Of a DNA stretch of 56,659 nucleotides, positions 1 through 56,659 are shown piece by piece (position 1 is the first letter of the stretch; each line of letters opens with the position of its first letter). Position numbers and translations under genes: made by a program. The notes below the pieces were generated by a model, which searched no databases, had not been told where the DNA came from, and saw nothing but the letters and a program-made list of their open reading frames with translations. Source of the DNA: Bacteroidota bacterium (GTDB lineage: Bacteria; Bacteroidota; Bacteroidia; Chitinophagales; Chitinophagaceae); NCBI GenBank assembly GCA_030706635.1, contig JAUZOD010000025.1, forward strand, positions 1-56,659, in the 5' to 3' direction.

Positions 1-318
1 CAGGGAAGTAAACAGTTGATCGTTTTCCCCGGGATCATCGAGCCCGTCCATCATCAGCAAGGCAAGGTCTGCATCCACCACCGAATCCCTGACCGTTTCA
101 ATCATTTTTTCGTGAAGCCTGTACCGGGGCTCGATAATCCCCGGCGTGTCGGAGAAAATAACCTGATAGCCCTCCCCGCTTAATATACCCTTTATTCGGT
201 GCCGGGTGGTTTGCACTTTGTGGGATACAATGGCCAGCTTCTCGCCCATCAGGGCATTCAACAGGGTGCTCTTGCCCGCATTTGGCTTGCCGAAGATGTT
301 TACAAATCCTGATTTCAT
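1..318 (-). CDS. era: GTPase Era, N-terminal part (runs off the window)
   Basis: Era is a GTPase that helps mature the 16S rRNA 3' end and assemble the 30S subunit. The 106 codons seen here begin MKSGFVNIFGKPNAGKSTLL. They contain the P-loop GKPNAGKST near residues 10-18, a switch I segment with TTRHRI and the G3 motif DTPG. The C-terminal GTPase motif NKxD and the KH RNA-binding domain lie beyond base 1, so the gene is cut by the window edge and not by mutation. The ATG at 318 gives the standard Era start a few residues before the P-loop. The divergent neighbour is the YceI gene, 154 bp away. Confidence 0.93.
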   Translation of the reverse strand, partial: MKSGFVNIFGKPNAGKSTLLNALMGEKLAIVSHKVQTTRHRIKGILSGEGYQVIFSDTPGIIEPRYRLHEKMIETVRDSVVDADLALLMMDGLDDPGENDQLFTSL

Positions 319-472
319 AAAACGGGTGCAAAGGTAGATAATCAGCAGCCAATACCCGCAGTCATCTGTGGCGGGGCTTTTGCATGCTCCTTTTCAACTT
401 TAAACGGTTAAATCTTTGCCGTTTAAAGGGGAATATCTATTTTCGTTGTTTAAACATTAAAATACTCCTATT

Positions 473-1006
473 ATGGCAACCGTTAAATGGACAATGGATC
501 CTACACATTCCGAGGTACAATTCAAGGTACGTCACCTGATGATTTCCACCGTAACCGGTAATTTTCCCAAATTTGATGTACAGGTGGAGACGCAGGACCT
601 GGATTTCATGACGGCTAAAGCCAAATTCACTGCTGAGGTTTCATCAGTAGATACTAAAAACGAACAAAGGAACCAACACCTAAAAAGTGCCGATTTCTTC
701 GATGCTGCCAAATACCCAACCCTGAGTTTTGTTGCCACCCGGTACGAAAAGGTGGACAACGATTCTTATGAATTATACGGCGATCTGACCATCCGCAATA
801 CTACCAAAAACATCAAACTGGACGTGGAGTTCGGCGGCGTGATCACAGATCCCTGGGGTAATACACGTGCGGGGTTTTCCATCAATGGAAAAATTAACAG
901 AAAGGATTTCGGTCTCGCCTGGCATGCCGTAACCGAAACGGGCGGTCTGGTAGCCGGTGATGAGGTAAAGATCCATGTGGAAGTGGAGCTCATCAAACAG
1001 GCATAA
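473..1006 (+). CDS. YceI family protein
   Basis: A 177-residue protein of the YceI family, lipocalin-like beta barrels that bind long isoprenoid or amide-type lipids. The start MATVKWTMDPTHSEVQFKVRH and later GFSINGKINRKDFGLAW are family hallmarks. The length matches the single-domain family. It has no signal peptide, unlike E. coli YceI, so it is probably cytoplasmic. The exact ligand cannot be read from sequence. The next gene (M28 peptidase) starts 32 bp after its stop on the same strand, so the two may be cotranscribed. Confidence 0.9.
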   Translation: MATVKWTMDPTHSEVQFKVRHLMISTVTGNFPKFDVQVETQDLDFMTAKAKFTAEVSSVDTKNEQRNQHLKSADFFDAAKYPTLSFVATRYEKVDNDSYELYGDLTIRNTTKNIKLDVEFGGVITDPWGNTRAGFSINGKINRKDFGLAWHAVTETGGLVAGDEVKIHVEVELIKQA

Positions 1007-1038
1007 GATATTGATTGGGCTTTAATATATTTGGATCT

Positions 1039-2544
1039 ATGAAAATAGTCATGGGTCTGCTGTTCTCGGGATCTGTTCTTTTCGGCGTTGCGCAGAAGAA
1101 AACAGATCCTGTTATTTTCGGGAATACCATCCGCGCGGAAAATCTCAGCAGAGACCTTCACGTAGTTGCCAGCGCCGGCTTTGAAGGCAGGGAAACAGCC
1201 ACGGAAGGACAGCGGAAAGCCGCGGCGTATATCGAAGACTTTTTTAGATCCATCGGACTTCAGCCGGGGAATGACTCCAGTTACCAGCTTCCGTTTCCGG
1301 TATATCAGGATTCTCTGGAAGACGCGTACTTTGAAATAAATAAAAACAGCTTCGAACTTTTCAGGGATTATGATTTCTCTCTTGGAAATAACTATTCCGC
1401 CAGTTTTGGAAGCAACCAGGTAGTTTATGCCGGTTACGGGATCTCGGACTCTTCCAGAGATGATTATCGGGGATTGAATGTGAATGGGAAAATCGTTTTG
1501 GTGCGAAACGGATACCCGGATGGATATATCACCCGGCAGCTCGGCAGAAGCAGGTTTAATGCCTATACGAAACAGGATGCTGCCCAAAAGCACGGCGCCG
1601 TCGCCCTCCTGGTGATTCAAAGCGATTTCCCGCATGTCGCCGTCACGCCGAAGGGAAACATGTACCGGCAGGTTTACCGGACCGTGATCCGTCCGCTGCG
1701 CATTAATATTTCAGATCGTGCCGCCCGTTCCATCATGGGAGCAGATTATGACCTGCTAAAGAATGATTCCCTCCCGGCCAAAACTTATAACTGCGATATC
1801 TGGCTCTCGCTGAACAAGAAAACAGAATTTCTTCAAAGCACCGATGTATTAGGGTATCTGGAAGGAACAGACCTGAAAAACCAGCTACTGATCATTTCCG
1901 CTCATTACGATCATCTCGGAAAACAGGATTCGGTGATTTATTACGGCGCTGATGATGACGGTTCAGGTACGGTAAGCGTACTGGAGATTGCCTCCGCTTT
2001 TTCAAAAGCGAAAGCCGCCGGAATGGGCCCGCGCAGAAGTATTCTTTTTCTCGCAAATTCAGGAGAGGAGAAAGGTTTGTGGGGATCTGAATTCTATACA
2101 GAACATCCCGTTTACCCTCTTGAAAAAACAACAGCAGACCTCAATATCGATATGATCGGAAGAAAGGATCCGGGAAGAAAACAGGGCGATTCCAACAACT
2201 ATGTTTATGTAGTGGGAGATAATAAACTCAGTTCCGAACTACATCCGCTGAGTGTTGCCATGAATCGCAAATACACAAAACTTGAGCTCGACTATAAATT
2301 CAACGACCCCAGCGACCCGCTCCGGATCTACTACCGTAGCGATCATTTTAACTTTGCCCGAAAGGGCGTTCCGGTTATTTTTTATTTTGACGGCATTCAC
2401 CACGACTACCACCGGCCCACCGATACAGCAGATAAAATCAATTATGATCTGTTGGAGAAAAGAGCCCGTCTGGTATTTTATACGGCCTGGGAAATGGCGA
2501 ACCGGAAAAATGAAATGAAAAGAGATCTTCCGGCTGTTGAATAA
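1039..2544 (+). CDS. M28 family zinc metallopeptidase with PA domain
   Basis: A secreted di-zinc aminopeptidase or exopeptidase of family M28, 501 residues from the ATG at 1039. A TTG eight codons upstream is possible, but the ATG puts a clean signal peptide (MKIVMGLLFSGSVLFGVAQ) at the N-terminus. A protease-associated (PA) insert covers roughly residues 85-215. Metal and catalytic residues are visible: H289 in SAHYDHLG, D305 in GADDDGSG, E343/E344 in NSGEEKG, D371 in NIDMIG and H454/H455 in the last motif. It probably acts in the periplasm or outside the cell on peptides. The substrate is not predictable. Confidence 0.9.
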   Translation: MKIVMGLLFSGSVLFGVAQKKTDPVIFGNTIRAENLSRDLHVVASAGFEGRETATEGQRKAAAYIEDFFRSIGLQPGNDSSYQLPFPVYQDSLEDAYFEINKNSFELFRDYDFSLGNNYSASFGSNQVVYAGYGISDSSRDDYRGLNVNGKIVLVRNGYPDGYITRQLGRSRFNAYTKQDAAQKHGAVALLVIQSDFPHVAVTPKGNMYRQVYRTVIRPLRINISDRAARSIMGADYDLLKNDSLPAKTYNCDIWLSLNKKTEFLQSTDVLGYLEGTDLKNQLLIISAHYDHLGKQDSVIYYGADDDGSGTVSVLEIASAFSKAKAAGMGPRRSILFLANSGEEKGLWGSEFYTEHPVYPLEKTTADLNIDMIGRKDPGRKQGDSNNYVYVVGDNKLSSELHPLSVAMNRKYTKLELDYKFNDPSDPLRIYYRSDHFNFARKGVPVIFYFDGIHHDYHRPTDTADKINYDLLEKRARLVFYTAWEMANRKNEMKRDLPAVE

Positions 2545-2577
2545 AAAAAGCCCTGCAAACGATTCCTGTTGCCGGGC
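2543..2577 (-). terminator. Intrinsic terminator for tatA
   Basis: Read on the minus strand, a stem GCCC-GGCAA / TTGCA-GGGC (one mismatch; 2550-2577) is followed by seven T (2543-2549). It lies 20 bp after the tatA stop. The gene on the opposite strand ends at 2544, so the T run overlaps that stop codon and the element separates convergent genes. Confidence 0.6.
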
Positions 2578-2597
2578 CTATTGGTCGAGTACAAAAA

Positions 2598-2822
2598 TTA
2601 ATTTTTTGACGCCTGGGTCGGAGCAGGCTTCTGCGGCTCCTTCATTCCATTTTCAAATTCCTCTTTTACATTATTTTTTGCATCATTGAATTCACGCATT
2701 CCTTTGCCCAGGCCCTTCATAAATTCCGGGATTTTTCTGCCTCCAAATAATATCAGTACTGCTAAAATAATCAGGATCCATTCACTTCCGCCTGGCATCG
2801 CTAATAAAAGTTGACTAATCAT
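2598..2822 (-). CDS. tatA: Sec-independent translocase subunit TatA
   Basis: A 74-residue TatA/Hcf106-type protein, the pore-forming part of the twin-arginine translocase that exports folded proteins. One membrane helix (about residues 14-32, EWILIILAVLILFGG) is followed by the FGGRKIPEFMKGLGKGMREF hinge and amphipathic helix, then a charged tail. That is the normal TatA layout and size. No tatC is in the window. At least one predicted Tat substrate is: the GH5 enzyme at 50965-52107 has an RRxFIK signal. Confidence 0.93.
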   Translation of the reverse strand: MISQLLLAMPGGSEWILIILAVLILFGGRKIPEFMKGLGKGMREFNDAKNNVKEEFENGMKEPQKPAPTQASKN

Positions 2823-3294
2823 AATTAACCGGTTTTAAAAATTAAAATTACCTTATAATCATCATGTACGCAAATTGGGTTTTATCGGATGCTGGTCCAT
2901 TCGATAATAGTTGTCACCGGCAGTCGGCAATTGTGTTTGACAGGCAAGACATGTTCCTTACCATTGCCAATGCGTTTGAAGATACCGGTTTCAGGACTTA
3001 TAAAGGACAGGCCGCCAATCTTTTAGGCACAGATGCGCTAGCGTTGGCCTCGACATTCGCTCCGCGTGAAAGTACGCCAATACCATCAACCATTTGCCTT
3101 TTCCTTAAGCTTGAAGGGCCGGCTGCCTGCCGGCTCCTTCATTTGACCGGGTTCTACAGGATTACCCTTAGAAATGCATAAATACGGGGCATAAAAGTGC
3201 ATTCCACTCCCTGTTTACCCCGGATATTGCTGTTGTTTATCAGGAAAAAACTGTAATTTACCCTGCAACGATTGTTCACTCCAAAATTAGCTTT
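2823..3294. other. Intergenic region without a convincing gene
   Basis: A 472-bp gap between divergent tatA and the CBS-domain gene. A 105-codon frame crosses it, but its translation has no recognisable domain and looks compositionally unlike the neighbours. A hairpin lies at 3113-3140: GAAGG and CCGGC pair with GCCGG and CCTTC, with a TGCCT loop and a one-base bulge. No T run follows it. The region may be a decayed gene. I see nothing else. Confidence 0.4.
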
Positions 3295-3729
3295 ATGAAA
3301 AAAGTAGCTGATATCTTCCTGCATAAGGAAAGAAAAATCACAGCTGTAACTCCGTCCACTTCGGTTCTGGAAGCCTTGCAGATCATGTCAATTCAAAACA
3401 TTGGCTCAGTGATGGTGATGGACAACCAGGAATATCTGGGTATTATGACGGAAAGGGATTATTCCAGAAAAGTGATATTAAAAGGCAAGTCGTCTACTGA
3501 CACGCCTGTCTCTGAAATCATGACCAACGACCTTCCCGCCGTGAATCTGCAGGACAGTATGGAACATTGTATGCAGCTAATGGCCGACAAAAATATTCGC
3601 TATCTCCCCGTATTCGAAAATGACAAAATATTTGGGATCGTGTCTATTCATGATCTTATCCGGGAAACTATCCAGCATCAGCAGGAAACCATTTCCCAGC
3701 TAAAAGATTACCTCCACGCCAGCATGTAG
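3295..3729 (+). CDS. CBS-domain pair protein
   Basis: A 144-residue protein made almost entirely of two CBS domains (roughly residues 8-62 and 75-130), a Bateman module that binds adenosine nucleotides or SAM. Typical pieces are IGSVMVMDNQEYLGIMTERDY, split by the start of domain two, and NIRYLPVFENDKIFGIVSIHDL. There is no attached enzyme or transporter domain. It probably works as a small nucleotide-sensing regulator of an unknown partner. The gene stands alone, with a hairpin 34 bp after the stop. Confidence 0.88.
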   Translation: MKKVADIFLHKERKITAVTPSTSVLEALQIMSIQNIGSVMVMDNQEYLGIMTERDYSRKVILKGKSSTDTPVSEIMTNDLPAVNLQDSMEHCMQLMADKNIRYLPVFENDKIFGIVSIHDLIRETIQHQQETISQLKDYLHASM

Positions 3730-4075
3730 TTCTCTTTTTTAGATTGGCCTCCGGGCGCAAAAAACTAAAGACTCCGTTTGTTAACAGAGTCTTTAGTCAT
3801 TATATCCGCTCAGGCAGATCAGGAACAGGATAACGATGACTCAATTCCGTCCGCAGAAATCCCATTCGAGTTTTAGAATGTAATGAAAGTACAGAAAGGA
3901 TCGTACCAGATTTGATCCCCCTGTGCAACCCCCTTTTGCGTGACCCCAGCGGTTTTTTGAGGAAAATAAGTAACAGTTTGTGCATAAATGCCTCAGAAAT
4001 TTGTGGAAACTGGGACATGAGACAAATGCTCCCTTTTCTTCACCTTTGCATATTTTCACACGAATACATTCAGAC
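3730..4075. other. Intergenic region with a hairpin
   Basis: 346 bp between the CBS gene and the DUF72 gene. It holds the perfect hairpin at 3764-3797. A minus-strand 72-codon frame (3800-4018) ends exactly at that hairpin, which has a T run on the minus strand. This could be a small gene with its terminator, but the predicted peptide has no recognisable domain, so I do not call it. Confidence 0.4.
3764..3797. terminator. Perfect 11-bp hairpin, likely terminator
   Basis: ACTAAAGACTC pairs perfectly with GAGTCTTTAGT around a 12-base loop. On the minus strand a run of six T follows (3759-3764). On the plus strand there is only a weak T-rich tail. It most simply ends the CBS gene, but it is a better intrinsic terminator for a minus-strand transcript. 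Confidence 0.6.
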
Positions 4076-4963
4076 ATGGATTTTGGAAGAATAGAACCTG
4101 AAGAACTCGACGCCGGCAATTTTAAATTGCCGCCGGAACCTGCGTGGAATAAAACCGTGCTTTCCGGAAAAAAAACAAAGTACGCGGTTTACCTCGGATG
4201 TGCAAAATGGGGAAGAAAGGAATGGGTGGGTAAGCTTTATCCGCCGAAAACCAGGGAACGGGATTTTCTTCAGCAGTATGTTCAGCATTACAACAGCATC
4301 GAACTGAACGCCACGCATTATAAAATTTACGGCCCTGCAGGCATCGCAAAATGGAACGCATTCGCTGAGGACAAAGATTTTAAATTCTGCCCGAAAATGT
4401 ATCAGGGCATCACGCATCGCGGCAGTCTGAAAGGCAAAGATTTTCTGATCAATGAATTCTTCCGTGGCGTATTGGCATTCGGGAATCATCTGGGCCCCAT
4501 CTTCATCCAGTTCAGCGAATCTTTTTCACCAAAGCGAAAAGATGAAATATTTATCTTCCTCAGGTCTCTTCCAACCGATCTTCAGTTTTTTGTGGAAGTA
4601 AGGCATCCGGACTGGTTCAACAATAAAATCGTTTTCAGCGAACTGCGATCTGCCCTGTTATCCCTCAATATGGGCATCGTCATTACCGATACCGCTGGTC
4701 GAAGGGATTGCTGTCACATGAACCTGACGATTCCAAAAACCTTCATCCGTTTTGTAGGCAACAGCTTACATCCGAGCGATTATAAACGTTGTGATGACTG
4801 GGTAAAGAGAATCAAATACTGGCTGGACGCTGGTTTGAAAGAATTATATTTCTTCATGCACATGCACGACGAAGCCTATTCACCTGAACTATCCCAATAT
4901 CTGGCGAAAAAATTAAATACATCCTGCAAACTGGACCTGAAAGTCCCGGTTTTACTTTCATAA
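4076..4963 (+). CDS. DUF72 family protein (YecE-like)
   Basis: A 295-residue DUF72 protein, a TIM-barrel family of unknown biochemical function found in most bacteria. Typical segments are LGCAKWGRKEWVGKLYPP near the N-terminus, the YNSIELNATHYK strand, FKFCPKMYQGITH, the FFVEVRHPDWF strand and the C-terminal LYFFMHMHDE. A longer in-frame start exists at 3980. The ATG at 4076 is preferred because the extra 32 codons are not family-like. The downstream phosphoesterase gene is convergent, with stops 16 bp apart. Confidence 0.85.
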   Translation: MDFGRIEPEELDAGNFKLPPEPAWNKTVLSGKKTKYAVYLGCAKWGRKEWVGKLYPPKTRERDFLQQYVQHYNSIELNATHYKIYGPAGIAKWNAFAEDKDFKFCPKMYQGITHRGSLKGKDFLINEFFRGVLAFGNHLGPIFIQFSESFSPKRKDEIFIFLRSLPTDLQFFVEVRHPDWFNNKIVFSELRSALLSLNMGIVITDTAGRRDCCHMNLTIPKTFIRFVGNSLHPSDYKRCDDWVKRIKYWLDAGLKELYFFMHMHDEAYSPELSQYLAKKLNTSCKLDLKVPVLLS

Positions 4964-4979
4964 CAAAAAGATCCAACGT

Positions 4980-6131
4980 CTACGCCCCCTGCTCCCGAAC
5001 TGTTTTGATCCTGGCCGAAACATCTCTTAACCGCTCTTCTTCGGCAACTATCCGCCGGGGCCTCCCGTGGATCAAACTCCATTTAATAAGCCGTATAAAA
5101 CCGCTGCTGATCTCAATGCCGGTAATGGTGCCGTCTTCAAAGCAACAGCATCCGGAATTAAAATAGGAAGGTTTCATATCCCTGAAAGAATGATTTACAA
5201 AATCATATTCCCTTTTCCGGCGCGGGATTTCGGCTTCCACCTGTTGTACAGTAAGCGCGTCGTGGGCTGCCCGGGCCTTTTCCAACGCAGAGTATAATCT
5301 TTCCAGGTGCGTCATGGAATTGAAAACGGGCTGGTGCGTGTGGCCTGTAACCAGCAGTACATTATTCTGCGCTGCGCTCCAATCGTACATATACATATTG
5401 TGGAGGGTTTTTAGATTGTCATTGGCTGAAGGACTATTGATGTTAATTCCCAAAAGGCTTTGCAGTGGGCCCCATATATAACTCACGAACCATTTACTGA
5501 ATACATTACCATCACTCTGTTTGTCGCCCTGGTGGCCATGGGTGCAAAAAATATCGATATCCTCCACCGGAGACAATGTTGCATGCAAAACAATCCCCGC
5601 ATAAATCGGAATAGACTTTCCATAGATCCTTTTCAGATAAACTGCAGTCAGCGGATCGTTATCCCAGAACAGATCATGATTGCCAAATACTTTCCAATAG
5701 GCATTCCGGTCAATAAAAAGCTTTTCCAGATCAAATTCAGCCTGGTTATGTTTTATGATGCCAAAGATCGTGTTCTCCCAGAGCTCTTCACAATCTCCCA
5801 GATTAATGTAATAATATTTCTCCCGGTTATAATAGTCGAGCGCGGCCAGATAGCTGGCCTCACAAATGGCAAAATCATCCGATCCATCCCGGGCACCCCG
5901 GTGCTGATCGCTCAAAATGATTACCGGGGTCTGATCTGCCAAAAAGGAGAAATGGGCGACTCTTTTATTTTTGGCTTGTGCTGACTGTTCATATAATTGA
6001 GTCAGCGCCTTGAAAACGGCAGACTTATCCGGGGCTGACGAAACCCGGTTGGCAATCCAGGTTACGGGCCGCTTCAGTAAAAACCGGATTCCCTTCCGAA
6101 GGGATTGAATGAAGTAGGTCGTCTCGCTCAT
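4980..6131 (-). CDS. Metallophosphoesterase (calcineurin-like)
   Basis: A 383-residue dinuclear-metal phosphoesterase. The five metal-binding blocks are visible: D75/H77 in ILSDQHRG, D113 in INLGDCEE, N151/H152 in VFGNHD, H198/H200 in CTHGHQG, and H264/H266 in VTGHTH. The N-terminal 60 residues are basic and amphipathic and may touch the membrane. Extra start codons upstream would run the frame through the rpiA C-terminus, so the ATG at 6131 is chosen. It lies 13 bp after rpiA on the same strand and is probably cotranscribed with it. The substrate is unknown; UDP-diacylglucosamine hydrolase-like or nucleotidase activity are possible. Confidence 0.85.
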   Translation of the reverse strand: MSETTYFIQSLRKGIRFLLKRPVTWIANRVSSAPDKSAVFKALTQLYEQSAQAKNKRVAHFSFLADQTPVIILSDQHRGARDGSDDFAICEASYLAALDYYNREKYYYINLGDCEELWENTIFGIIKHNQAEFDLEKLFIDRNAYWKVFGNHDLFWDNDPLTAVYLKRIYGKSIPIYAGIVLHATLSPVEDIDIFCTHGHQGDKQSDGNVFSKWFVSYIWGPLQSLLGININSPSANDNLKTLHNMYMYDWSAAQNNVLLVTGHTHQPVFNSMTHLERLYSALEKARAAHDALTVQQVEAEIPRRKREYDFVNHSFRDMKPSYFNSGCCCFEDGTITGIEISSGFIRLIKWSLIHGRPRRIVAEEERLRDVSARIKTVREQGA

Positions 6132-6144
6132 ACGGATAATTATG

Positions 6145-6816
6145 CTATCCCGAAATAACCTGTGTGTTGCCGTTTTCGAAACCCAGCACCAGTTTGCTGG
6201 CGATGTGAATAAAGAGCCCATTGTCCACAACACCGGTAATGGCGTTGATCTGCTCGTGCAATCCGGCGGGATCATTGATTTCCCCAAATGCGCAATCCAC
6301 GATATAATTTCCGTTATCCGTTAAATAGGGCTCAGCCTGATTCATTCTTCGCCCCGGATTACAGCCCAGTTTTTTTAATTTTTCAAAAGTTCTTTCCCAT
6401 CCGAAAATCACCACTTCCACCGGCAGGGGGAATTTTCCCAATGTTTTTACTTTTTTCGATTCATCGGCCACTACAATCATCTGCCGGCTGTTGGTTGCTA
6501 CGATCTTTTCCCTGAGCAGGGCTCCGCCGCCGCCCTTGATCAGGTGGAGCTGTCCGTCTACTTCGTCCGCACCGTCTATTGTTACATCAATTACATCGAT
6601 CTCTGCAAAACTAAGAATCGGAATACCGAGTGAGCGCGCCTGCTCTTCCGATCGAAGAGAAGTGGCTATGGCGCGGATCTTCCATTTATCCTTATTTACT
6701 TTCTCGCCGATCTTTTCAATGGCCCAGTACGCCGTAGAACCCGTTCCCAGCCCAACCGTCATCCCATTTTCAAGGAAGGAGACGGCCTTTTCGGCAGCCA
6801 GTTTTTTTGCATTCAT
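6145..6816 (-). CDS. rpiA: Ribose-5-phosphate isomerase A
   Basis: A 223-residue RpiA that interconverts ribose 5-phosphate and ribulose 5-phosphate in the pentose phosphate pathway. The phosphate loop VGLGTGSTAYW (21-31), the DGADEVD motif with D81 and D84, and KGGGGALLREK with K94 and E103 are all present. Length is standard. It sits 11 bp downstream of the mutS2-like gene and 13 bp upstream of the phosphoesterase gene, all on the minus strand. Confidence 0.95.
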   Translation of the reverse strand: MNAKKLAAEKAVSFLENGMTVGLGTGSTAYWAIEKIGEKVNKDKWKIRAIATSLRSEEQARSLGIPILSFAEIDVIDVTIDGADEVDGQLHLIKGGGGALLREKIVATNSRQMIVVADESKKVKTLGKFPLPVEVVIFGWERTFEKLKKLGCNPGRRMNQAEPYLTDNGNYIVDCAFGEINDPAGLHEQINAITGVVDNGLFIHIASKLVLGFENGNTQVISG

Positions 6817-6827
6817 AAGTGATTCTT

Positions 6828-8945
6828 TTACTTGCGTTCTTCCGGCAACGGCTTGTCCCGGATCAGTATCAGATCCGATACGTCCAGGGTGATCGGTATC
6901 AGACCAACCTGTACCACGGCCTTCTTTCCTCTGATTTCCCGGACCGTACCCACCTGATGGTTCTTTTTCATTTTTACTTTATCCCCGGCCTGGATACTTC
7001 CCTCCACTTCCAGATATTTTGAATCGAATTTCTTTTTCACTTTCTCACTGACCGGCTTTTCTTTTTGATGAAATAAAAGCGCCTGCATTTGTTTAATCAC
7101 TTCCTGCTTATTTTCCGTCTTTCGCCAGTCGAATATAATCTGTTTCAGCTTTCGTTCCATCTCTTTCAGATAAGCCAGGCGTTCCGCCGATATTTTATTC
7201 TGCTCTTTCAGCAGTTCCAGCTGCTGCTGATGTTTTTCTTTATGGAGCGTTTTTTCCATTTCCATTTTCAATTGCTCATTTTCCTTCAGCAATTTTCTCA
7301 GTTCCTGATCTTTCTGTTCGATATTCCGGAGATCCTGCTCCGTGCGGTTGAGCAATTTGTCCAGCCGGAAATGATCTTCATCCACCAGGCTTCTGGCCTG
7401 TCTGATCAGAGATGGATGCAAACCGATGCGCTCGGCAATGGAAAAGGTATAGGAGCTGCCCGGTTTTCCGGGAATCAGCTTATAAAGGGGCTGCAGACTT
7501 TTTTCATCGAAAGCCATGGCTCCGTTCAGGATACCCGGTGTTTTGTTGGCCATCACCTTCAGGTTGAGGTAATGCGTGGTCACAATTCCAAAAGCATGTT
7601 TTTTCACCAGCTCCTGCAGGATCACTTCAGCGAATGCGCCACCCAGGTTCGGGTCGCTGCCACTGCCCAGTTCATCGATGAAAAAAAGAGTGCGGCCATT
7701 GGATTGTTCCATGAAATACTTCATATTCAGCAGGTGGGAACTGTAGGTGCTTAATTCAAACTCCAGGCTCTGGGTATCTCCGATATGAATCATCAGCTGC
7801 TTGAAAATACCCAGACTGGAATGGGGATGCACCGGAATCAGCAGTCCGGATTGTATCATCAGTTGCAACAGGCCAACCGTTTTCATGGTAACCGTTTTAC
7901 CACCGGCATTCGGGCCGGAAATAACCAGGATACGGTTTTTTTCATCCAGTTTGATATTGGTAGGTATAGTCGGTTTCTGGGATTTTTTATGATACAGGTA
8001 TAGTAAAGGATGATAAGCATCGATCAGATGAATGTGCGAACCGTCCCGTAGTTCCGGATAAACGCCATTGACATCCAGGGCAAATCTGGCTTTGGCGCAT
8101 ATAAAATCATATTCACCGGTCACGATGGCATAGGCCTTCAGCAGGTCGGCATAAACAGATAGCCTGGCCGTTAGCTCCCGCAAAATCCGGTTCACTTCCC
8201 GACTTTCGGCATGTTCCAGTGAAAAAATCTCGTTATTCAGTCCGATCGTTTCTTCCGGTTCAACAAAGGCTGTTTTACGGCTATCACTTTCTCCATGCAG
8301 TATCCCCTTTACCTGACGTTTGTTTTCCGCGAAAAGGGCCAGCACACGACGGCCGTTCAGGAACGCCTCCTCAGTTTCAGCCACATAACCGGCTTTATTG
8401 AGTTTGGAAAGGATCCGGTCGAACGCGCGTCTGAGTTCATTTCTTTTCCGGAATAAAGACATCCGGATATCGGCGAGTTCCGGAGAAGCGTGGTCACGCA
8501 CCTGACCGTTTTCTTCCAGGATCTCATCAATGGCGCTGATGATCTGTTTCTCGTAATACGTTTCCCGGATCACTTCCGCAAGCGCAGGCCAGGCCAGTCT
8601 TTTTTCCTTGTCAAACCAATGGAAGATCTGCCGGAGGTTATCCGCCAGTTTCCGGATCTGCAGAAATTGATCACCGCCCAGCAGGGCGCCGGGCAGGCTG
8701 AGAAGTTTTATTTCGTGAGAAAGATTCAGGCCATCTTCGTTGGGAAAATATTGCGCCTGCTGAAGCAGGGTCTTAAATTCATCCGTTTGCTTTAGTTCCC
8801 TTTCCATGATTTCCTGTCGGGTATGGATGCGTAGGTTCAGTGTTTTCTCCCTCGCGTAAGCAGATTTGCAGTGCGCAGCCAGCAGCGACCGGATCTTATC
8901 GAATTCCAGTTGGGTAAGAGCCGATTCCGGGAAGTATCTGATCAT
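6828..8945 (-). CDS. MutS2-like ATPase lacking the Smr nuclease domain
   Basis: A 705-residue ATPase of the MutS2 branch of the MutS family. Walker A GPNAGGKT is at 344-351 and Walker B FIDELGSGSD near 422-431. A long coiled coil follows (about 520-625) and then a KOW-like barrel (DKVKMKKNHQVGTVREI). Classical MutS2 proteins are near 780-800 residues and end in an Smr endonuclease domain. Here the chain stops right after the barrel. The stop is followed closely by rpiA with no leftover Smr sequence. Known MutS2 roles are suppression of homologous recombination and rescue of collided ribosomes. Without Smr the cleavage step would have to be absent or supplied in trans. Confidence 0.88.
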   Translation of the reverse strand: MIRYFPESALTQLEFDKIRSLLAAHCKSAYAREKTLNLRIHTRQEIMERELKQTDEFKTLLQQAQYFPNEDGLNLSHEIKLLSLPGALLGGDQFLQIRKLADNLRQIFHWFDKEKRLAWPALAEVIRETYYEKQIISAIDEILEENGQVRDHASPELADIRMSLFRKRNELRRAFDRILSKLNKAGYVAETEEAFLNGRRVLALFAENKRQVKGILHGESDSRKTAFVEPEETIGLNNEIFSLEHAESREVNRILRELTARLSVYADLLKAYAIVTGEYDFICAKARFALDVNGVYPELRDGSHIHLIDAYHPLLYLYHKKSQKPTIPTNIKLDEKNRILVISGPNAGGKTVTMKTVGLLQLMIQSGLLIPVHPHSSLGIFKQLMIHIGDTQSLEFELSTYSSHLLNMKYFMEQSNGRTLFFIDELGSGSDPNLGGAFAEVILQELVKKHAFGIVTTHYLNLKVMANKTPGILNGAMAFDEKSLQPLYKLIPGKPGSSYTFSIAERIGLHPSLIRQARSLVDEDHFRLDKLLNRTEQDLRNIEQKDQELRKLLKENEQLKMEMEKTLHKEKHQQQLELLKEQNKISAERLAYLKEMERKLKQIIFDWRKTENKQEVIKQMQALLFHQKEKPVSEKVKKKFDSKYLEVEGSIQAGDKVKMKKNHQVGTVREIRGKKAVVQVGLIPITLDVSDLILIRDKPLPEERK

Positions 8946-9047
8946 TCAAAAACAAAGATAAGTTAACGAACATTTAAAAGGATTCAATTGTCATGTAGAT
9001 TACAATCCGGCGGCTTACGGTATTCGTATCTTGTTAAAGAAAAAATA

Positions 9048-9704
9048 ATGAGGATCATGATATTACCTGCCATATTGCTCAGCGCATTGACCATCGCGTC
9101 CTGCCAAACACCATCCACCCAAAATACCAGGATGAGCGAAGAGAAAATTCCCGAAGGAACAAAAACAGATACGGCCACGTTTGCCACAGGCTGCTTCTGG
9201 TGTACGGAAGCTATTTTTCAGGAGTTAAAAGGCGTACTGAAAGTGACTTCCGGTTATTCAGGCGGAACGGTTCCCCATCCGTCTTACGAGGAGGTTTGCT
9301 CCGGCAATACAGGGCATGCGGAATGTTTGCAGGTGATCTATGATCCGCAACAAATTACTTTTGACGAATTGCTGGAAGTATTCTGGGAATCCCATGATCC
9401 GACATCGCTCAACCGCCAGGGCAATGACGTGGGGACTCAGTACCGGAGTGCTATCTTTTATCACAATGCCGAACAAAAAGAAGAAGCAGAAAAATACAAA
9501 ACCAGGCTGAACAAGAGCGGTGCATATAGCAATCCGATCGTGACGGAAATCACGCCCTTCAGTAAATTTTACGCAGCGGAAAATTATCACCAGGATTATT
9601 ACCGTCTCCACGGGTCACAGCCTTATTGCACGTTTGTTATCCGTCCTAAGCTGGAAAAATTCGAAAAGGTTTTTAAAGACAAGCTGAAGAAAGCTGAAAA
9701 CTAA
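9048..9704 (+). CDS. msrA: Peptide methionine sulfoxide reductase A, lipoprotein form
   Basis: A 218-residue MsrA that reduces methionine-S-sulfoxide in damaged proteins. The catalytic motif GCFWC (C49-C52) and downstream GYSGG, GHAE and the YHQDY block are intact. The start at 9048 gives a lipoprotein signal ending in the lipobox IASC (C19). The enzyme is therefore predicted to be membrane-anchored in the envelope and to repair periplasmic proteins. A start 20 codons upstream exists but would spoil the signal. The mutS2-like gene diverges 102 bp away. Confidence 0.93.
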   Translation: MRIMILPAILLSALTIASCQTPSTQNTRMSEEKIPEGTKTDTATFATGCFWCTEAIFQELKGVLKVTSGYSGGTVPHPSYEEVCSGNTGHAECLQVIYDPQQITFDELLEVFWESHDPTSLNRQGNDVGTQYRSAIFYHNAEQKEEAEKYKTRLNKSGAYSNPIVTEITPFSKFYAAENYHQDYYRLHGSQPYCTFVIRPKLEKFEKVFKDKLKKAEN

Positions 9705-9727
9705 AAAATAATTCGGAATGAAATGCA

Positions 9728-9757
9728 AAGATGCCGGACTTTTCAGTCCGGCATCTT
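9728..9757. terminator. Perfect 13-bp hairpin between convergent genes
   Basis: AAGATGCCGGACT pairs with AGTCCGGCATCTT around a four-base loop. It lies 23 bp after msrA and 47 bp before the end of the minus-strand SusD gene. It probably acts as a shared terminator even though neither side has a long T run. Confidence 0.7.
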
Positions 9758-9804
9758 GATGTAAAAGAACCTGCAATCGGAAACTTTTCTGTTTTTAGTC
9801 TTTA

Positions 9805-11334
9805 TTACTTATTCCACCATACACGGGTCACCAGATCATCCGGACCCTGAACTGCTATGGCTGCATTATAATTTGTCGTGTTTACAGTCTGTTCGGAAAG
9901 AGGGTAACGTATGCGGCGTGGCCATTCGGGTATTGCACTGGAAGGCCCAATCATCGTTTCTTTGGGAACACCCGTCCTTCTCCACTCTGACCAGCCCTCA
10001 AAACCGGTGTAGAACATCGAGAACCATCTTTGTATGCGGATCTTATACAGTTTTTCATCCGTTGTACCTGTATAAGCTACGCCTGGCTGCGAGTAATAAG
10101 CAGGGCTTGCCGTGATATTAGCGGGGAAAGGCAGGGTGAGGAGTGCAAACCGGCTCGAATCATAACTAAACTGGTCCTGGATACCCTTCAAATAATAGGT
10201 TTCTGCATCACTGCCGGTAGTAATCAGGCCGCGTTCCTTGCCTTCTGCCAAAATAAACTGCACTTCGGCACAAGACATCAGCATACCCTGGGCAGCTATT
10301 GGTGAAGAAAAGGAATATCCGGCAACAGGCATCAGAATAGGCGCTTCCTGGGATTGGTTGTTGGCACCGCCATTCCAGGTAGTCTCGCTGGTTCCAATGC
10401 CATTGGGCACACCTGCATACACCGGAGTACCTGTTCCGAGGGAGGCTGGAGTAGGCATTGCAAAATAAGCTATGCGCGGATCATTGAGTAACTTGAGGTT
10501 GGTTTCAAGGGTTGTACTCAGATGATAATCTCCAATGGGCGAATTATGATAGGCCGGAAATTCAAATCCATTGTCTGTTAGAAATTGAAGCGCTGCCTGG
10601 TCATTATATGAGTTGAAAACCGGATACGTCGAAGGATCCCCTGCAATGGCACTCATTTCGGCACCAACATCAATCTTGGCTCCTGTAACATTAGACATCC
10701 GCATCAGCAAACGAAGGCGGAGGCTGTTGGCAAACTCCTGCCAGCGCAACGCGCTTCCACCCATCAGTATATCCGAATTGATCGGGTCCGTACCGGTTGC
10801 CAGAAGCGTATTAGCTCGTTTCAGGGAATCCATCAGTGCATAATAAATATCCTCCTGCCGGTCATAGGCCGGATGAAAGATGCCGGATGTTTTACCCTGT
10901 ACAGCCTGGCTGTACGGCATATCACCATAATTATCGGTCATTACCTGAAACATCCACGATCTCAACACCAGTCCGACGCCTTCGTTATTCTTGTCGCCTT
11001 TTTGATTACTGAGAATGCGAAAGTTCTCAACGTCTCTTAAGACGCCGAAAAAATTCCAGAGAAAACTGCCTTCCGTTTGACTTGCCGTAAAGGCATCATC
11101 CCAGCCGCTGTTATACTGATTCGCGTAATAGTCTCCGATTACACTGGCGCCGAACTGGGAAATATAGGAATAATTCCGGACGGAATTCTTGATGATAGAC
11201 GGAAGAAAAAGCTGCTCGTTATTAATATGATCCGGCTGGTTTGGGTTTTGATTAATCGTATCAAAACGTTTTGTACAGCCTGCGGAAAACAACAGCCCAA
11301 GGGCCACGCTTCCGAATAATAGTTTTGAGTTCAT
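9805..11334 (-). CDS. SusD/RagB family outer membrane lipoprotein
   Basis: A 509-residue SusD-like protein, the surface lid and nutrient-binding partner of a SusC transporter. The signal peptide ends in the lipobox FSAGC (C20), followed by KRFDTINQNPNQPD, typical of the family start. The DNYGDMPYSQA segment and the C-terminal IRYPLSEQ(T)VN and RVWW pieces fit the large SusD-like group in Chitinophagaceae. It starts 19 bp after the SusC stop. The cargo is not predictable: no glycoside hydrolase or peptidase is encoded next to it. Confidence 0.92.
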   Translation of the reverse strand: MNSKLLFGSVALGLLFSAGCTKRFDTINQNPNQPDHINNEQLFLPSIIKNSVRNYSYISQFGASVIGDYYANQYNSGWDDAFTASQTEGSFLWNFFGVLRDVENFRILSNQKGDKNNEGVGLVLRSWMFQVMTDNYGDMPYSQAVQGKTSGIFHPAYDRQEDIYYALMDSLKRANTLLATGTDPINSDILMGGSALRWQEFANSLRLRLLMRMSNVTGAKIDVGAEMSAIAGDPSTYPVFNSYNDQAALQFLTDNGFEFPAYHNSPIGDYHLSTTLETNLKLLNDPRIAYFAMPTPASLGTGTPVYAGVPNGIGTSETTWNGGANNQSQEAPILMPVAGYSFSSPIAAQGMLMSCAEVQFILAEGKERGLITTGSDAETYYLKGIQDQFSYDSSRFALLTLPFPANITASPAYYSQPGVAYTGTTDEKLYKIRIQRWFSMFYTGFEGWSEWRRTGVPKETMIGPSSAIPEWPRRIRYPLSEQTVNTTNYNAAIAVQGPDDLVTRVWWNK

Positions 11335-11353
11335 TATACTTGTAATTAATAAA

Positions 11354-14300
11354 TTAGAAATTAATACTCAGATTCGCTCCAAAACTTCTTGTCGTTGGCA
11401 GGCTGAGATTTTCGAAACCTCCTACCAGGCCACTTCCTGTAGAAGCACCCGTTTCCGGATCAAATTGATTATTCTTGGTGAACAAGGCCAGGTTACGACC
11501 TACCAGAGAAAAAGAGATGTTCTGGATCGGCAGATTGGCATATATTCTCTTGGGCAGGTTATAGCCAATCTTCGCTTCCCTGAGTTTTACAAAGGAACGG
11601 TCAACCAGCTGTTGTTCCGAATTATGATCATAATAACGTTTGTAAAAGTCACGCGGACCGGTTCCGATCAATCCTTTGCTGTAAGAACCATCAAATATCT
11701 GCAGGTTGCGGGCATAAGAACCATCTGGCTGCAACACACCGCCATCCCGGAAATAATCGGTATTGTAAACATCACCTGGCGCGTGTTTCAGCCTGGCTCC
11801 TGCGGTTTCAATCAGCTGACCGGCGCCGGTTGCCTTATTGATAAAACGGGAGACCATCACACCACCGTGGTTGATGTCAAACAAAAATTCGAGATAAACC
11901 CCCTTGTAAGAAAACCGGTTTGTGATCCCGGCCGTCCAGTCAGGGTTAATATTGCCCAGATAAATGGAAGTGGGCGTAACCTGTGCCCGACCGTTGGTAC
12001 CAATAATAGGCATGCCTTTCAGCGGACCATCCGGTACACGAACGAAACCGGGACCATATAATGCACCCATACGCTGGCCAACAACTGCCTGGATGGAAGC
12101 ATCCTCTCCCGGAGCCAGCTGTACAATTTTGTCAACACCCGGAGAAAGTGATACTACTTTGCTGATGTTACGGGCAAAGTTGATATTCAGGTTCCAGGTA
12201 AATCCGTTGCTAAAGCGAATCGGCACGGCGTTTAACTGAACTTCTATTCCTTTGTTGGATATTTCACCTGCATTGATTACCTGGCTGCCATAACCTGATG
12301 ACGACGGCGTCGGCAGGGACAGGATCTGATTCTTGGAACTGGTGCTGTAACCCGTTACGTCCAGTCCGAGTCTTCCTTTGAAGAGAGAAACCTCAGCACC
12401 AATTTCAGCCGTGCTGCTTTTTTCTGGTTTCAGATTCAGATTGTTTAACTGGCCACTTTCAGATACGGAAGGAATACCGTTGTATAAGGGCTGCTGACCG
12501 TAAGGTGTCAGGATATTATAAGGATCGGCATCATTACCCGCCTGGGCATAAGCCAGTCTCAACTTCAACAGATCAATCTTTTCAGACATGTTAAAGATCC
12601 TGTTAAACAAAATGCTGGAATTAACAGAGGGATAGAAATAAGAGTTGCTGGATGCCGGTAATGTACTGGACCAGTCGTTACGTCCCGTGATATTCAAATA
12701 GATTTTACCCTGATAGTCGGTCTGTAAAAAGGCATATAAACTGTTCGTTCTCCTATGCTCATCGTATGCAGAATTATTAACGGTAGAACCGTTGTTACCC
12801 AGGCTGTAAATACCGGGAATAACGAGTGACTGGGTGGAAGCCTGGCGTGAACTGCGGAATCTTTCCATGGTATTTCCGCCTCCGGATAAATCAAAATGGA
12901 AGTCTTTGATGTCCTTCTTGAAATTGATCAGGAAGTCGTAGTTATTTTCCTGATAACCAAGAGTTGTTTCACCGTACAAACCCTGGGGATTATTTAAACT
13001 GCTGAAGGCTTTTTGCGTCGGTCTGAAATCGTTGAAATAATCCGTCCCAGCCCTGCCCATAATGGTCAAATTATCCAGGATCTTATAGGATAATTTAATG
13101 TTCCCGTAAAGCTGATTCTTGGTCTGACCGCTCGTATTCTCATAAGCAGTAAAGAAAGGATTGTCATGAGAATTGCCATAATCCTGGGAAAATTGCTGAA
13201 TTCCTTTCAGCCCCGGTTGCCAGTAGTTCCTCAGGCTGTTGATATCTATGCTTCTGTCGAACCAGACAAATTCGTACATGGGCGTTCCATTGTCGTATCC
13301 CAGATTCGGCCTGCTGGTGCTCTTGGTATTGGTATAAGTTGCCGCTACATCCGCTGTCAGCCGGTCAGATAATTTATATCCTGATTTGAGGTTAAAAACG
13401 TTTCGGGTCAGGTTATTATTGGGAACAATCCCCAACTCTTCGTTATTGGTATAAGAGAACCTGTAATTCGCCTGATCATTGCCACCGGTCAGCGCCACGG
13501 AATTATATCTCGTATGTCCGGTCACGAAATAATCTTTCATATTGTTCGGATGCGGAATAAAAGGCGTCGGGATAATGTCTCCCCGGTTAGGCAGGTTAAC
13601 ATCAGCGCCGCGGAAACCGTTCTTGGTGGGGGAATTGAACTGGGCAATCAATTGGCCATTCATGGCAGGTCCCCAGCTTTCATCCCAGTCTTCGTTGACC
13701 CCATTCGGATACAATCCGTTATTGCTGTTTCCGAAATTTGAACCCTGATAAAGGCCATCATTACCCGCACCAAATGAATTCTGGAACTTAGGCAGTAACA
13801 ATGGATTTTCCCAGGTATATCCGCTGGTCAAACTCACACCCATACCTTTTTTGCCTGATCCTGATTTAGTAGTAATAACCAGTGCGCCGCTTGCTGCCCT
13901 GGATCCATATAGGGCCGAGGCTGCCGCCCCTTTCAAAACGTTTACTGACTCAATATCCGCCGGATTCAGTTCGTCCAGGGAACTTCCGTAATCCGGAGTC
14001 GAACCGCCTGGATTGGATACAGGATCATTGGAAACGGGAACCCCATCTATAACTACGAGCGGTTGGTTTTTAAAATAGTTCAGGGAAGATTCTCCGCGAA
14101 TGGTAATGCGGGCGCTGCTGCCCACATTGTTTCCGGAAATAATGTTCACTCCGGCTACCCTCCCGGATAAGGAATTGACAAAATTATTGTCCCGGGCTTC
14201 ATTCAGGGTAGCGCCTTTCACTTCCTGTGTGGCGTACCCGAGGGCGGCTTTCTTTTGTGTGATACCCAGGGCCGTCACAACCACCTGCCCGAGTACTGCA

Positions 14301-14734
14301 TTTTTCTCTTTCAGTCTCACCATAATGGAATTCCTCTGGCTGGCCTGCTTAACAACAAACCCTTTGAATTCGCCGGGCTCATATCCCAGAAACGTGAAAC
14401 TGAAGTCATACTTACTGCCAACGGCAAGTTTCCGGAAAAGAAAAACGCCATTGTCATCGGTTACAGAATAAGACGAGGTATTGGTCGCCGTATTCCGGGC
14501 AACCACGGTAGCTCCCTGTAAAAGTTCTCCTTTTTCAGTGAGTACGGTTCCCGTGACATCGGCCGTACCTGACTGGGCAAAAGAACTTTGCCCCACGAAG
14601 AGCAGGACAACAATCCAGCTCCATAATGCCGCTTTTCTCCTGACTTGCCTGATCATCTTGATCTGACTGCTAAAATGCGGAACTTCAGATCCGCAATTTG
14701 TGACCCGCCGAATTTGGTTAAGTGGTCGTTTCAT
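11354..14734 (-). CDS. SusC/RagA family TonB-linked outer membrane transporter
   Basis: A 1126-residue TonB-dependent transporter. After the signal peptide comes a carboxypeptidase-like regulatory domain (about 58-135: VTGTVLTEKGELLQGATV). Then come a TonB-box-like LGQVVVTALGI, a plug (SLSGRVAGV, ITIRGESSL, PLVVIDGVP) and the 22-strand barrel ending in LSINF. There is no N-terminal STN domain, the part that normally contacts FecR. An internal ATG at 14656 gives a shorter N-terminus and a cleaner signal; both starts are plausible. It forms a pair with the SusD gene downstream, and the FecR gene lies 99 bp upstream. Confidence 0.94.
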   Translation of the reverse strand: MKRPLNQIRRVTNCGSEVPHFSSQIKMIRQVRRKAALWSWIVVLLFVGQSSFAQSGTADVTGTVLTEKGELLQGATVVARNTATNTSSYSVTDDNGVFLFRKLAVGSKYDFSFTFLGYEPGEFKGFVVKQASQRNSIMVRLKEKNAVLGQVVVTALGITQKKAALGYATQEVKGATLNEARDNNFVNSLSGRVAGVNIISGNNVGSSARITIRGESSLNYFKNQPLVVIDGVPVSNDPVSNPGGSTPDYGSSLDELNPADIESVNVLKGAAASALYGSRAASGALVITTKSGSGKKGMGVSLTSGYTWENPLLLPKFQNSFGAGNDGLYQGSNFGNSNNGLYPNGVNEDWDESWGPAMNGQLIAQFNSPTKNGFRGADVNLPNRGDIIPTPFIPHPNNMKDYFVTGHTRYNSVALTGGNDQANYRFSYTNNEELGIVPNNNLTRNVFNLKSGYKLSDRLTADVAATYTNTKSTSRPNLGYDNGTPMYEFVWFDRSIDINSLRNYWQPGLKGIQQFSQDYGNSHDNPFFTAYENTSGQTKNQLYGNIKLSYKILDNLTIMGRAGTDYFNDFRPTQKAFSSLNNPQGLYGETTLGYQENNYDFLINFKKDIKDFHFDLSGGGNTMERFRSSRQASTQSLVIPGIYSLGNNGSTVNNSAYDEHRRTNSLYAFLQTDYQGKIYLNITGRNDWSSTLPASSNSYFYPSVNSSILFNRIFNMSEKIDLLKLRLAYAQAGNDADPYNILTPYGQQPLYNGIPSVSESGQLNNLNLKPEKSSTAEIGAEVSLFKGRLGLDVTGYSTSSKNQILSLPTPSSSGYGSQVINAGEISNKGIEVQLNAVPIRFSNGFTWNLNINFARNISKVVSLSPGVDKIVQLAPGEDASIQAVVGQRMGALYGPGFVRVPDGPLKGMPIIGTNGRAQVTPTSIYLGNINPDWTAGITNRFSYKGVYLEFLFDINHGGVMVSRFINKATGAGQLIETAGARLKHAPGDVYNTDYFRDGGVLQPDGSYARNLQIFDGSYSKGLIGTGPRDFYKRYYDHNSEQQLVDRSFVKLREAKIGYNLPKRIYANLPIQNISFSLVGRNLALFTKNNQFDPETGASTGSGLVGGFENLSLPTTRSFGANLSINF

Positions 14735-14833
14735 GATTGATAATTAATACTTGTTTTGGTTTGGAAAGCGTAGCAACCTCTTTCCTGCCATGGAAAATAC
14801 CCGGCATAAATAAAGATTGCCTCATTTATTTAT

Positions 14834-15925
14834 TTATTCTTCAGACGAATGCACCATAAAGCCGTCTGTCGTTTGTGTAATCTTTAAGCCATTCATATTG
14901 GCAATAACTTTCAGAATAACGGATAAGGAATCTGACTCCAGTACCTGCCCTGAAAAATACATATCGGACAATTCGGCCTTGTTAAAAACGATCGGAGTGT
15001 GGTAATGATCGATCAATTTGGTCATGACGTCCGGCAATGCAGTATTGTCAAACACCATGCTGCTGTCATCAGTCGCCGCCGCATGGGAGATCTTCCGCAC
15101 TGGTTTTTCGATAACGAAGGTTGTTACCGTCGTCAGGTTCGCGCTCGTATCATACCTCAGCTGTTCGCCGGGCAAAAGGAGTATATCCTTGTTCCAGGTG
15201 TTGTGCCTTACTGTATGAACCATCACTTTGCCACTGTACAACTTAACCAGCACCCCGGTTTCATTTTCCTGCACGCTGAAAGAAGTACCCAGAACAGTGG
15301 TTGACATATTGCCCGCATAAACAGTAAAGGGCCTGCTTTTGTCCCTGGTCACGTCAAAAAATGCCTGACCCTGCAGATAGACATCTCTTTTACCTGTCAT
15401 ATTATCCGAAAAATGACTGGCATAACGGATACTGCTGCGGGGAAGAAGGGTAACTACAGAACCGTCTTCCAGCTTCATTTTCAATTTCTGGTCCGTACGA
15501 TTCGTATTGATTGTCCATCCGCCGGATATTTCCCCTTTATGGACAACTTTTGCGGGGCTATTGAGGCGAGGCTCAGCAAATGCAATCTTTTCCCTTTTTA
15601 CATTTTCAGGCTGAGCTTCCCGGAAACCCCAATAGACCAGTATGACCGATGCCGCAGCAACGGCAAGCCGCAGACCCATTCGTATGTAAATCCGGCCAGC
15701 ATTCCGTGTTTTTGATTGAAAGGTTTTTTTCCCGATCTCGAGCAGCATCAATTCCTTATAATCATAAGGCAATTCCGATTCAGCATCCGCAGCATTCCAG
15801 TTACTGATCAGATATTTAGCCGCCGCTTCGGGATTCTTCCTGAAATACCGGGACACAAAAGCAGCTTCTGCCTTTGTACAACGGCCATTCAGGAATTTCT
15901 CAATCAGCGTGTCGGAAATCTGCAT
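14834..15925 (-). CDS. FecR family anti-sigma factor
   Basis: A 363-residue inner-membrane anti-sigma factor. The N-terminal cytoplasmic part (1-80) would bind the sigma factor. One membrane helix spans about 84-100. A periplasmic FecR domain (about 140-250, with LEDGSVVTLLPRSSIRY and RDVYLQGQAFFDV) and a C-terminal DUF4974 domain (about 290-360) follow. It sits 78 bp after the sigma gene and before susCD, the usual order sigma - fecR - susC - susD. The partner SusC has no STN domain, so how an external signal would reach it is unclear. Confidence 0.92.
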   Translation of the reverse strand: MQISDTLIEKFLNGRCTKAEAAFVSRYFRKNPEAAAKYLISNWNAADAESELPYDYKELMLLEIGKKTFQSKTRNAGRIYIRMGLRLAVAAASVILVYWGFREAQPENVKREKIAFAEPRLNSPAKVVHKGEISGGWTINTNRTDQKLKMKLEDGSVVTLLPRSSIRYASHFSDNMTGKRDVYLQGQAFFDVTRDKSRPFTVYAGNMSTTVLGTSFSVQENETGVLVKLYSGKVMVHTVRHNTWNKDILLLPGEQLRYDTSANLTTVTTFVIEKPVRKISHAAATDDSSMVFDNTALPDVMTKLIDHYHTPIVFNKAELSDMYFSGQVLESDSLSVILKVIANMNGLKITQTTDGFMVHSSEE

Positions 15926-16003
15926 GTAAGGGAATCTGAAAATTGTTCTTAACCTGTATACGCATGGGAAAGGCCGGAACCCCTACCCGGCAAATAATTT
16001 AAA

Positions 16004-16558
16004 TCAGATAAAAAAAAACGAAAGCAGGGTGAAAAGGAAGAGGGAGAGTGATTTGATCTGCCGGAGGGCCTTGGTTACATGACTTTCCACTGTTTTTACG
16101 GAAATGGATAATTCCCGGGCAATTTCCTTGTTCGAAAACCCATGCATGGTTTTCAACAGGATCACTTTTTTTCGCACCGGAGGCAGTTTGGACACGACCA
16201 CCGATAAATAATCCGATTTCTCCAGGGCAATGGCCGGCGATGGACTCTGCTGGCTGATTTCCTGTATGCGGTCTTCGTTCAGTATGGCATGCAGCTTATT
16301 CAGAACAGCCTGTTTCCGGAGATGATCAATGAGTATGGAACCGGCAATTGTAAAAAGTTGTGTATCGAGGGAGTAAGCATCCACCAGGGTATGCCGGGAA
16401 GACCATAACTTAATAAAGGTCTGCTGGGTGAGCTCTTTTGCCATTTCATGCGTGCGAACCCGCTTTAAGAAAAAACGGAACGTCTTGATGTGAAACCCTT
16501 CATAGGCTTTCACAAAGGCAGCATCTATCCCCTCTCTTATCGCAGTTATCTCATTCAT
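16004..16558 (-). CDS. ECF RNA polymerase sigma factor, FecI type, with hydrophobic tail
   Basis: A 184-residue ECF sigma factor. Region 2 (residues about 10-75) contains ELTQQTFIKLWSSRH, and region 4 (about 115-170) contains the helix-turn-helix GFSNKEIARELSISVKTVESH. The C-terminus LSLFLFTLLSFFFI is strongly hydrophobic, a trait of the FecI-like sigma factors that are expanded in Bacteroidota; it could hold the factor at the membrane near FecR. The start MNEITAIREG at 16558 is preferred over one 16 codons upstream, whose extra residues are Cys-rich and not family-like. Confidence 0.9.
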   Translation of the reverse strand: MNEITAIREGIDAAFVKAYEGFHIKTFRFFLKRVRTHEMAKELTQQTFIKLWSSRHTLVDAYSLDTQLFTIAGSILIDHLRKQAVLNKLHAILNEDRIQEISQQSPSPAIALEKSDYLSVVVSKLPPVRKKVILLKTMHGFSNKEIARELSISVKTVESHVTKALRQIKSLSLFLFTLLSFFFI

Positions 16559-16753
16559 TCGGTGAATATAATGTATACGATTCCGACAACAGCACGCAAG
16601 TTGCACAAAGAAATCTTGAATCGTAAATTATATAAATGTTAAGCAAATTAGTCCTGACTCAGATTGTTAAGGTAGGGAAAAGATTTAATTCAGTTCCTAA
16701 TTTTTTTTCTGCGGGCAGGCCGGAACCAGCCCGGAGAGCGCAATTGCAGCTTA

Positions 16754-16767
16754 TGCAAACGATTGCA
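16754..16767. promoter_or_regulatory. Candidate LacI-family operator upstream of the sigma gene
   Basis: TGCAAACGATTGCA matches the general LacI/GalR-family palindrome TGNAANCGNTTNCA at every fixed position. It lies in the 282-bp gap between the stand-alone FecR lipoprotein gene and the sigma factor gene, about 195 bp before the sigma start. Ten fixed positions give about 0.05 chance matches expected in a window of this size. No LacI-type regulator is encoded here. A sugar-responsive control of the SusCD locus would fit. Confidence 0.35.
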
Positions 16768-16840
16768 CCAAATTACTTTGCGCGCGTAATCATTTGCTTT
16801 TTTTGCATTCAATAGAAAAGCGCTTTCCTCAAACCATCAT

Positions 16841-17386
16841 TCACTTTCTGTCTTCGCTGATCCATGATTGTACTTCCATACTGTCGGATTTTTCCTTCTC
16901 CATCAAGTCAATATCTGTATTGATCATGACCATTTCACCCGCCTTGAGCGTTTCCGGTTCATTATCTGAGGAAGAATGATAAGACCGGTTCACGAGGAGC
17001 ATACCATTTAAAACATCAACTTCCTCTCCTGCATGATTGGGATATCCGTCTATTTTAAAAGCAGCGGAATCCGAGTTTATCCTGATGACCAATGCTCGCG
17101 TATGCACTATAAACGGCCGCGATGCAGGGGGACCGGCGTTGAATAAAGCCTCACCCTCCAGGAACACATCCCTGTCCCCGCGATTAAATGTTTCCGGAAT
17201 CCGGATAACCGAAGAAGCGCCCATCAGCACCTTCGAGCCATCCGGCAACTGCAGATCCGTGCGTAATGAAGTTCCGCTTTTATAAATCGTTTCGCCACCC
17301 TTGCCGACTGATCTTATCGCAACGGGCCGGTGATGACAGCTTTCAATCAGCAATAAAAAAACAAACAGTGTGACATCTCTTCTCAT
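16841..17386 (-). CDS. Stand-alone FecR-domain lipoprotein
   Basis: A 181-residue lipoprotein (signal ending IESC, C17). Its body resembles only the periplasmic FecR domain: RTDLQLPDGSKVLMGASSVIRIPETF, interrupted here only for length, then RDVFLEGEALFNA, SRPFIVHT and VDVLNGMLLVNRSY. It matches block by block the middle of the full FecR at 14834-15925. It lacks the cytoplasmic sigma-binding segment, the membrane helix and DUF4974. It is encoded directly upstream of the sigma - fecR - susCD set on the same strand. It may be a decoy or an envelope sensor for that system, or the surviving part of a duplicated fecR. Function is inferred only. Confidence 0.7.
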   Translation of the reverse strand: MRRDVTLFVFLLLIESCHHRPVAIRSVGKGGETIYKSGTSLRTDLQLPDGSKVLMGASSVIRIPETFNRGDRDVFLEGEALFNAGPPASRPFIVHTRALVIRINSDSAAFKIDGYPNHAGEEVDVLNGMLLVNRSYHSSSDNEPETLKAGEMVMINTDIDLMEKEKSDSMEVQSWISEDRK

Positions 17387-17567
17387 TTATCCGGTTTAAG
17401 TTTAATACGCTTCGATTATTTTTATGGCGCTGTCTTCCGGAACAAAACAATTCCGGAAGCTGAATCGCTTAATTAAAAAACCATGACGCCAATATCGCGA
17501 TAAGATTTAATATCACCCCATTATTTCCGGCAATAGTCCCTTCAATAATCCATTTTTATAAATTGGT

Positions 17568-17575
17568 TACATTTG
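17568..17575 (+). promoter_or_regulatory. Candidate Bacteroidota -7 element for sucC
   Basis: TACATTTG fits the TAnnTTTG -7 consensus exactly and ends 13 bp before the sucC ATG. No clear -33 TTTG is found at the right distance, so this is a weak call based on one motif and position. Confidence 0.3.
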
Positions 17576-17588
17576 TAAAATTTTTGCG

Positions 17589-18800
17589 ATGAATCTTCAC
17601 GAATACCAGGCCAAGGAATTACTCAAAAAATATCAGGTGCCTGTTCAGGAGGGCATACCCGTAGATACAGCCAACGCGGCCGAAGAGGCTTACAAGCAGA
17701 TCAAGGTGCAGACCGGCAATTCCTTTGCCGTGGTAAAAGCCCAGATCCATGCAGGTGGCCGCGGCAAGGGTAAGATCAGAGGAACTGAACAGCGTGGTGT
17801 GGCCGTGGCTAAAAATGCGGAAGACGTTAGGAATTTTGCTTCGAATATCCTCGGCGGAACACTGGTCACCATTCAGACCGGGGAAGCCGGAAAAGTAGTA
17901 CATAAGGTGCTGGTGGCCCAGGACGTCTACTACCCCGGAGCAAATCCCGTAAAGGAATTTTATCTGTCCATTTTACTGGACCGCGCCAAGGGTCAGAACG
18001 TGATCATGTACAGCACCGAAGGCGGCATGGACATAGAAGAAGTGGCTCATAAAACTCCGGATAAAATTTTTAAGGAATGGGTATTCCCGGGCGGGCTGCT
18101 GCAGCCATTCCAGGCAAGGAAAATTGCTTTCAACCTGGGACTTTCCGGAGAAGCCTTTAAACATTGCGTAAAATTCGTCAGCAATCTCTACAGCGCTTAT
18201 GTGGGGCTCGATTGCAGCATGCTTGAAATAAACCCCCTGTTTAAAACCAGTGATGAGAAGATCATCGCCGTGGATTGCAAGATGAATCTGGACGACAATG
18301 CCCTCATGCGCCATCCTGAACTGGAAGCCCTGCGGGATATCAGCGAAGAGGATCCGACGGAAGTGGAAGCGGGTAAGTACAATCTCAACTTTGTAAAGCT
18401 GGATGGCAACGTGGGTTGTATGGTTAACGGAGCCGGTCTCGCCATGGCCACGATGGACATGATCAAACTCAGCGGCGGTGAGCCTGCCAATTTTCTGGAT
18501 GTGGGTGGAAGCGCCAACGCGCAAACCGTGGAAGCCGGATTCCGTATCATATTGAAAGATCCTAAAGTAAAAGCCATCCTCATCAATATTTTCGGCGGCA
18601 TTGTACGTTGCGACCGTGTGGCGCAGGGCGTAATTGATGCTTATCATTCCATAGGGACCATCAAGGTGCCGATCATTGTCCGCCTGCAGGGAACCAACGC
18701 GGAAGAAGCAAAGAAGCTGATTGAAGAAAGCGGATTGAAAGTGCAATCCGCCATATTGCTAAGCGAAGCGGCAGCACTCGTGAATAAGGCGGTTGCCTAG
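17589..18800 (+). CDS. sucC: Succinate-CoA ligase (ADP-forming) beta subunit
   Basis: The 403-residue beta subunit of succinyl-CoA synthetase, which makes ATP or GTP from succinyl-CoA in the citric acid cycle. The ATP-grasp part starts [19 protein letters not shown] and includes [14 protein letters not shown]. The ligase domain contains [37 protein letters not shown] and [10 protein letters not shown]. No sucD is adjacent, which is common in Bacteroidota. It is monocistronic here; the rlpA gene converges with only 10 bp between stops. Confidence 0.96.
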
Positions 18801-18810
18801 ATGCCTGCCG

Positions 18811-19266
18811 TCAGCCTTTCTCAATTCCTTTGGAAAGATGCCTTCCGAGCACTTCCACTTTAACCCGGACGATACCGCGTCCTGTATAACTCAAACGGTG
18901 GGCAGCTGCGCGGCTCAAATCTATAAGGCGCGGATTTCGTGGATGCATCCGGTCATTGATACGCAGAATCACTGACTTTTTGTTTCTCAGGTTGGTAACC
19001 CGTACCCAATTATTCATGGGAATGATGTTGCTGGCCCCTGAAAGCTTATCCTGGTGGAATATTTCTCCACAGGCTGTTTTACGGCCTTCGAATTTATTTG
19101 CATAGTAACTGGCCGTTCCGTAATGGGTGGGATACTTTTTTACCAGTTTGGCTGAAGACTTCTTACCACTGTGTTTCCGGGCATGCGGAGGGCCATGGGA
19201 TTTCTCCTGTGCCCGCACCTGAAATGCCATGGCAAACAGGCCCATCAGGAAGACGATTCTTTTCAT
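18811..19266 (-). CDS. RlpA-like double-psi beta-barrel protein
   Basis: A 151-residue secreted protein with a signal peptide (MKRIVFLMGLFAMAFQVRA) and one RlpA domain: GTASYYANKFEGRKTACGE, KLSGASNIIPMNNWVRV, VILRINDRMHPRNPRLIDLS and GIVRVKVEVL. RlpA proteins are septal lytic transglycosylases or peptidoglycan-binding proteins. The C-terminal SPOR domain of E. coli RlpA is missing. It follows the L,D-transpeptidase gene on the same strand, so both may serve cell wall remodelling. A heptamer hairpin repeat separates them. Confidence 0.88.
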   Translation of the reverse strand: MKRIVFLMGLFAMAFQVRAQEKSHGPPHARKHSGKKSSAKLVKKYPTHYGTASYYANKFEGRKTACGEIFHQDKLSGASNIIPMNNWVRVTNLRNKKSVILRINDRMHPRNPRLIDLSRAAAHRLSYTGRGIVRVKVEVLGRHLSKGIEKG

Positions 19267-19282
19267 GAGGATTGATTGAGAT

Positions 19283-19373
19283 GTTGATGGTATATGGTGG
19301 ATGGTGGATGGAGTCTAGTTGTGAATCCGCACATGAGATCCATCCACCATATACCATCAACCCTTTCCTATTC
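19283..19373. repeat. Heptamer array-loop-inverted array element (copy A)
   Basis: Plus strand: units of the type TGGTATA/TGGTGGA, then a loop containing GAATCCGCACATGAGATC, then inverted units (CCATCCACCATATACC). It ends in CCTTTCCTATTC, whose complement GAATAGGAAAGG also borders copies B and C. The TAG stop of the L,D-transpeptidase gene (19368-19370) lies in that border. The element sits between two minus-strand genes. Confidence 0.8.
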
Positions 19374-21041
19374 AACGCTTTTATTAGCGAAATATTTCTG
19401 GCTGAGATAACGGTCTTCGTCATAAATATCCTCATAAAACCTGATCTGGCCGCCTTTTCCTTCACAGGTAAAATATCGGATAAACAGCGGAAGCCGCTGG
19501 AAACCACTGACCACATGCTTTTCCTGCCGGTTCACCCAGGCTTTCAGCGTGTCGGATGGGTATTTCAGGGTGTCTTTCCTGACCAGAAAATCGGCAAATT
19601 TCTTCCATTCTTTTACCCGGACACACCCGTGGCTCAGGGCGCGGTAAGATTTGCCAAACATCCACCGCACGTTGGTATCGTGCAGGTACACACTGTATTT
19701 ATTCCTGAAATTGAATTTAATCACGCCCAGGGAATTATCATCCCCCTGTTTTTGTTTGATCTGATAGGGGAAATGATTCTTGTTCAGCCTGGACCATTTG
19801 ATAAGGTGCGGATCCAGCACGCTGTCGTTCTTGTCCACCACCATCAGGTTTTCCTTATCCAGAAAGTCCACATTCTGGCGAATCTTCGGCAACATCTCTT
19901 TAAAAATAATACTGTACGGAACGGTCCACTGCGGCATGGTGATGAAATTGGAGATTTCGCTGGTCAGCACAGGCGTCCGGGTCTGGGGGCCGCCGACGAT
20001 CACCCGGGAGGAAAATACGAGCGTGTCGTGATCCCGGATCTCCAGCGTGAAGCTCGGAAGATTCACCCAGGCATAGGTTTCCGGCAACGAATCCGGAAGC
20101 TTTTTATAACGGTCAAGAGTAATCGCAATCCGTTTGAACTTTTCCTCATCGGTATTATTCAGTTTATCGATCAGCGGATCAGAAATCCTGCCCGTCAGTT
20201 TAAATCCGTACTTTTTCTGATATTTCCTGATGGCAATTTTAAATCCTGTCGTATCCAATGCGGCCGTGCTGTCCGGCAGATTTCCTGTTTCCTGCAGACG
20301 TCTTTGAAATAATTTAAAAAACGCAACAGAATCAGTGTAAGGATAAGGCAGATGGGTATAAGGTGCAAAGGAGGCCCCTGCCAGAAATCCGGGAATATAA
20401 GCGATCAGCGAATCATACCCCTTTGCTCTGGGTTCGAAGCCATGCAATACCGGGTTTACGTTATCCTGCTGAAGCGCTTCATTCAGGGCGTTTGTATAGA
20501 GCTGGTCGGGCAATACGGAATCGGTTCTGAGGGTCACACTGTCGTAAGGAATGCGCCCCTGCTTAAGGTCCTTCACCAGGCGAAAAAATGCATCTGTCAT
20601 CAACAAATCGGCCCTCGCCCACAGGGCTGCGTTCTTCCTGGCGTTGCTGTCAACCTGAAAAACGCGCTGAATGAAAGACAGCATATGGGCATGATAATCG
20701 TTAGGGAACAAGCCAAGAAACCGGCCGTTCCTTATAAAATTCAGCAGGGAATCTCCTGCAGGTCTTGTTTGATCTTCCCTGAACCAAAGTGGATGATACT
20801 GATTCGCTTCATAAAAACTATCTACCAGAACAGGATATGAAAAACTAACGGAATCATTCAACTTACCCTTGTTTTCTTTCATATAAGCCAGGGTGTTCCG
20901 GATGTCTTCGGCTGTTCTCTCGGAAAGTTTGGCCGGGTTGGTCACTATATCCTTCTCCGGCGGTTTGCGGTTATTTTTGCATTGAACAAGGGAAAAAACG
21001 GAAAACATGAATATCCATAAAGAAATACTGTATTGTCTCAT
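19368..21041 (-). CDS. L,D-transpeptidase lipoprotein (YcbB-like)
   Basis: A 557-residue murein L,D-transpeptidase, which makes 3-3 crosslinks in peptidoglycan. It has a lipoprotein signal (LVQC, C21). A helical domain and a peptidoglycan-binding segment follow (about 265-300: TGFKIAIRKYQKKYGFKLTG). The YkuD catalytic domain ends with HDTNVRWMFGKSYRALSHGC (470-473, catalytic Cys473), VRV, and a conserved His upstream. Length and order fit the YcbB/LdtD group. The neighbouring rlpA-like gene and the dipeptidase relic also concern the cell wall. Confidence 0.9.
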   Translation of the reverse strand: MRQYSISLWIFMFSVFSLVQCKNNRKPPEKDIVTNPAKLSERTAEDIRNTLAYMKENKGKLNDSVSFSYPVLVDSFYEANQYHPLWFREDQTRPAGDSLLNFIRNGRFLGLFPNDYHAHMLSFIQRVFQVDSNARKNAALWARADLLMTDAFFRLVKDLKQGRIPYDSVTLRTDSVLPDQLYTNALNEALQQDNVNPVLHGFEPRAKGYDSLIAYIPGFLAGASFAPYTHLPYPYTDSVAFFKLFQRRLQETGNLPDSTAALDTTGFKIAIRKYQKKYGFKLTGRISDPLIDKLNNTDEEKFKRIAITLDRYKKLPDSLPETYAWVNLPSFTLEIRDHDTLVFSSRVIVGGPQTRTPVLTSEISNFITMPQWTVPYSIIFKEMLPKIRQNVDFLDKENLMVVDKNDSVLDPHLIKWSRLNKNHFPYQIKQKQGDDNSLGVIKFNFRNKYSVYLHDTNVRWMFGKSYRALSHGCVRVKEWKKFADFLVRKDTLKYPSDTLKAWVNRQEKHVVSGFQRLPLFIRYFTCEGKGGQIRFYEDIYDEDRYLSQKYFANKSVE

Positions 21042-21105
21042 CTGAAGGAGCCTGGGTTGAATAACTGAATTAGAGCGCCGGATCTTTAAAGAAACGACTT
21101 ATTAT

Positions 21106-21290
21106 ATGAAAAACAAAATAATGCCACCGGGGGGTTTTGCTCTCTTTTTTATGTTATTTCTAACAGTAAAATCCCCGGATATCTTCTCCCAGACTTTGCC
21201 CGAAAGCAAATATGGTCTCGTTGTGGTCAACAGCATTTGCCTTTATCAGCAAACCCTGCTGCAGCATCCCGAAAAAAAGATGTTGCCATT
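21106..21290 (+). pseudogene. 5' fragment of a D-Ala-D-Ala dipeptidase (VanX-like, M15D)
   Basis: The first about 60 codons form a signal peptide (FALFFMLFLTV) followed by ESKYGLVVVNSICLYQQTLL and QHPEKKM. This is the start expected of secreted M15D dipeptidases, whose mature part begins with a KYGL-V-(N/D)-LY-Q-NP-K pattern. The similarity stops at about 21285, just before the aroC stop codon at 21295, and the frame then runs antisense into aroC. The catalytic H-D-H domain is absent. The likely cause is a deletion that joined the gene start to the aroC end. It is divergent from the L,D-transpeptidase gene. Confidence 0.5.
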
Positions 21291-21294
21291 CGCG

Positions 21295-22302
21295 TCATGC
21301 TGTTGGAAGAATCCGGGGAATGCGTTGCTCGAGTAAAAGAAAATCTGCCAGCACCAAGGCGGTCACCGCCTCCAGTACAACCGGCACACGCAGGGCGATG
21401 CAGAGATCATGGCGCCCTTTCACCGAGAAATTCTCCATTTTACCGGTTTCCCAATTGAGGGTATGCTGTTCCCTGGGCGTAGAAGAAGTCGGTTTTATTG
21501 CGATCCGTAAAACGAGTTCATTACCATTGGTGATTCCGCCCACAACGCCACCCGCGTGATTGGTAACGGTTTTTCCTTCCTTATTCTGAATGGCGTCATT
21601 GTGTTCAAGGCCAAACATCTTTGCGGCGGCAAATCCGGTTCCAAACTCAATCCCCCTGACGGCGGGAATGGCAAATGCGATATGAGCGATCTGGGATTCC
21701 ACGCTGTCAAAAAATGGCTCGCCCAGAGAAGCCGGAAGATCACGAACCCTGCATTCCACGATGCCTCCGACAGAATCCTTGGCATCAATAGCTCTTTGCA
21801 AACCAGCTTCAACGTCGGTCAATCCGCCAATCTCGGTAATCTTCGCTTCTACCTCCGTATGAACAGTTTTCAATAATTTTTTTGCGATCACACCGGCGGC
21901 TACCAGGGCTACGGTCAAACGGCCGCTGAAATGGCCTCCTCCCCGGTAATCTTCGAAGCCGCCAAATTTCTGATGGGCAACAAAATCTGCATGACCGGGC
22001 CTCGGGATGGCCCTCAATTTTTCGTAATCCGAGGAGCGGGTATTATTGTTTTCAAAAAGTATCGTGATGGGAGCACCCGTTGTTTTATCGTTGAAAATAC
22101 CACTCTTGAACAATGGCAGATCCGATTCCTGGCGGGGCGTCGTGCCCTTTTGAATGCCGCCTTTTCTTCTTTCCGTATCTTTCTGAAAATCTTCTTCATG
22201 CAGCGAAAGCCCTGCCGGGCAACCATCAACAACCAGGCCCACAGACGCCCCGTGTGATTCACCAAAAATGGTTATTCTGAAGAGGCGGCCAAAAGAGTTC
22301 AT
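21295..22302 (-). CDS. aroC: Chorismate synthase
   Basis: A 335-residue FMN-dependent chorismate synthase, the last step of the shikimate pathway (EPSP to chorismate). The start MNSFGRLFRITIFGESHG is diagnostic. IPRPGHADF, GGGHFSGRLTVALVAAGVIA and the C-terminal KGRHDLC and VPVVLEAVTALVLAD are present. It is slightly shorter than the usual 350-360 residues, mainly at the C-terminus, where it abuts the dipeptidase relic. It is the last gene of the aromatic cluster, 19 bp after aroA. Confidence 0.95.
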   Translation of the reverse strand: MNSFGRLFRITIFGESHGASVGLVVDGCPAGLSLHEEDFQKDTERRKGGIQKGTTPRQESDLPLFKSGIFNDKTTGAPITILFENNNTRSSDYEKLRAIPRPGHADFVAHQKFGGFEDYRGGGHFSGRLTVALVAAGVIAKKLLKTVHTEVEAKITEIGGLTDVEAGLQRAIDAKDSVGGIVECRVRDLPASLGEPFFDSVESQIAHIAFAIPAVRGIEFGTGFAAAKMFGLEHNDAIQNKEGKTVTNHAGGVVGGITNGNELVLRIAIKPTSSTPREQHTLNWETGKMENFSVKGRHDLCIALRVPVVLEAVTALVLADFLLLEQRIPRILPTA

Positions 22303-22321
22303 AATGAGGGGCTATATGATG

Positions 22322-23620
22322 TTAAAAAATTTCGTCCAAAACATGAATGGATGCGCCCAGCTTTTCGAGGTCTTTAAAAAAGTCAGGATATGATTTATTG
22401 ATGGCGTCGGCCTTTTCTATCAGCACCGGACCGTTTGCCCTTAAGGCCGCTACAGCAGCGGCCATCGCGATCCGGTGATCGTGATGAGAATGAACGGAGC
22501 CCGAATTCAACTCATGCACCCCTTTAACGCCCATGGTATCTTCATTCAGCAGGACGGTCACCCCAAGCTTGGCGAATTCTTCCTGCAGGGTCAGCCCGCG
22601 ATTACTTTCTTTATGGGCCAGCCGGCTCACGCCTTTAATGAAACTGGATCCGTTGCAGCAGGAAGCCAGTGCAACCAGGGGAGGAAAAAGATCCGGACAA
22701 TCCGTTGCATCAAAATGAAACCCGTTTAGCATAATCGGGTGATCTGCCCCGACCCTGATTTCTGATTTTGAAACCTGAAGGGGAACACCCGCGTCCCGAA
22801 TGGCCTGAAGTATGGCCTTGTCTGCCTGGGTGGAATCCGGATCCAGCCCCCGGATGACACAACGGCCGGCAATGGCAGCAGCCACCAATAAAAACGAAGC
22901 TCCGCTCCAGTCCCCTTCCACGGTATACTCAACAACAGCATCCGGTCTTGCGTGGCTTTCTTCGGAAAAATGAAAAGTCTCATAATTATGATTCTCCGGT
23001 ACTTTCAAATTAAAATCCCGCATAACCTTAAGCGTTAGATCGATGTAGGGACGGCTTTTAAGATTGGTTACCCGGATAGAAACATTTTTTGCATCCGCAG
23101 CAGAATAAGCCATTAATAATCCTGTGAGAAACTGGGAACTGAGCGACCCGTCAGTCTGTATATCTTTGGGCACCAGGGGGCCTTTTAATTGCAGCGGGAG
23201 TTTGCCCAGATTCGATTGCAGTTCTATGCCGAGCAAGGGAAAGATCCGGTCAAAAAAATCCATCGGGCGGCTCAGCAGGCTCCCCTCTCCTTCTATCGTC
23301 ATCCGCTGGTCACTGAGCGCTACCAGGGGAGCAAACATGCGAATGCCCAGACCGCTTTCGCCACAATTCACAAAATCACTGACTGGTTTGACGCCTTTGC
23401 TGCTGATGTGAAGGGAACCGTCCGCGAGGTTTTCAACAAGAGCACCGAGATCACGGATGACCCCGATGGCGGCGTGATCGTCATTGGAAGATCCGGGGTT
23501 TTTAATGATGCTTTCGCCGGCCGAGATCAGGGCAGCGGCGCAGGCCCTCTGCATTGAGCTTTTGGAAGCCGGAGCCGGAAGGGTTCCCCGAATGGCAGAA
23601 GGTGAAATAGTAACGTTCAT
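22322..23620 (-). CDS. aroA: 3-phosphoshikimate 1-carboxyvinyltransferase (EPSP synthase)
   Basis: A 432-residue EPSP synthase that joins phosphoenolpyruvate to shikimate 3-phosphate. Seen motifs: PASKSSMQRACAAAL (shikimate binding), GSLSSQFLTGLLMA, CPDLFPPLVALA, HKESNR, HHDHRIAMA and KSYPDFFKDLEKLG. The loop that is usually GNAGTAMRPL (it lines the PEP and glyphosate site) is here NCGESGLGIRMFAPL, longer and different. It lies 6 bp after aroB and 19 bp before aroC, so it is translated from the same message. Confidence 0.94.
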   Translation of the reverse strand: MNVTISPSAIRGTLPAPASKSSMQRACAAALISAGESIIKNPGSSNDDHAAIGVIRDLGALVENLADGSLHISSKGVKPVSDFVNCGESGLGIRMFAPLVALSDQRMTIEGEGSLLSRPMDFFDRIFPLLGIELQSNLGKLPLQLKGPLVPKDIQTDGSLSSQFLTGLLMAYSAADAKNVSIRVTNLKSRPYIDLTLKVMRDFNLKVPENHNYETFHFSEESHARPDAVVEYTVEGDWSGASFLLVAAAIAGRCVIRGLDPDSTQADKAILQAIRDAGVPLQVSKSEIRVGADHPIMLNGFHFDATDCPDLFPPLVALASCCNGSSFIKGVSRLAHKESNRGLTLQEEFAKLGVTVLLNEDTMGVKGVHELNSGSVHSHHDHRIAMAAAVAALRANGPVLIEKADAINKSYPDFFKDLEKLGASIHVLDEIF

Positions 23621-23626
23621 CTTATT

Positions 23627-24658
23627 TTATCTGGCTCTCGAAATGGAATAAATAAGTTTTTCCAGCTGCTTCATGGGAATCGGTTTTACAACGGCATTTC
23701 CGATTTTCTCCAGCAAAACATAGTTCATGATATCCCGGGTTTTCTTTTTATCCATGCGCATCAGTTCCATGATCTTTCCGAAATCCATATACAGATCCGT
23801 GGGGAGGCCGTATTTCTCCAGAAGTGCCGTAATCCTGGCCGCTTCCTTAAAATCCATCAATTCTTCTGAAATCAGGCAGGCCGCTTTGATTCCGATAGCC
23901 ACGGCATGACCGTGCGGAAGTTTATAAGTATTTTCTACGGCATGGCCCAGGGTATGACCAAAATTCAACAGCTTCCGGTCGCCTTGTTCAAATTCATCTT
24001 TCAATACCACCGCCGATTTGATCATCACATTTTTCCGGATCAGCGCAGCGAGTGCTTTTTTATTCTTCCGGTAGTATTGCAGAGAGTTTTTTTCCAGTTC
24101 TTTAAAAAGGCCCGCATCTTTTATGGCCGCATGTTTGATTACTTCCGCAAATCCATTTACCCATTCATCTTGCGGCAGGGTTTGCAGCAGGGAAATATCA
24201 TAGTAAAGAAACCCTGGCTGCTGTATCGTTCCAACCAGATTTTTGTAGTTTCCCACATCTATTCCATTTTTCCCACCGATAGAAGCGTCCACCATGCCCA
24301 GCACGGAAGTCGGGACAAACCCAAAAGGTATGCCGCGCATATATACAGAAGCCGCAAATCCGCTGATGTCGGTAACCACCCCACCGCCAACACCCACCAG
24401 GGTCGTTTTCCGGTCGGCCCCATATTCAATGAGCTGTTCCACGATCCGGTCAATGGTCTCCTGGGTTTTGTAGGATTCTCCCGGCGGGATAACGACTACG
24501 CGGGATCCTTTGAAATATTTTTTGTGCAGATCAAAAACATGCTGGTCGGTGATGTAGATAACATGTTCTTTATCCGTAACCTTATTGATCTGCGTAAAGG
24601 ATGCATCAAAATAGCAGGTCGTTCTGGAGGAAGAAAAGGAAAATGTTTTCTTTTGCAT
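23627..24658 (-). CDS. aroB: 3-dehydroquinate synthase
   Basis: A 343-residue NAD-dependent enzyme that converts DAHP to 3-dehydroquinate. NAD-binding GVGGGVVTDISGFAAS, YKNLVGTIQQPG, and the zinc ligands in FAEVIKHAAIKD, NFGHTLGHAVE and LPHGHAVAIG are all present. The start follows the DAHP synthase stop by 16 bp. Length is normal. Confidence 0.95.
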   Translation of the reverse strand: MQKKTFSFSSSRTTCYFDASFTQINKVTDKEHVIYITDQHVFDLHKKYFKGSRVVVIPPGESYKTQETIDRIVEQLIEYGADRKTTLVGVGGGVVTDISGFAASVYMRGIPFGFVPTSVLGMVDASIGGKNGIDVGNYKNLVGTIQQPGFLYYDISLLQTLPQDEWVNGFAEVIKHAAIKDAGLFKELEKNSLQYYRKNKKALAALIRKNVMIKSAVVLKDEFEQGDRKLLNFGHTLGHAVENTYKLPHGHAVAIGIKAACLISEELMDFKEAARITALLEKYGLPTDLYMDFGKIMELMRMDKKKTRDIMNYVLLEKIGNAVVKPIPMKQLEKLIYSISRAR

Positions 24659-24674
24659 ACCCTGGGTTAAAGGT

Positions 24675-25760
24675 TCATGAATTCATCACTTTGTTCTGAT
24701 GGTTGATACTCTCCATATGCACTGCATCAAAATACTTGGTTATGAATTCCTTGCTCAGCCCGAGTTTATCCCCTTTTTTAAAAGCCCTTTCCAGAATGGA
24801 ATTCCAGCGGTTGGTCTGCAGGATGGTAATATTATTTTCCTTCTTGTATAAGCCGATCTTTTCCGATATTTTCATGCGTTCACCAATGATCTGCATCAGC
24901 TCATCATCCAGATGGTTGATCTGTTGCCTTAATTTCTCCAGTGCTGCGTGATATTCTTCAGAAGCAACATCTTCTTTTCTCCAGCGGATGCTATTGAGCA
25001 TTTCAGCCAGTCTTTCAGGCGTTACCTGCTGTTTCGCATCGCTCCAGGCTTTATCAGGATCAACATGACTTTCAATGATCAGTCCGTCAAAATCCAGGTC
25101 AATCGCCGTTTGAGCCACATCCAGCAGAATATCCCGCCGGCCGCAGATATGCGATGGATCGTTGATAAACAACATATCGGGAAACCGGCGTTTCATTTCA
25201 ATGGCCAGATGCCACATCGGTGCATTCCGGTATTCTGAATTTCCATAAGAGCTGAATCCGCGGTGAATGAGTCCGATTTGCTTGATGCCAGCTTTGGCAA
25301 CACGTTCCACCGCACCGATCCAAAGTTCAATGTCGGGGTTAATCGGGTTCTTGATCAGCACCGGCACATCCACGCCTTTCAGCGCATCAGCAACATCCTG
25401 CACACTGAACGGGTTGACGGTTGTTCTGGCGCCCAGCCACAGAATGTCCACTTCAAAATGAAGCGCATCTTCCACCTGTTTGGCCGTAGCCACTTCCACA
25501 GCTACCGGTATACCCGTAACTTTTCTTGCACTCTGCAACCAGGGCAGGCCTTTGGTTCCGATGCCTTCGAAACTTCCCGGGCGTGTACGGGGTTTCCAGA
25601 TACCCGCCCGCATTACGTCAACCTTTCCGGTGCGCTGCAGCTGTACGGCGGTCTCCATCACCTGCTCTTCCGTTTCCGCGCTGCAGGGACCGGAAATAAT
25701 CAACGGGCGTTTGATCCAGGCCTGTTGGGTAATTTCTTTCATTGATTTTGCTTCTGTCAT
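24675..25760 (-). CDS. Bifunctional DAHP synthase / chorismate mutase
   Basis: A 361-residue fusion. The N-terminal type I-beta DAHP synthase (about 1-265; GPCSAETEEQV, RAGIWKPRTRPGSFEG, LIHRGFSSYG, INDPSHICGRR, DGLIIESHV) condenses PEP and erythrose 4-phosphate. The C-terminal AroQ chorismate mutase (about 275-361; LEKLRQQINHLDDELMQII, RMKISEKIGLYK) makes prephenate. This order is known from Porphyromonas and Prevotella, where the mutase also serves feedback control. It supplies the mutase that the mono-functional PheA and TyrA here lack. Starts upstream of 25760 lie in repeat DNA and are rejected. Confidence 0.94.
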   Translation of the reverse strand: MTEAKSMKEITQQAWIKRPLIISGPCSAETEEQVMETAVQLQRTGKVDVMRAGIWKPRTRPGSFEGIGTKGLPWLQSARKVTGIPVAVEVATAKQVEDALHFEVDILWLGARTTVNPFSVQDVADALKGVDVPVLIKNPINPDIELWIGAVERVAKAGIKQIGLIHRGFSSYGNSEYRNAPMWHLAIEMKRRFPDMLFINDPSHICGRRDILLDVAQTAIDLDFDGLIIESHVDPDKAWSDAKQQVTPERLAEMLNSIRWRKEDVASEEYHAALEKLRQQINHLDDELMQIIGERMKISEKIGLYKKENNITILQTNRWNSILERAFKKGDKLGLSKEFITKYFDAVHMESINHQNKVMNS

Positions 25761-25766
25761 ATAGAT

Positions 25767-25882
25767 CTGATTTGAAAATTTGAAATCAAATGTGGAAATG
25801 TGCTGATGTGATAATGTGTAAATCAATCTACTGATTTTGTCTTCATTACCACATTATCACATTATCACATTATCACATTACC
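25767..25882. repeat. Octamer array-loop-inverted array (copy H)
   Basis: Left arm: units of the type ATGTGGAA, ATGTGCTG, ATGTGATA, ATGTGTAA. Right arm: four inverted units TA(C/T)CACAT. They can fold into a long hairpin between the deaD stop and the DAHP synthase start. The left end holds CTGATTTGAAAATTTGAAA (25767-25785), repeated exactly at 27602-27620. The deaD TAA stop lies inside the first unit of the transcript (GGTAATGT). Confidence 0.8.
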
Positions 25883-27539
25883 GACTATTCGCATCATTCA
25901 TCCTGATCCTCCTGCCCCTGTAATTTTTCCCGTCTATGGCGCGGATCATCTGCGGAGCTGATTTCCGGTCGATCTCCAGCCAGCTGTTCATTTCTTTCAT
26001 ATCGATCTTCCCCAGCACGTCCTTTTTCAGGTCACTCATATCCAATACAAACTGGAGGAAGCTGGCTTTGTAAAAACCATCTTTGGTGCCCAGGTTCACA
26101 AACAACTTGACGAAATCCCCGTTGCCGGGAGAAAATGTTTTCCGTGGCCTGTCCTGCCCGATGGGAATGCGCTCCCTTTGGCCGCGAACCAGCGTGCTGT
26201 CCCGCTGCGGTGCGCGCACATTAAGATCTTCCGAATTTTCATAGTATTTGAGAAACCGGTCAAATTCCATGGCGGCTACCCGCTTCAACACTTCTTCCTT
26301 ACTGATGTCCGCAAACTTATCGGCCAGCATGGGAACATAGGTTTCATAATCTCCGTGACTGATATCTGCCTGTAATAATTTCTCCATAAAATGAAAGAAC
26401 TGTTTGCGGCAAACATCTTTCCCGGTTGGAATTTCCACTTTCCGGAATGGAACCTGCACGATCCGTTCAATCTGCCGGAGCTTCCCGATTTCGCGGGAGT
26501 GAATGATGGAAAGACAAATACCTGTATTTCCTGCCCGGCCCGTTCTTCCGCTTCTGTGCGTGTACACTTCCACATCATCCGGTAGTTCGTAGTTGATCAC
26601 ATGGGTGATGCCCTGAACATCAATACCCCGGGCTGCCACGTCTGTGGCGATCAGCAATTGCAGGGCTTTTTCCCTGAACTCTCCCATCACTTTGTCCCGT
26701 TGCTGCTGCGTAAGGTCGCCATGCAGGGCGTCGATATCATAGCCTTCGCGGGTTAATTTTTCGGCAATATTTTGCGCGTCTGCCTTAGTTCTGGTAAAGA
26801 TGATACCGTAAATACCCGGGTTAAAATCAATCAGCCGTTTCAATGCTTCAAAACGGTGGTGCGCGTTGGTAATAAAATACTGATGGTCAACCATTTTATT
26901 GGCTGTGTTCGTTTTGCCAACGGTGATCTCATACGGATCCTTCATGTATTTGCGGCTCACCCGCTTGATTTCCGCCGGCATGGTGGCGCTGAATAACCAG
27001 GTTGCATCCCTTTTCGGGGTGTTCTTCAGAATAAATTCAATATCATCCTGGAACCCCATATTCAACATTTCATCCGCTTCATCCAGAACCACGTATTTAA
27101 TTTCTTCCAGATTGATGGCCTTGCGTTCGATGAGGTCAATCAGGCGGCCAGGAGTAGCCACAACGATATGTACGCCTCTGCGAAGATCCCGGATCTGCAT
27201 ACCAATAGCTGAACCGCCATATACCGCCAACACCTGGACAGAGGGCATGAATTTTTTAAAAAGTTCTATTTCACTTACTATCTGAAGGCAAAGTTCACGG
27301 GTAGGACAAACCACCAGCGCCTGCGGGAACCGCTGCTCCAGGTTCAAAAGCTGCAACAATGGCAAGCCAAAAGCCGCTGTTTTTCCGGTTCCTGTCTGGG
27401 CCAGGCCCACGAGATCTTTCGTACCACTCAGTAATACAGGAATGGCCTTCTCCTGTATGGGGGTTGGCTGGGTAAACCCAAGTGCCGCAACGGCTTGCAG
27501 CAACGCCTCGTTTAAACCCAACCCTTCAAATGTGCTCAT
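25878..27539 (-). CDS. DEAD-box RNA helicase with DbpA-type RNA-binding domain
   Basis: A 553-residue ATP-dependent RNA helicase of the DeaD/CsdA type. Motifs: FTQPTPIQEKAIP (Q), AQTGTGKTAAF (I), PTRELCLQ (Ia), DEADEMLNMGF (II), FSATMP (III), ATDVAARGID (V) and HRSGRTGRAG (VI). The C-terminal 75 residues fit the DbpA RNA-binding domain (FVKLFVNLGTKDGFYKASFL). It probably acts in ribosome assembly and cold-phase RNA unfolding. It interrupts the aromatic gene cluster and is bracketed by octamer repeat elements. The ATG at 27539 is preferred over a start 14 codons upstream. Confidence 0.94.
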   Translation of the reverse strand: MSTFEGLGLNEALLQAVAALGFTQPTPIQEKAIPVLLSGTKDLVGLAQTGTGKTAAFGLPLLQLLNLEQRFPQALVVCPTRELCLQIVSEIELFKKFMPSVQVLAVYGGSAIGMQIRDLRRGVHIVVATPGRLIDLIERKAINLEEIKYVVLDEADEMLNMGFQDDIEFILKNTPKRDATWLFSATMPAEIKRVSRKYMKDPYEITVGKTNTANKMVDHQYFITNAHHRFEALKRLIDFNPGIYGIIFTRTKADAQNIAEKLTREGYDIDALHGDLTQQQRDKVMGEFREKALQLLIATDVAARGIDVQGITHVINYELPDDVEVYTHRSGRTGRAGNTGICLSIIHSREIGKLRQIERIVQVPFRKVEIPTGKDVCRKQFFHFMEKLLQADISHGDYETYVPMLADKFADISKEEVLKRVAAMEFDRFLKYYENSEDLNVRAPQRDSTLVRGQRERIPIGQDRPRKTFSPGNGDFVKLFVNLGTKDGFYKASFLQFVLDMSDLKKDVLGKIDMKEMNSWLEIDRKSAPQMIRAIDGKNYRGRRIRMNDANSR

Positions 27540-27601
27540 ACTGTTCAAAAATTTTGCGCAAAGGTACGATTTCTGTGCCAAGAGCCTGTGGGGCGGATGT
27601 G

Positions 27602-27713
27602 CTGATTTGAAAATTTGAAAATGTGTAAATGCTCCGGTGTGTCACCCCATTTTCAAATTCCCACATTTTCAAATCTTCAAATCAGCACATTACCACATTT
27701 CCACATCAGCACC
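27602..27713. repeat. Octamer array-loop-inverted array (copy I)
   Basis: Read in the transcript direction (minus) it is a run of octamers of the type GNNNAT(G/T)T: GCTGATGT, GGAAATGT, GGTAATGT, GCTGATTT, GAAGATTT, GAAAATGT. Then come a short loop and inverted units. It begins directly after the tyrA stop (27714) and ends before the deaD start. It shares the 19-bp CTGATTTGAAAATTTGAAA with copy H. Confidence 0.8.
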
Positions 27714-28562
27714 TTACCTCAGAATCCGCTTGATCTTATTCGCATTCTCCATCAATTCCTTCAGATACGTATAATTTTCTTTTTCCAGACAACTTTTGAA
27801 TTTTCTCAACTGGGAAATGTGTTCATTCAGCACGTCCAGCACATTCTCCCGGTTCTGCATAAAAATCGGCGCCCACATGGACGGACTGCTTTTTGCCAGC
27901 CGCACGGTACTCTCAAAACCACCTCCCGCCAGTTCGAAAATGGCATCCTCTTCCCGCTCTTTTTCCAATACGGTATTTGCGAGAGCAAAAGAGGTAATGT
28001 GTGAAATGTGGCTCACATAAGCCGCGTGTACGTCATGACTTTTTGCGTTCATATACACCAGCGACATCCCCAGTAAAGAATAGATTTTTTCCATCGTGGC
28101 GACCGCATCGGGCGCTGATTTTTCCTTTTCGCAAATCACACAGGAGCGCCCCCGGAACGCATGGTGCACGGCGGCCTCAGGACCGCTGTATTCCGTTCCC
28201 CACATAGGATGTGTTGCAACAAACCGGTTTCTCTTCGGATGATCCGCGAGTGTCTCGCAAAGCGCCTGTTTGGTAGAACCGGCATCCGCCACAATCTGCC
28301 TGTCTGTGATGATGTCCATGATGGTCTTCATCACCGGCAGCGTAGCATCTACAGGAATGGCCACATAAATCAAATCGCTCTGCCTTACCGCTTCATCCAG
28401 CGGCAACACTTCGTCAATAATCCCCAGTTCCAGTGCCCGCTCTGCACTCGCCCCCGTGCGGCTTACCCCGATTACCTTACCTGCCAGCTGATGGTCCTTC
28501 AGGGCCAGACTGAAAGATCCGCTGATCAACCCTACCCCGACAATGGTGACCGTATTAAACAT
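27714..28562 (-). CDS. tyrA: Prephenate dehydrogenase
   Basis: A 282-residue TyrA that oxidatively decarboxylates prephenate to 4-hydroxyphenylpyruvate for tyrosine. The Rossmann start VGVGLISGSFSLALK, the catalytic-site HPMWGTEYSGPEAA and the helical dimer domain (HDVHAAYVSHISHITSFAL) are clear. There is no chorismate mutase or ACT domain attached. Its start overlaps the aminotransferase stop by 8 bp, so translation is coupled. Confidence 0.93.
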   Translation of the reverse strand: MFNTVTIVGVGLISGSFSLALKDHQLAGKVIGVSRTGASAERALELGIIDEVLPLDEAVRQSDLIYVAIPVDATLPVMKTIMDIITDRQIVADAGSTKQALCETLADHPKRNRFVATHPMWGTEYSGPEAAVHHAFRGRSCVICEKEKSAPDAVATMEKIYSLLGMSLVYMNAKSHDVHAAYVSHISHITSFALANTVLEKEREEDAIFELAGGGFESTVRLAKSSPSMWAPIFMQNRENVLDVLNEHISQLRKFKSCLEKENYTYLKELMENANKIKRILR

Positions 28563-29751
28563 GTTGTTTTGATTTTAATATGCCCGCCTGTTTGATCCGC
28601 CCGATGCTCTCCAGTATGTTTTCTTCCGATGCACATAAGCTAACCCTCACGTATTCATCGCCTGCGCTGCCAAAAATACCACCGGGCGTAATGAATACCC
28701 CGGCCTCATATAATACCAGATCACTCAGGCTGTATCCGTCTTTTACCGTTTCCGGAATTCTGGCCCACACGAACATACCTGCCTGTTTTTTGGAATACCG
28801 GCAACCCATCTCATCCAGCAGCGCTTCCACCGCCATCCTTCTCTTTCGGTAAAGGCTATTCACCTCGCTATACCAGGATGCCGGGAGGGACAGCGCTTTG
28901 GCCGCGGCCAGCTGAACCGGTAAAAACATCCCGCTATCCATATTGCTTTTAAATCGTAATACTTCGTCTATTCGTTCCCGTGATGCCATCAGCATACCTA
29001 CACGCCAGCCGGCCATATTGTGCGATTTGCTCAGGGAATTCAATTCAATCACCTGGTCTTTAGCTCCTTCCACCTGCAGCATGCTCAGGGGTTCCTCGTT
29101 CAGAATAAAACTATACGGGTTATCATGAACCAGTAAAATGCGGTTTGTTCTGGCAAAGGATACCAGTTCTTCGAATAGTTTTTTATCCGGCAGCTGTCCC
29201 GTTGGCATTTGCGGATAGTTCACAAACATCAGCACCCATTCCTGACCTGCCCTTTTTTTTGTCAACAGCGTTTTTAAATCCTCAAAATCGGGTAACCAGT
29301 TATTTTTTTCCGTGAGCAGATAGGCGATCACGTTTCCTCCTGCCAAACCCGCCGCACTGCGGTATGTGGGATAGCCGGGATTGGGAATGAGTACCAGGTC
29401 GCCCGCATTGACATAGGTCATGCAGATGTGCATGATGCCCTCTTTAGAGCCGGCCAGCGGAAGAATCTCCTGATCCGGATCCAGCTCAACCCCATACCAC
29501 TGACGATACCAGGCAGCCATAGCTTTTCTGAGCACCGGAGATCCCTTGTAACTCTGATAGCTGTGCACATTGGGTTTTACACTTTCTTCGTTCAACACCC
29601 GGATCACGTCGGGATGCGGAGGTTGATCCGGGCTTCCGATGCCCAGACTGATAATTCGTTTCCCTTCCCGGTTGAGCTTTTCAATCTCCCGCAATTTTGC
29701 AGAAAAATAATATTCGCCAATACCGTTTAACCGTTCTGCTGTCTGTATCAT
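28555..29751 (-). CDS. Class I/II PLP aminotransferase, probably aromatic
   Basis: A 398-residue fold-type I aminotransferase. PLP ligands: N178 in NYPQMPTG, D210 in LVHDNPYSF, and Lys242 in SLSKSHNMAGWRVG. Its place between pheA and tyrA suggests it transaminates phenylpyruvate and 4-hydroxyphenylpyruvate to Phe and Tyr. An aspartate or LL-diaminopimelate-like activity cannot be excluded from sequence. The ATG at 29751 starts the family-like MIQTAERLNGIGEYYF. Codons further upstream fall towards the octamer array and are unlikely. Confidence 0.9.
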   Translation of the reverse strand: MIQTAERLNGIGEYYFSAKLREIEKLNREGKRIISLGIGSPDQPPHPDVIRVLNEESVKPNVHSYQSYKGSPVLRKAMAAWYRQWYGVELDPDQEILPLAGSKEGIMHICMTYVNAGDLVLIPNPGYPTYRSAAGLAGGNVIAYLLTEKNNWLPDFEDLKTLLTKKRAGQEWVLMFVNYPQMPTGQLPDKKLFEELVSFARTNRILLVHDNPYSFILNEEPLSMLQVEGAKDQVIELNSLSKSHNMAGWRVGMLMASRERIDEVLRFKSNMDSGMFLPVQLAAAKALSLPASWYSEVNSLYRKRRMAVEALLDEMGCRYSKKQAGMFVWARIPETVKDGYSLSDLVLYEAGVFITPGGIFGSAGDEYVRVSLCASEENILESIGRIKQAGILKSKQHV

Positions 29752-29803
29752 CTGTTTGATTGTTGTCTCCGCCCTCCGAAACTTCAGCGAAGCCGGATTG
29801 AAT

Positions 29804-29851
29804 TCATTTCCACATTTACACATTTACATATCTCCACATTTTCACATCAGC
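29804..29851. repeat. Octamer array, single arm (copy J)
   Basis: In transcript direction: GCTGATGT, GAAAATGT, GGAGATAT, GTAAATGT, GTAAATGT, GGAAATGA. The pheA stop TGA (29847-29849) lies within the first unit. No inverted partner arm follows, so this copy cannot form the long hairpin of copies H and I. Confidence 0.75.
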
Positions 29852-30689
29852 TCACACTCTCCCCCTTTCGGTAAACTCCATAAATTTTAAGTTCAGAAGT
29901 TGCAGACTTTATTATTTCCACCACTTCGTGAAACTGGTCCAGGGAATCAAATTCCATATCCGCATGGAAGCTATATTTCCAGTCGCTGCCCGGAATAGGG
30001 TAAGACTGAAGTTTGCTCAGGTTGATGCCTCCCCCGGCTATCAGCGTGAGCACCCTGGCCAGGCTTCCCCTGGAATGATCCGTATGAAAAGTTACCGATG
30101 CCTTATTCGCCTCCTTCACGGGTTGAACCGTGTCTTTCCTTTGCAACACCAGGAAACGCGTATAGTTATTCTGCATCGTCTGAATGTCCGGCGCAATCAT
30201 CTCCAGGTCAAAAAGCCGGGATGCGAGTGCGCTGGCAATGCCCGCGATGTGTTTGCTCTTGCGCTGATGGATGTGTTTTGCACTGAGCGCCGTGTCTTCC
30301 GTTTCGACCAGTTTCCAATCGTGCTGATTTAAATAATCCAGACACTGGAGAATGGCCATCGGGTGGGAATGTACTTCGTGAATATCTTTCAGCGACACCC
30401 CCGGATTAACCAGCAGGTTCTGCCGGATCTGCAAATAAATCTCTCCGGAAATCTGCAGCTCGCTGTTGCGTAACAGCGAGTAGTTGGGCAGGATGCTGCC
30501 GGCAATGGAATTCTCGATGGCCATAACAGCGGCATCACAAACATTTTTGTCGCCTGCTGCTTTGACAACCTCCTGAAACCGTGCACAGGCCAATATGCCG
30601 ATATGCTCACCGAAGAGAATACGGGCTGCTTCCTGGTGAAAACTGCCTTCATATCCCTGAATGGCTACCCGTTGTATCTGTTGCTGCAT
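29847..30689 (-). CDS. pheA: Prephenate dehydratase with ACT domain
   Basis: A 280-residue mono-functional PheA that converts prephenate to phenylpyruvate. The catalytic domain begins VAIQGYEGSFHQEAA and has the TRF motif at 177-179 (NNYTRFLVL). The C-terminal ACT domain (about 195-272) should bind Phe. Its usual ESRP signature reads QSYP here (228-231), so feedback behaviour may differ. It is the first enzyme gene of the aromatic cluster. Its ATG lies only 6 bp after the T run of an intrinsic terminator, with a Phe/Tyr-rich leader peptide upstream. Confidence 0.95.
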   Translation of the reverse strand: MQQQIQRVAIQGYEGSFHQEAARILFGEHIGILACARFQEVVKAAGDKNVCDAAVMAIENSIAGSILPNYSLLRNSELQISGEIYLQIRQNLLVNPGVSLKDIHEVHSHPMAILQCLDYLNQHDWKLVETEDTALSAKHIHQRKSKHIAGIASALASRLFDLEMIAPDIQTMQNNYTRFLVLQRKDTVQPVKEANKASVTFHTDHSRGSLARVLTLIAGGGINLSKLQSYPIPGSDWKYSFHADMEFDSLDQFHEVVEIIKSATSELKIYGVYRKGESVS

Positions 30690-30695
30690 AATAAT

Positions 30696-30723
30696 AAAAA
30701 AAAATCCCGGCTTTTGACCGGGA
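30696..30723 (-). terminator. Attenuator terminator in front of pheA
   Basis: On the minus strand TCCCGG-TCAAAAG-CCGGGA is followed by nine T (30696-30704) and then by the pheA start region. The promoter-proximal TCCCGGTC can instead pair with GACCGGGA in the leader frame (30775-30768). The distal CAAAAGCC can pair with GGCTTTTG (30767-30760). Either pairing would break the terminator. Confidence 0.8.
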
Positions 30724-30744
30724 CGTTATTGTTAAAAATTTAGA

Positions 30745-30834
30745 TTAGTTGTTGATTAACAAAAGCCTTCCCGGTCTACTGGTAAAGTAGAAAAAATAAA
30801 AACCAAAAAAACGGTATGCTTTTGAATTGTACAT
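30745..30834 (-). CDS. Phe/Tyr-rich leader peptide of the pheA attenuator
   Basis: A 29-codon frame starting ATG at 30834 and ending TAA at 30745. The first 17 residues read MYNSKAYRFFGFYFFYF, then TSRPGRLLLINN. Six Phe and four Tyr codons, eight of them in a nine-residue stretch with one Gly (residues 9-17), are the hallmark of a phe-operon leader. The Phe/Tyr run lies just 5' of the bases that can pair with the terminator arms. A ribosome stalled there for lack of charged tRNA-Phe or tRNA-Tyr would leave those bases free and prevent termination. A ribosome finishing the peptide would cover them. Role inferred from this architecture; not tested. Confidence 0.8.
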   Translation of the reverse strand: MYNSKAYRFFGFYFFYFTSRPGRLLLINN

Positions 30835-30843
30835 ATACGCCGC

Positions 30844-30874
30844 CAAAAATAACCACTTCGGGTGAACCGGCAAA
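30844..30874 (-). promoter_or_regulatory. Promoter of the pheA attenuator and aromatic cluster
   Basis: Minus strand: TTTG (30874-30871), 19 bp, TATTTTTG (30851-30844). This fits the Bacteroidota consensus TTTG / TAnnTTTG exactly in motifs and spacing. The leader ATG follows after 9 bp, so the transcript would have a very short 5' end, or be nearly leaderless, before the leader peptide. Confidence 0.65.
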
Positions 30875-30903
30875 GTTTTATTTTTTTGGCAGCCCTTTCA
30901 GGA

Positions 30904-30996
30904 GGTGGATGGTATATGGTTGATGGAATTTTTAGGTTTGAATTCGCACCTGATTTCCATCAACCATAAACCATATACCATATACCTCTCCTATTC
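30904..30996. repeat. Heptamer array-loop-inverted array element (copy B)
   Basis: Plus strand: GGTGGATGGTATATGG units, a loop with GAATTCGCACCTGATTTC, then inverted CCATCAA, CCATAAA, CCATATA, CCATATA units. It closes with CTCTCCTATTC, the complement of GAATAGGAGAG. The upstream gene's TAG stop (30991-30993) is in this border. Confidence 0.8.
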
Positions 30997-31557
30997 TCCC
31001 AATCTGTTCTGCTCAAAAGCCTCCACCAGCCGGAAAAGATGAAAGGGCTTAAAGATTCGCCAGTCGGGCTGATCAAGCAGGTTTATGTACCAGTCCAGCC
31101 TGGCTCTGCGGAAATCATATTGCGTTTGTTCTGGCATGTTCACACAAACAATCCAGCCTTCGTTCTCCTTCACTTCTTCATGCCATTCCTCATAATAATC
31201 CTTGTCGCCGCTGTGGAAATTGAGCACATTCTCCGAGATCAAAATAAACTTATGGATGCCCTGGAGCATAAACGGATCGGCCACTTCCCGTTTCAGATTC
31301 ATGATATCATTTTCAATGGCGTCGTTCCATTCCCCGATCAGTTCGATGATCGCGTATTTTTCTTCGTAATCAGCCAGGAGTACTTTCAGGTATAAGGTGC
31401 GCGATCCAAAATCATCCCACTGCGGATGGATCAGGTAATTATAAATAGCCAGGGTGAATTCGAATTCAGAATACTGCCTTCCATAAAAAGGTGATCGCTC
31501 ATCCTCTTCACTCACATAAATATGCCGCCAGTTAAAGTAGGGCTCGATGTCGTGCAT
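30991..31557 (-). CDS. Conserved-looking hypothetical protein, 188 aa
   Basis: A 188-residue soluble, acidic protein that I do not recognise. It starts MHDIEPYFNWRHIYVSEEDE and has aromatic-rich segments (EFEFTLAIYNYLIHPQWDDF, RRARLDWYINLLDQPDWRIF). There are no cysteine clusters, signal peptide or membrane helices. Good codon composition and position inside a same-strand gene set argue that it is real. Start codons upstream of 31557 lie in repeat element C and are rejected. It is flanked on both sides by heptamer elements (copies B and C) and follows murQ. Confidence 0.75.
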   Translation of the reverse strand: MHDIEPYFNWRHIYVSEEDERSPFYGRQYSEFEFTLAIYNYLIHPQWDDFGSRTLYLKVLLADYEEKYAIIELIGEWNDAIENDIMNLKREVADPFMLQGIHKFILISENVLNFHSGDKDYYEEWHEEVKENEGWIVCVNMPEQTQYDFRRARLDWYINLLDQPDWRIFKPFHLFRLVEAFEQNRLGE

Positions 31558-31583
31558 GATTCTACAATTTCTCTGTATTAATT

Positions 31584-31673
31584 GTTGATGGTTGATGGTT
31601 GATGGACTTGAATTCGGGATTCGCATCTGGGAGCCATCAACCATCAATCATCCACCATCAACCTTTCCTATTC
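31584..31673. repeat. Heptamer array-loop-inverted array element (copy C)
   Basis: Plus strand: three TTGATGG units, a loop with GGATTCGCATCTGGGAGC, then CCATCAA, CCATCAA, TCATCCA, CCATCAA and the border CCTTTCCTATTC. The murQ stop TGA (31658-31660) lies inside a TTGATGG unit. The last five murQ codons are read from the border, so the element forms the murQ C-terminus. Confidence 0.8.
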
Positions 31674-32473
31674 TCCGCCGCCTTCTTCACGCTCCCAAAC
31701 TTCATCAGCAGCGATTTCGCTTTTTCATAATCTTTGATACCGGATTGGTTCATCAGCATGCGGGTACCCCGGTCAATCAGTTTGCTGTTGGTCAGTTGCA
31801 TATTGACCATCCGGGTATCCTCCACCCTTCCGATCCGGATCATCACGGAAGTGGAGATCATATTCAGCACCAGTTTCTGGGCAGTACCGCTTTTCATGCG
31901 GGTGCTTCCGGTAACGAACTCCGGACCAACCACCACCTCTACCGGGTAATCGGATACTGCTGCAAGGGGCGTACCCCGGTTGCAGGTAACACAGCCCGTA
32001 GTAATATTATTTTTTCTGCAGGTTTCCAATGCCCCGATCACATAAGGCGTGGTGCCGCTGGCTGCAATACCAATCACAAGATCTTTTTCACAGATCTCAT
32101 ATTCCTTCAAATCCAGCCAGCCCTGGTTCGGATCGTCTTCCGCATTTTCAACGGGTGTCCGGATGGCTTCTTCCCCTCCGGCAATCAATCCGATGATCAG
32201 TCCATAGGGCATTCCAAATGTTGGCGGTATTTCACTGGCATCGAGAATACCCAAACGGCCGCTGGTACCCGCCCCCAGATAAAAAAGTCTTCCTCCGGCC
32301 AGCATCCTGTCAGTAACGCGTTCTGCCAGTTTTTCGATTTGGGGTATCGATCGGCCCACGGCATCCGGTACCTGCTGGTCTTCCTTGTTCATCAGGGTAA
32401 GCAGTTCATGGATACTCATCTTTTCCAGATGCCGGTACTGCCCCTGTTCTTCCGTAATTTTTTCGAATCCCAT
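31658..32473 (-). CDS. murQ: N-acetylmuramic acid 6-phosphate etherase
   Basis: A 271-residue SIS-domain lyase that splits the D-lactyl ether of MurNAc 6-phosphate in murein recycling. Family blocks: YLGAGTSGRLGILDASEIPP, GLIAGGEEAIRTPVENAEDD, IGIAASGTTPYVIGAL and STRMKSGTAQKLVLNMIST. It is slightly short at the C-terminus (usual about 300), where the frame runs into a repeat element and ends KAAENRKG. It overlaps the kinase stop by one base (TAATG), so the two genes are translationally coupled. Confidence 0.94.
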   Translation of the reverse strand: MGFEKITEEQGQYRHLEKMSIHELLTLMNKEDQQVPDAVGRSIPQIEKLAERVTDRMLAGGRLFYLGAGTSGRLGILDASEIPPTFGMPYGLIIGLIAGGEEAIRTPVENAEDDPNQGWLDLKEYEICEKDLVIGIAASGTTPYVIGALETCRKNNITTGCVTCNRGTPLAAVSDYPVEVVVGPEFVTGSTRMKSGTAQKLVLNMISTSVMIRIGRVEDTRMVNMQLTNSKLIDRGTRMLMNQSGIKDYEKAKSLLMKFGSVKKAAENRKG

Positions 32474-33315
32474 TATCTCGTGTTATGATAAGCGATCAAA
32501 CCGTCCATCGGTTTGCGCAATATTTTACCTAACTCCCATTTATAGGTGTTGCAAAGTTCCTTCAGAATATCCTGAAACCCATAGGCCACACTGCCCACAA
32601 AATGCACCGGCAATTTCCAGGTTTCCGGATATTTACAAAGGTGGTTAAAGAAAAAATCCTGGAAACCATCTTCAATGATATTCTCGATCATATAATGCCC
32701 GCGGTTTTTGGCAAGGAACATGGCATAGCTGGCAATATACCGGTTGGGCAATGGCTTTTTATAAACATGGTCAAGGATTTCATCCGCATCGGTATGGTAC
32801 TGATGATCAAATCTTGACGAAAGGTCTTCATCAAAGGTTTTATACAGATAATGCTGGAGAACCATCCTGCCCAGATAGGCCCCGCTGCCCTCATCGCCCA
32901 GAACATAACCAAGACCCGGACTGTTTTTCGTGATATTCCTGCCGTCATAATATCCCGAATTGCTGCCCGTGCCCAGGATGGCCACAATGCCCTTATTTTT
33001 TCCGCAAACACCCCTGCCCGCCCCGGTAAGGTCATTTTCTACCTCCGCCTTTGCCTGCGGAAATACCCGTTTCAGGGCCCTCTTCACCTGGGCCTTCGTG
33101 GATGCCGCTGTGCAACCGGTTCCGTAAAAGAATATGTCCGAAGGCTGTGCTTTTTTCAGGGACGGCAGCAGTTCGCGCTCCATCATCTCGGCAAGCTGGG
33201 TCTCATTTAAAAAATAAGGACTTGCCCCCTGGGTTTCGATAATCTTTTTCTTGCCCTGCTGCAGCAGGCACCATTCACATTTAGTGGATCCGCTGTCGGC
33301 GATCAGTATACTCAT
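32473..33315 (-). CDS. BadF/BadG-type amino sugar kinase (GlcNAc/MurNAc kinase-like)
   Basis: A 280-residue ASKHA-fold kinase of the BadF/BadG/BcrA/BcrD family. The phosphate-1 loop LIADSGSTKCEWCLL is N-terminal. ENDLTGAGRGV, ILGTGSNSGYYDG and VLGDEGSGAYLGRM follow. These fit N-acetylglucosamine kinase or the MurK type. Direct coupling with murQ suggests it phosphorylates GlcNAc or MurNAc released from the cell wall. The exact sugar is not readable from the sequence. Confidence 0.85.
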   Translation of the reverse strand: MSILIADSGSTKCEWCLLQQGKKKIIETQGASPYFLNETQLAEMMERELLPSLKKAQPSDIFFYGTGCTAASTKAQVKRALKRVFPQAKAEVENDLTGAGRGVCGKNKGIVAILGTGSNSGYYDGRNITKNSPGLGYVLGDEGSGAYLGRMVLQHYLYKTFDEDLSSRFDHQYHTDADEILDHVYKKPLPNRYIASYAMFLAKNRGHYMIENIIEDGFQDFFFNHLCKYPETWKLPVHFVGSVAYGFQDILKELCNTYKWELGKILRKPMDGLIAYHNTR

Positions 33316-33449
33316 TAATTCGTCTTTTTTCCGTTGAAATAGCCGGGACGAAGATATAATGCAATTTTTGACAAACCATTCGTCCTGAACTTTCCAGCTG
33401 GTTCAGGTCATTTGCTTAATTTGCAGCCCACGACGGAGAAATAAAATAC

Positions 33450-35048
33450 ATGAAAAAACTCAAAGTATGGCTGCCCCTCTTGTTTGCGGTGACCATGATT
33501 CTGGGAATGCTGATTGGCTTCAGACTTTATCCCAATGTGAATACCGGTGGATTTTTTAAAACAGGGAAACTCAACCGGGTACAGGAAGTGCTCGACATCA
33601 TCAACAATAAGTATGTGGACACCGTTTATACCGACTCCATGAGCCAGGAGGCGATTGACGGCATGCTTGCCCATCTCGACCCGCATTCTTATTTCATTCC
33701 GGCCTCAGACCGGGAAGAGATGAATGAAGACCTGGATGGGAATTTTGAGGGCATCGGGGTTGAATTCCAGATTCTAAACGATACAGTGAACGTGGTCAAT
33801 GTTTTAGCCGGCGGCCCAAGCGATAAAGCCGGGCTGCTGGTCGGTGATCAGTTTATCAAAGTGAATGATTCCCTGGTGGCGGGTAATGGCATTACGGGGG
33901 AAAAGATCAAGAAGATGCTGAAAGGCCCGGGAGCCAGCGTCGCCCATTTGAGTATGCTCAGAGACCATGCCCTTAAAAACTTTGACGTAGCCCGCGGCAG
34001 CATTCCCCTGCCTGCCCTGGATGCAGCTTATATGCTGAACAGGGAATCGGGTTATATCCGCATCAATAAATTCTCCAGAACCACTTACCAGGAATTCCTG
34101 GATGCCCTGCAGAAACTATTGAAGCAGGGCATGAAGAAACTGGTCCTGGACATCAGGGATAATGGCGGCGGCATTGTGGATGAAGCGGTGAATATGGCCG
34201 ACGAATTCCTGGGAGATGACGAGCTGATCGTTTACACCGAGGGAAGAAAAAGCCCACGGAAAGAATATCATGCCCGAAGACCGGGCAATTTTGAAACCGG
34301 TAAACTGATCCTGCTCGTAAACGAAGGTACGGCTTCCGCCAGCGAGATCCTGGCCGGAGCATTACAGGATTGGGACCGGGCGAGCATTGTCGGACGCCGT
34401 ACCTTCGGCAAGGGGCTGGTGCAGGAACCGTTTATGCTCGGTGATGGCAGTGAACTCCGTTTAACGATAGCACGGTATTACACCCCGCTGGGACGAAGCA
34501 TTCAGAAACCTTATGATAAAGGCCGGGAGGCTTATAATGATGAAGTGATTGAACGGTTCCATAACGGGGAAGCCCTGCATGGCGATACGTCAACGGTGCA
34601 TGCCGGTCATGTATACAAAACACCCGCCGGCAGAGTGGTTTATGGCGGAGGCGGTATTACGCCCGATGTTTTTGTTGCGTTCGATACTAACCGCATCTCC
34701 AAAAGCATTACTGCTTTGTATGTAAATGGAACCCTGGGCAATTTCATTTACGAATATTACATTCATCACCTGCCTTTATTTAAACAATATAAAGACGCAT
34801 CTGATTTTTCCAACAGGTTTAACCAGGAAGAGGATGTTTGGAAAAGCCTCGGGAATTATGTGAAGAAGGATTCTATTTCGCTTGCCGGGATTTCCGAAGA
34901 CGACAGGCGTCTTTTGCAAACCCGGATCAAGGCCTTGTTTGCGAGACTCGTCTGGCACACCGAAGGATATTTCATAGTGATGAATCAGAGCGATCCGGTA
35001 ATGAAAAAAGCATTGGAACTGCTGGAGAACAACAGCCCAATGCCTTAA
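33450..35048 (+). CDS. S41 family C-terminal processing peptidase
   Basis: A 532-residue CtpA/Tsp-like serine protease with an N-terminal membrane anchor or signal (about 5-24). The PDZ domain (about 95-175; GIGVEFQILNDTVNVVNVL, GLLVGDQFIKVND) regulates substrate entry. The S41 core has LVLDIRDNGGGIVDEAVNM, the serine in NEGTASASEIL (291-301) and Lys321 in RTFGKGLVQ. It acts in the periplasm, probably on lipoprotein or murein hydrolase turnover. About 130 residues after the core form an extra C-terminal part. Confidence 0.93.
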   Translation: MKKLKVWLPLLFAVTMILGMLIGFRLYPNVNTGGFFKTGKLNRVQEVLDIINNKYVDTVYTDSMSQEAIDGMLAHLDPHSYFIPASDREEMNEDLDGNFEGIGVEFQILNDTVNVVNVLAGGPSDKAGLLVGDQFIKVNDSLVAGNGITGEKIKKMLKGPGASVAHLSMLRDHALKNFDVARGSIPLPALDAAYMLNRESGYIRINKFSRTTYQEFLDALQKLLKQGMKKLVLDIRDNGGGIVDEAVNMADEFLGDDELIVYTEGRKSPRKEYHARRPGNFETGKLILLVNEGTASASEILAGALQDWDRASIVGRRTFGKGLVQEPFMLGDGSELRLTIARYYTPLGRSIQKPYDKGREAYNDEVIERFHNGEALHGDTSTVHAGHVYKTPAGRVVYGGGGITPDVFVAFDTNRISKSITALYVNGTLGNFIYEYYIHHLPLFKQYKDASDFSNRFNQEEDVWKSLGNYVKKDSISLAGISEDDRRLLQTRIKALFARLVWHTEGYFIVMNQSDPVMKKALELLENNSPMP

Positions 35049-35050
35049 AT

Positions 35051-35148
35051 CAATGGACAATGGACAATTGACAGTGGACAAATACGGCTCCTCATTATCC
35101 ACTGTCAACTGTCAACTGTCAATTGTCCATTGTCAACTGTCCATTGTA
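35051..35148. repeat. Heptamer hairpin element (copy G) between convergent genes
   Basis: Left arm: TGGACAA, TGGACAA, TTGACAG, TGGACAA. Loop about ATACGGCTCCTCAT. Right arm: TATCCAC, TGTCAAC, TGTCAAC, TGTCAAT, TGTCCAT, TGTCAAC, TGTCCAT. It starts two bases after the S41 stop and reaches into the end of the DUF6249 gene on the other strand, supplying that stop codon. The loop lacks the ATTCGCA core of copies A-E. Confidence 0.8.
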
Positions 35149-35534
35149 TCCTTATCCAGCACTTCTCTTTTTTCGATCCTGTAGCTGATGATCAGGCCCA
35201 GCCCTCCACCAATGGCAATCAGGGCAAAATAAATGGGCACATTGGCTCCGTTGTCAAATTCGTTCGGGAACTGATGATGCATGTTGTACAATAAAAAATT
35301 GTCCATCAGATAAGCGGCGAACAAACCGAGCCCCGCCCCTACCATTACCAATCCCCATTTCAGGCTGCGGAAAGGAGCCGGGGCCGGCCTGTCGCTCTTA
35401 AGCCGGGGATTAAGTCCTTTTTCTATCATGGCCATATTCTCCTTATTATTCATGTACCGGAGGCCGAATATCAGCGCAAAAAGCGAGAGGCTGCTCAGAA
35501 TCAGCCAAAAAAATACCAGTTGATCGGGTCCCAT
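35133..35534 (-). CDS. DUF6249-like membrane protein
   Basis: A 133-residue inner membrane protein with three hydrophobic helices (about 5-27, 58-78 and 100-120). Between helices one and two is the motif NKENMAMIEKGLNPR, as in DUF6249 proteins of Bacteroidota. Function unknown. The last residues (DTMDS) and the TGA stop come from heptamer repeat G. It is divergent from an ECF sigma gene and has an upstream motif pair matching that gene's promoter, so it may belong to the same regulon. Confidence 0.75.
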   Translation of the reverse strand: MGPDQLVFFWLILSSLSLFALIFGLRYMNNKENMAMIEKGLNPRLKSDRPAPAPFRSLKWGLVMVGAGLGLFAAYLMDNFLLYNMHHQFPNEFDNGANVPIYFALIAIGGGLGLIISYRIEKREVLDKDTMDS

Positions 35535-35580
35535 TTTAGTTTATTTTACTTTTTATCAAAATGCAGGTTATTCGGTATAT

Positions 35581-35609
35581 CAGACTACAGGTTCTGAACA
35601 AAGGTTACA
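35581..35609 (-). promoter_or_regulatory. Candidate ECF-type promoter for the DUF6249 gene
   Basis: Minus strand: TGTAAC (35609-35604), 17 bp, AGTCTG (35586-35581). The -35 motif and spacing are identical to the plus-strand promoter at 35702-35730. Transcription would start some 35-45 bp before the gene start. Confidence 0.45.
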
Positions 35610-35701
35610 GTTGCAGTCCGGATTCCACCGGGCAGGCCAAACCTTCCCCAAAATCAGCCTTTTTGCCGGGATTTTATCACTTCAATGTATCTTACTTAGG
35701 C

Positions 35702-35730
35702 TGTAACCTCCTCATTGGGGTTGCCGTCTA
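35702..35730 (+). promoter_or_regulatory. Candidate ECF autoregulatory promoter
   Basis: TGTAAC (35702-35707), 17 bp, CGTCTA (35725-35730). The AAC/CGTC pair with 16-17 bp spacing is the classic ECF sigma signature, as for Bacillus sigma-M, sigma-W and sigma-X promoters. It ends 6 bp before the GTG start of the sigma gene, which implies a leaderless or nearly leaderless message. Confidence 0.5.
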
Positions 35731-35736
35731 AGTTTT

Positions 35737-36327
35737 GTGATAACTACCGGACTCACCGATACCGAGATCATCAGCAGGGTGCTGCATGGAGAACAAACTG
35801 CGTTTTCCCAGGTAGTGGAGCGTTATCAGAATTATGTATTCACCCTGGTGCTCCGGTTTGTCGACAACCGGGAAGATGCCGAAGAGATCGCACAGGATGT
35901 TTTCGTGAAAGCCTACCGTTCGCTGGCAGACTTCCGCGGGGAATCCAAGTTCAGCACCTGGCTTTTTACCATTACCCGCACAACCTGCATCAGTTTTTTA
36001 AGAAAAAAGAAGCTGTCTATCCAATCCCTGGATAATGAAAAAACCGGATTACAGGTGGAGAACAAAGAATCGGGATTCCGGGCCAATATCATAGAACAGA
36101 AATCCCGTCACAATATGTTGAATGAAGCCATCCGCATGCTGGGCCCGGACGACGGTCAGGTACTGAATCTGTTTTATAAGGGGGAACAGACCCTGGACGA
36201 GATCGGGAAGATCATGGGACTGGATCCTAAAACAGTAAAAGTAAAGCTTCACCGGGCGCGGCAACGATTGAAAGATAAAATGGAAAAATATTTTAGTCAT
36301 GAGGTTAAGGAGATACAGGATGATTGA
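35737..36327 (+). CDS. ECF RNA polymerase sigma factor (RpoE-like)
   Basis: A 196-residue ECF sigma factor. Region 2: LVLRFVDNREDAEEIAQDVF, then VKAYRSL and ESKFSTWLFTITRTTCISFL. Region 4: DEIGKIMGLDPKTVKVKLHRARQRLK, split here by length. The GTG at 35737 is the only start that keeps the conserved N-terminal DTEIISRVLHGEQTAFSQ. Its stop overlaps the anti-sigma start by 8 bp. Paired -35/-10 motifs on both sides of the upstream gap suggest it drives itself and the divergent membrane gene. Confidence 0.92.
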   Translation: MITTGLTDTEIISRVLHGEQTAFSQVVERYQNYVFTLVLRFVDNREDAEEIAQDVFVKAYRSLADFRGESKFSTWLFTITRTTCISFLRKKKLSIQSLDNEKTGLQVENKESGFRANIIEQKSRHNMLNEAIRMLGPDDGQVLNLFYKGEQTLDEIGKIMGLDPKTVKVKLHRARQRLKDKMEKYFSHEVKEIQDD

Positions 36328-36928
36328 CGGCAAAAGCGGCCTGCCCGGAAATGGCATGGAAAATGGATTATCTTATACTGATTTTCATAAACCCAATCAT
36401 ATGGACAGCGCGGAACACATAGAAGACCGGTTATGGGATTTTATTGACGGACGGAGTTCAACGGAAGAACAGGCGCTAATCAGGAAACTCATTGCTGATG
36501 ATCCGGCCTGGAAACGCCGGTACGATGAGTTCATGCGTGTGGACCAGGCCATGAACCAACAGGAACTGGATGCGCCTTCCCTGCGCTTTACCAAAAATGT
36601 AATGGAACAGATTGCCCGGTTGCATGTTGCGCCGGCCACCAGGAACTATATCAACAAAAATGTAATCCGGGGAATCACGGCTTTTTTCCTGCTGATGATC
36701 ATCGGCATTCTGATCTATTTCATCGGACAGTTTCATTGGATAAGCTCCTCTACAGATAATTTAATTTCTCCGTATCATATCAATGTCGACAAACTGAACC
36801 TGGGAAAAGCACTCAACGATACCTCCGTGAACATATTTATTCTGGTGAATGTAGTGCTGGGTTTCATCCTGCTGGATAAATATCTTCAGGAAAAGAGGAA
36901 ATCCCGTAACCACGGAGAACCGGTTTAG
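36320..36928 (+). CDS. Putative membrane anti-sigma factor
   Basis: A 202-residue protein with a cytoplasmic N-terminal part and two membrane helices (about 115-135 and 170-190). The segment HIEDRLWDFIDGRSSTEEQA with LIADDPAWKRRYDEF after it resembles zinc-free anti-sigma N-domains of Bacteroidota. The start is chosen at 36320 because it overlaps the sigma stop, giving translational coupling. An alternative ATG exists at 36299. Function is inferred mainly from position and topology. A heptamer element follows directly after its TAG stop. Confidence 0.75.
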   Translation: MIDGKSGLPGNGMENGLSYTDFHKPNHMDSAEHIEDRLWDFIDGRSSTEEQALIRKLIADDPAWKRRYDEFMRVDQAMNQQELDAPSLRFTKNVMEQIARLHVAPATRNYINKNVIRGITAFFLLMIIGILIYFIGQFHWISSSTDNLISPYHINVDKLNLGKALNDTSVNIFILVNVVLGFILLDKYLQEKRKSRNHGEPV

Positions 36929-37018
36929 GGGTAGATGGTATATGGTTGATGGTTGATGGCTCCCATGTGCGAGTTCGAACAGACGATCCATCAACCATAT
37001 ACCATATACCATCCACCT
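36926..37018. repeat. Heptamer array-loop-inverted array element (copy D)
   Basis: Begins at the TAG stop of the anti-sigma gene: GATGGTATATGGTTGATGG units, a loop with CTCCCATGTGCGAGTTC (complement GAACTCGCACATGGGAG), then CCATCAA, CCATATA, CCATATA, CCATCCA. The core is inverted relative to copies A-C, and the flanking genes here are on the plus strand. Confidence 0.8.
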
Positions 37019-37070
37019 TGCCAGACCAATTCCTTTCCGCCAGTCCCCCATAAATATTACCTTCGCGCCT

Positions 37071-38438
37071 ATGGACATAAAAAATAATATTCTCGAAACA
37101 ATCGGGAATACGCCCCTTATCCGGCTGAATAAAATCACCAAAGATTTTCCCTGCACGGTGCTGGCCAAAGTGGATTATTTCAACCCCGGGAATTCCATTA
37201 AGGACCGAATGGCCATTAAGATGGTGGACGTGGCTGAAAAAGAAGGTAAACTAAAACCGGGGGGCACCATTATTGAATGTACCAGCGGCAATACCGGCAT
37301 GGGCCTCGCCCTCGCTGCTATTGTTAAAGGATATAAATGCATTTTCACCACAACCGATAAACAGTCCAAAGAAAAAATGGACATCCTGAAAGCGGTGGGC
37401 GCGGAAGTGATTGTTTGTCCCACGAATGTGGAACCCGAAGATCCGCGCAGTTATTATTCCGTTGCCCGGCGACTGGCTGCTGAAATACCGAACTCCTTTC
37501 TTTGTAATCAATATGACAATCTCGCCAACCGCCTGGCCCATTATGAAAGCACCGGCCCGGAAATCTGGCGGCAGACCGATGGAAAGATCACCCACCTGGT
37601 ATGCACAGCCGGAACCGGCGGAACGGTTACCGGCACCGCCATGTTTCTGAAAGAAAAAAATCCTGACATACAGATTTGGGCTATTGACGTGGAAGGATCT
37701 TTACTTACCAAATATTTCAATACCGGCGAAATAGACATGAACGAAGTGCATCCTTATGTGTCGGAGGGATTCGGAGAAGATTTTGTTCCGGCTAATTATG
37801 ATATGAAAGTGATTGACCGTTTTGAACAGGTCAGTGATAAAAACGGAGCGGTGATGGCGCGCAGACTGGCGAGGGAAGAAGGCTTATTCTGCGGATATAG
37901 CGCCGGAAGCTGCCTGCAGGGTCTTATCCAGCTAAAAAGCCGTCTGAAAAAAGGAGATCTGGTCGTATGCATTTTCCATGATCACGGAAGTCGTTATGTG
38001 GCCAAGATTTACAATGATCAATGGATGATGGAAAGAGGCTTTCTGGATGTTAAGACCTTCCGGGATATGGTGAATGCCCGGGGTGAGAACAAACTGGTAA
38101 CTATTGGACCCGATCATACCGTAGGGGACGCAGTGGACCTGATGAAACAATTCCATATTGAAAATATACCGGTCTTAAGTGAAGGAGAAATTACAGGAGC
38201 CGTCAGCGAGGGCGGCTTATTCAACATGATGCTGACAGAAGGTACAGACATCAGAAATAAAAAGATCAGCGAAGTGATCGAAGCCCCTTACCCGGTAGTT
38301 TCTTTCGACACACCTGTGGAAAGAATCAGTTCCCTCATCAATAAAGAAAACGGTGCGGTGCTCGCCAAAGATGACAGCGGCCTTTTTCATATCCTCACAA
38401 AATATGATGTGATCCAGTCTTTTACTTTGGAAAAGTAA
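37071..38438 (+). CDS. Cystathionine beta-synthase with CBS domain pair
   Basis: A 455-residue fold-type II PLP enzyme that condenses serine (or O-acetylserine) and homocysteine. The PLP lysine is K44 in PGNSIKDRMA. SGNTGMGLALA and GTGGTVTGTA bind substrate and phosphate. After Y(N)AKIYNDQWM a Bateman module of two CBS domains (about 335-455) follows, as in eukaryotic CBS. There is no haem-binding N-terminus. Cysteine synthase activity is an alternative, but the CBS tail favours transsulfuration. The upstream heptamer element ends 52 bp before the ATG. Confidence 0.9.
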   Translation: MDIKNNILETIGNTPLIRLNKITKDFPCTVLAKVDYFNPGNSIKDRMAIKMVDVAEKEGKLKPGGTIIECTSGNTGMGLALAAIVKGYKCIFTTTDKQSKEKMDILKAVGAEVIVCPTNVEPEDPRSYYSVARRLAAEIPNSFLCNQYDNLANRLAHYESTGPEIWRQTDGKITHLVCTAGTGGTVTGTAMFLKEKNPDIQIWAIDVEGSLLTKYFNTGEIDMNEVHPYVSEGFGEDFVPANYDMKVIDRFEQVSDKNGAVMARRLAREEGLFCGYSAGSCLQGLIQLKSRLKKGDLVVCIFHDHGSRYVAKIYNDQWMMERGFLDVKTFRDMVNARGENKLVTIGPDHTVGDAVDLMKQFHIENIPVLSEGEITGAVSEGGLFNMMLTEGTDIRNKKISEVIEAPYPVVSFDTPVERISSLINKENGAVLAKDDSGLFHILTKYDVIQSFTLEK

Positions 38439-38752
38439 AAACCTGAGCAGCCTGAATCGATAAGATGCGGGCTGCTACCTAACCCTGCCATCCCGTATTT
38501 TTACTAGTATTTATACGATCTTCCCGGTAATTCGTGAACTGTTAAAATCAGGCAAAATGGCTATTGTTGTGAATATGTGTATAAGTTAATTTTGTTCCTG
38601 AAGTTGATTGACACGCATCATACAATATCCAAATCCAAAAACCGTAGTCAAAGTTCTTTTATCCAATATCCGATAGAATTTCCAGATAAAATCCGATATC
38701 AGTCAACTTCATTTTTTTCTTATCCTTTGAATGAACCTCATCCCGAAACCGA

Positions 38753-38886
38753 TCCTGAAAAACCTGAGCTTATCCTGAAAACCGATCCGTCCCTGAGAAA
38801 CCTGACTTTATCCTGAAGAACCGAATCCAAATCCTGAGAAGCCGTTCCTAATCCTGAAAAACCGAATCCAGTCCCCCGAAAACCCT
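38753..38886. repeat. Degenerate tandem repeat of about 20 bp, seven units
   Basis: Units resemble TCCTGAAAAACCGAATCCAA. They start near 38753, 38773, 38791, 38811, 38832, 38852 and 38872, a period of 18-21 and mostly 20. Each unit has the TCCTGA(A/G)AA half best conserved. No inverted arm was seen. Confidence 0.7.
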
Positions 38887-39024
38887 GCGTTCAACGATCT
38901 TTACAGAGCGCTAAACGGAGAAACCATCCTATCCCGAAAAATAATTATTAGAATCCAACGTCCGTAGAAGAACCGGTAAGCAGTTTCCAATTCCATGTCA
39001 AAACCAACTGCATTACTCCAGTAC

Positions 39025-39062
39025 CCTCCTGCTAAATTTGCGAATCACCATTTAGCAGGAGG
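39025..39062. repeat. Perfect 12-bp hairpin with ATTCGCA loop
   Basis: CCTCCTGCTAAA pairs with TTTAGCAGGAGG around a 14-base loop TTTGCGAATCACCA. The loop contains TGCGAAT, the complement of the ATTCGCA core found in heptamer copies A-E, although the stem is unrelated to the heptamers. Confidence 0.7.
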
Positions 39063-39104
39063 CACTCGCAAGAGACTCTCCCCGATAATTTAAGACGCTG
39101 TTTC

Positions 39105-39190
39105 GTTGATGGTATATGGTTGATGGTCAATGGACCTCATTTGCGAATTTACGCCTGATATCCATCAACCATCAACTATCAACCATCAAC
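39105..39190. repeat. Heptamer array-loop-inverted array element (copy E)
   Basis: GTTGATGG, TATATGG, TTGATGG, TCAATGG, a loop with ACCTCATTTGCGAATTT (complement AAATTCGCAAATGAGGT), then CCATCAA, CCATCAA, CTATCAA, CCATCAA. Orientation as in copy D. It ends directly at the TATATTTG motif of the next gene. Confidence 0.8.
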
Positions 39191-39191
39191 G

Positions 39192-39199
39192 TATATTTG
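39192..39199 (+). promoter_or_regulatory. Candidate -7 element, nearly leaderless gene
   Basis: TATATTTG fits TAnnTTTG and lies just 4 bp before the ATG of the next gene. The -33 position would fall within heptamer copy E, which has no TTTG there. If active, the message would start at or near the ATG. Confidence 0.35.
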
Positions 39200-39203
39200 C
39201 CTC

Positions 39204-40301
39204 ATGTACTTTTCGTTCGACAAAAGTGCCGGAGACGCTAACAAGCCGTCCCGGAAAAAACCCATTTTTCCTGTCAATGATCTGCTGCGGGATTATCTCA
39301 AGCAACATGGAAGAGAAGTAAAACTCCCCGTTTCTTACAACGACCTCCGTCTGATCTCCTACGCGGTTCCGCTGAAAGATAAAAACGGCCAGGACAGCTT
39401 GTGGGAAACCGTCTCTTACGATATGCAGCACTGGCAGTACATCAGGGCCGGACTGATTAAAATGTACGCTATCCTCAAAACAGAGGGCGATCTGAGTTTC
39501 AGTAAACATCTGGATGTAGCCCGCGTGGATTTCTGCAGTTTTGCCAATTCAAGTCCTTTCCGCATCCGGATTGTGAATAAATTCAACGACAACTATGATC
39601 ATTACTACATAAAACAGGCCGATGCCTCACGGGTTTACGGACTGGAACTGGAGCACCTGCTTTCCCCCAACCGGATCACTTTTTTTACCCATAACCATAC
39701 CCTGGTGGAAGAGCATATTCCGGGCATTCCCGGAGATGTATTCATAACGAAATATCTTAATGAACCCATCACCAACCGCATCCGTTTTGCCAAAGAATTC
39801 GTAAAATTCAATGAACGGTGTTTTGTACGATTGCTGGGCGATATGCGTTCCTATAATTTCGTGGTGAACATTACACCGGACATTGAGGATTTTCAATATC
39901 GCATACGGGCCATAGATTTCGATCAGCAGTCTTATGAAGGACGTAAGAATTTATACCTGCCGCAATTCTTCAAGGAGAATAAAGCATTTGTGGACCTGTG
40001 TATAGATCATTTAAATAAGGATTCCATAACGCAGTACCAGACCGAGGAAAGGACGATGATGGCCTTCCGCGTGGCTTCTTCACGGTTCAGGTTAATGCAT
40101 TTGCTGAACATCATGTCCAAAGACCAGATCTCCACAAAAGAAAAACTGGACCAATTGAAGCAGGAACTCGCCGAGGCGTTCGATGCACCCATTTTTCTCA
40201 AATGCCGATCCATGGGCCAGTTGGTAAAACGGCAGTTGAAACAGACCCTGCAGAAAAATCTTGCGCTCATCCAGAAGAACCTGGGCCGGTTCGAAGACTG
40301 A
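39204..40301 (+). CDS. Unknown protein with kinase-like catalytic motifs
   Basis: A 365-residue soluble protein that I cannot assign to a named family. The segment RLLGDMRSYNFVVN (D213, N218) followed by RIRAIDFDQQSYEG (D238, D240) has the spacing of the catalytic loop and metal-binding strand of aminoglycoside phosphotransferase or HipA-like kinases (GDxxxxN ... IDFD). An N-terminal lysine candidate lies in NKFNDNYDHYYIKQ. The C-terminal 80 residues are helical and basic. The kinase idea rests on these short motifs only. The gene precedes the aldolase gene by 146 bp. Confidence 0.6.
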   Translation: MYFSFDKSAGDANKPSRKKPIFPVNDLLRDYLKQHGREVKLPVSYNDLRLISYAVPLKDKNGQDSLWETVSYDMQHWQYIRAGLIKMYAILKTEGDLSFSKHLDVARVDFCSFANSSPFRIRIVNKFNDNYDHYYIKQADASRVYGLELEHLLSPNRITFFTHNHTLVEEHIPGIPGDVFITKYLNEPITNRIRFAKEFVKFNERCFVRLLGDMRSYNFVVNITPDIEDFQYRIRAIDFDQQSYEGRKNLYLPQFFKENKAFVDLCIDHLNKDSITQYQTEERTMMAFRVASSRFRLMHLLNIMSKDQISTKEKLDQLKQELAEAFDAPIFLKCRSMGQLVKRQLKQTLQKNLALIQKNLGRFED

Positions 40302-40411
40302 TCATCCGGCTTTTACCTCCCGCTGATTGCGCCTGCATTACAGATGACAATGAATTCAGAAGATCCATTTCATCGCCCTATTTTGAGCCGCCGGAACCCC
40401 ACACTTTATTG

Positions 40412-40419
40412 TATCTTTG
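40412..40419 (+). promoter_or_regulatory. Candidate -7 element for fructose-bisphosphate aldolase
   Basis: TATCTTTG matches TAnnTTTG and ends 28 bp before the ATG, a normal distance. No -33 TTTG was found at 19-21 bp. Confidence 0.35.
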
Positions 40420-40447
40420 CGGCTTCTTATTCAAAAAAAAACAATCT

Positions 40448-41515
40448 ATGGCCAAGTACAAAGCAGGCGTATTATTCGGCGAAGAACTGGAAGCCTTATA
40501 CCAGGATGCAAAAAATAATCAGTTTGCCATACCCGCAGTCAACGTAACCGGAACAGACACCATTAATGCTTCGCTGGAAGCTGCGGCAAAAGTGAATTCT
40601 CCCATCATCATTCAATTCTCTAACGGCGGTGCACAATTCGTTGCCGGCAAGGGGATGCCCAACGATAAACTGCAGGCCAATATTCAGGGGGGCGTTTCGG
40701 GCGCGCTGCATATTCACACCGTGGCCAAATATTATGGTGTTCCCGTAATTGTGCATACTGATCATGCCGCCAAAAAATGGTTGCCCTGGATCAGCGGTTT
40801 GCTTGACGCCGGTGAGCAATATTTCAAAGAAAAAAAACAGCCACTTTTTAGTTCCCATATGCTGGATCTTTCCGAAGAACCCCTGGAGGAAAATATTCAT
40901 ACTTCCGTTGAATTCTTCAGGAGAATGAAACCCCTGGGCATGGCCATCGAGATCGAGCTTGGCGTTACCGGCGGAGAAGAAGACGGCGTTGACAACAGTG
41001 GTGTGGAGAATGACAAGCTGTATACGCAGCCGCAACACGTGGCCTATGCTTATACCGAGCTTAGCAAAGTGGGCCCTTTATTCAGCGTTGCTGCCGCATT
41101 CGGAAATGTACATGGTGTGTACAGTCCCGGCAACGTGGAGTTACGCCCGGTAATTTTGAAGAACAGTCAGGACTATATCGAAAAAGAACTGAAAACAAAA
41201 TCCAAGCCCGTCTATTTCGTATTTCATGGCGGAAGCGGATCTCCCCAGCATCAAATTCGCGAAGCCATCGGCTACGGAGCCATTAAGATGAACCTGGATA
41301 CGGATCTGCAATGGGCTTTTTGGGAAGGAGTACAGAAATACTATAAGAAAAACGAAGCTTACCTGCAGGCCCAACTGGGAAATCCTGAAGGTGCTGACCG
41401 CCCCAATAAGAAATTCTATGATCCGAGGGTATGGCTTCGTAAGGGGGAAGAAAGTTTTATAAGCCGTCTTCAGATTGCTTTTGAAGATCTAAACTGCATT
41501 AATAGAAATTCGTAA
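40448..41515 (+). CDS. fbaA: Class II fructose-bisphosphate aldolase
   Basis: A 355-residue zinc-dependent aldolase for fructose 1,6-bisphosphate cleavage in glycolysis and its reverse in gluconeogenesis. Motifs: FAIPAVNVTGTDTINA, VIVHTDHAAKKWLPW (metal histidine), SSHMLDLSEEPLEENI, EIELGVTGGEEDGVD, VFHGGSGSPQHQIREAI and GAIKMNLDTDLQWAFW. The type IIA (E. coli-like) length and DHA insert fit. Start codons far upstream would put unrelated sequence before the conserved MAKYKAGVLFGEE, so 40448 is chosen. Confidence 0.95.
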   Translation: MAKYKAGVLFGEELEALYQDAKNNQFAIPAVNVTGTDTINASLEAAAKVNSPIIIQFSNGGAQFVAGKGMPNDKLQANIQGGVSGALHIHTVAKYYGVPVIVHTDHAAKKWLPWISGLLDAGEQYFKEKKQPLFSSHMLDLSEEPLEENIHTSVEFFRRMKPLGMAIEIELGVTGGEEDGVDNSGVENDKLYTQPQHVAYAYTELSKVGPLFSVAAAFGNVHGVYSPGNVELRPVILKNSQDYIEKELKTKSKPVYFVFHGGSGSPQHQIREAIGYGAIKMNLDTDLQWAFWEGVQKYYKKNEAYLQAQLGNPEGADRPNKKFYDPRVWLRKGEESFISRLQIAFEDLNCINRNS

Positions 41516-41524
41516 GACCCGGTA

Positions 41525-41544
41525 TTGTTGTTGACGGTTGACAG
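41525..41544. repeat. Heptamer remnant after the aldolase gene
   Basis: TTGTTGTTGACGGTTGACAG, about three TTGACGG-like units, 9 bp after the aldolase stop. There is no inverted arm. TTGACGGTTGACA also follows the ubiX gene. Confidence 0.45.
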
Positions 41545-41641
41545 TATGACCCATAGTGGCTACCACTCATCCATATTCGGGTGTTAATGCATTATTCGTA
41601 CGGCTCAAAATCCATATATTCATCCCCTATTTAAATCATCT

Positions 41642-44188
41642 ATGAAGTTTCTACTGACCGTCCTGTTTTGCGCGGGCCTGTTCCTGCCGGTTTTTTCTCA
41701 ACACAAATCCAAAACTTCCGCCCCGAAACCCACTGCAGACACAACCCCCGTCGTCAAACCTAAAAATCCGATGGCCGGCAATCCCAGGCCTTACAAGGAC
41801 GTGATCCCGGACAGCGCCATTAGCCGGAAAGGTTTATTCACCGTTCATCAGGTAGGGGATAAATGGTTTTTCGAGATTGGCGACTCTTTGTTCAACCGGG
41901 AAATCCTCACGGTAACGCGGTTCAGCAAATCGCCTGCGGGCAGCCGGACTTACGGGGGCGAGCAGGTTAATGAACAAACGATACGATGGGAAAAAGGTCC
42001 TTCCGATGTTGTTTTTCTGCGCGTGGTGACCATGATCAGCATGTCGCCAGATTCCACACAGCCCATTGCCATCGCCGTGCGCAATTCCAATACAGATCCG
42101 ATTGCAGCGGCGTTCGACATAAAGGCTTACGGAAAGGATTCGAGCGTGGTGATTGATGTGACCGATTTTTTTAAAGGGGATAATCAACCGGTGAGTCTGA
42201 GCCCCGCGCTTAAAAGAAGATATAACCTCAGTGGCATTTCGGGAGACCGGTCTTACATCGCTTACATCCACACGTTCCCGATGAATACCGAAGTGCATAC
42301 GGTAAAGACCTTCAGCTCCACTCCGTCTCCGGGGGGAATCCAGTTCGGTCCGGCATCTTCCGTGAATCTACCCGCAGCCGAGGCCGCAGGCGCCGTTACC
42401 GTGGAACTGAACAACTCTTTCATCCTGCTACCGGAAACGCCTATGCGCAAAAGGTTGTTTGATCCAAGGGTGGGCTATTTTGCCAGTGAATACAGCGTGT
42501 ACACGGATGATCAGCAGAAGGTACAGACCTCCACGTTCATTCACCACTGGCGCCTGGAACCCCGGGATGAAGACAGTGCGCGATGGAAAAGGGGCGAGCT
42601 GGTGGAACCCAAAAAACCCATTGTTTACTATATTGATCCGGCCACGCCGCCCCAGTGGAGACCTTACCTGATTGCGGGGATAAATGACTGGCAGGCTGCC
42701 TTTGAAAAAGCCGGATTCAAAAATGCCATCATCGGTAAAGAATGGCCTGAAAAAGACTCCAGCATGAGCCTGGAAGATGCCCGCTTCTCGGTGATCCGCT
42801 ATTTTGCTTCGGATATCGAAAACGCCTATGGACCCAATGTCGCGGACCCCCGCAGCGGAGAGATCCTGGAAAGCCATGTGGGCTGGTATCACAACGTGAT
42901 GAAGCTGCTGCACGACTGGTACATGATCCAGGCAGGCGCCGTGGATCCGCGCGCCCGGAAAATGAAGTTTGGTGACAGCCTGATGGGCGATCTCATTCGT
43001 TTTGTTTCTTCCCATGAAATCGGCCATACCCTCGGACTGCGGCACAATATGGGCAGCAGCAGTCTCACCCCGGTGGAAAAGCTGCGCGACAAAGCCTGGG
43101 TGGAAGCGCACGGACATACCGCGTCCATCATGGACTACGCCCGGTTCAACTATGTGGCGCAGCCCGAAGATCATATCGGACCGTCCGGATTATATCCGCG
43201 CATCGGCGACTATGACAAATGGGCCATTCAATGGGGATACAAAGGCATTCCGGGAACAGCGGATGCGGAAGCCGATAAAAAAATCCTGAACCGCTGGATC
43301 ATTGACAGCCTGAAAGCCAATCCCCGTCTCTGGTTTGGGGGAGAAGCACAGAACTTTGATCCGAGGTCTCAAACGGAAGACCTTGGCGACAATGCCATGA
43401 AGGCCGGCGGATACGGCATTAAGAACCTGAAAAGGATCCTGGTCCAGCTGCCGGTTTGGACCCGGGAGGAAGCAGACACCTATGACAATCTCGGCGACAT
43501 GTACACGCAGCTCACGATCCAGTTCAGCCGTTATATGAATCACGTGAGTAAGAATGTGGGTGGTATCTATGAAACCTTTAAAAGCGTGGAGCAGCCGGGA
43601 GACGTGTATAAGCCCACGCCCAAAGTCATTCAGCAGGAGGCCGTGGCTTTTCTGCATGCGCAATTATTTGAAACGCCTTACTGGTTGCTGAATCGGGATA
43701 TACTCAACAAAATCAACAGCCCTTCCTCGAACGAAAATGTGATTAACACGCAGGGAAGTGTATTGCAATCGTTGTTGTCCAGTTCCCGCCTGTTCCGCAT
43801 GTCCATCATGGAAAATCGTTATGGAAAGAAAGACAGCTATACCGTGGATGATCTGGTTACGGACCTGGAAAAAGGGATCTGGAAGGAACTCCGCGGCGTC
43901 GCCGCCATTGATCCGTACAGAAGGAATCTGCAAAAGGAATTTGTAGAATCACTCATTTCACTGACGAATCCATCACAACCGGCAATGCCTGCGAGCCTTC
44001 CCCGGGGGCTAATACTCCTGTTCGGCGGGGACATCAAAAATACTGACGTACCGTCTATTGCACGGGCACACCTGACCGCACTAAGGAAACGCATCCTTGC
44101 GGCCGTTCCCCTGATTCGCGATAACCTCAGCAAATACCATTTGCGGGATGTCGCGGAACGGATCCGGCAGGCGCTGGAACCGAAATGA
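41642..44188 (+). CDS. Secreted zinc metalloprotease (DUF5117/DUF5118)
   Basis: An 848-residue secreted metzincin-like protease. A signal peptide (MKFLLTVLFCAGLFLPVFS) is followed by a DUF5118 segment (KDVIPDSAISRKGLFTVHQV), the DUF5117 region (DSLFNREILTVTRFSKSPAG) and a catalytic domain with HEIGHTLGLRH (H458, E459, H462, H468) and a Met-turn SIMDYARFNYV. A C-terminal helical region follows. Proteins of this type are abundant in Bacteroidota and are predicted to work in the periplasm or on the surface. The substrate is unknown. It stands alone between non-coding stretches. Confidence 0.92.
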   Translation: MKFLLTVLFCAGLFLPVFSQHKSKTSAPKPTADTTPVVKPKNPMAGNPRPYKDVIPDSAISRKGLFTVHQVGDKWFFEIGDSLFNREILTVTRFSKSPAGSRTYGGEQVNEQTIRWEKGPSDVVFLRVVTMISMSPDSTQPIAIAVRNSNTDPIAAAFDIKAYGKDSSVVIDVTDFFKGDNQPVSLSPALKRRYNLSGISGDRSYIAYIHTFPMNTEVHTVKTFSSTPSPGGIQFGPASSVNLPAAEAAGAVTVELNNSFILLPETPMRKRLFDPRVGYFASEYSVYTDDQQKVQTSTFIHHWRLEPRDEDSARWKRGELVEPKKPIVYYIDPATPPQWRPYLIAGINDWQAAFEKAGFKNAIIGKEWPEKDSSMSLEDARFSVIRYFASDIENAYGPNVADPRSGEILESHVGWYHNVMKLLHDWYMIQAGAVDPRARKMKFGDSLMGDLIRFVSSHEIGHTLGLRHNMGSSSLTPVEKLRDKAWVEAHGHTASIMDYARFNYVAQPEDHIGPSGLYPRIGDYDKWAIQWGYKGIPGTADAEADKKILNRWIIDSLKANPRLWFGGEAQNFDPRSQTEDLGDNAMKAGGYGIKNLKRILVQLPVWTREEADTYDNLGDMYTQLTIQFSRYMNHVSKNVGGIYETFKSVEQPGDVYKPTPKVIQQEAVAFLHAQLFETPYWLLNRDILNKINSPSSNENVINTQGSVLQSLLSSSRLFRMSIMENRYGKKDSYTVDDLVTDLEKGIWKELRGVAAIDPYRRNLQKEFVESLISLTNPSQPAMPASLPRGLILLFGGDIKNTDVPSIARAHLTALRKRILAAVPLIRDNLSKYHLRDVAERIRQALEPK

Positions 44189-44779
44189 GGGCGGACGCAG
44201 TGTCAAAATGGTATGGATTTTGCGCCCATTCCAGTATAAAATCGTTATCTTTCATCGCCCCCGGGGCGTATTTTCCGGGCAATTTCTTTCCGGGACTGGA
44301 GTTTCTTCCACCCGTCAGCAAAAGGATATCATCGGGAAGGCGGGCAGCTGGTACAAGACCAGGATTGTTCCATATTTATAAAACGATAAGCCAGAGATAA
44401 CCCAGAGATAAGCCAGTGATAAGCCAGTGATAAGCCTGATCTTATAAAGACTGGCTTATCTCCGGGTTACCTATGCTTTTTTATTATCTTATTATTATTT
44501 TGTATAATATTAATTATAGGTCCTCTATTGAACAACCTCAGCTTAACGGGTGATTCTGGAAATTTTTCCGCAGGTTTGTGCGGGGCCGGAACGGCATCGT
44601 CGTGAGTGGCAGGGAACGGGCCTCAAAATGGAAAACTACGGGCTCATTCCCGGATGATCCTGACCGTTGCCGGCGGATCAGGTCCTTTATTAAGATACAA
44701 GAAAAATCACCCCGAGGCAAATTTGTTTGCCGGCTTACCGGAAGATCGGAAGCTATTTAATGATATCCAATAGGTTAGA
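44189..44779. other. Intergenic region with an 11-mer repeat hairpin
   Basis: 591 bp between the metalloprotease gene and the convergent HtrA-like gene. Apart from the 11-mer element at 44385-44471 I see no gene. Frames of 60-77 codons on both strands overlap each other, lack domains and are not believed. The part from 44480 to 44780 shows nothing recognisable. Confidence 0.5.
44385..44471. repeat. 11-bp tandem array with inverted partner
   Basis: GATAAGCCAGA, GATAACCCAGA, GATAAGCCAGT, GATAAGCCAGT and a partial fifth unit, then a short loop (TGATCTTATAAAG). The inverted part ACTGGCTTATCTCCGGGTTA corresponds to nearly two units. It has the same array - loop - inverted array design as the heptamer and octamer elements, but with unrelated sequence and period. 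Confidence 0.75.
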
Positions 44780-45709
44780 TTATGCCGCCCGTCTTTCTGT
44801 CGGGGTTATCCTAATTTCTTTTTTCCGGTTATTTCTTATGATACCGATGTATTGGAACATCCCGATTTTCCCGCTGTTTAACAATTTGAATAATTGGTCA
44901 GCGGTTTCAATCACCTGGTCATTGAACGAATAAAGAATATCACCACTTTGGATCCCTGCTTTTTCGGCCGGGCTATTTACGTCAACTTTTGTAATAAAAA
45001 GTGCGCTGTGGTTAGACACTTCAGCCATCAATCTTAATTTAGGAACTAATTCTATTTGCTGCATTTGAAAACCGAGGAAAGCTCTTTTTACTTTGCCAAA
45101 CCGCATTAACTGGGAAGCGATTTCCTTAGCCGTATTAATACTTACGGCAAAACATAAGCCCTGAGTGCCATTTATAATTGCCGTATTAACACCGATCACC
45201 TCGCCTTCCGCATTCACCAAAGGGCCTCCCGAGTTGCCCGGGTTTAAAGCTGCATCTGTCTGAATCATACAATCCACCATATTGCCGCTGAAACTTTGCA
45301 TGGTTCTGCCCAATGCGCTCACGATTCCTGATGTTACCGTATGCTGAAACCCCAGCGGGTTTCCGATGGCGATCACCAATTGCCCGACTCTTAGTTTATC
45401 GGAATCTCCCAAAACAGAAGCTGTAAATTCATTCGCTGAAACCTTAAGTATGGCGAGGTCTGTTATCGTATCTTCTCCTACCAGTTCAGCATTACATGTT
45501 GTTCCGTCATGCAGCGCTACTTTGATTGCTTTGGCTTTATTTATTACATGGCTATTGGTAAACAAAAAACCATCAGACGAAATGATGAATCCCGAACCGC
45601 TGCCTTCAGAAACATTTTTATCCTTCCGGTTTACCATACGGTCAATCTTGACTACGGCGCTCTTTACTGCATCTACTGCATTGATGATAGTCTGTGAATA
45701 ATTGTCCAT
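44780..45709 (-). CDS. HtrA-like serine protease with PDZ domain, no signal peptide
   Basis: A 309-residue S1C (DegP/HtrA) protease with the triad H54 (FTNSHVI), D84 (TDLAIL) and S160 (LNPGNSGGPL), and one C-terminal PDZ domain (about 225-305; KVDVNSPAEKAGIQSGDIL). The start MDNYSQTIINAVDAVKSAV is not a signal peptide or membrane anchor, so the enzyme looks cytoplasmic, unlike DegP and DegS. Eleven further codons upstream (to 45742) would not add one. It is probably a quality-control protease. It is not in an obvious operon. Confidence 0.88.
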   Translation of the reverse strand: MDNYSQTIINAVDAVKSAVVKIDRMVNRKDKNVSEGSGSGFIISSDGFLFTNSHVINKAKAIKVALHDGTTCNAELVGEDTITDLAILKVSANEFTASVLGDSDKLRVGQLVIAIGNPLGFQHTVTSGIVSALGRTMQSFSGNMVDCMIQTDAALNPGNSGGPLVNAEGEVIGVNTAIINGTQGLCFAVSINTAKEIASQLMRFGKVKRAFLGFQMQQIELVPKLRLMAEVSNHSALFITKVDVNSPAEKAGIQSGDILYSFNDQVIETADQLFKLLNSGKIGMFQYIGIIRNNRKKEIRITPTERRAA

Positions 45710-45794
45710 ACAAACCGGACCGCAAAATCTAAACCATCTCACTGTAACGGACTTAATGGCAGAGCATAATTATAAACAGCGAAATCTGGCATAA

Positions 45795-46007
45795 TTAAAT
45801 CTTCTTATTTCTGCCTGCTGAGGAGACATTGGGCTTTTTAAAACCGGCAAAAAAAGGATTCATAAAACACATTGGTTTGCCTGAAGTTGGTATACCTGAA
45901 ATAAAAAAAGCATTGAAAGAAACCCTTTTCTCCATTTTTAATTCCATCAGGTATGGGTAGCAATCTTCATTGCCCGTGAACCGCTTACCGAGCTCGATGA
46001 ATTTCAT
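45795..46007 (-). pseudogene. Relic of an IS1595-type transposase N-terminus
   Basis: The minus-strand frame begins MKFIELGKRFTGNEDCYPYL and MELK. This resembles the first residues of IS1595/ISXO2 transposases, which have a RF-x-(T/S)-E-x-C-x-x-(Y/F)-L pattern before a zinc ribbon. After MELK the similarity continues only if the frame is shifted (a stretch reading GFQCF and then RYTNFRQTN in other frames). It stops within about 200 bp. The catalytic domain and terminal inverted repeats are not seen. I call it a decayed insertion-sequence fragment; a small unrelated protein is possible. Confidence 0.4.
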
Positions 46008-46029
46008 TCCCTACTGACCTGCAAGTCTC

Positions 46030-46884
46030 TTATTTAGTCTCCAGCAGCTTAAAAAACTGGTCAAGTTGCGGCAGAATGGCAATCCTGGTGCGGCGGTTCA
46101 GCGCCCGGCCTTCCGGACTGGCATTTGATGTTACCGGCACGTACTCGCTACGACCGGCAGCAGTAATATGCTCCGGCGGGAGCCCGTATTCATTCTGGAG
46201 AATTCTTACCACGGCTGTTGCGCGTTTAACACTCAGATCCCAGTTGTCTAAAAGCGGAGGTCTTTTGTAAGGAATACTGTCGGTATGACCTTCCACCATA
46301 AATTCCAGATCCGGTTGATTTTTTAGCACACGGGCTACTTTGCCCAGAACTTCATTGGCGCGGGCGGTGACCTCATAACTGCCGCTTTTGAATAATAGCT
46401 TATCGGAAATGTCAATGAAGACAACGTCTTTATCCACTTTGATATTTATGTCTTCATCGTTCAAATCACCAATGGCTCCTTTGAGGTTCATGACCAACGC
46501 CATATTCAGTGAGTCCTTCCTCGCCACTTCTTTCTGAAGATCCATGATGTAAACATCTTTGGCTCCAATATTCTCGAGCGATTTTTTAATACTTTCTGCC
46601 TGCGTGCCGCTGATTATCGATAAATCCTGTAACTGCTTCAGGGCCCGGGTGTTATTTTCTTTCAGAAAGGCATTGTCTGTTTCCAAATTGTAAATGCGCT
46701 TAGATCTTGCTGTGGCTGAGTCGTTGCACGTGTTGAGGGCCGACTGCAGGCGGCTGGCGACTCCATTAATGGAGTCGTACTTCGACTGTGATGCTTTCTG
46801 AGCCTGCCCGAATTTTTTGTTGCTGACACAGGAAAAAAAGCAAACGGGTAAAATGAGTACTGCCAATATCTGATATACGCTCAT
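46030..46884 (-). CDS. OmpA-family lipoprotein
   Basis: A 284-residue lipoprotein (lipobox FFSC, C19) with a long coiled-coil region (about 25-135) and a C-terminal OmpA domain (about 165-275). The domain contains LLFKSGSYEVT, FMVEGHTDSIPY, NWDLSVKRATAVVRIL and LNRRTRIAILP. OmpA domains bind the diaminopimelate of peptidoglycan, so this protein probably links the outer membrane to the wall. There is no barrel. It lies just upstream of the transposase relic. Confidence 0.9.
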   Translation of the reverse strand: MSVYQILAVLILPVCFFSCVSNKKFGQAQKASQSKYDSINGVASRLQSALNTCNDSATARSKRIYNLETDNAFLKENNTRALKQLQDLSIISGTQAESIKKSLENIGAKDVYIMDLQKEVARKDSLNMALVMNLKGAIGDLNDEDINIKVDKDVVFIDISDKLLFKSGSYEVTARANEVLGKVARVLKNQPDLEFMVEGHTDSIPYKRPPLLDNWDLSVKRATAVVRILQNEYGLPPEHITAAGRSEYVPVTSNASPEGRALNRRTRIAILPQLDQFFKLLETK

Positions 46885-47362
46885 GGTATCTGATTTTCGG
46901 TTGATGTCGCAACGACCGTATTCCGAGGCTCGAATTTAATACAATTGCGGCGTATCCATCCGGTGAAACAGCTGTTTTTTCTGAAGATAGCTCAATTAAA
47001 TTTTACCGGATAATCATAAAGTTTTATAGAATCAAATTCATCCGCACAGGAATCCATATTAAATAGCGGAAAGTTTCCGGATTAAGCCAGCTGGTGTTTT
47101 GCAAAGAGAATAATGTCTGGTATCATTTATTTCATTATTGGCACAGACCGTTCAGGGATACACAAAAACCGATGGCGCCAGTTCCAAAAGGCACTATCCA
47201 GTTAAAGCCTCCAGCCAGGGAAACTGATGTGTTTGCCAAATTTGATTTTCCGGGTGGCAAGATCGAACAGTTCCGTTATGGATTCCCGGTTTCCATACTG
47301 ATTGCCGTCCGCCAAAAGTTCTGTATTTTACAAGCCCGTCAGCCAACGTTTCTCTTAATACC
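46885..47362. other. Intergenic region without a clear gene
   Basis: 478 bp between the OmpA lipoprotein gene and xseA. A 90-codon frame (47094-47366) and a 30-codon frame (47113-47205) exist, but neither has recognisable similarity. AT-rich sequence near 46990-47060 could hold divergent promoters. Nothing firmer can be supported. Confidence 0.4.
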
Positions 47363-48805
47363 ATGATGTCCGGAATGAATTACATAAGACTCTCTGAGCT
47401 TAATGGCAAAATCAACGAAACAATTAAGGCTTCTTTCAGCACGGTAAGCTTTTGGGTTATTGCGGACATAACCAATCACACCTACAGGGCGCAAAAGAAT
47501 TCCCACAGCTTTGAACTCATTGAGAAAGACCCGGACTCAACGGCCTTACTGGCCCGGATTTCCGGAAAGGCCTGGGGAGATGGTTCAATGAAAATAGCCC
47601 GTTTCGAAAAAATTACAGGCCAGAAATTCACAGATAACATTAATGTACTAATCAACGTGTCTGTTCAGTATCATGCTGTTTTCGGCCTGCAATTGAATAT
47701 CAATGATATCGATCCCAATTTCACACTGGGTGTTCTGGAACAGCAACGCCAGGCAACACTGGAAAAATTGGTGACAGCAAATCCCGGATTCATAAATAAA
47801 TCGGGGGATCGTTATATCACCAGGAATAACCAGCTAAAACTAAATGCCGTAATCCAGAAGATAGCGGTCATTTCCTCCGCAACATCTGCAGGCAGTGAGG
47901 ATTTCCGGCATACCCTGCTGAATAATCAGTTTGGATATCAATTCTTCATAGATGATTATTTTACAGCAGTACAGGGAGAAAGCAACGCAGACCAGTTCCT
48001 GGCCCGGATCATCGCTGTTTTCAATTCCCAAAAACCCTACGATGCGGTCGTCATTACAAGAGGCGGCGGCGCGCAGACAGATTTTCTGATATTTGACAAC
48101 TATAAGATCGGCCGGGCGGTAGCCAAATTCCCCATTCCAGTGATCACAGGAATAGGCCATCAGAAAAACGAATCCATTACCGACCTTATGGCCCATACGC
48201 AAACAAAAACCCCCACCCAGGCAGCGGAATTTATTATTGCCCACAACAGAAAATATGAAGAGGCTCTGCTGCATTTTCAGAAAAACATCGCGATAAAATC
48301 CCAGCAGCTTTTTTCGCTGCATTTTCAATCGCTGTCGTTGCTTCGCAGTATGGTTGTGAATAATGCCAGGGATATTCTCACTAAAAATAAAGACTGTCTC
48401 GTAGAAATAAACCAGGCAACCATTAATATTTCAAAGTCCATTATTTTCAAGCATAAATCCGCTTTGCTGACCATTTCATCACAAATGCTTTCCAAACCGA
48501 AGATCATTCTGTACAACCGCCTAAATGATATTCAGCATGTCGTCGGCAATATCAAAACATTCAAAACGCAATACCTGAAAAACAAAAACGGATATCTGGG
48601 CCATTTCAGCGCTGTGATTAAAATGATGTCGCCGGATAACATCCTGAATAAAGGCTTCGCCATTGTCAAGAGGAACAATAAAATAACCAGCAATCCGGAC
48701 GATGTTGTTGTCGGAGAAGATATTGATATCATACTTTCGCATACGCAGATAAAATCAACTGTGAAACAAAAATCAAAATACGATGGGTCAGACTTTAACC
48801 TATGA
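47363..48805 (+). CDS. xseA: Exodeoxyribonuclease VII large subunit
   Basis: A 480-residue XseA that with XseB degrades single-stranded DNA in both directions. The N-terminal OB fold (IRLSELNGKINETIKASF ... VSFWVIADI) is followed by the catalytic region with VISSATSAGSEDF, DAVVITRGGGAQTDFLIFDN, PVITGIGHQKNESITDL and THTPTQAAEF-like TKTPTQAAEF. A coiled-coil region (about 300-420) and the C-terminal NKGFAIVKR motif complete it. It overlaps xseB by 23 bp. Confidence 0.93.
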   Translation: MMSGMNYIRLSELNGKINETIKASFSTVSFWVIADITNHTYRAQKNSHSFELIEKDPDSTALLARISGKAWGDGSMKIARFEKITGQKFTDNINVLINVSVQYHAVFGLQLNINDIDPNFTLGVLEQQRQATLEKLVTANPGFINKSGDRYITRNNQLKLNAVIQKIAVISSATSAGSEDFRHTLLNNQFGYQFFIDDYFTAVQGESNADQFLARIIAVFNSQKPYDAVVITRGGGAQTDFLIFDNYKIGRAVAKFPIPVITGIGHQKNESITDLMAHTQTKTPTQAAEFIIAHNRKYEEALLHFQKNIAIKSQQLFSLHFQSLSLLRSMVVNNARDILTKNKDCLVEINQATINISKSIIFKHKSALLTISSQMLSKPKIILYNRLNDIQHVVGNIKTFKTQYLKNKNGYLGHFSAVIKMMSPDNILNKGFAIVKRNNKITSNPDDVVVGEDIDIILSHTQIKSTVKQKSKYDGSDFNL

Positions 48806-48995
48806 AGATGCTTATAAGGAATTGGCCGAAATAGCCGGGGAGATCGAAACAGAAGCCGTATCCGTGGATGTGCTGGCCCAAAAGGTAAAAAGAGCATCTG
48901 AACTGATCAGCTTTTGTCAGACAAAACTGAAATCAACAGAGGCGGAAGTAAATAAAATTATCGCTCAAATGGAAAATACCGGCACAAAGCAATAA
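48783..48995 (+). CDS. xseB: Exodeoxyribonuclease VII small subunit
   Basis: A 70-residue XseB with the family pattern LTYEDAYKELAEIAGEIETE, then VLAQKVKRASELISFCQ and KLKSTEAEV. It forms two helices that wrap the XseA coiled coil. Overlap with xseA suggests coupled translation to keep subunit ratios. Confidence 0.93.
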   Translation: MGQTLTYEDAYKELAEIAGEIETEAVSVDVLAQKVKRASELISFCQTKLKSTEAEVNKIIAQMENTGTKQ

Positions 48996-49123
48996 TCACT
49001 GCGCCGACGTTTCGCTCGAGATAAAAAATCACATCCGTTGAAATGAATTTAAACGGAAGTCCTGTACCTTCATCCAAAGGAGCGTTTCTCCAACAGGAAG
49101 CCTGTTAATACCCGATAAAATAA

Positions 49124-50032
49124 ATGATTATGGAAACCAGGGATCTCAGTAAAGTACATCAGCTAATCGGCGATTTATTTCCCAGGCCTGAACAAATCAA
49201 AGACTGGGATCAGTATAAACTAAGCAGTGAGCAGCTGGAGCACTTTGAAGAATTCGGTTACGTTTCAAACATCAAATTGCTTGATGATCGCCAGATATCC
49301 GTTCTCCTCCGTGAGTTGGGCGAACTGACTGATGTCAATCATCCGGGCAATTCATTATTTTACGAATTTTCAACAAACGAATCAGCGGATCCCAGCAAGG
49401 TTCTTTTTCACGCATTGGGCGCCTGGCGGATCACGCCGGGATTTCATGATGTTTTATGGAATCCCCGGTTTCTGATGCCGGCAAGTCAGCTGCTGGGAAA
49501 TAAAGCGGTCCGGTTCTGGCACGATCAGTTATTCTGCAAACCGGCAAGGCACGGTGGTGTTGTGGCCTGGCACCAGGACTATTCCTATTGGATCAGAAGC
49601 GTACCCATGCAGCATTTAACCTGCTGGTGTGGCCTGGACGATGCGGACATATCAAATGGCTGCCTGTATTATGTTCCCGGAAGCCATCGCTGGGGACTGC
49701 TCGAAAAACCAGAACTGGCGGGCGACATGGATGGATTGCTCGGCAGTTTAACGGAAGAACAGAAATCCCGGTTTAAACCCGTTCCCATTCCCCTGAAAGC
49801 AGGATATGCCAGCTTTCATCATCCGCTGCTGGTGCATGGATCCTATGCCAATACCACCGAACGTCAGCGACGGGCGTTTGTAATCAATGTTTTTGCAGAC
49901 GGAACCCGGTCAAATGCCAACGAACCCATGCTCAACGGAACGGTCCAGTTTAATAAAGGAGAAAAACTCGAAGGCGATTTCTATCCGCTGCTTTTTGATC
50001 CCCGCCAGGCGGGAGCCCGTTTACCGGTTTAA
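49124..50032 (+). CDS. Phytanoyl-CoA dioxygenase (PhyH) family protein
   Basis: A 302-residue Fe(II)/2-oxoglutarate oxygenase. The iron triad is H150/D152 in AWHQDYSYW and H238 in LLVHGSYANTTE; R248 would hold 2-oxoglutarate. CYYVPGSHRWG-like LYYVPGSHRWG and the FEEFGYV start are typical of PhyH proteins. Such enzymes hydroxylate lipids, osmolytes or secondary metabolites. No biosynthetic context is visible here, so the substrate is open. An ATG two codons downstream (49130) is an equally likely start. Confidence 0.85.
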   Translation: MIMETRDLSKVHQLIGDLFPRPEQIKDWDQYKLSSEQLEHFEEFGYVSNIKLLDDRQISVLLRELGELTDVNHPGNSLFYEFSTNESADPSKVLFHALGAWRITPGFHDVLWNPRFLMPASQLLGNKAVRFWHDQLFCKPARHGGVVAWHQDYSYWIRSVPMQHLTCWCGLDDADISNGCLYYVPGSHRWGLLEKPELAGDMDGLLGSLTEEQKSRFKPVPIPLKAGYASFHHPLLVHGSYANTTERQRRAFVINVFADGTRSNANEPMLNGTVQFNKGEKLEGDFYPLLFDPRQAGARLPV

Positions 50033-50175
50033 TTTCCGTTATCGATTTCGACGGGCCTTGGATTCCAGGTCTTGCTGCTGCTGACGGTGCCGATCAAACA
50101 CCCGGTCATGAGTGCAATAATGATCACGATAAAAATGATCACCCATTTCCTCTCTGAAGAAGTTAATTTTTTCAT
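50029..50175 (-). CDS. Small membrane peptide, 48 aa
   Basis: A 48-residue frame starting MKKLTSSERKWVIIFIVIII, then ALMTGC and a short polar tail rich in Ser, Asn and Pro. It has one hydrophobic segment (about 11-27). ALMTGC could also be read as a lipobox, giving a 22-residue lipopeptide. The start lies 4 bp after the GT2 stop on the same strand. Its stop overlaps, in antisense, the last codon and stop of the dioxygenase gene. Operon position and clear membrane character suggest a real small protein. Function unknown. Confidence 0.6.
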   Translation of the reverse strand: MKKLTSSERKWVIIFIVIIIALMTGCLIGTVSSSKTWNPRPVEIDNGN

Positions 50176-50179
50176 TTAT

Positions 50180-50950
50180 TCAACGCTCCGCTTTATTCTT
50201 CAGTGTACCCGAAGTATTGCTGCTGGTTTTTGTATCGTGACCTTTCTGCCGGGAGATATTTGAGAAAAGATGGGGCAGTTCCCGTTTCAACCTTTTCAGT
50301 ATCACCTGGAACATCCTGCCATCCTGCCGCAGCGTGCGCACGTGGGTATATACGGGCGCATTTACCTGCCGGATCTTTCCGAACCGGGTCAGGTCATAGG
50401 CCATCCTTCCGTCGTCTCCGCGAAGATTACGCATGTCGAACCCCACAGCCAATGCCTGATCCTTGCGGTATCCCATGGTCATCCCGTAACAATTTAACCA
50501 GGGTCGGTTAATAGATTTGAGAACGATCAGCACATCCCGCATCTTTCTCAGCAGGTAAAGTTTAAATGGACTGAACCCGGGCTCCGGCAGAAACCGGTGT
50601 TTTGAATATACGCAGGCAATGGATTCATCTTTTATCAGCGGAGTGACCATTTTAAGGACCCAGTCCCTGGGATAATATACGTCGGCATCCGCGTTGAGTA
50701 TATATTTTCCTTTCGCTTCTGTCAACCCCTTCTGCTTGGCCGGTCCGCATCCCTGGATGGATTGCTTATACGCCCGCACCGGAAGCTGGCCGAGAATTTC
50801 CCAGGTGTCGTCTGTGGAGTTATTGTCTATCACCACAATTTCATAGTCTTCTGCAGCCATGGTCTGATCCATTAAAGACGATACCGTTGCTTTGATATGC
50901 TCAGCCTCGTTGTAGGCAGGTATTACAACAGATACAATAGGTGTTCTCAT
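50180..50950 (-). CDS. Family 2 glycosyltransferase
   Basis: A 256-residue GT-A fold glycosyltransferase. The nucleotide-binding start VSVVIPAYNEAEHIKATVSS, VVIDNNSTDDTW and the metal motif NADAD (D88, D90) are clear. It has no membrane helices, except a weakly hydrophobic segment in the middle. Donor and acceptor sugars are unknown. It is the third gene of the PafA - GH5 - GT2 - small peptide operon, 14 bp after the GH5 stop. This hints at joint work on a glycan or glycolipid. Confidence 0.9.
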   Translation of the reverse strand: MRTPIVSVVIPAYNEAEHIKATVSSLMDQTMAAEDYEIVVIDNNSTDDTWEILGQLPVRAYKQSIQGCGPAKQKGLTEAKGKYILNADADVYYPRDWVLKMVTPLIKDESIACVYSKHRFLPEPGFSPFKLYLLRKMRDVLIVLKSINRPWLNCYGMTMGYRKDQALAVGFDMRNLRGDDGRMAYDLTRFGKIRQVNAPVYTHVRTLRQDGRMFQVILKRLKRELPHLFSNISRQKGHDTKTSSNTSGTLKNKAER

Positions 50951-50964
50951 GCAGGCAGGGCCTT

Positions 50965-52107
50965 TTAATGTTTCCTCAGCAGGTCCAAAAATTTGCGGTC
51001 CAGTTTATGTCCATACCAGTCCTCATACGCAAGGTCCGTTCTTCCGGAATCAAGTACTCCAAAGTCGCCGATGAAATTCCAAACTGCAAAACCAATTCCA
51101 TTGGCGGAGAGAATATCCAGCACGTCCGAAAACCAGGCAATAAATACATTGTGCGGTGTTTTGTTCCAGCAACCGCATTCACCGCAATGTACGCCGACAC
51201 CCTGCTTTAGTAATTCTATCCAGGGTTGATAATACGTTTCCAGCATGGCGGAACTGAGGAACTGATCGCCAACCTGTCCGGGCCATTTCGGAATGGGCAG
51301 ATGATCAATATCCTTGTTGGCCCAGGGTGCTTTGTAATGAGAAATAGCATGCGGATAATATCCCCGGCAGCTCTGCGCAATATTCAGATCCGTGATCTCC
51401 GGGATCACCAGGTTTCCCCCCCTGTTTCCATCCGCGATCACGAGGTGATTGGGATTCTCCCTGCGGATGATTGCTGCAGCTTTCTCAGCCACTTTCCGGT
51501 AAATATCCCCGGGGACCGGCCCGGATTTGGAATGCTGGTCGTTCATGTCTTCGCGAACGCTGGGTTCATTCAGAAGATCGAAACTGATTCTTTCAGGAGA
51601 TTCATCTTTATATTTTTTCGCCCAGAGCGCCCAGTGAAAATAAAAGGCCTCCTGTGCAGCATCATCTTTCCAAAGGTTGTAAGGTTCATGAAATCCAGCA
51701 TTGATGCAATAGCCGGGGGCACGGTGCAGATTCAGGCTCACATGCATTTTATATTGGTGTGCCATGGCTACCAGGGCTTCAATGCGATCAACGGCTTCCG
51801 GATTTATTTTATATACTTCATCCGGCAGGATGTTTCTGCTGCGATCAAAACTCAGGTAATAGGGATAGGCCATCGGCACGCGGATGAAATCAAAACCCCA
51901 GTCCTGCATCCATTTAAAATGTTCTTCCGTGCTGGGATTCCTGGAAGGGGCGGGATCAGGAGAAAAAAAATCAAGCACATTAAATCCTTTCCATTTGGGA
52001 AGTTTGTTATTGTATCTGGGCTTGCGGGAAGACATGGCATAAATCTCTCCTGCCGAAAGAGCGGCTGTTATGAGCCCCGTTGTTTTTATAAAATGTCTTC
52101 TTTTCAT
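50965..52107 (-). CDS. Glycoside hydrolase family 5 enzyme with Tat signal
   Basis: A 380-residue GH5 (cellulase-fold) hydrolase. The acid/base is E181 in FDLLNEPSVRED and the nucleophile E310 in GVHCGECGCWNKTPHN. IRVPMAYPYYLSF, LNLHRAPGYCIN and AVWNFIGDFGVLDS match the (beta/alpha)8 barrel. The N-terminus MKRRHFIKTTGLITAAL is a twin-arginine signal, so it should be exported folded through Tat. It overlaps the PafA gene by 4 bp (ATGA). The substrate may be a beta-glucan or mannan, or a glycolipid. Confidence 0.9.
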   Translation of the reverse strand: MKRRHFIKTTGLITAALSAGEIYAMSSRKPRYNNKLPKWKGFNVLDFFSPDPAPSRNPSTEEHFKWMQDWGFDFIRVPMAYPYYLSFDRSRNILPDEVYKINPEAVDRIEALVAMAHQYKMHVSLNLHRAPGYCINAGFHEPYNLWKDDAAQEAFYFHWALWAKKYKDESPERISFDLLNEPSVREDMNDQHSKSGPVPGDIYRKVAEKAAAIIRRENPNHLVIADGNRGGNLVIPEITDLNIAQSCRGYYPHAISHYKAPWANKDIDHLPIPKWPGQVGDQFLSSAMLETYYQPWIELLKQGVGVHCGECGCWNKTPHNVFIAWFSDVLDILSANGIGFAVWNFIGDFGVLDSGRTDLAYEDWYGHKLDRKFLDLLRKH

Positions 52108-53750
52108 TTTTTCAAAACATCTGTAATCGGCGTTCCTATGCAGCCATTCGGCATCTGAATATGCAGCAGCGCTGCAATAGTAGGCGCAATATCGGTCATA
52201 TGGACCGTTGTATTCGAACTACCGGGATGAATATTCCAACCCATGAATACAAGGGGTACGTGCGTATCGTACGGATTCCAGGAACCATGGGTTGCTCCGG
52301 TTTGGACATACGATTCCAGCCAACCCGGTGCAAAAACCACTTCCACCTGTCCGCTGCGCTTGTAGTTATATCCGTTCGTAACCATGGTTTTAATGGGTTC
52401 CGGGATCACTGCATTCTGGAGTTGGTCCAGATCCACGGCATAGTTTACGCCCGGTTGTTTTTTCAGAAAGTCAACCACCAGGGCTTTTACTTCACGGATA
52501 TCTGCTTTTGCCGCAGCGATCCTGTCATTATCAAAATTGATCTGGTAATTCTCTGCCGAAAGGATTCCCTTTTCTATCCCGAACTTTTCCAGGATCTGTT
52601 TATTCAATGTATCTACGATCGTTTTGGATGAAAAAAAATCAGCGGGTATCCGGTGCGTTCGCATATACCCCACGGCGTTCCCCGAGCCATGGTCCGCCGT
52701 TAAAAATACCAGGTACTGATCTTTGCCAATCTTACTGTCAAGATAAGAAAAAAAGGAAGCCAGGTCTTTGTCGAGCCGCAGGTAGGTATCCTCCGCTTCA
52801 ATGGAATTCGGCCCAAAAAGATGCCCTACATAATCCGTGGATGCGCAGTTAATTGTCAGAAAATCCGTTGACGGTCCGCGACCCAGCTGATAGCCATCCA
52901 GCGCGGCCCTTGCAAAATCGAGCGTGAGGGTATTGCCAAACGGCGTGCTGCGTACAGATGCGTGATCCTTTGCATACGCCGCCTTTACATCGTGCGGGAA
53001 AACGGGCATAAGTTCTCCATTGAGTTTTCCTTCGTAAGGCTGATTATCTGCATCGCTCTCTGCGTAGGTGCCGATCGGGTACAATGTAGTCCATCCATCG
53101 CTGATCAGCCAGCCGATGTTTTTATCCCGGTTATATTTTTCCGCCCAGTCCGGTAACTGATTCATATAATAGGTGCTGCTGATAAAATTTCCGCTTGCGT
53201 CATCCAGCCAGAAGGCCGCATTGGCGGTATGTCCGGCAGGTAATATGGCGGCGCGGTCTTTCAGGGATATGCCGACCACGCGTGATTGAAAGTTGGTTGC
53301 TACCCGAAGTTCATCCGTTACGGTGCTGACCAACAGATTTCGTGGAGACATTTTTCCTTCGGCTGTTGATGCGCCCACGGATTGAACCGTACTGTCTTCT
53401 GTGCAATATACCTGTGCGCCGGTAAGCAGGTCGGTCCAATTATTACCTGTTATACCATTGATGGATGGAACGGAACCCGTGAAAATGCAGGCATGGCCCA
53501 CTGCCGTATTAGAAGGCAAATAATTAATGAGTGTGTTTTCGCAGGAAAACCCCTGATTCAGCATACGCTTAAATCCGCCATCACCATATCTGTTATAATA
53601 CCGGTAAAGGTAGTCCCATCGCATCTGATCCACCACAATACCCACTATCAGTTTGGGTCTGGATAAGATCGTCGTTTCAGATTGGCCGAACCCCTGATGG
53701 GTAAAAAACAGGGGAATGAAGAGGAGAACCGTCAACCATTTTTTGATCAT
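52104..53750 (-). CDS. PafA-like alkaline phosphatase family protein
   Basis: A 548-residue secreted phosphatase of the alkaline phosphatase superfamily, closest in layout to PafA of Bacteroidota. Metal and active-site pieces: D41 in VVDQMRWDYL, Thr82 nucleophile in LPSNTAVGHACIFTG, FLTADHGSGNAVGYM and GATHGSWNPYDTHVPLVFMG. A Thr nucleophile is typical of PafA and phosphodiesterase relatives. The signal peptide starts at the ATG at 53750. Start codons upstream would overlap the divergent promoter of the SPT gene. It begins the four-gene operon. Confidence 0.92.
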   Translation of the reverse strand: MIKKWLTVLLFIPLFFTHQGFGQSETTILSRPKLIVGIVVDQMRWDYLYRYYNRYGDGGFKRMLNQGFSCENTLINYLPSNTAVGHACIFTGSVPSINGITGNNWTDLLTGAQVYCTEDSTVQSVGASTAEGKMSPRNLLVSTVTDELRVATNFQSRVVGISLKDRAAILPAGHTANAAFWLDDASGNFISSTYYMNQLPDWAEKYNRDKNIGWLISDGWTTLYPIGTYAESDADNQPYEGKLNGELMPVFPHDVKAAYAKDHASVRSTPFGNTLTLDFARAALDGYQLGRGPSTDFLTINCASTDYVGHLFGPNSIEAEDTYLRLDKDLASFFSYLDSKIGKDQYLVFLTADHGSGNAVGYMRTHRIPADFFSSKTIVDTLNKQILEKFGIEKGILSAENYQINFDNDRIAAAKADIREVKALVVDFLKKQPGVNYAVDLDQLQNAVIPEPIKTMVTNGYNYKRSGQVEVVFAPGWLESYVQTGATHGSWNPYDTHVPLVFMGWNIHPGSSNTTVHMTDIAPTIAALLHIQMPNGCIGTPITDVLKK

Positions 53751-53788
53751 TTCAGGCCTTTTTGACAAATGTATTCCGATTTTCTGAC

Positions 53789-53818
53789 TTGCCCTGTTCT
53801 GCAAATGCATTATTTTTA
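53789..53818 (+). promoter_or_regulatory. Promoter of the SPT-like gene
   Basis: TTG (53789-53791), 19 bp, TATTTTTA (53811-53818). It has the same spacing as the pheA promoter and one mismatch to TAnnTTTG at the last base. It leaves a 5' end of about 25 bases before the ATG at 53850. Confidence 0.45.
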
Positions 53819-53849
53819 CGGCAATTTTTTAATTCAATCCAAAGCGACC

Positions 53850-55106
53850 ATGACAGATATTTTTGAAAAGCTTACAAAGAATCAGGGACCGATCGGGCAA
53901 CATCGCGAAAGAGCTCATGGCTATTTTGCATTCCCAAAACTGGAGGGAGAAATCAGCAGCCGGATGAAATTCCGCGGCAAGGATATGATTGTTTGGAGTC
54001 TCAATAATTATCTCGGACTGGCAAATCATCCGGAAGTAAGAAAAGCGGACGCTGATGCTGCCGCTGCCTACGGACTTGCATCTCCTATGGGTGCACGCAT
54101 GATGAGCGGAAACAGCAATGAACATGAACAACTGGAAAAAGAACTTTCAGCTTTCGTGAAAAAAGAAGACAGCTGCCTGCTCAATTATGGCTATCAGGGC
54201 ATGGTGAGCATCATTGACGCGTTGTGTGGCCGCCACGACGTGATTGTGTACGACGCGGAATGCCATGCCTGCATTATTGATGGGCTGAGATTACACGCAG
54301 GGCACCGTTTTGTATTTAAACACAATGACCTGCAGGATTTTGAAAAACAGGTTCAGCGGGCCAATGCATTAATTGAAAAACAAATGTCTGGCGGTGTATT
54401 GGTCATAACAGAAGGCGTGTTTGGAATGGCGGGTGATCAGGGCAGGTTAAAAGAAATTGCTTCCTTAAAAAAGAAATACGGATTCCGGTTGCTCGTAGAT
54501 GATGCTCATGGTTTTGGCACCCTGGGCAAAACCGGCGCGGGTGCGGGTGAAGAACAGGGCGTTCAGCAGGATATTGATCTCTATTTTTCCACTTTTGCTA
54601 AATCCATGGCTTCCATCGGAGCTTTTGTTTCCGGCGATAAAGCGATTGTTGATTATATCCGGTATAATATCCGAAGCCAGATCTTTGCGAAAAGCCTTCC
54701 CATGTCCATGGTGCTGGGCAATCTGAAAAGACTGGAACTATTGCGCAAAAATCCTTCCCTGAAAGAAAAACTTTGGAAGAATGCCCTTAAACTGCAAGCC
54801 GGTTTGAAAAGAAAAGGATTTGATATCGGAAAAACAGATTCAGTGGTAACGCCCATTTATATGAAAGGCGACATCCCGGAAGCTACGGCCATGGTCATGG
54901 ATCTCCGGGAAAACTATGGAATTTTTTGCTCCATAGTGGTCTATCCCGTCATTCCAAAAGGTCATATCATCTACCGCCTGATCCCGACTTCCGTTCATAC
55001 CGATGACGACATCCAGGCAACGCTTGATGCCTTTGAAGCGACCAAAAAGAAGCTGGACGCCGGGGACTATAAAATGGAGGCTATCCCAGATATGGCTGAG
55101 GCTTAA
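53850..55106 (+). CDS. Serine palmitoyltransferase-like alpha-oxoamine synthase
   Basis: A 418-residue PLP enzyme of the alpha-oxoamine synthase family. PLP Lys251 is in STFAKSMASIGAFV. NYGYQGMVSIIDAL, YDAECHACIIDG and LLVDDAHGFGTLG are family blocks. In Bacteroidota the close relatives are serine palmitoyltransferases, which condense serine and an acyl-CoA or acyl-ACP to start sphingolipid synthesis. 2-amino-3-ketobutyrate CoA ligase is the main alternative. The MTDIFEKLTKNQGPIGQ start at 53850 fits the promoter upstream. A terminator follows. Confidence 0.88.
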   Translation: MTDIFEKLTKNQGPIGQHRERAHGYFAFPKLEGEISSRMKFRGKDMIVWSLNNYLGLANHPEVRKADADAAAAYGLASPMGARMMSGNSNEHEQLEKELSAFVKKEDSCLLNYGYQGMVSIIDALCGRHDVIVYDAECHACIIDGLRLHAGHRFVFKHNDLQDFEKQVQRANALIEKQMSGGVLVITEGVFGMAGDQGRLKEIASLKKKYGFRLLVDDAHGFGTLGKTGAGAGEEQGVQQDIDLYFSTFAKSMASIGAFVSGDKAIVDYIRYNIRSQIFAKSLPMSMVLGNLKRLELLRKNPSLKEKLWKNALKLQAGLKRKGFDIGKTDSVVTPIYMKGDIPEATAMVMDLRENYGIFCSIVVYPVIPKGHIIYRLIPTSVHTDDDIQATLDAFEATKKKLDAGDYKMEAIPDMAEA

Positions 55107-55120
55107 CAAGTTATAAAATC

Positions 55121-55155
55121 AAAAAAGCCGGACTTGCATAAAATCCGGCTTTTTT
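55121..55155 (+). terminator. Intrinsic terminator after the SPT-like gene
   Basis: AAAAAAGCCGGA pairs with TCCGGCTTTTTT around an 11-base loop. Six T end the stem, and the mirrored A run makes it usable in both directions. It starts 14 bp after the stop codon. Confidence 0.85.
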
Positions 55156-55223
55156 CGTTATTATAGGATCCTTGTGTTATGCATGCATCTGTCTGAATGC
55201 CCGTTGAAAACTAAAAGACCTGA

Positions 55224-55676
55224 TTGCCTTTGCGAAACACCATATTAACCTTATTGCTGATAACAGCAGTGCACAATTTTGTTTATTCATCCGGACTGCC
55301 CAGGAGTGATTCAGGAACGGTAGTCATTGACCTTCAAAATGCATCTGACCGCCAGAGCCGCATTGATTCCATATACCTGATCTTCGATCGTTATGACAAG
55401 CGGGGCGCGGGAATTATCAAACAGGTATACTATCCCAAAAACAATCAGGTGGAAATAACTGTGCCCAAAGGCCGGTATTATGTAAATATTTATTGTCTGG
55501 GGATCTATAACCGTGCTGGCTTTGACCGGACGATCCTGGTCAAACCAACCCGTAAACTCAGGATCTTTCTGAAATTGCAGGCTTCCGCCCTGTTTACTCC
55601 GGGCATGGTAGAAATTCCGCATGAAAAATGGGATCCGGCCCATCTGGCCATTATGCAATCACACGCTTCAAAATAG
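55224..55676 (+). CDS. Secreted hypothetical protein, 150 aa
   Basis: A 150-residue protein with a signal peptide (NTILTLLLITAVHNFVYSSG) and a beta-rich body (VVIDLQNASDRQSRIDSIYL, then VEITVPKGRYYVNIYCLG). That body may be a small immunoglobulin-like or transthyretin-like fold. I do not recognise the family. No ATG is in frame, so the start is TTG at 55224 or 55230; this is uncertain. It lies between a terminator and a minus-strand candidate small RNA and stands alone. Confidence 0.65.
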   Translation: MPLRNTILTLLLITAVHNFVYSSGLPRSDSGTVVIDLQNASDRQSRIDSIYLIFDRYDKRGAGIIKQVYYPKNNQVEITVPKGRYYVNIYCLGIYNRAGFDRTILVKPTRKLRIFLKLQASALFTPGMVEIPHEKWDPAHLAIMQSHASK

Positions 55677-55688
55677 GCTATCCGGTAT

Positions 55689-55761
55689 AAAAAAAGACCT
55701 CCTTGTTGAAGGGAGGCCGCACTAATCAAATACCATTAACCATTAAACCTTATCCTATGAA
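55689..55761 (-). ncRNA. Candidate small RNA with its own promoter motif and terminator
   Basis: Minus strand: TATATTTG (55773-55766), an exact TAnnTTTG -7 element, precedes about 45 bases. These contain TTTAATGGTTAATGG, then the hairpin GGCCTCCCTT-CAAC-AAGGAGGTC with a one-base bulge (55696-55718) and seven T (55695-55689). Together they describe a transcript of about 70 bases with an intrinsic terminator, in a gap with no minus-strand gene. A -33 TTTG was not found at the expected place. A very short frame (MVNGI) lies inside. Confidence 0.4.
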
Positions 55762-55888
55762 AAGTCAAATATAAAAGTTTCTGAATAGAAATAATACCAA
55801 TCTTCAAACCTTTTTGTTTTATGGGCATAAAATTGGTCTGCATCAGTTGAAAATCAATTAATTTGTAATCAGGACAACCAACTTTCCC

Positions 55889-56446
55889 ATGCGTAGAATA
55901 GTTGTATCAATTACCGGAGCGAGCGGAGCAGTCTATGCCTGTCAGCTAATAGATAAATTAGTGAAGATCAGGGATCAATGGGAAGAATTATCTGTATTAA
56001 TGACAGTTAATGCGCGCACCGTGTGGGAAACAGAACTCGGAAATACCGATTATCTGCGTCTTCCGGTAAAAGTATATGCCACGGATGATTTTTCAGCCCC
56101 CTTTGCATCCGGCTCGGCCAGGTATGATACGATGATCGTCATTCCCTGCTCTATGGGAACGCTGGGCAGGATTGCGGCCGGAATATCTTCTGATCTGCTG
56201 ACACGAGCAGCCGACGTGATTTTAAAAGAAAGAAGAAAACTGATTTGCGTGGTGCGGGACACACCTTATAATCTCATCCACATCCGCAATATGGAAACGG
56301 TGACGCTGGCCGGTGGCATTATCTGCCCCGCCTCACCGTCTTTCTACAGCAAACCCCAAACACCTGATGACATTGCGGCAACCGTGGTTGACCGGGTAAT
56401 TGATCTGGCCGGGTTTGATTCGAATACTTTCCGTTGGGGCAATTGA
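55889..56446 (+). CDS. ubiX: UbiX-like flavin prenyltransferase
   Basis: A 185-residue flavin prenyltransferase that makes prenylated FMN, the cofactor of UbiD-type decarboxylases. Motifs: VSITGASGAVYACQLIDKL (FMN binding), VIPCSMGTLGRIAAGISSDL and RRKLICVVRDTPYN, with a C-terminal DRVIDLAG. No ubiD lies in the window. The TGA stop (56444-56446) is part of a TTGACGG heptamer. Confidence 0.93.
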   Translation: MRRIVVSITGASGAVYACQLIDKLVKIRDQWEELSVLMTVNARTVWETELGNTDYLRLPVKVYATDDFSAPFASGSARYDTMIVIPCSMGTLGRIAAGISSDLLTRAADVILKERRKLICVVRDTPYNLIHIRNMETVTLAGGIICPASPSFYSKPQTPDDIAATVVDRVIDLAGFDSNTFRWGN

Positions 56447-56460
56447 CGGTTGACAATGAA

Positions 56461-56490
56461 GAATGTGGAAATGTGGAAATGTGAAAATGA
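56461..56490. repeat. Octamer array, single arm (copy K)
   Basis: GAATGTGG, AAATGTGG, AAATGTGA, AAATGA: octamers of the same type as copies H-J, 14 bp after the ubiX stop, preceded by two TTGAC(G/A) heptamer-like units. Confidence 0.65.
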
Positions 56491-56518
56491 AGAGCAGTTC
56501 AAATTCATTTAACTTATT

Positions 56519-56644
56519 CCATTGTCCATTGTCCATTGTCCATTGTCCATTGTCCATTGTCCATTGTCCATTGTCCATTGTCCATTGTCCATTGTCCATT
56601 GTCCATTGTCCATTGTCCATTGTCCATTGTCCATTGTCCATTGT
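56519..56644. repeat. Perfect tandem heptamer CCATTGT, 18 copies
   Basis: 18 uninterrupted copies of CCATTGT (complement TGGACAA without its first shift) over 126 bp, then a degenerate TTATTGT. It is the same unit as in copy G. No inverted arm is visible before the window ends. It encodes a spurious MDNGQWT repeat on the minus strand. A perfect array of this length is expected to vary in copy number. Confidence 0.9.
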
Positions 56645-56659
56645 TTATTGTCTCAGATC

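Follow-up and report, generated by a model that had tools for sequence, protein, structure and literature searches.

The pheA gene in the window, i.e. the whole stretch of 56,659 nucleotides analysed here (contig C81 of a host genome of 4.58 Mb), is preceded by what is very probably a ribosome-mediated transcription attenuator, the leader peptide of which samples both Phe-tRNA and Tyr-tRNA. At the level of sequence, the leader, its control codons, the promoter box, three pairings, the terminator and the order of the genes are established, and from these we infer a dual sensing of Phe and Tyr. The elements of the leader locus are the following:

30871-30874, minus strand: -33 promoter element TTTG, read from the sequence, with 19 bases between it and the -7 element
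30844-30851, minus strand: -7 promoter element TATTTTTG, of the TAnnTTTG consensus, read from the sequence
30837-30841, minus strand: predicted transcription start (about 30839), derived from the TAnnTTTG spacing of F. psychrophilum
30745-30834, minus strand: leader peptide frame MYNSKAYRFFGFYFFYFTSRPGRLLLINN, 29 codons with six Phe and four Tyr, read from the sequence
30812-30824, minus strand: region 1, CAAAAGCATACCG, pairing with region 2 (fold, swapped-duplex test, pair counts)
30784-30810, minus strand: Phe/Tyr control codons 9-17, FFGFYFFYF (TWY-only coding in relatives)
30756-30776, minus strand: region 2, GACCGGGAAGGCTTTTGTTAA, within the leader frame (1:2 and 2:3 pair counts, swapped-duplex test)
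30716-30735, minus strand: region 3, TTAACAA...TCCCGGTC, forming the antiterminator with region 2 (pair counts, partial-transcript fold)
30704-30724, minus strand: 3:4 terminator hairpin GTCCCGGT-caaaa-GCCGGGAT (sequence, pair counts, consensus fold)
30696-30704, minus strand: T tract of the terminator, nine T including the last base of the hairpin, read from the sequence

The promoter TTTG-N19-TATTTTTG proposed in the initial annotation is found on the minus strand at 30874-30871 and 30851-30844, as are its 29-codon leader with six Phe and four Tyr (30834-30745) and its hairpin with nine T (30724-30696), which six bases separate from the pheA ATG at 30689. The leader ATG at 30834 lies 9 bases 3' of TATTTTTG. 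As TAnnTTTG is reported to occupy positions -12 to -5 in F. psychrophilum (PMC9723704), transcription is predicted to start near 30839, which falls inside the interval 30835-30840 given earlier and would leave just some 5 bases of 5' UTR. The leader of the window folds better than most of its shuffled versions (z = -2.86), one of 200 shuffles being equally good. With respect to the pairings, the initial annotation had put forward two of 8 bp. That between GACCGGGA (30776-30769) and TCCCGGTC (30723-30716) holds, the two being full complements and part of the conserved 2:3 antiterminator. The other, between GGCTTTTG (30767-30760) and the CAAAAGCC of the terminator, is complementary as letters but is not a conserved pairing, and it was rejected as a functional one, as the terminator loop varies in the relatives (alignment A1, below) and the pairing crosses the first; the two can therefore not be combined into one simple antiterminator hairpin. 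The last seven letters of GGCTTTTG are also complementary to CAAAAGC (30824-30818) inside the leader, a better supported partner, and this pairing is both present in the single-strand fold and counted in the relatives. Neither this upstream 1:2 pairing nor the inner pairing TTGTTAA:TTAACAA had been noted before.

The leader is kept throughout the close relatives. From 110 related loci, the PheA of which is mostly 65-87% identical to that of the window, 97 distinct loci (window included) retained sufficient upstream DNA after removal of repeats, and an F/Y-rich leader precedes pheA in all 97, in 96 as detected by script and in L074 by eye (MKHINTYNWQSFCFYYFSSKPGMVCTH). Under a denser definition, an open reading frame of 12-36 codons with at least seven F/Y in 10 residues, a leader is found in 95 of these 97 upstream regions compared to three of 2480 control tiles taken from these loci. 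The TAnnTTTG box ends 4-10 bases 5' of the leader ATG in 78 of the 97 distinct loci, a placing seen in 211 of 20,600 shuffles, while the exact box was not found within 40 bases in 15 of the 97. A TTG is situated 17-21 bases 5' of the box in 67 of 88 box-bearing rows (seven rows of the full table repeat a locus). A terminator between the leader and the first gene was detected by script in 87 of 103 rows, seven of which repeat a locus; in the other 16 the hairpin is visible in the sequence, with a poor T run in L020 and L083. One of the loci, L066, stems from a record that bears the title Williamsia sp., the name of an actinobacterium, and carries a Chitinophagaceae-type pheA locus with an F/Y leader; the record is probably a mislabelled bin.

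Three mutually exclusive pairings, 1:2, 2:3 and 3:4, can be followed in alignment A1, which holds 66 of the 67 representative leaders (L080 was omitted as its stretch is too long). The terminator 3:4 is paired in 95.6% of cells, and five of its eight pairs have changes on both sides, amounting to 29 such cells. The antiterminator 2:3 is paired in 85.5% of cells; both partners have changed in 54 cells, 24 of which belong to a single column pair (83-123) that alternates between G-C and A-U, and the longer form of 1:2 is paired in 81.0%, with 18 cells changed on both sides. When the partner is slid by one to three columns, the paired share falls to at most 58.3% for all three. The controls on changed pairs are not clean for two of the pairings: for 2:3, 25 of 500 shuffles have at least as many changed pairs as the alignment itself, and in two slid versions there are 11 such pairs against the nine observed, while slid versions of 1:2 give similar both-side changes, up to 18 cells. 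As slid versions match or exceed the observed values, measures of both-side change are of no help for 1:2 and 2:3. In terms of duplex energy, cognate partners are on average more stable than swapped ones both for 1:2 (-15.62 compared to -13.8 kcal/mol) and for 2:3 (-24.39 compared to -20.93 kcal/mol), with none of 5000 permutations doing as well in either case (67 loci). Individually, the cognate 1:2 duplex ranks first among 67 swaps in L032 and L033, second in L040, L045, L066, L103 and L107 and third in L072, as tabulated for 18 loci; that of the window ranks 47 of 67, and several further loci are likewise unremarkable. Taken together, the pair changes and the cognate and swapped energies support three competing pairings of the kind expected of classical attenuation. 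The initial annotation had made its reading depend on conservation in relatives, and the leader frame, the F/Y codons, the terminator and the competing pairings are indeed kept, with compensatory changes. Its attenuator interpretation is in this way supported by comparison of sequences, whereas an effect of Phe and Tyr availability is predicted.

According to the proposed mechanism, a shortage of Phe-tRNA or Tyr-tRNA would stall the leading ribosome in or near the F/Y run, where it would block the pairing of region 1 and leave region 2 free; regions 2 and 3 would then pair, the terminator would not form, and transcription would proceed into pheA, the aminotransferase gene and tyrA. With both amino acids in ample supply, the ribosome would move over region 2, region 3 would be free, and the terminator would form and end transcription at about 30696. 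Translation of the leader, stalling and read-through, like the start site and the sufficiency of a shortage in either amino acid, are predictions of this model. Its switch was simulated for 67 leaders by blocking an assumed ribosome footprint of 30 bases and folding the transcript as far as the loop of the terminator. The mean pairing of region 3 with the leader is 0.95-1.0 as long as the P site is at least two codons short of the last F/Y codon, drops to 0.88 at a distance of one codon and to 0.20 on reaching it, and then lies between 0.14 (just past it) and 0.31 over the next nine codons. This collapse at the last F/Y codon places the end of the F/Y run at the point where the ribosome starts to cover region 2. 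Once the ribosome has come to rest at the stop codon, the mean pairing returns to 0.81, and the antiterminator is possible in most leaders; termination would therefore have to be settled during the passage of the ribosome over region 2, or through the 1:2 pairing after its release. In the window, the antiterminator also forms without a ribosome before the terminator is completed. Folding at equilibrium with a blocked footprint does not separate the states well, while folding of partial transcripts does so with the footprint assumed. At equilibrium with a stalled ribosome the terminator mostly prevails, falling below 0.5 in just eight of 67 leaders. Relative to the state with the ribosome at the stop codon, stalling weakens the terminator in 22 leaders, leaves it unchanged in 43 and strengthens it in two. 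The window is one of these two (0.78 at the stop codon and 0.83 when stalled), and a slightly longer transcript with a different measure gives 0.995 and 0.635. Since the terminator mostly wins at equilibrium even on a stall, the case for an attenuator depends on folding during transcription.

Downstream of the leader and terminator follow the genes for the two amino acids that would be sensed:

29847-30689, minus strand: pheA, prephenate dehydratase (PF00800, E 2.9e-54)
28555-29823, minus strand: class I/II aminotransferase (PF00155)
27714-28562, minus strand: tyrA, prephenate dehydrogenase (PF02153 and PF20463)
25878-27581, minus strand: helicase-like frame between tyrA and aroG, named by eye
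24675-25760, minus strand: aroG-type DAHP synthase/chorismate mutase fusion (PF00793 and PF01817)

The minus-strand order thus runs pheA, aminotransferase, tyrA, helicase-like frame, DAHP synthase/chorismate mutase fusion, aroB, aroA and aroC. Among 80 loci with named genes, the second gene after the leader is the aminotransferase in all 80 and the third is tyrA in 76, while 3' of tyrA, where the stretch covers it, a helicase is found in 34 and aroG in 35. The operon of pheA, the aminotransferase gene and tyrA presumably forms one transcript, to which the aroG-type gene may or may not belong; as the helicase gene sits between tyrA and aroG and long inverted repeats occupy both gaps, control past tyrA, over the whole ten-kilobase cluster considered in the initial annotation, is no more than a possibility. 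Three such intergenic inverted repeats, built of short AT-rich words with arms of up to 25 to 39 bases, are seen in the window (30902-30988, 27593-27690 and 25789-25882).

The leader extends well beyond the family of the window (Chitinophagaceae) into Bacteroidia, which we take to be the class of this genome. A search of 247 genomes of the class with the PheA of the window matched 72, its own genome included, and upstream regions were collected from 68 of the 71 other matches (G081, G087 and G269 were left out) and one further genome. With an ATG start and at least six F/Y in 10 residues as the rule, leaders are present in 45 of these 69 loci compared to one of 352 control tiles, the other 24 loci being without an F/Y leader under this stricter rule, and beyond the family the count is 42 of 65 pheA upstream regions. 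The box, where present, lies 15-32 bases 5' of the ATG in 17 of 19 leaders beyond the family, and because of this longer gap the almost leaderless arrangement seems characteristic of Chitinophagaceae and their near kin. In the genome of the window, a covariance model holding no pheA information recovered the window a single time (E 1.4e-17); a second copy there was rejected, the next match having an E of 0.485. Among the best 23 matches of the model in the class, 20 (including the window) lie before pheA and three before aroG. The latter (L203, L207 and L211) come from genomes of one genus, where the gene is the DAHP synthase/chorismate mutase and pheA lies some 3.5 kb further downstream in the same orientation, which argues that the leader goes with the operon. 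Four of the best 30 matches fall elsewhere (L215, L217, L218 and L221), have no F/Y-rich leader and were taken as chance terminators; many weaker matches follow below these 30.

The coding pattern of the F/Y core bears on the simpler readings of this locus. The core is T-rich, as would be expected if it were an RNA element, such as a binding site for a protein or metabolite, with the leader frame as a mere by-product and no regulatory translation. Yet the F/Y cores of the 67 representative leaders hold 635 TWY codons and not one TWR codon in frame, while in the other two frames 25 of 199 and 175 of 357 TW codons end in a purine, and such a constraint on the third position renders this reading very unlikely. 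Even less credible is a constitutive terminator, the hairpin merely lowering pheA expression in an unregulated manner. It would fit the equilibrium folds, in which the terminator prevails in the majority of states, and also the unguided consensus fold (RNAalifold), which recovers the terminator 3:4 alone, but it explains neither the F/Y codons nor the conserved competing pairings.

A more serious alternative is that only Phe shortage counts and that the Tyr codons are tolerated filler, as in an attenuator of the enterobacterial pheL kind. The first gene 3' of the leader is pheA in the close relatives examined, Phe codons somewhat outnumber Tyr codons (means of 5.5 and 4.2 per leader), and the pheL of E. 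coli has seven Phe codons and no Tyr. Against this, the counts per leader are 3-8 Phe and 2-6 Tyr in 67 of 67, and all 45 class leaders carry both (at least two Phe and at least one Tyr); the core moreover keeps TAY and avoids TAR, and the genes downstream serve both amino acids, while tyrA of E. coli is separate and on the other strand. Sensing of Phe alone is consequently considered unlikely. On balance, we lean towards the broader reading, in which a classical attenuator with joint sensing of Tyr and Phe is widespread in Bacteroidia and stands before the leading gene of the aromatic cluster, be it pheA or aroG. It would then be the first demonstrated case of a classical leader with Tyr codons as sensor, and the RNA from which it is translated in Chitinophagaceae would be almost leaderless. 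One leader sensing the products of both branches would explain how pheA and tyrA could share a transcript, with neither branch being starved, and such a leader is easily found by sequence.

Other short frames of this type were seen by eye in the genome of the window. A likely His leader MNISLNIHRHHSLPNR, with the box TATTTTTG and a terminator, is located just 5' of hisG (L140, about 2120-2290, minus strand, contig C130), and a likely Trp leader, MAKKLINNTWWWHTNSDRGA, likewise followed by a terminator, is found 5' of a gene for a chorismate-binding enzyme, probably trpE (L142, about 2910-3045, minus strand, contig C130). A Thr/Ile-rich short frame MIRLSKHIITIPAISRTIGGTIIISTTTL, comparable to the enterobacterial thrL, lies 5' of a long frame that has a homoserine dehydrogenase domain and is probably an aspartokinase fusion (L222, 268-451, contig C74). 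No match to LeuA_dimer (PF08502) was found in this genome (G000), which is listed as 99.93% complete.

Among the closest known systems is pheL-pheA of E. coli, in which a Phe-rich leader peptide is likewise situated 5' of pheA and an intrinsic terminator competes with alternative hairpins, as here. The locus of the window differs in its mix of Phe and Tyr codons, in the predicted 5' UTR of just about 5 bases, and in tyrA, which follows in the same direction rather than on the opposite strand. The enterobacterial thr and ilv operon leaders sense several amino acids and are alike in that a single leader monitors two or more aminoacyl-tRNAs whose amino acids are related end products, although other amino acids are sensed. 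Among Rfam families, Phe_leader (RF01859) scores best and over its full length here (24.3 bits, E 0.058), which is below its gathering threshold of 55, and no family recognises this leader in the window at the gathering threshold. T-box leaders, considered as a candidate, gave no match at gathering in the window and none up to E 10 in 30600-30950; tyrosine control has been ascribed to T-boxes and phenylalanine control to attenuators (PMC1262725). In titles and the beginnings of abstracts no mixed Phe/Tyr leader was found, nor, in the literature searched, was Tyr as the sensed codon of a classical attenuator, and little turned up on amino-acid attenuation in Bacteroidota; the available part of PMC4833913 does not mention pheA. 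A pheA attenuator as such is already noticed in the phylum: in F. psychrophilum a structured 5' element lies upstream of pheA and is conserved in other Flavobacteriaceae, with clues for leader-peptide attenuation before amino-acid operons (PMC9723704). Phylum and gene are the same as here, but the available part of that paper gives no leader sequence, Tyr or mechanism for pheA. Short frames resembling leader peptides are reported from Bacteroides thetaiotaomicron, where about 3.7% of 5' UTRs are shorter than 10 bases (PMC7366714), and 5.5% of the mRNAs examined in F. psychrophilum are leaderless (PMC9723704). A leader transcript that begins at or near the start codon, as predicted for the window, has a counterpart in trpL of Sinorhizobium meliloti, which begins at the ATG itself, though in another phylum and for another amino acid (PMC7298713).
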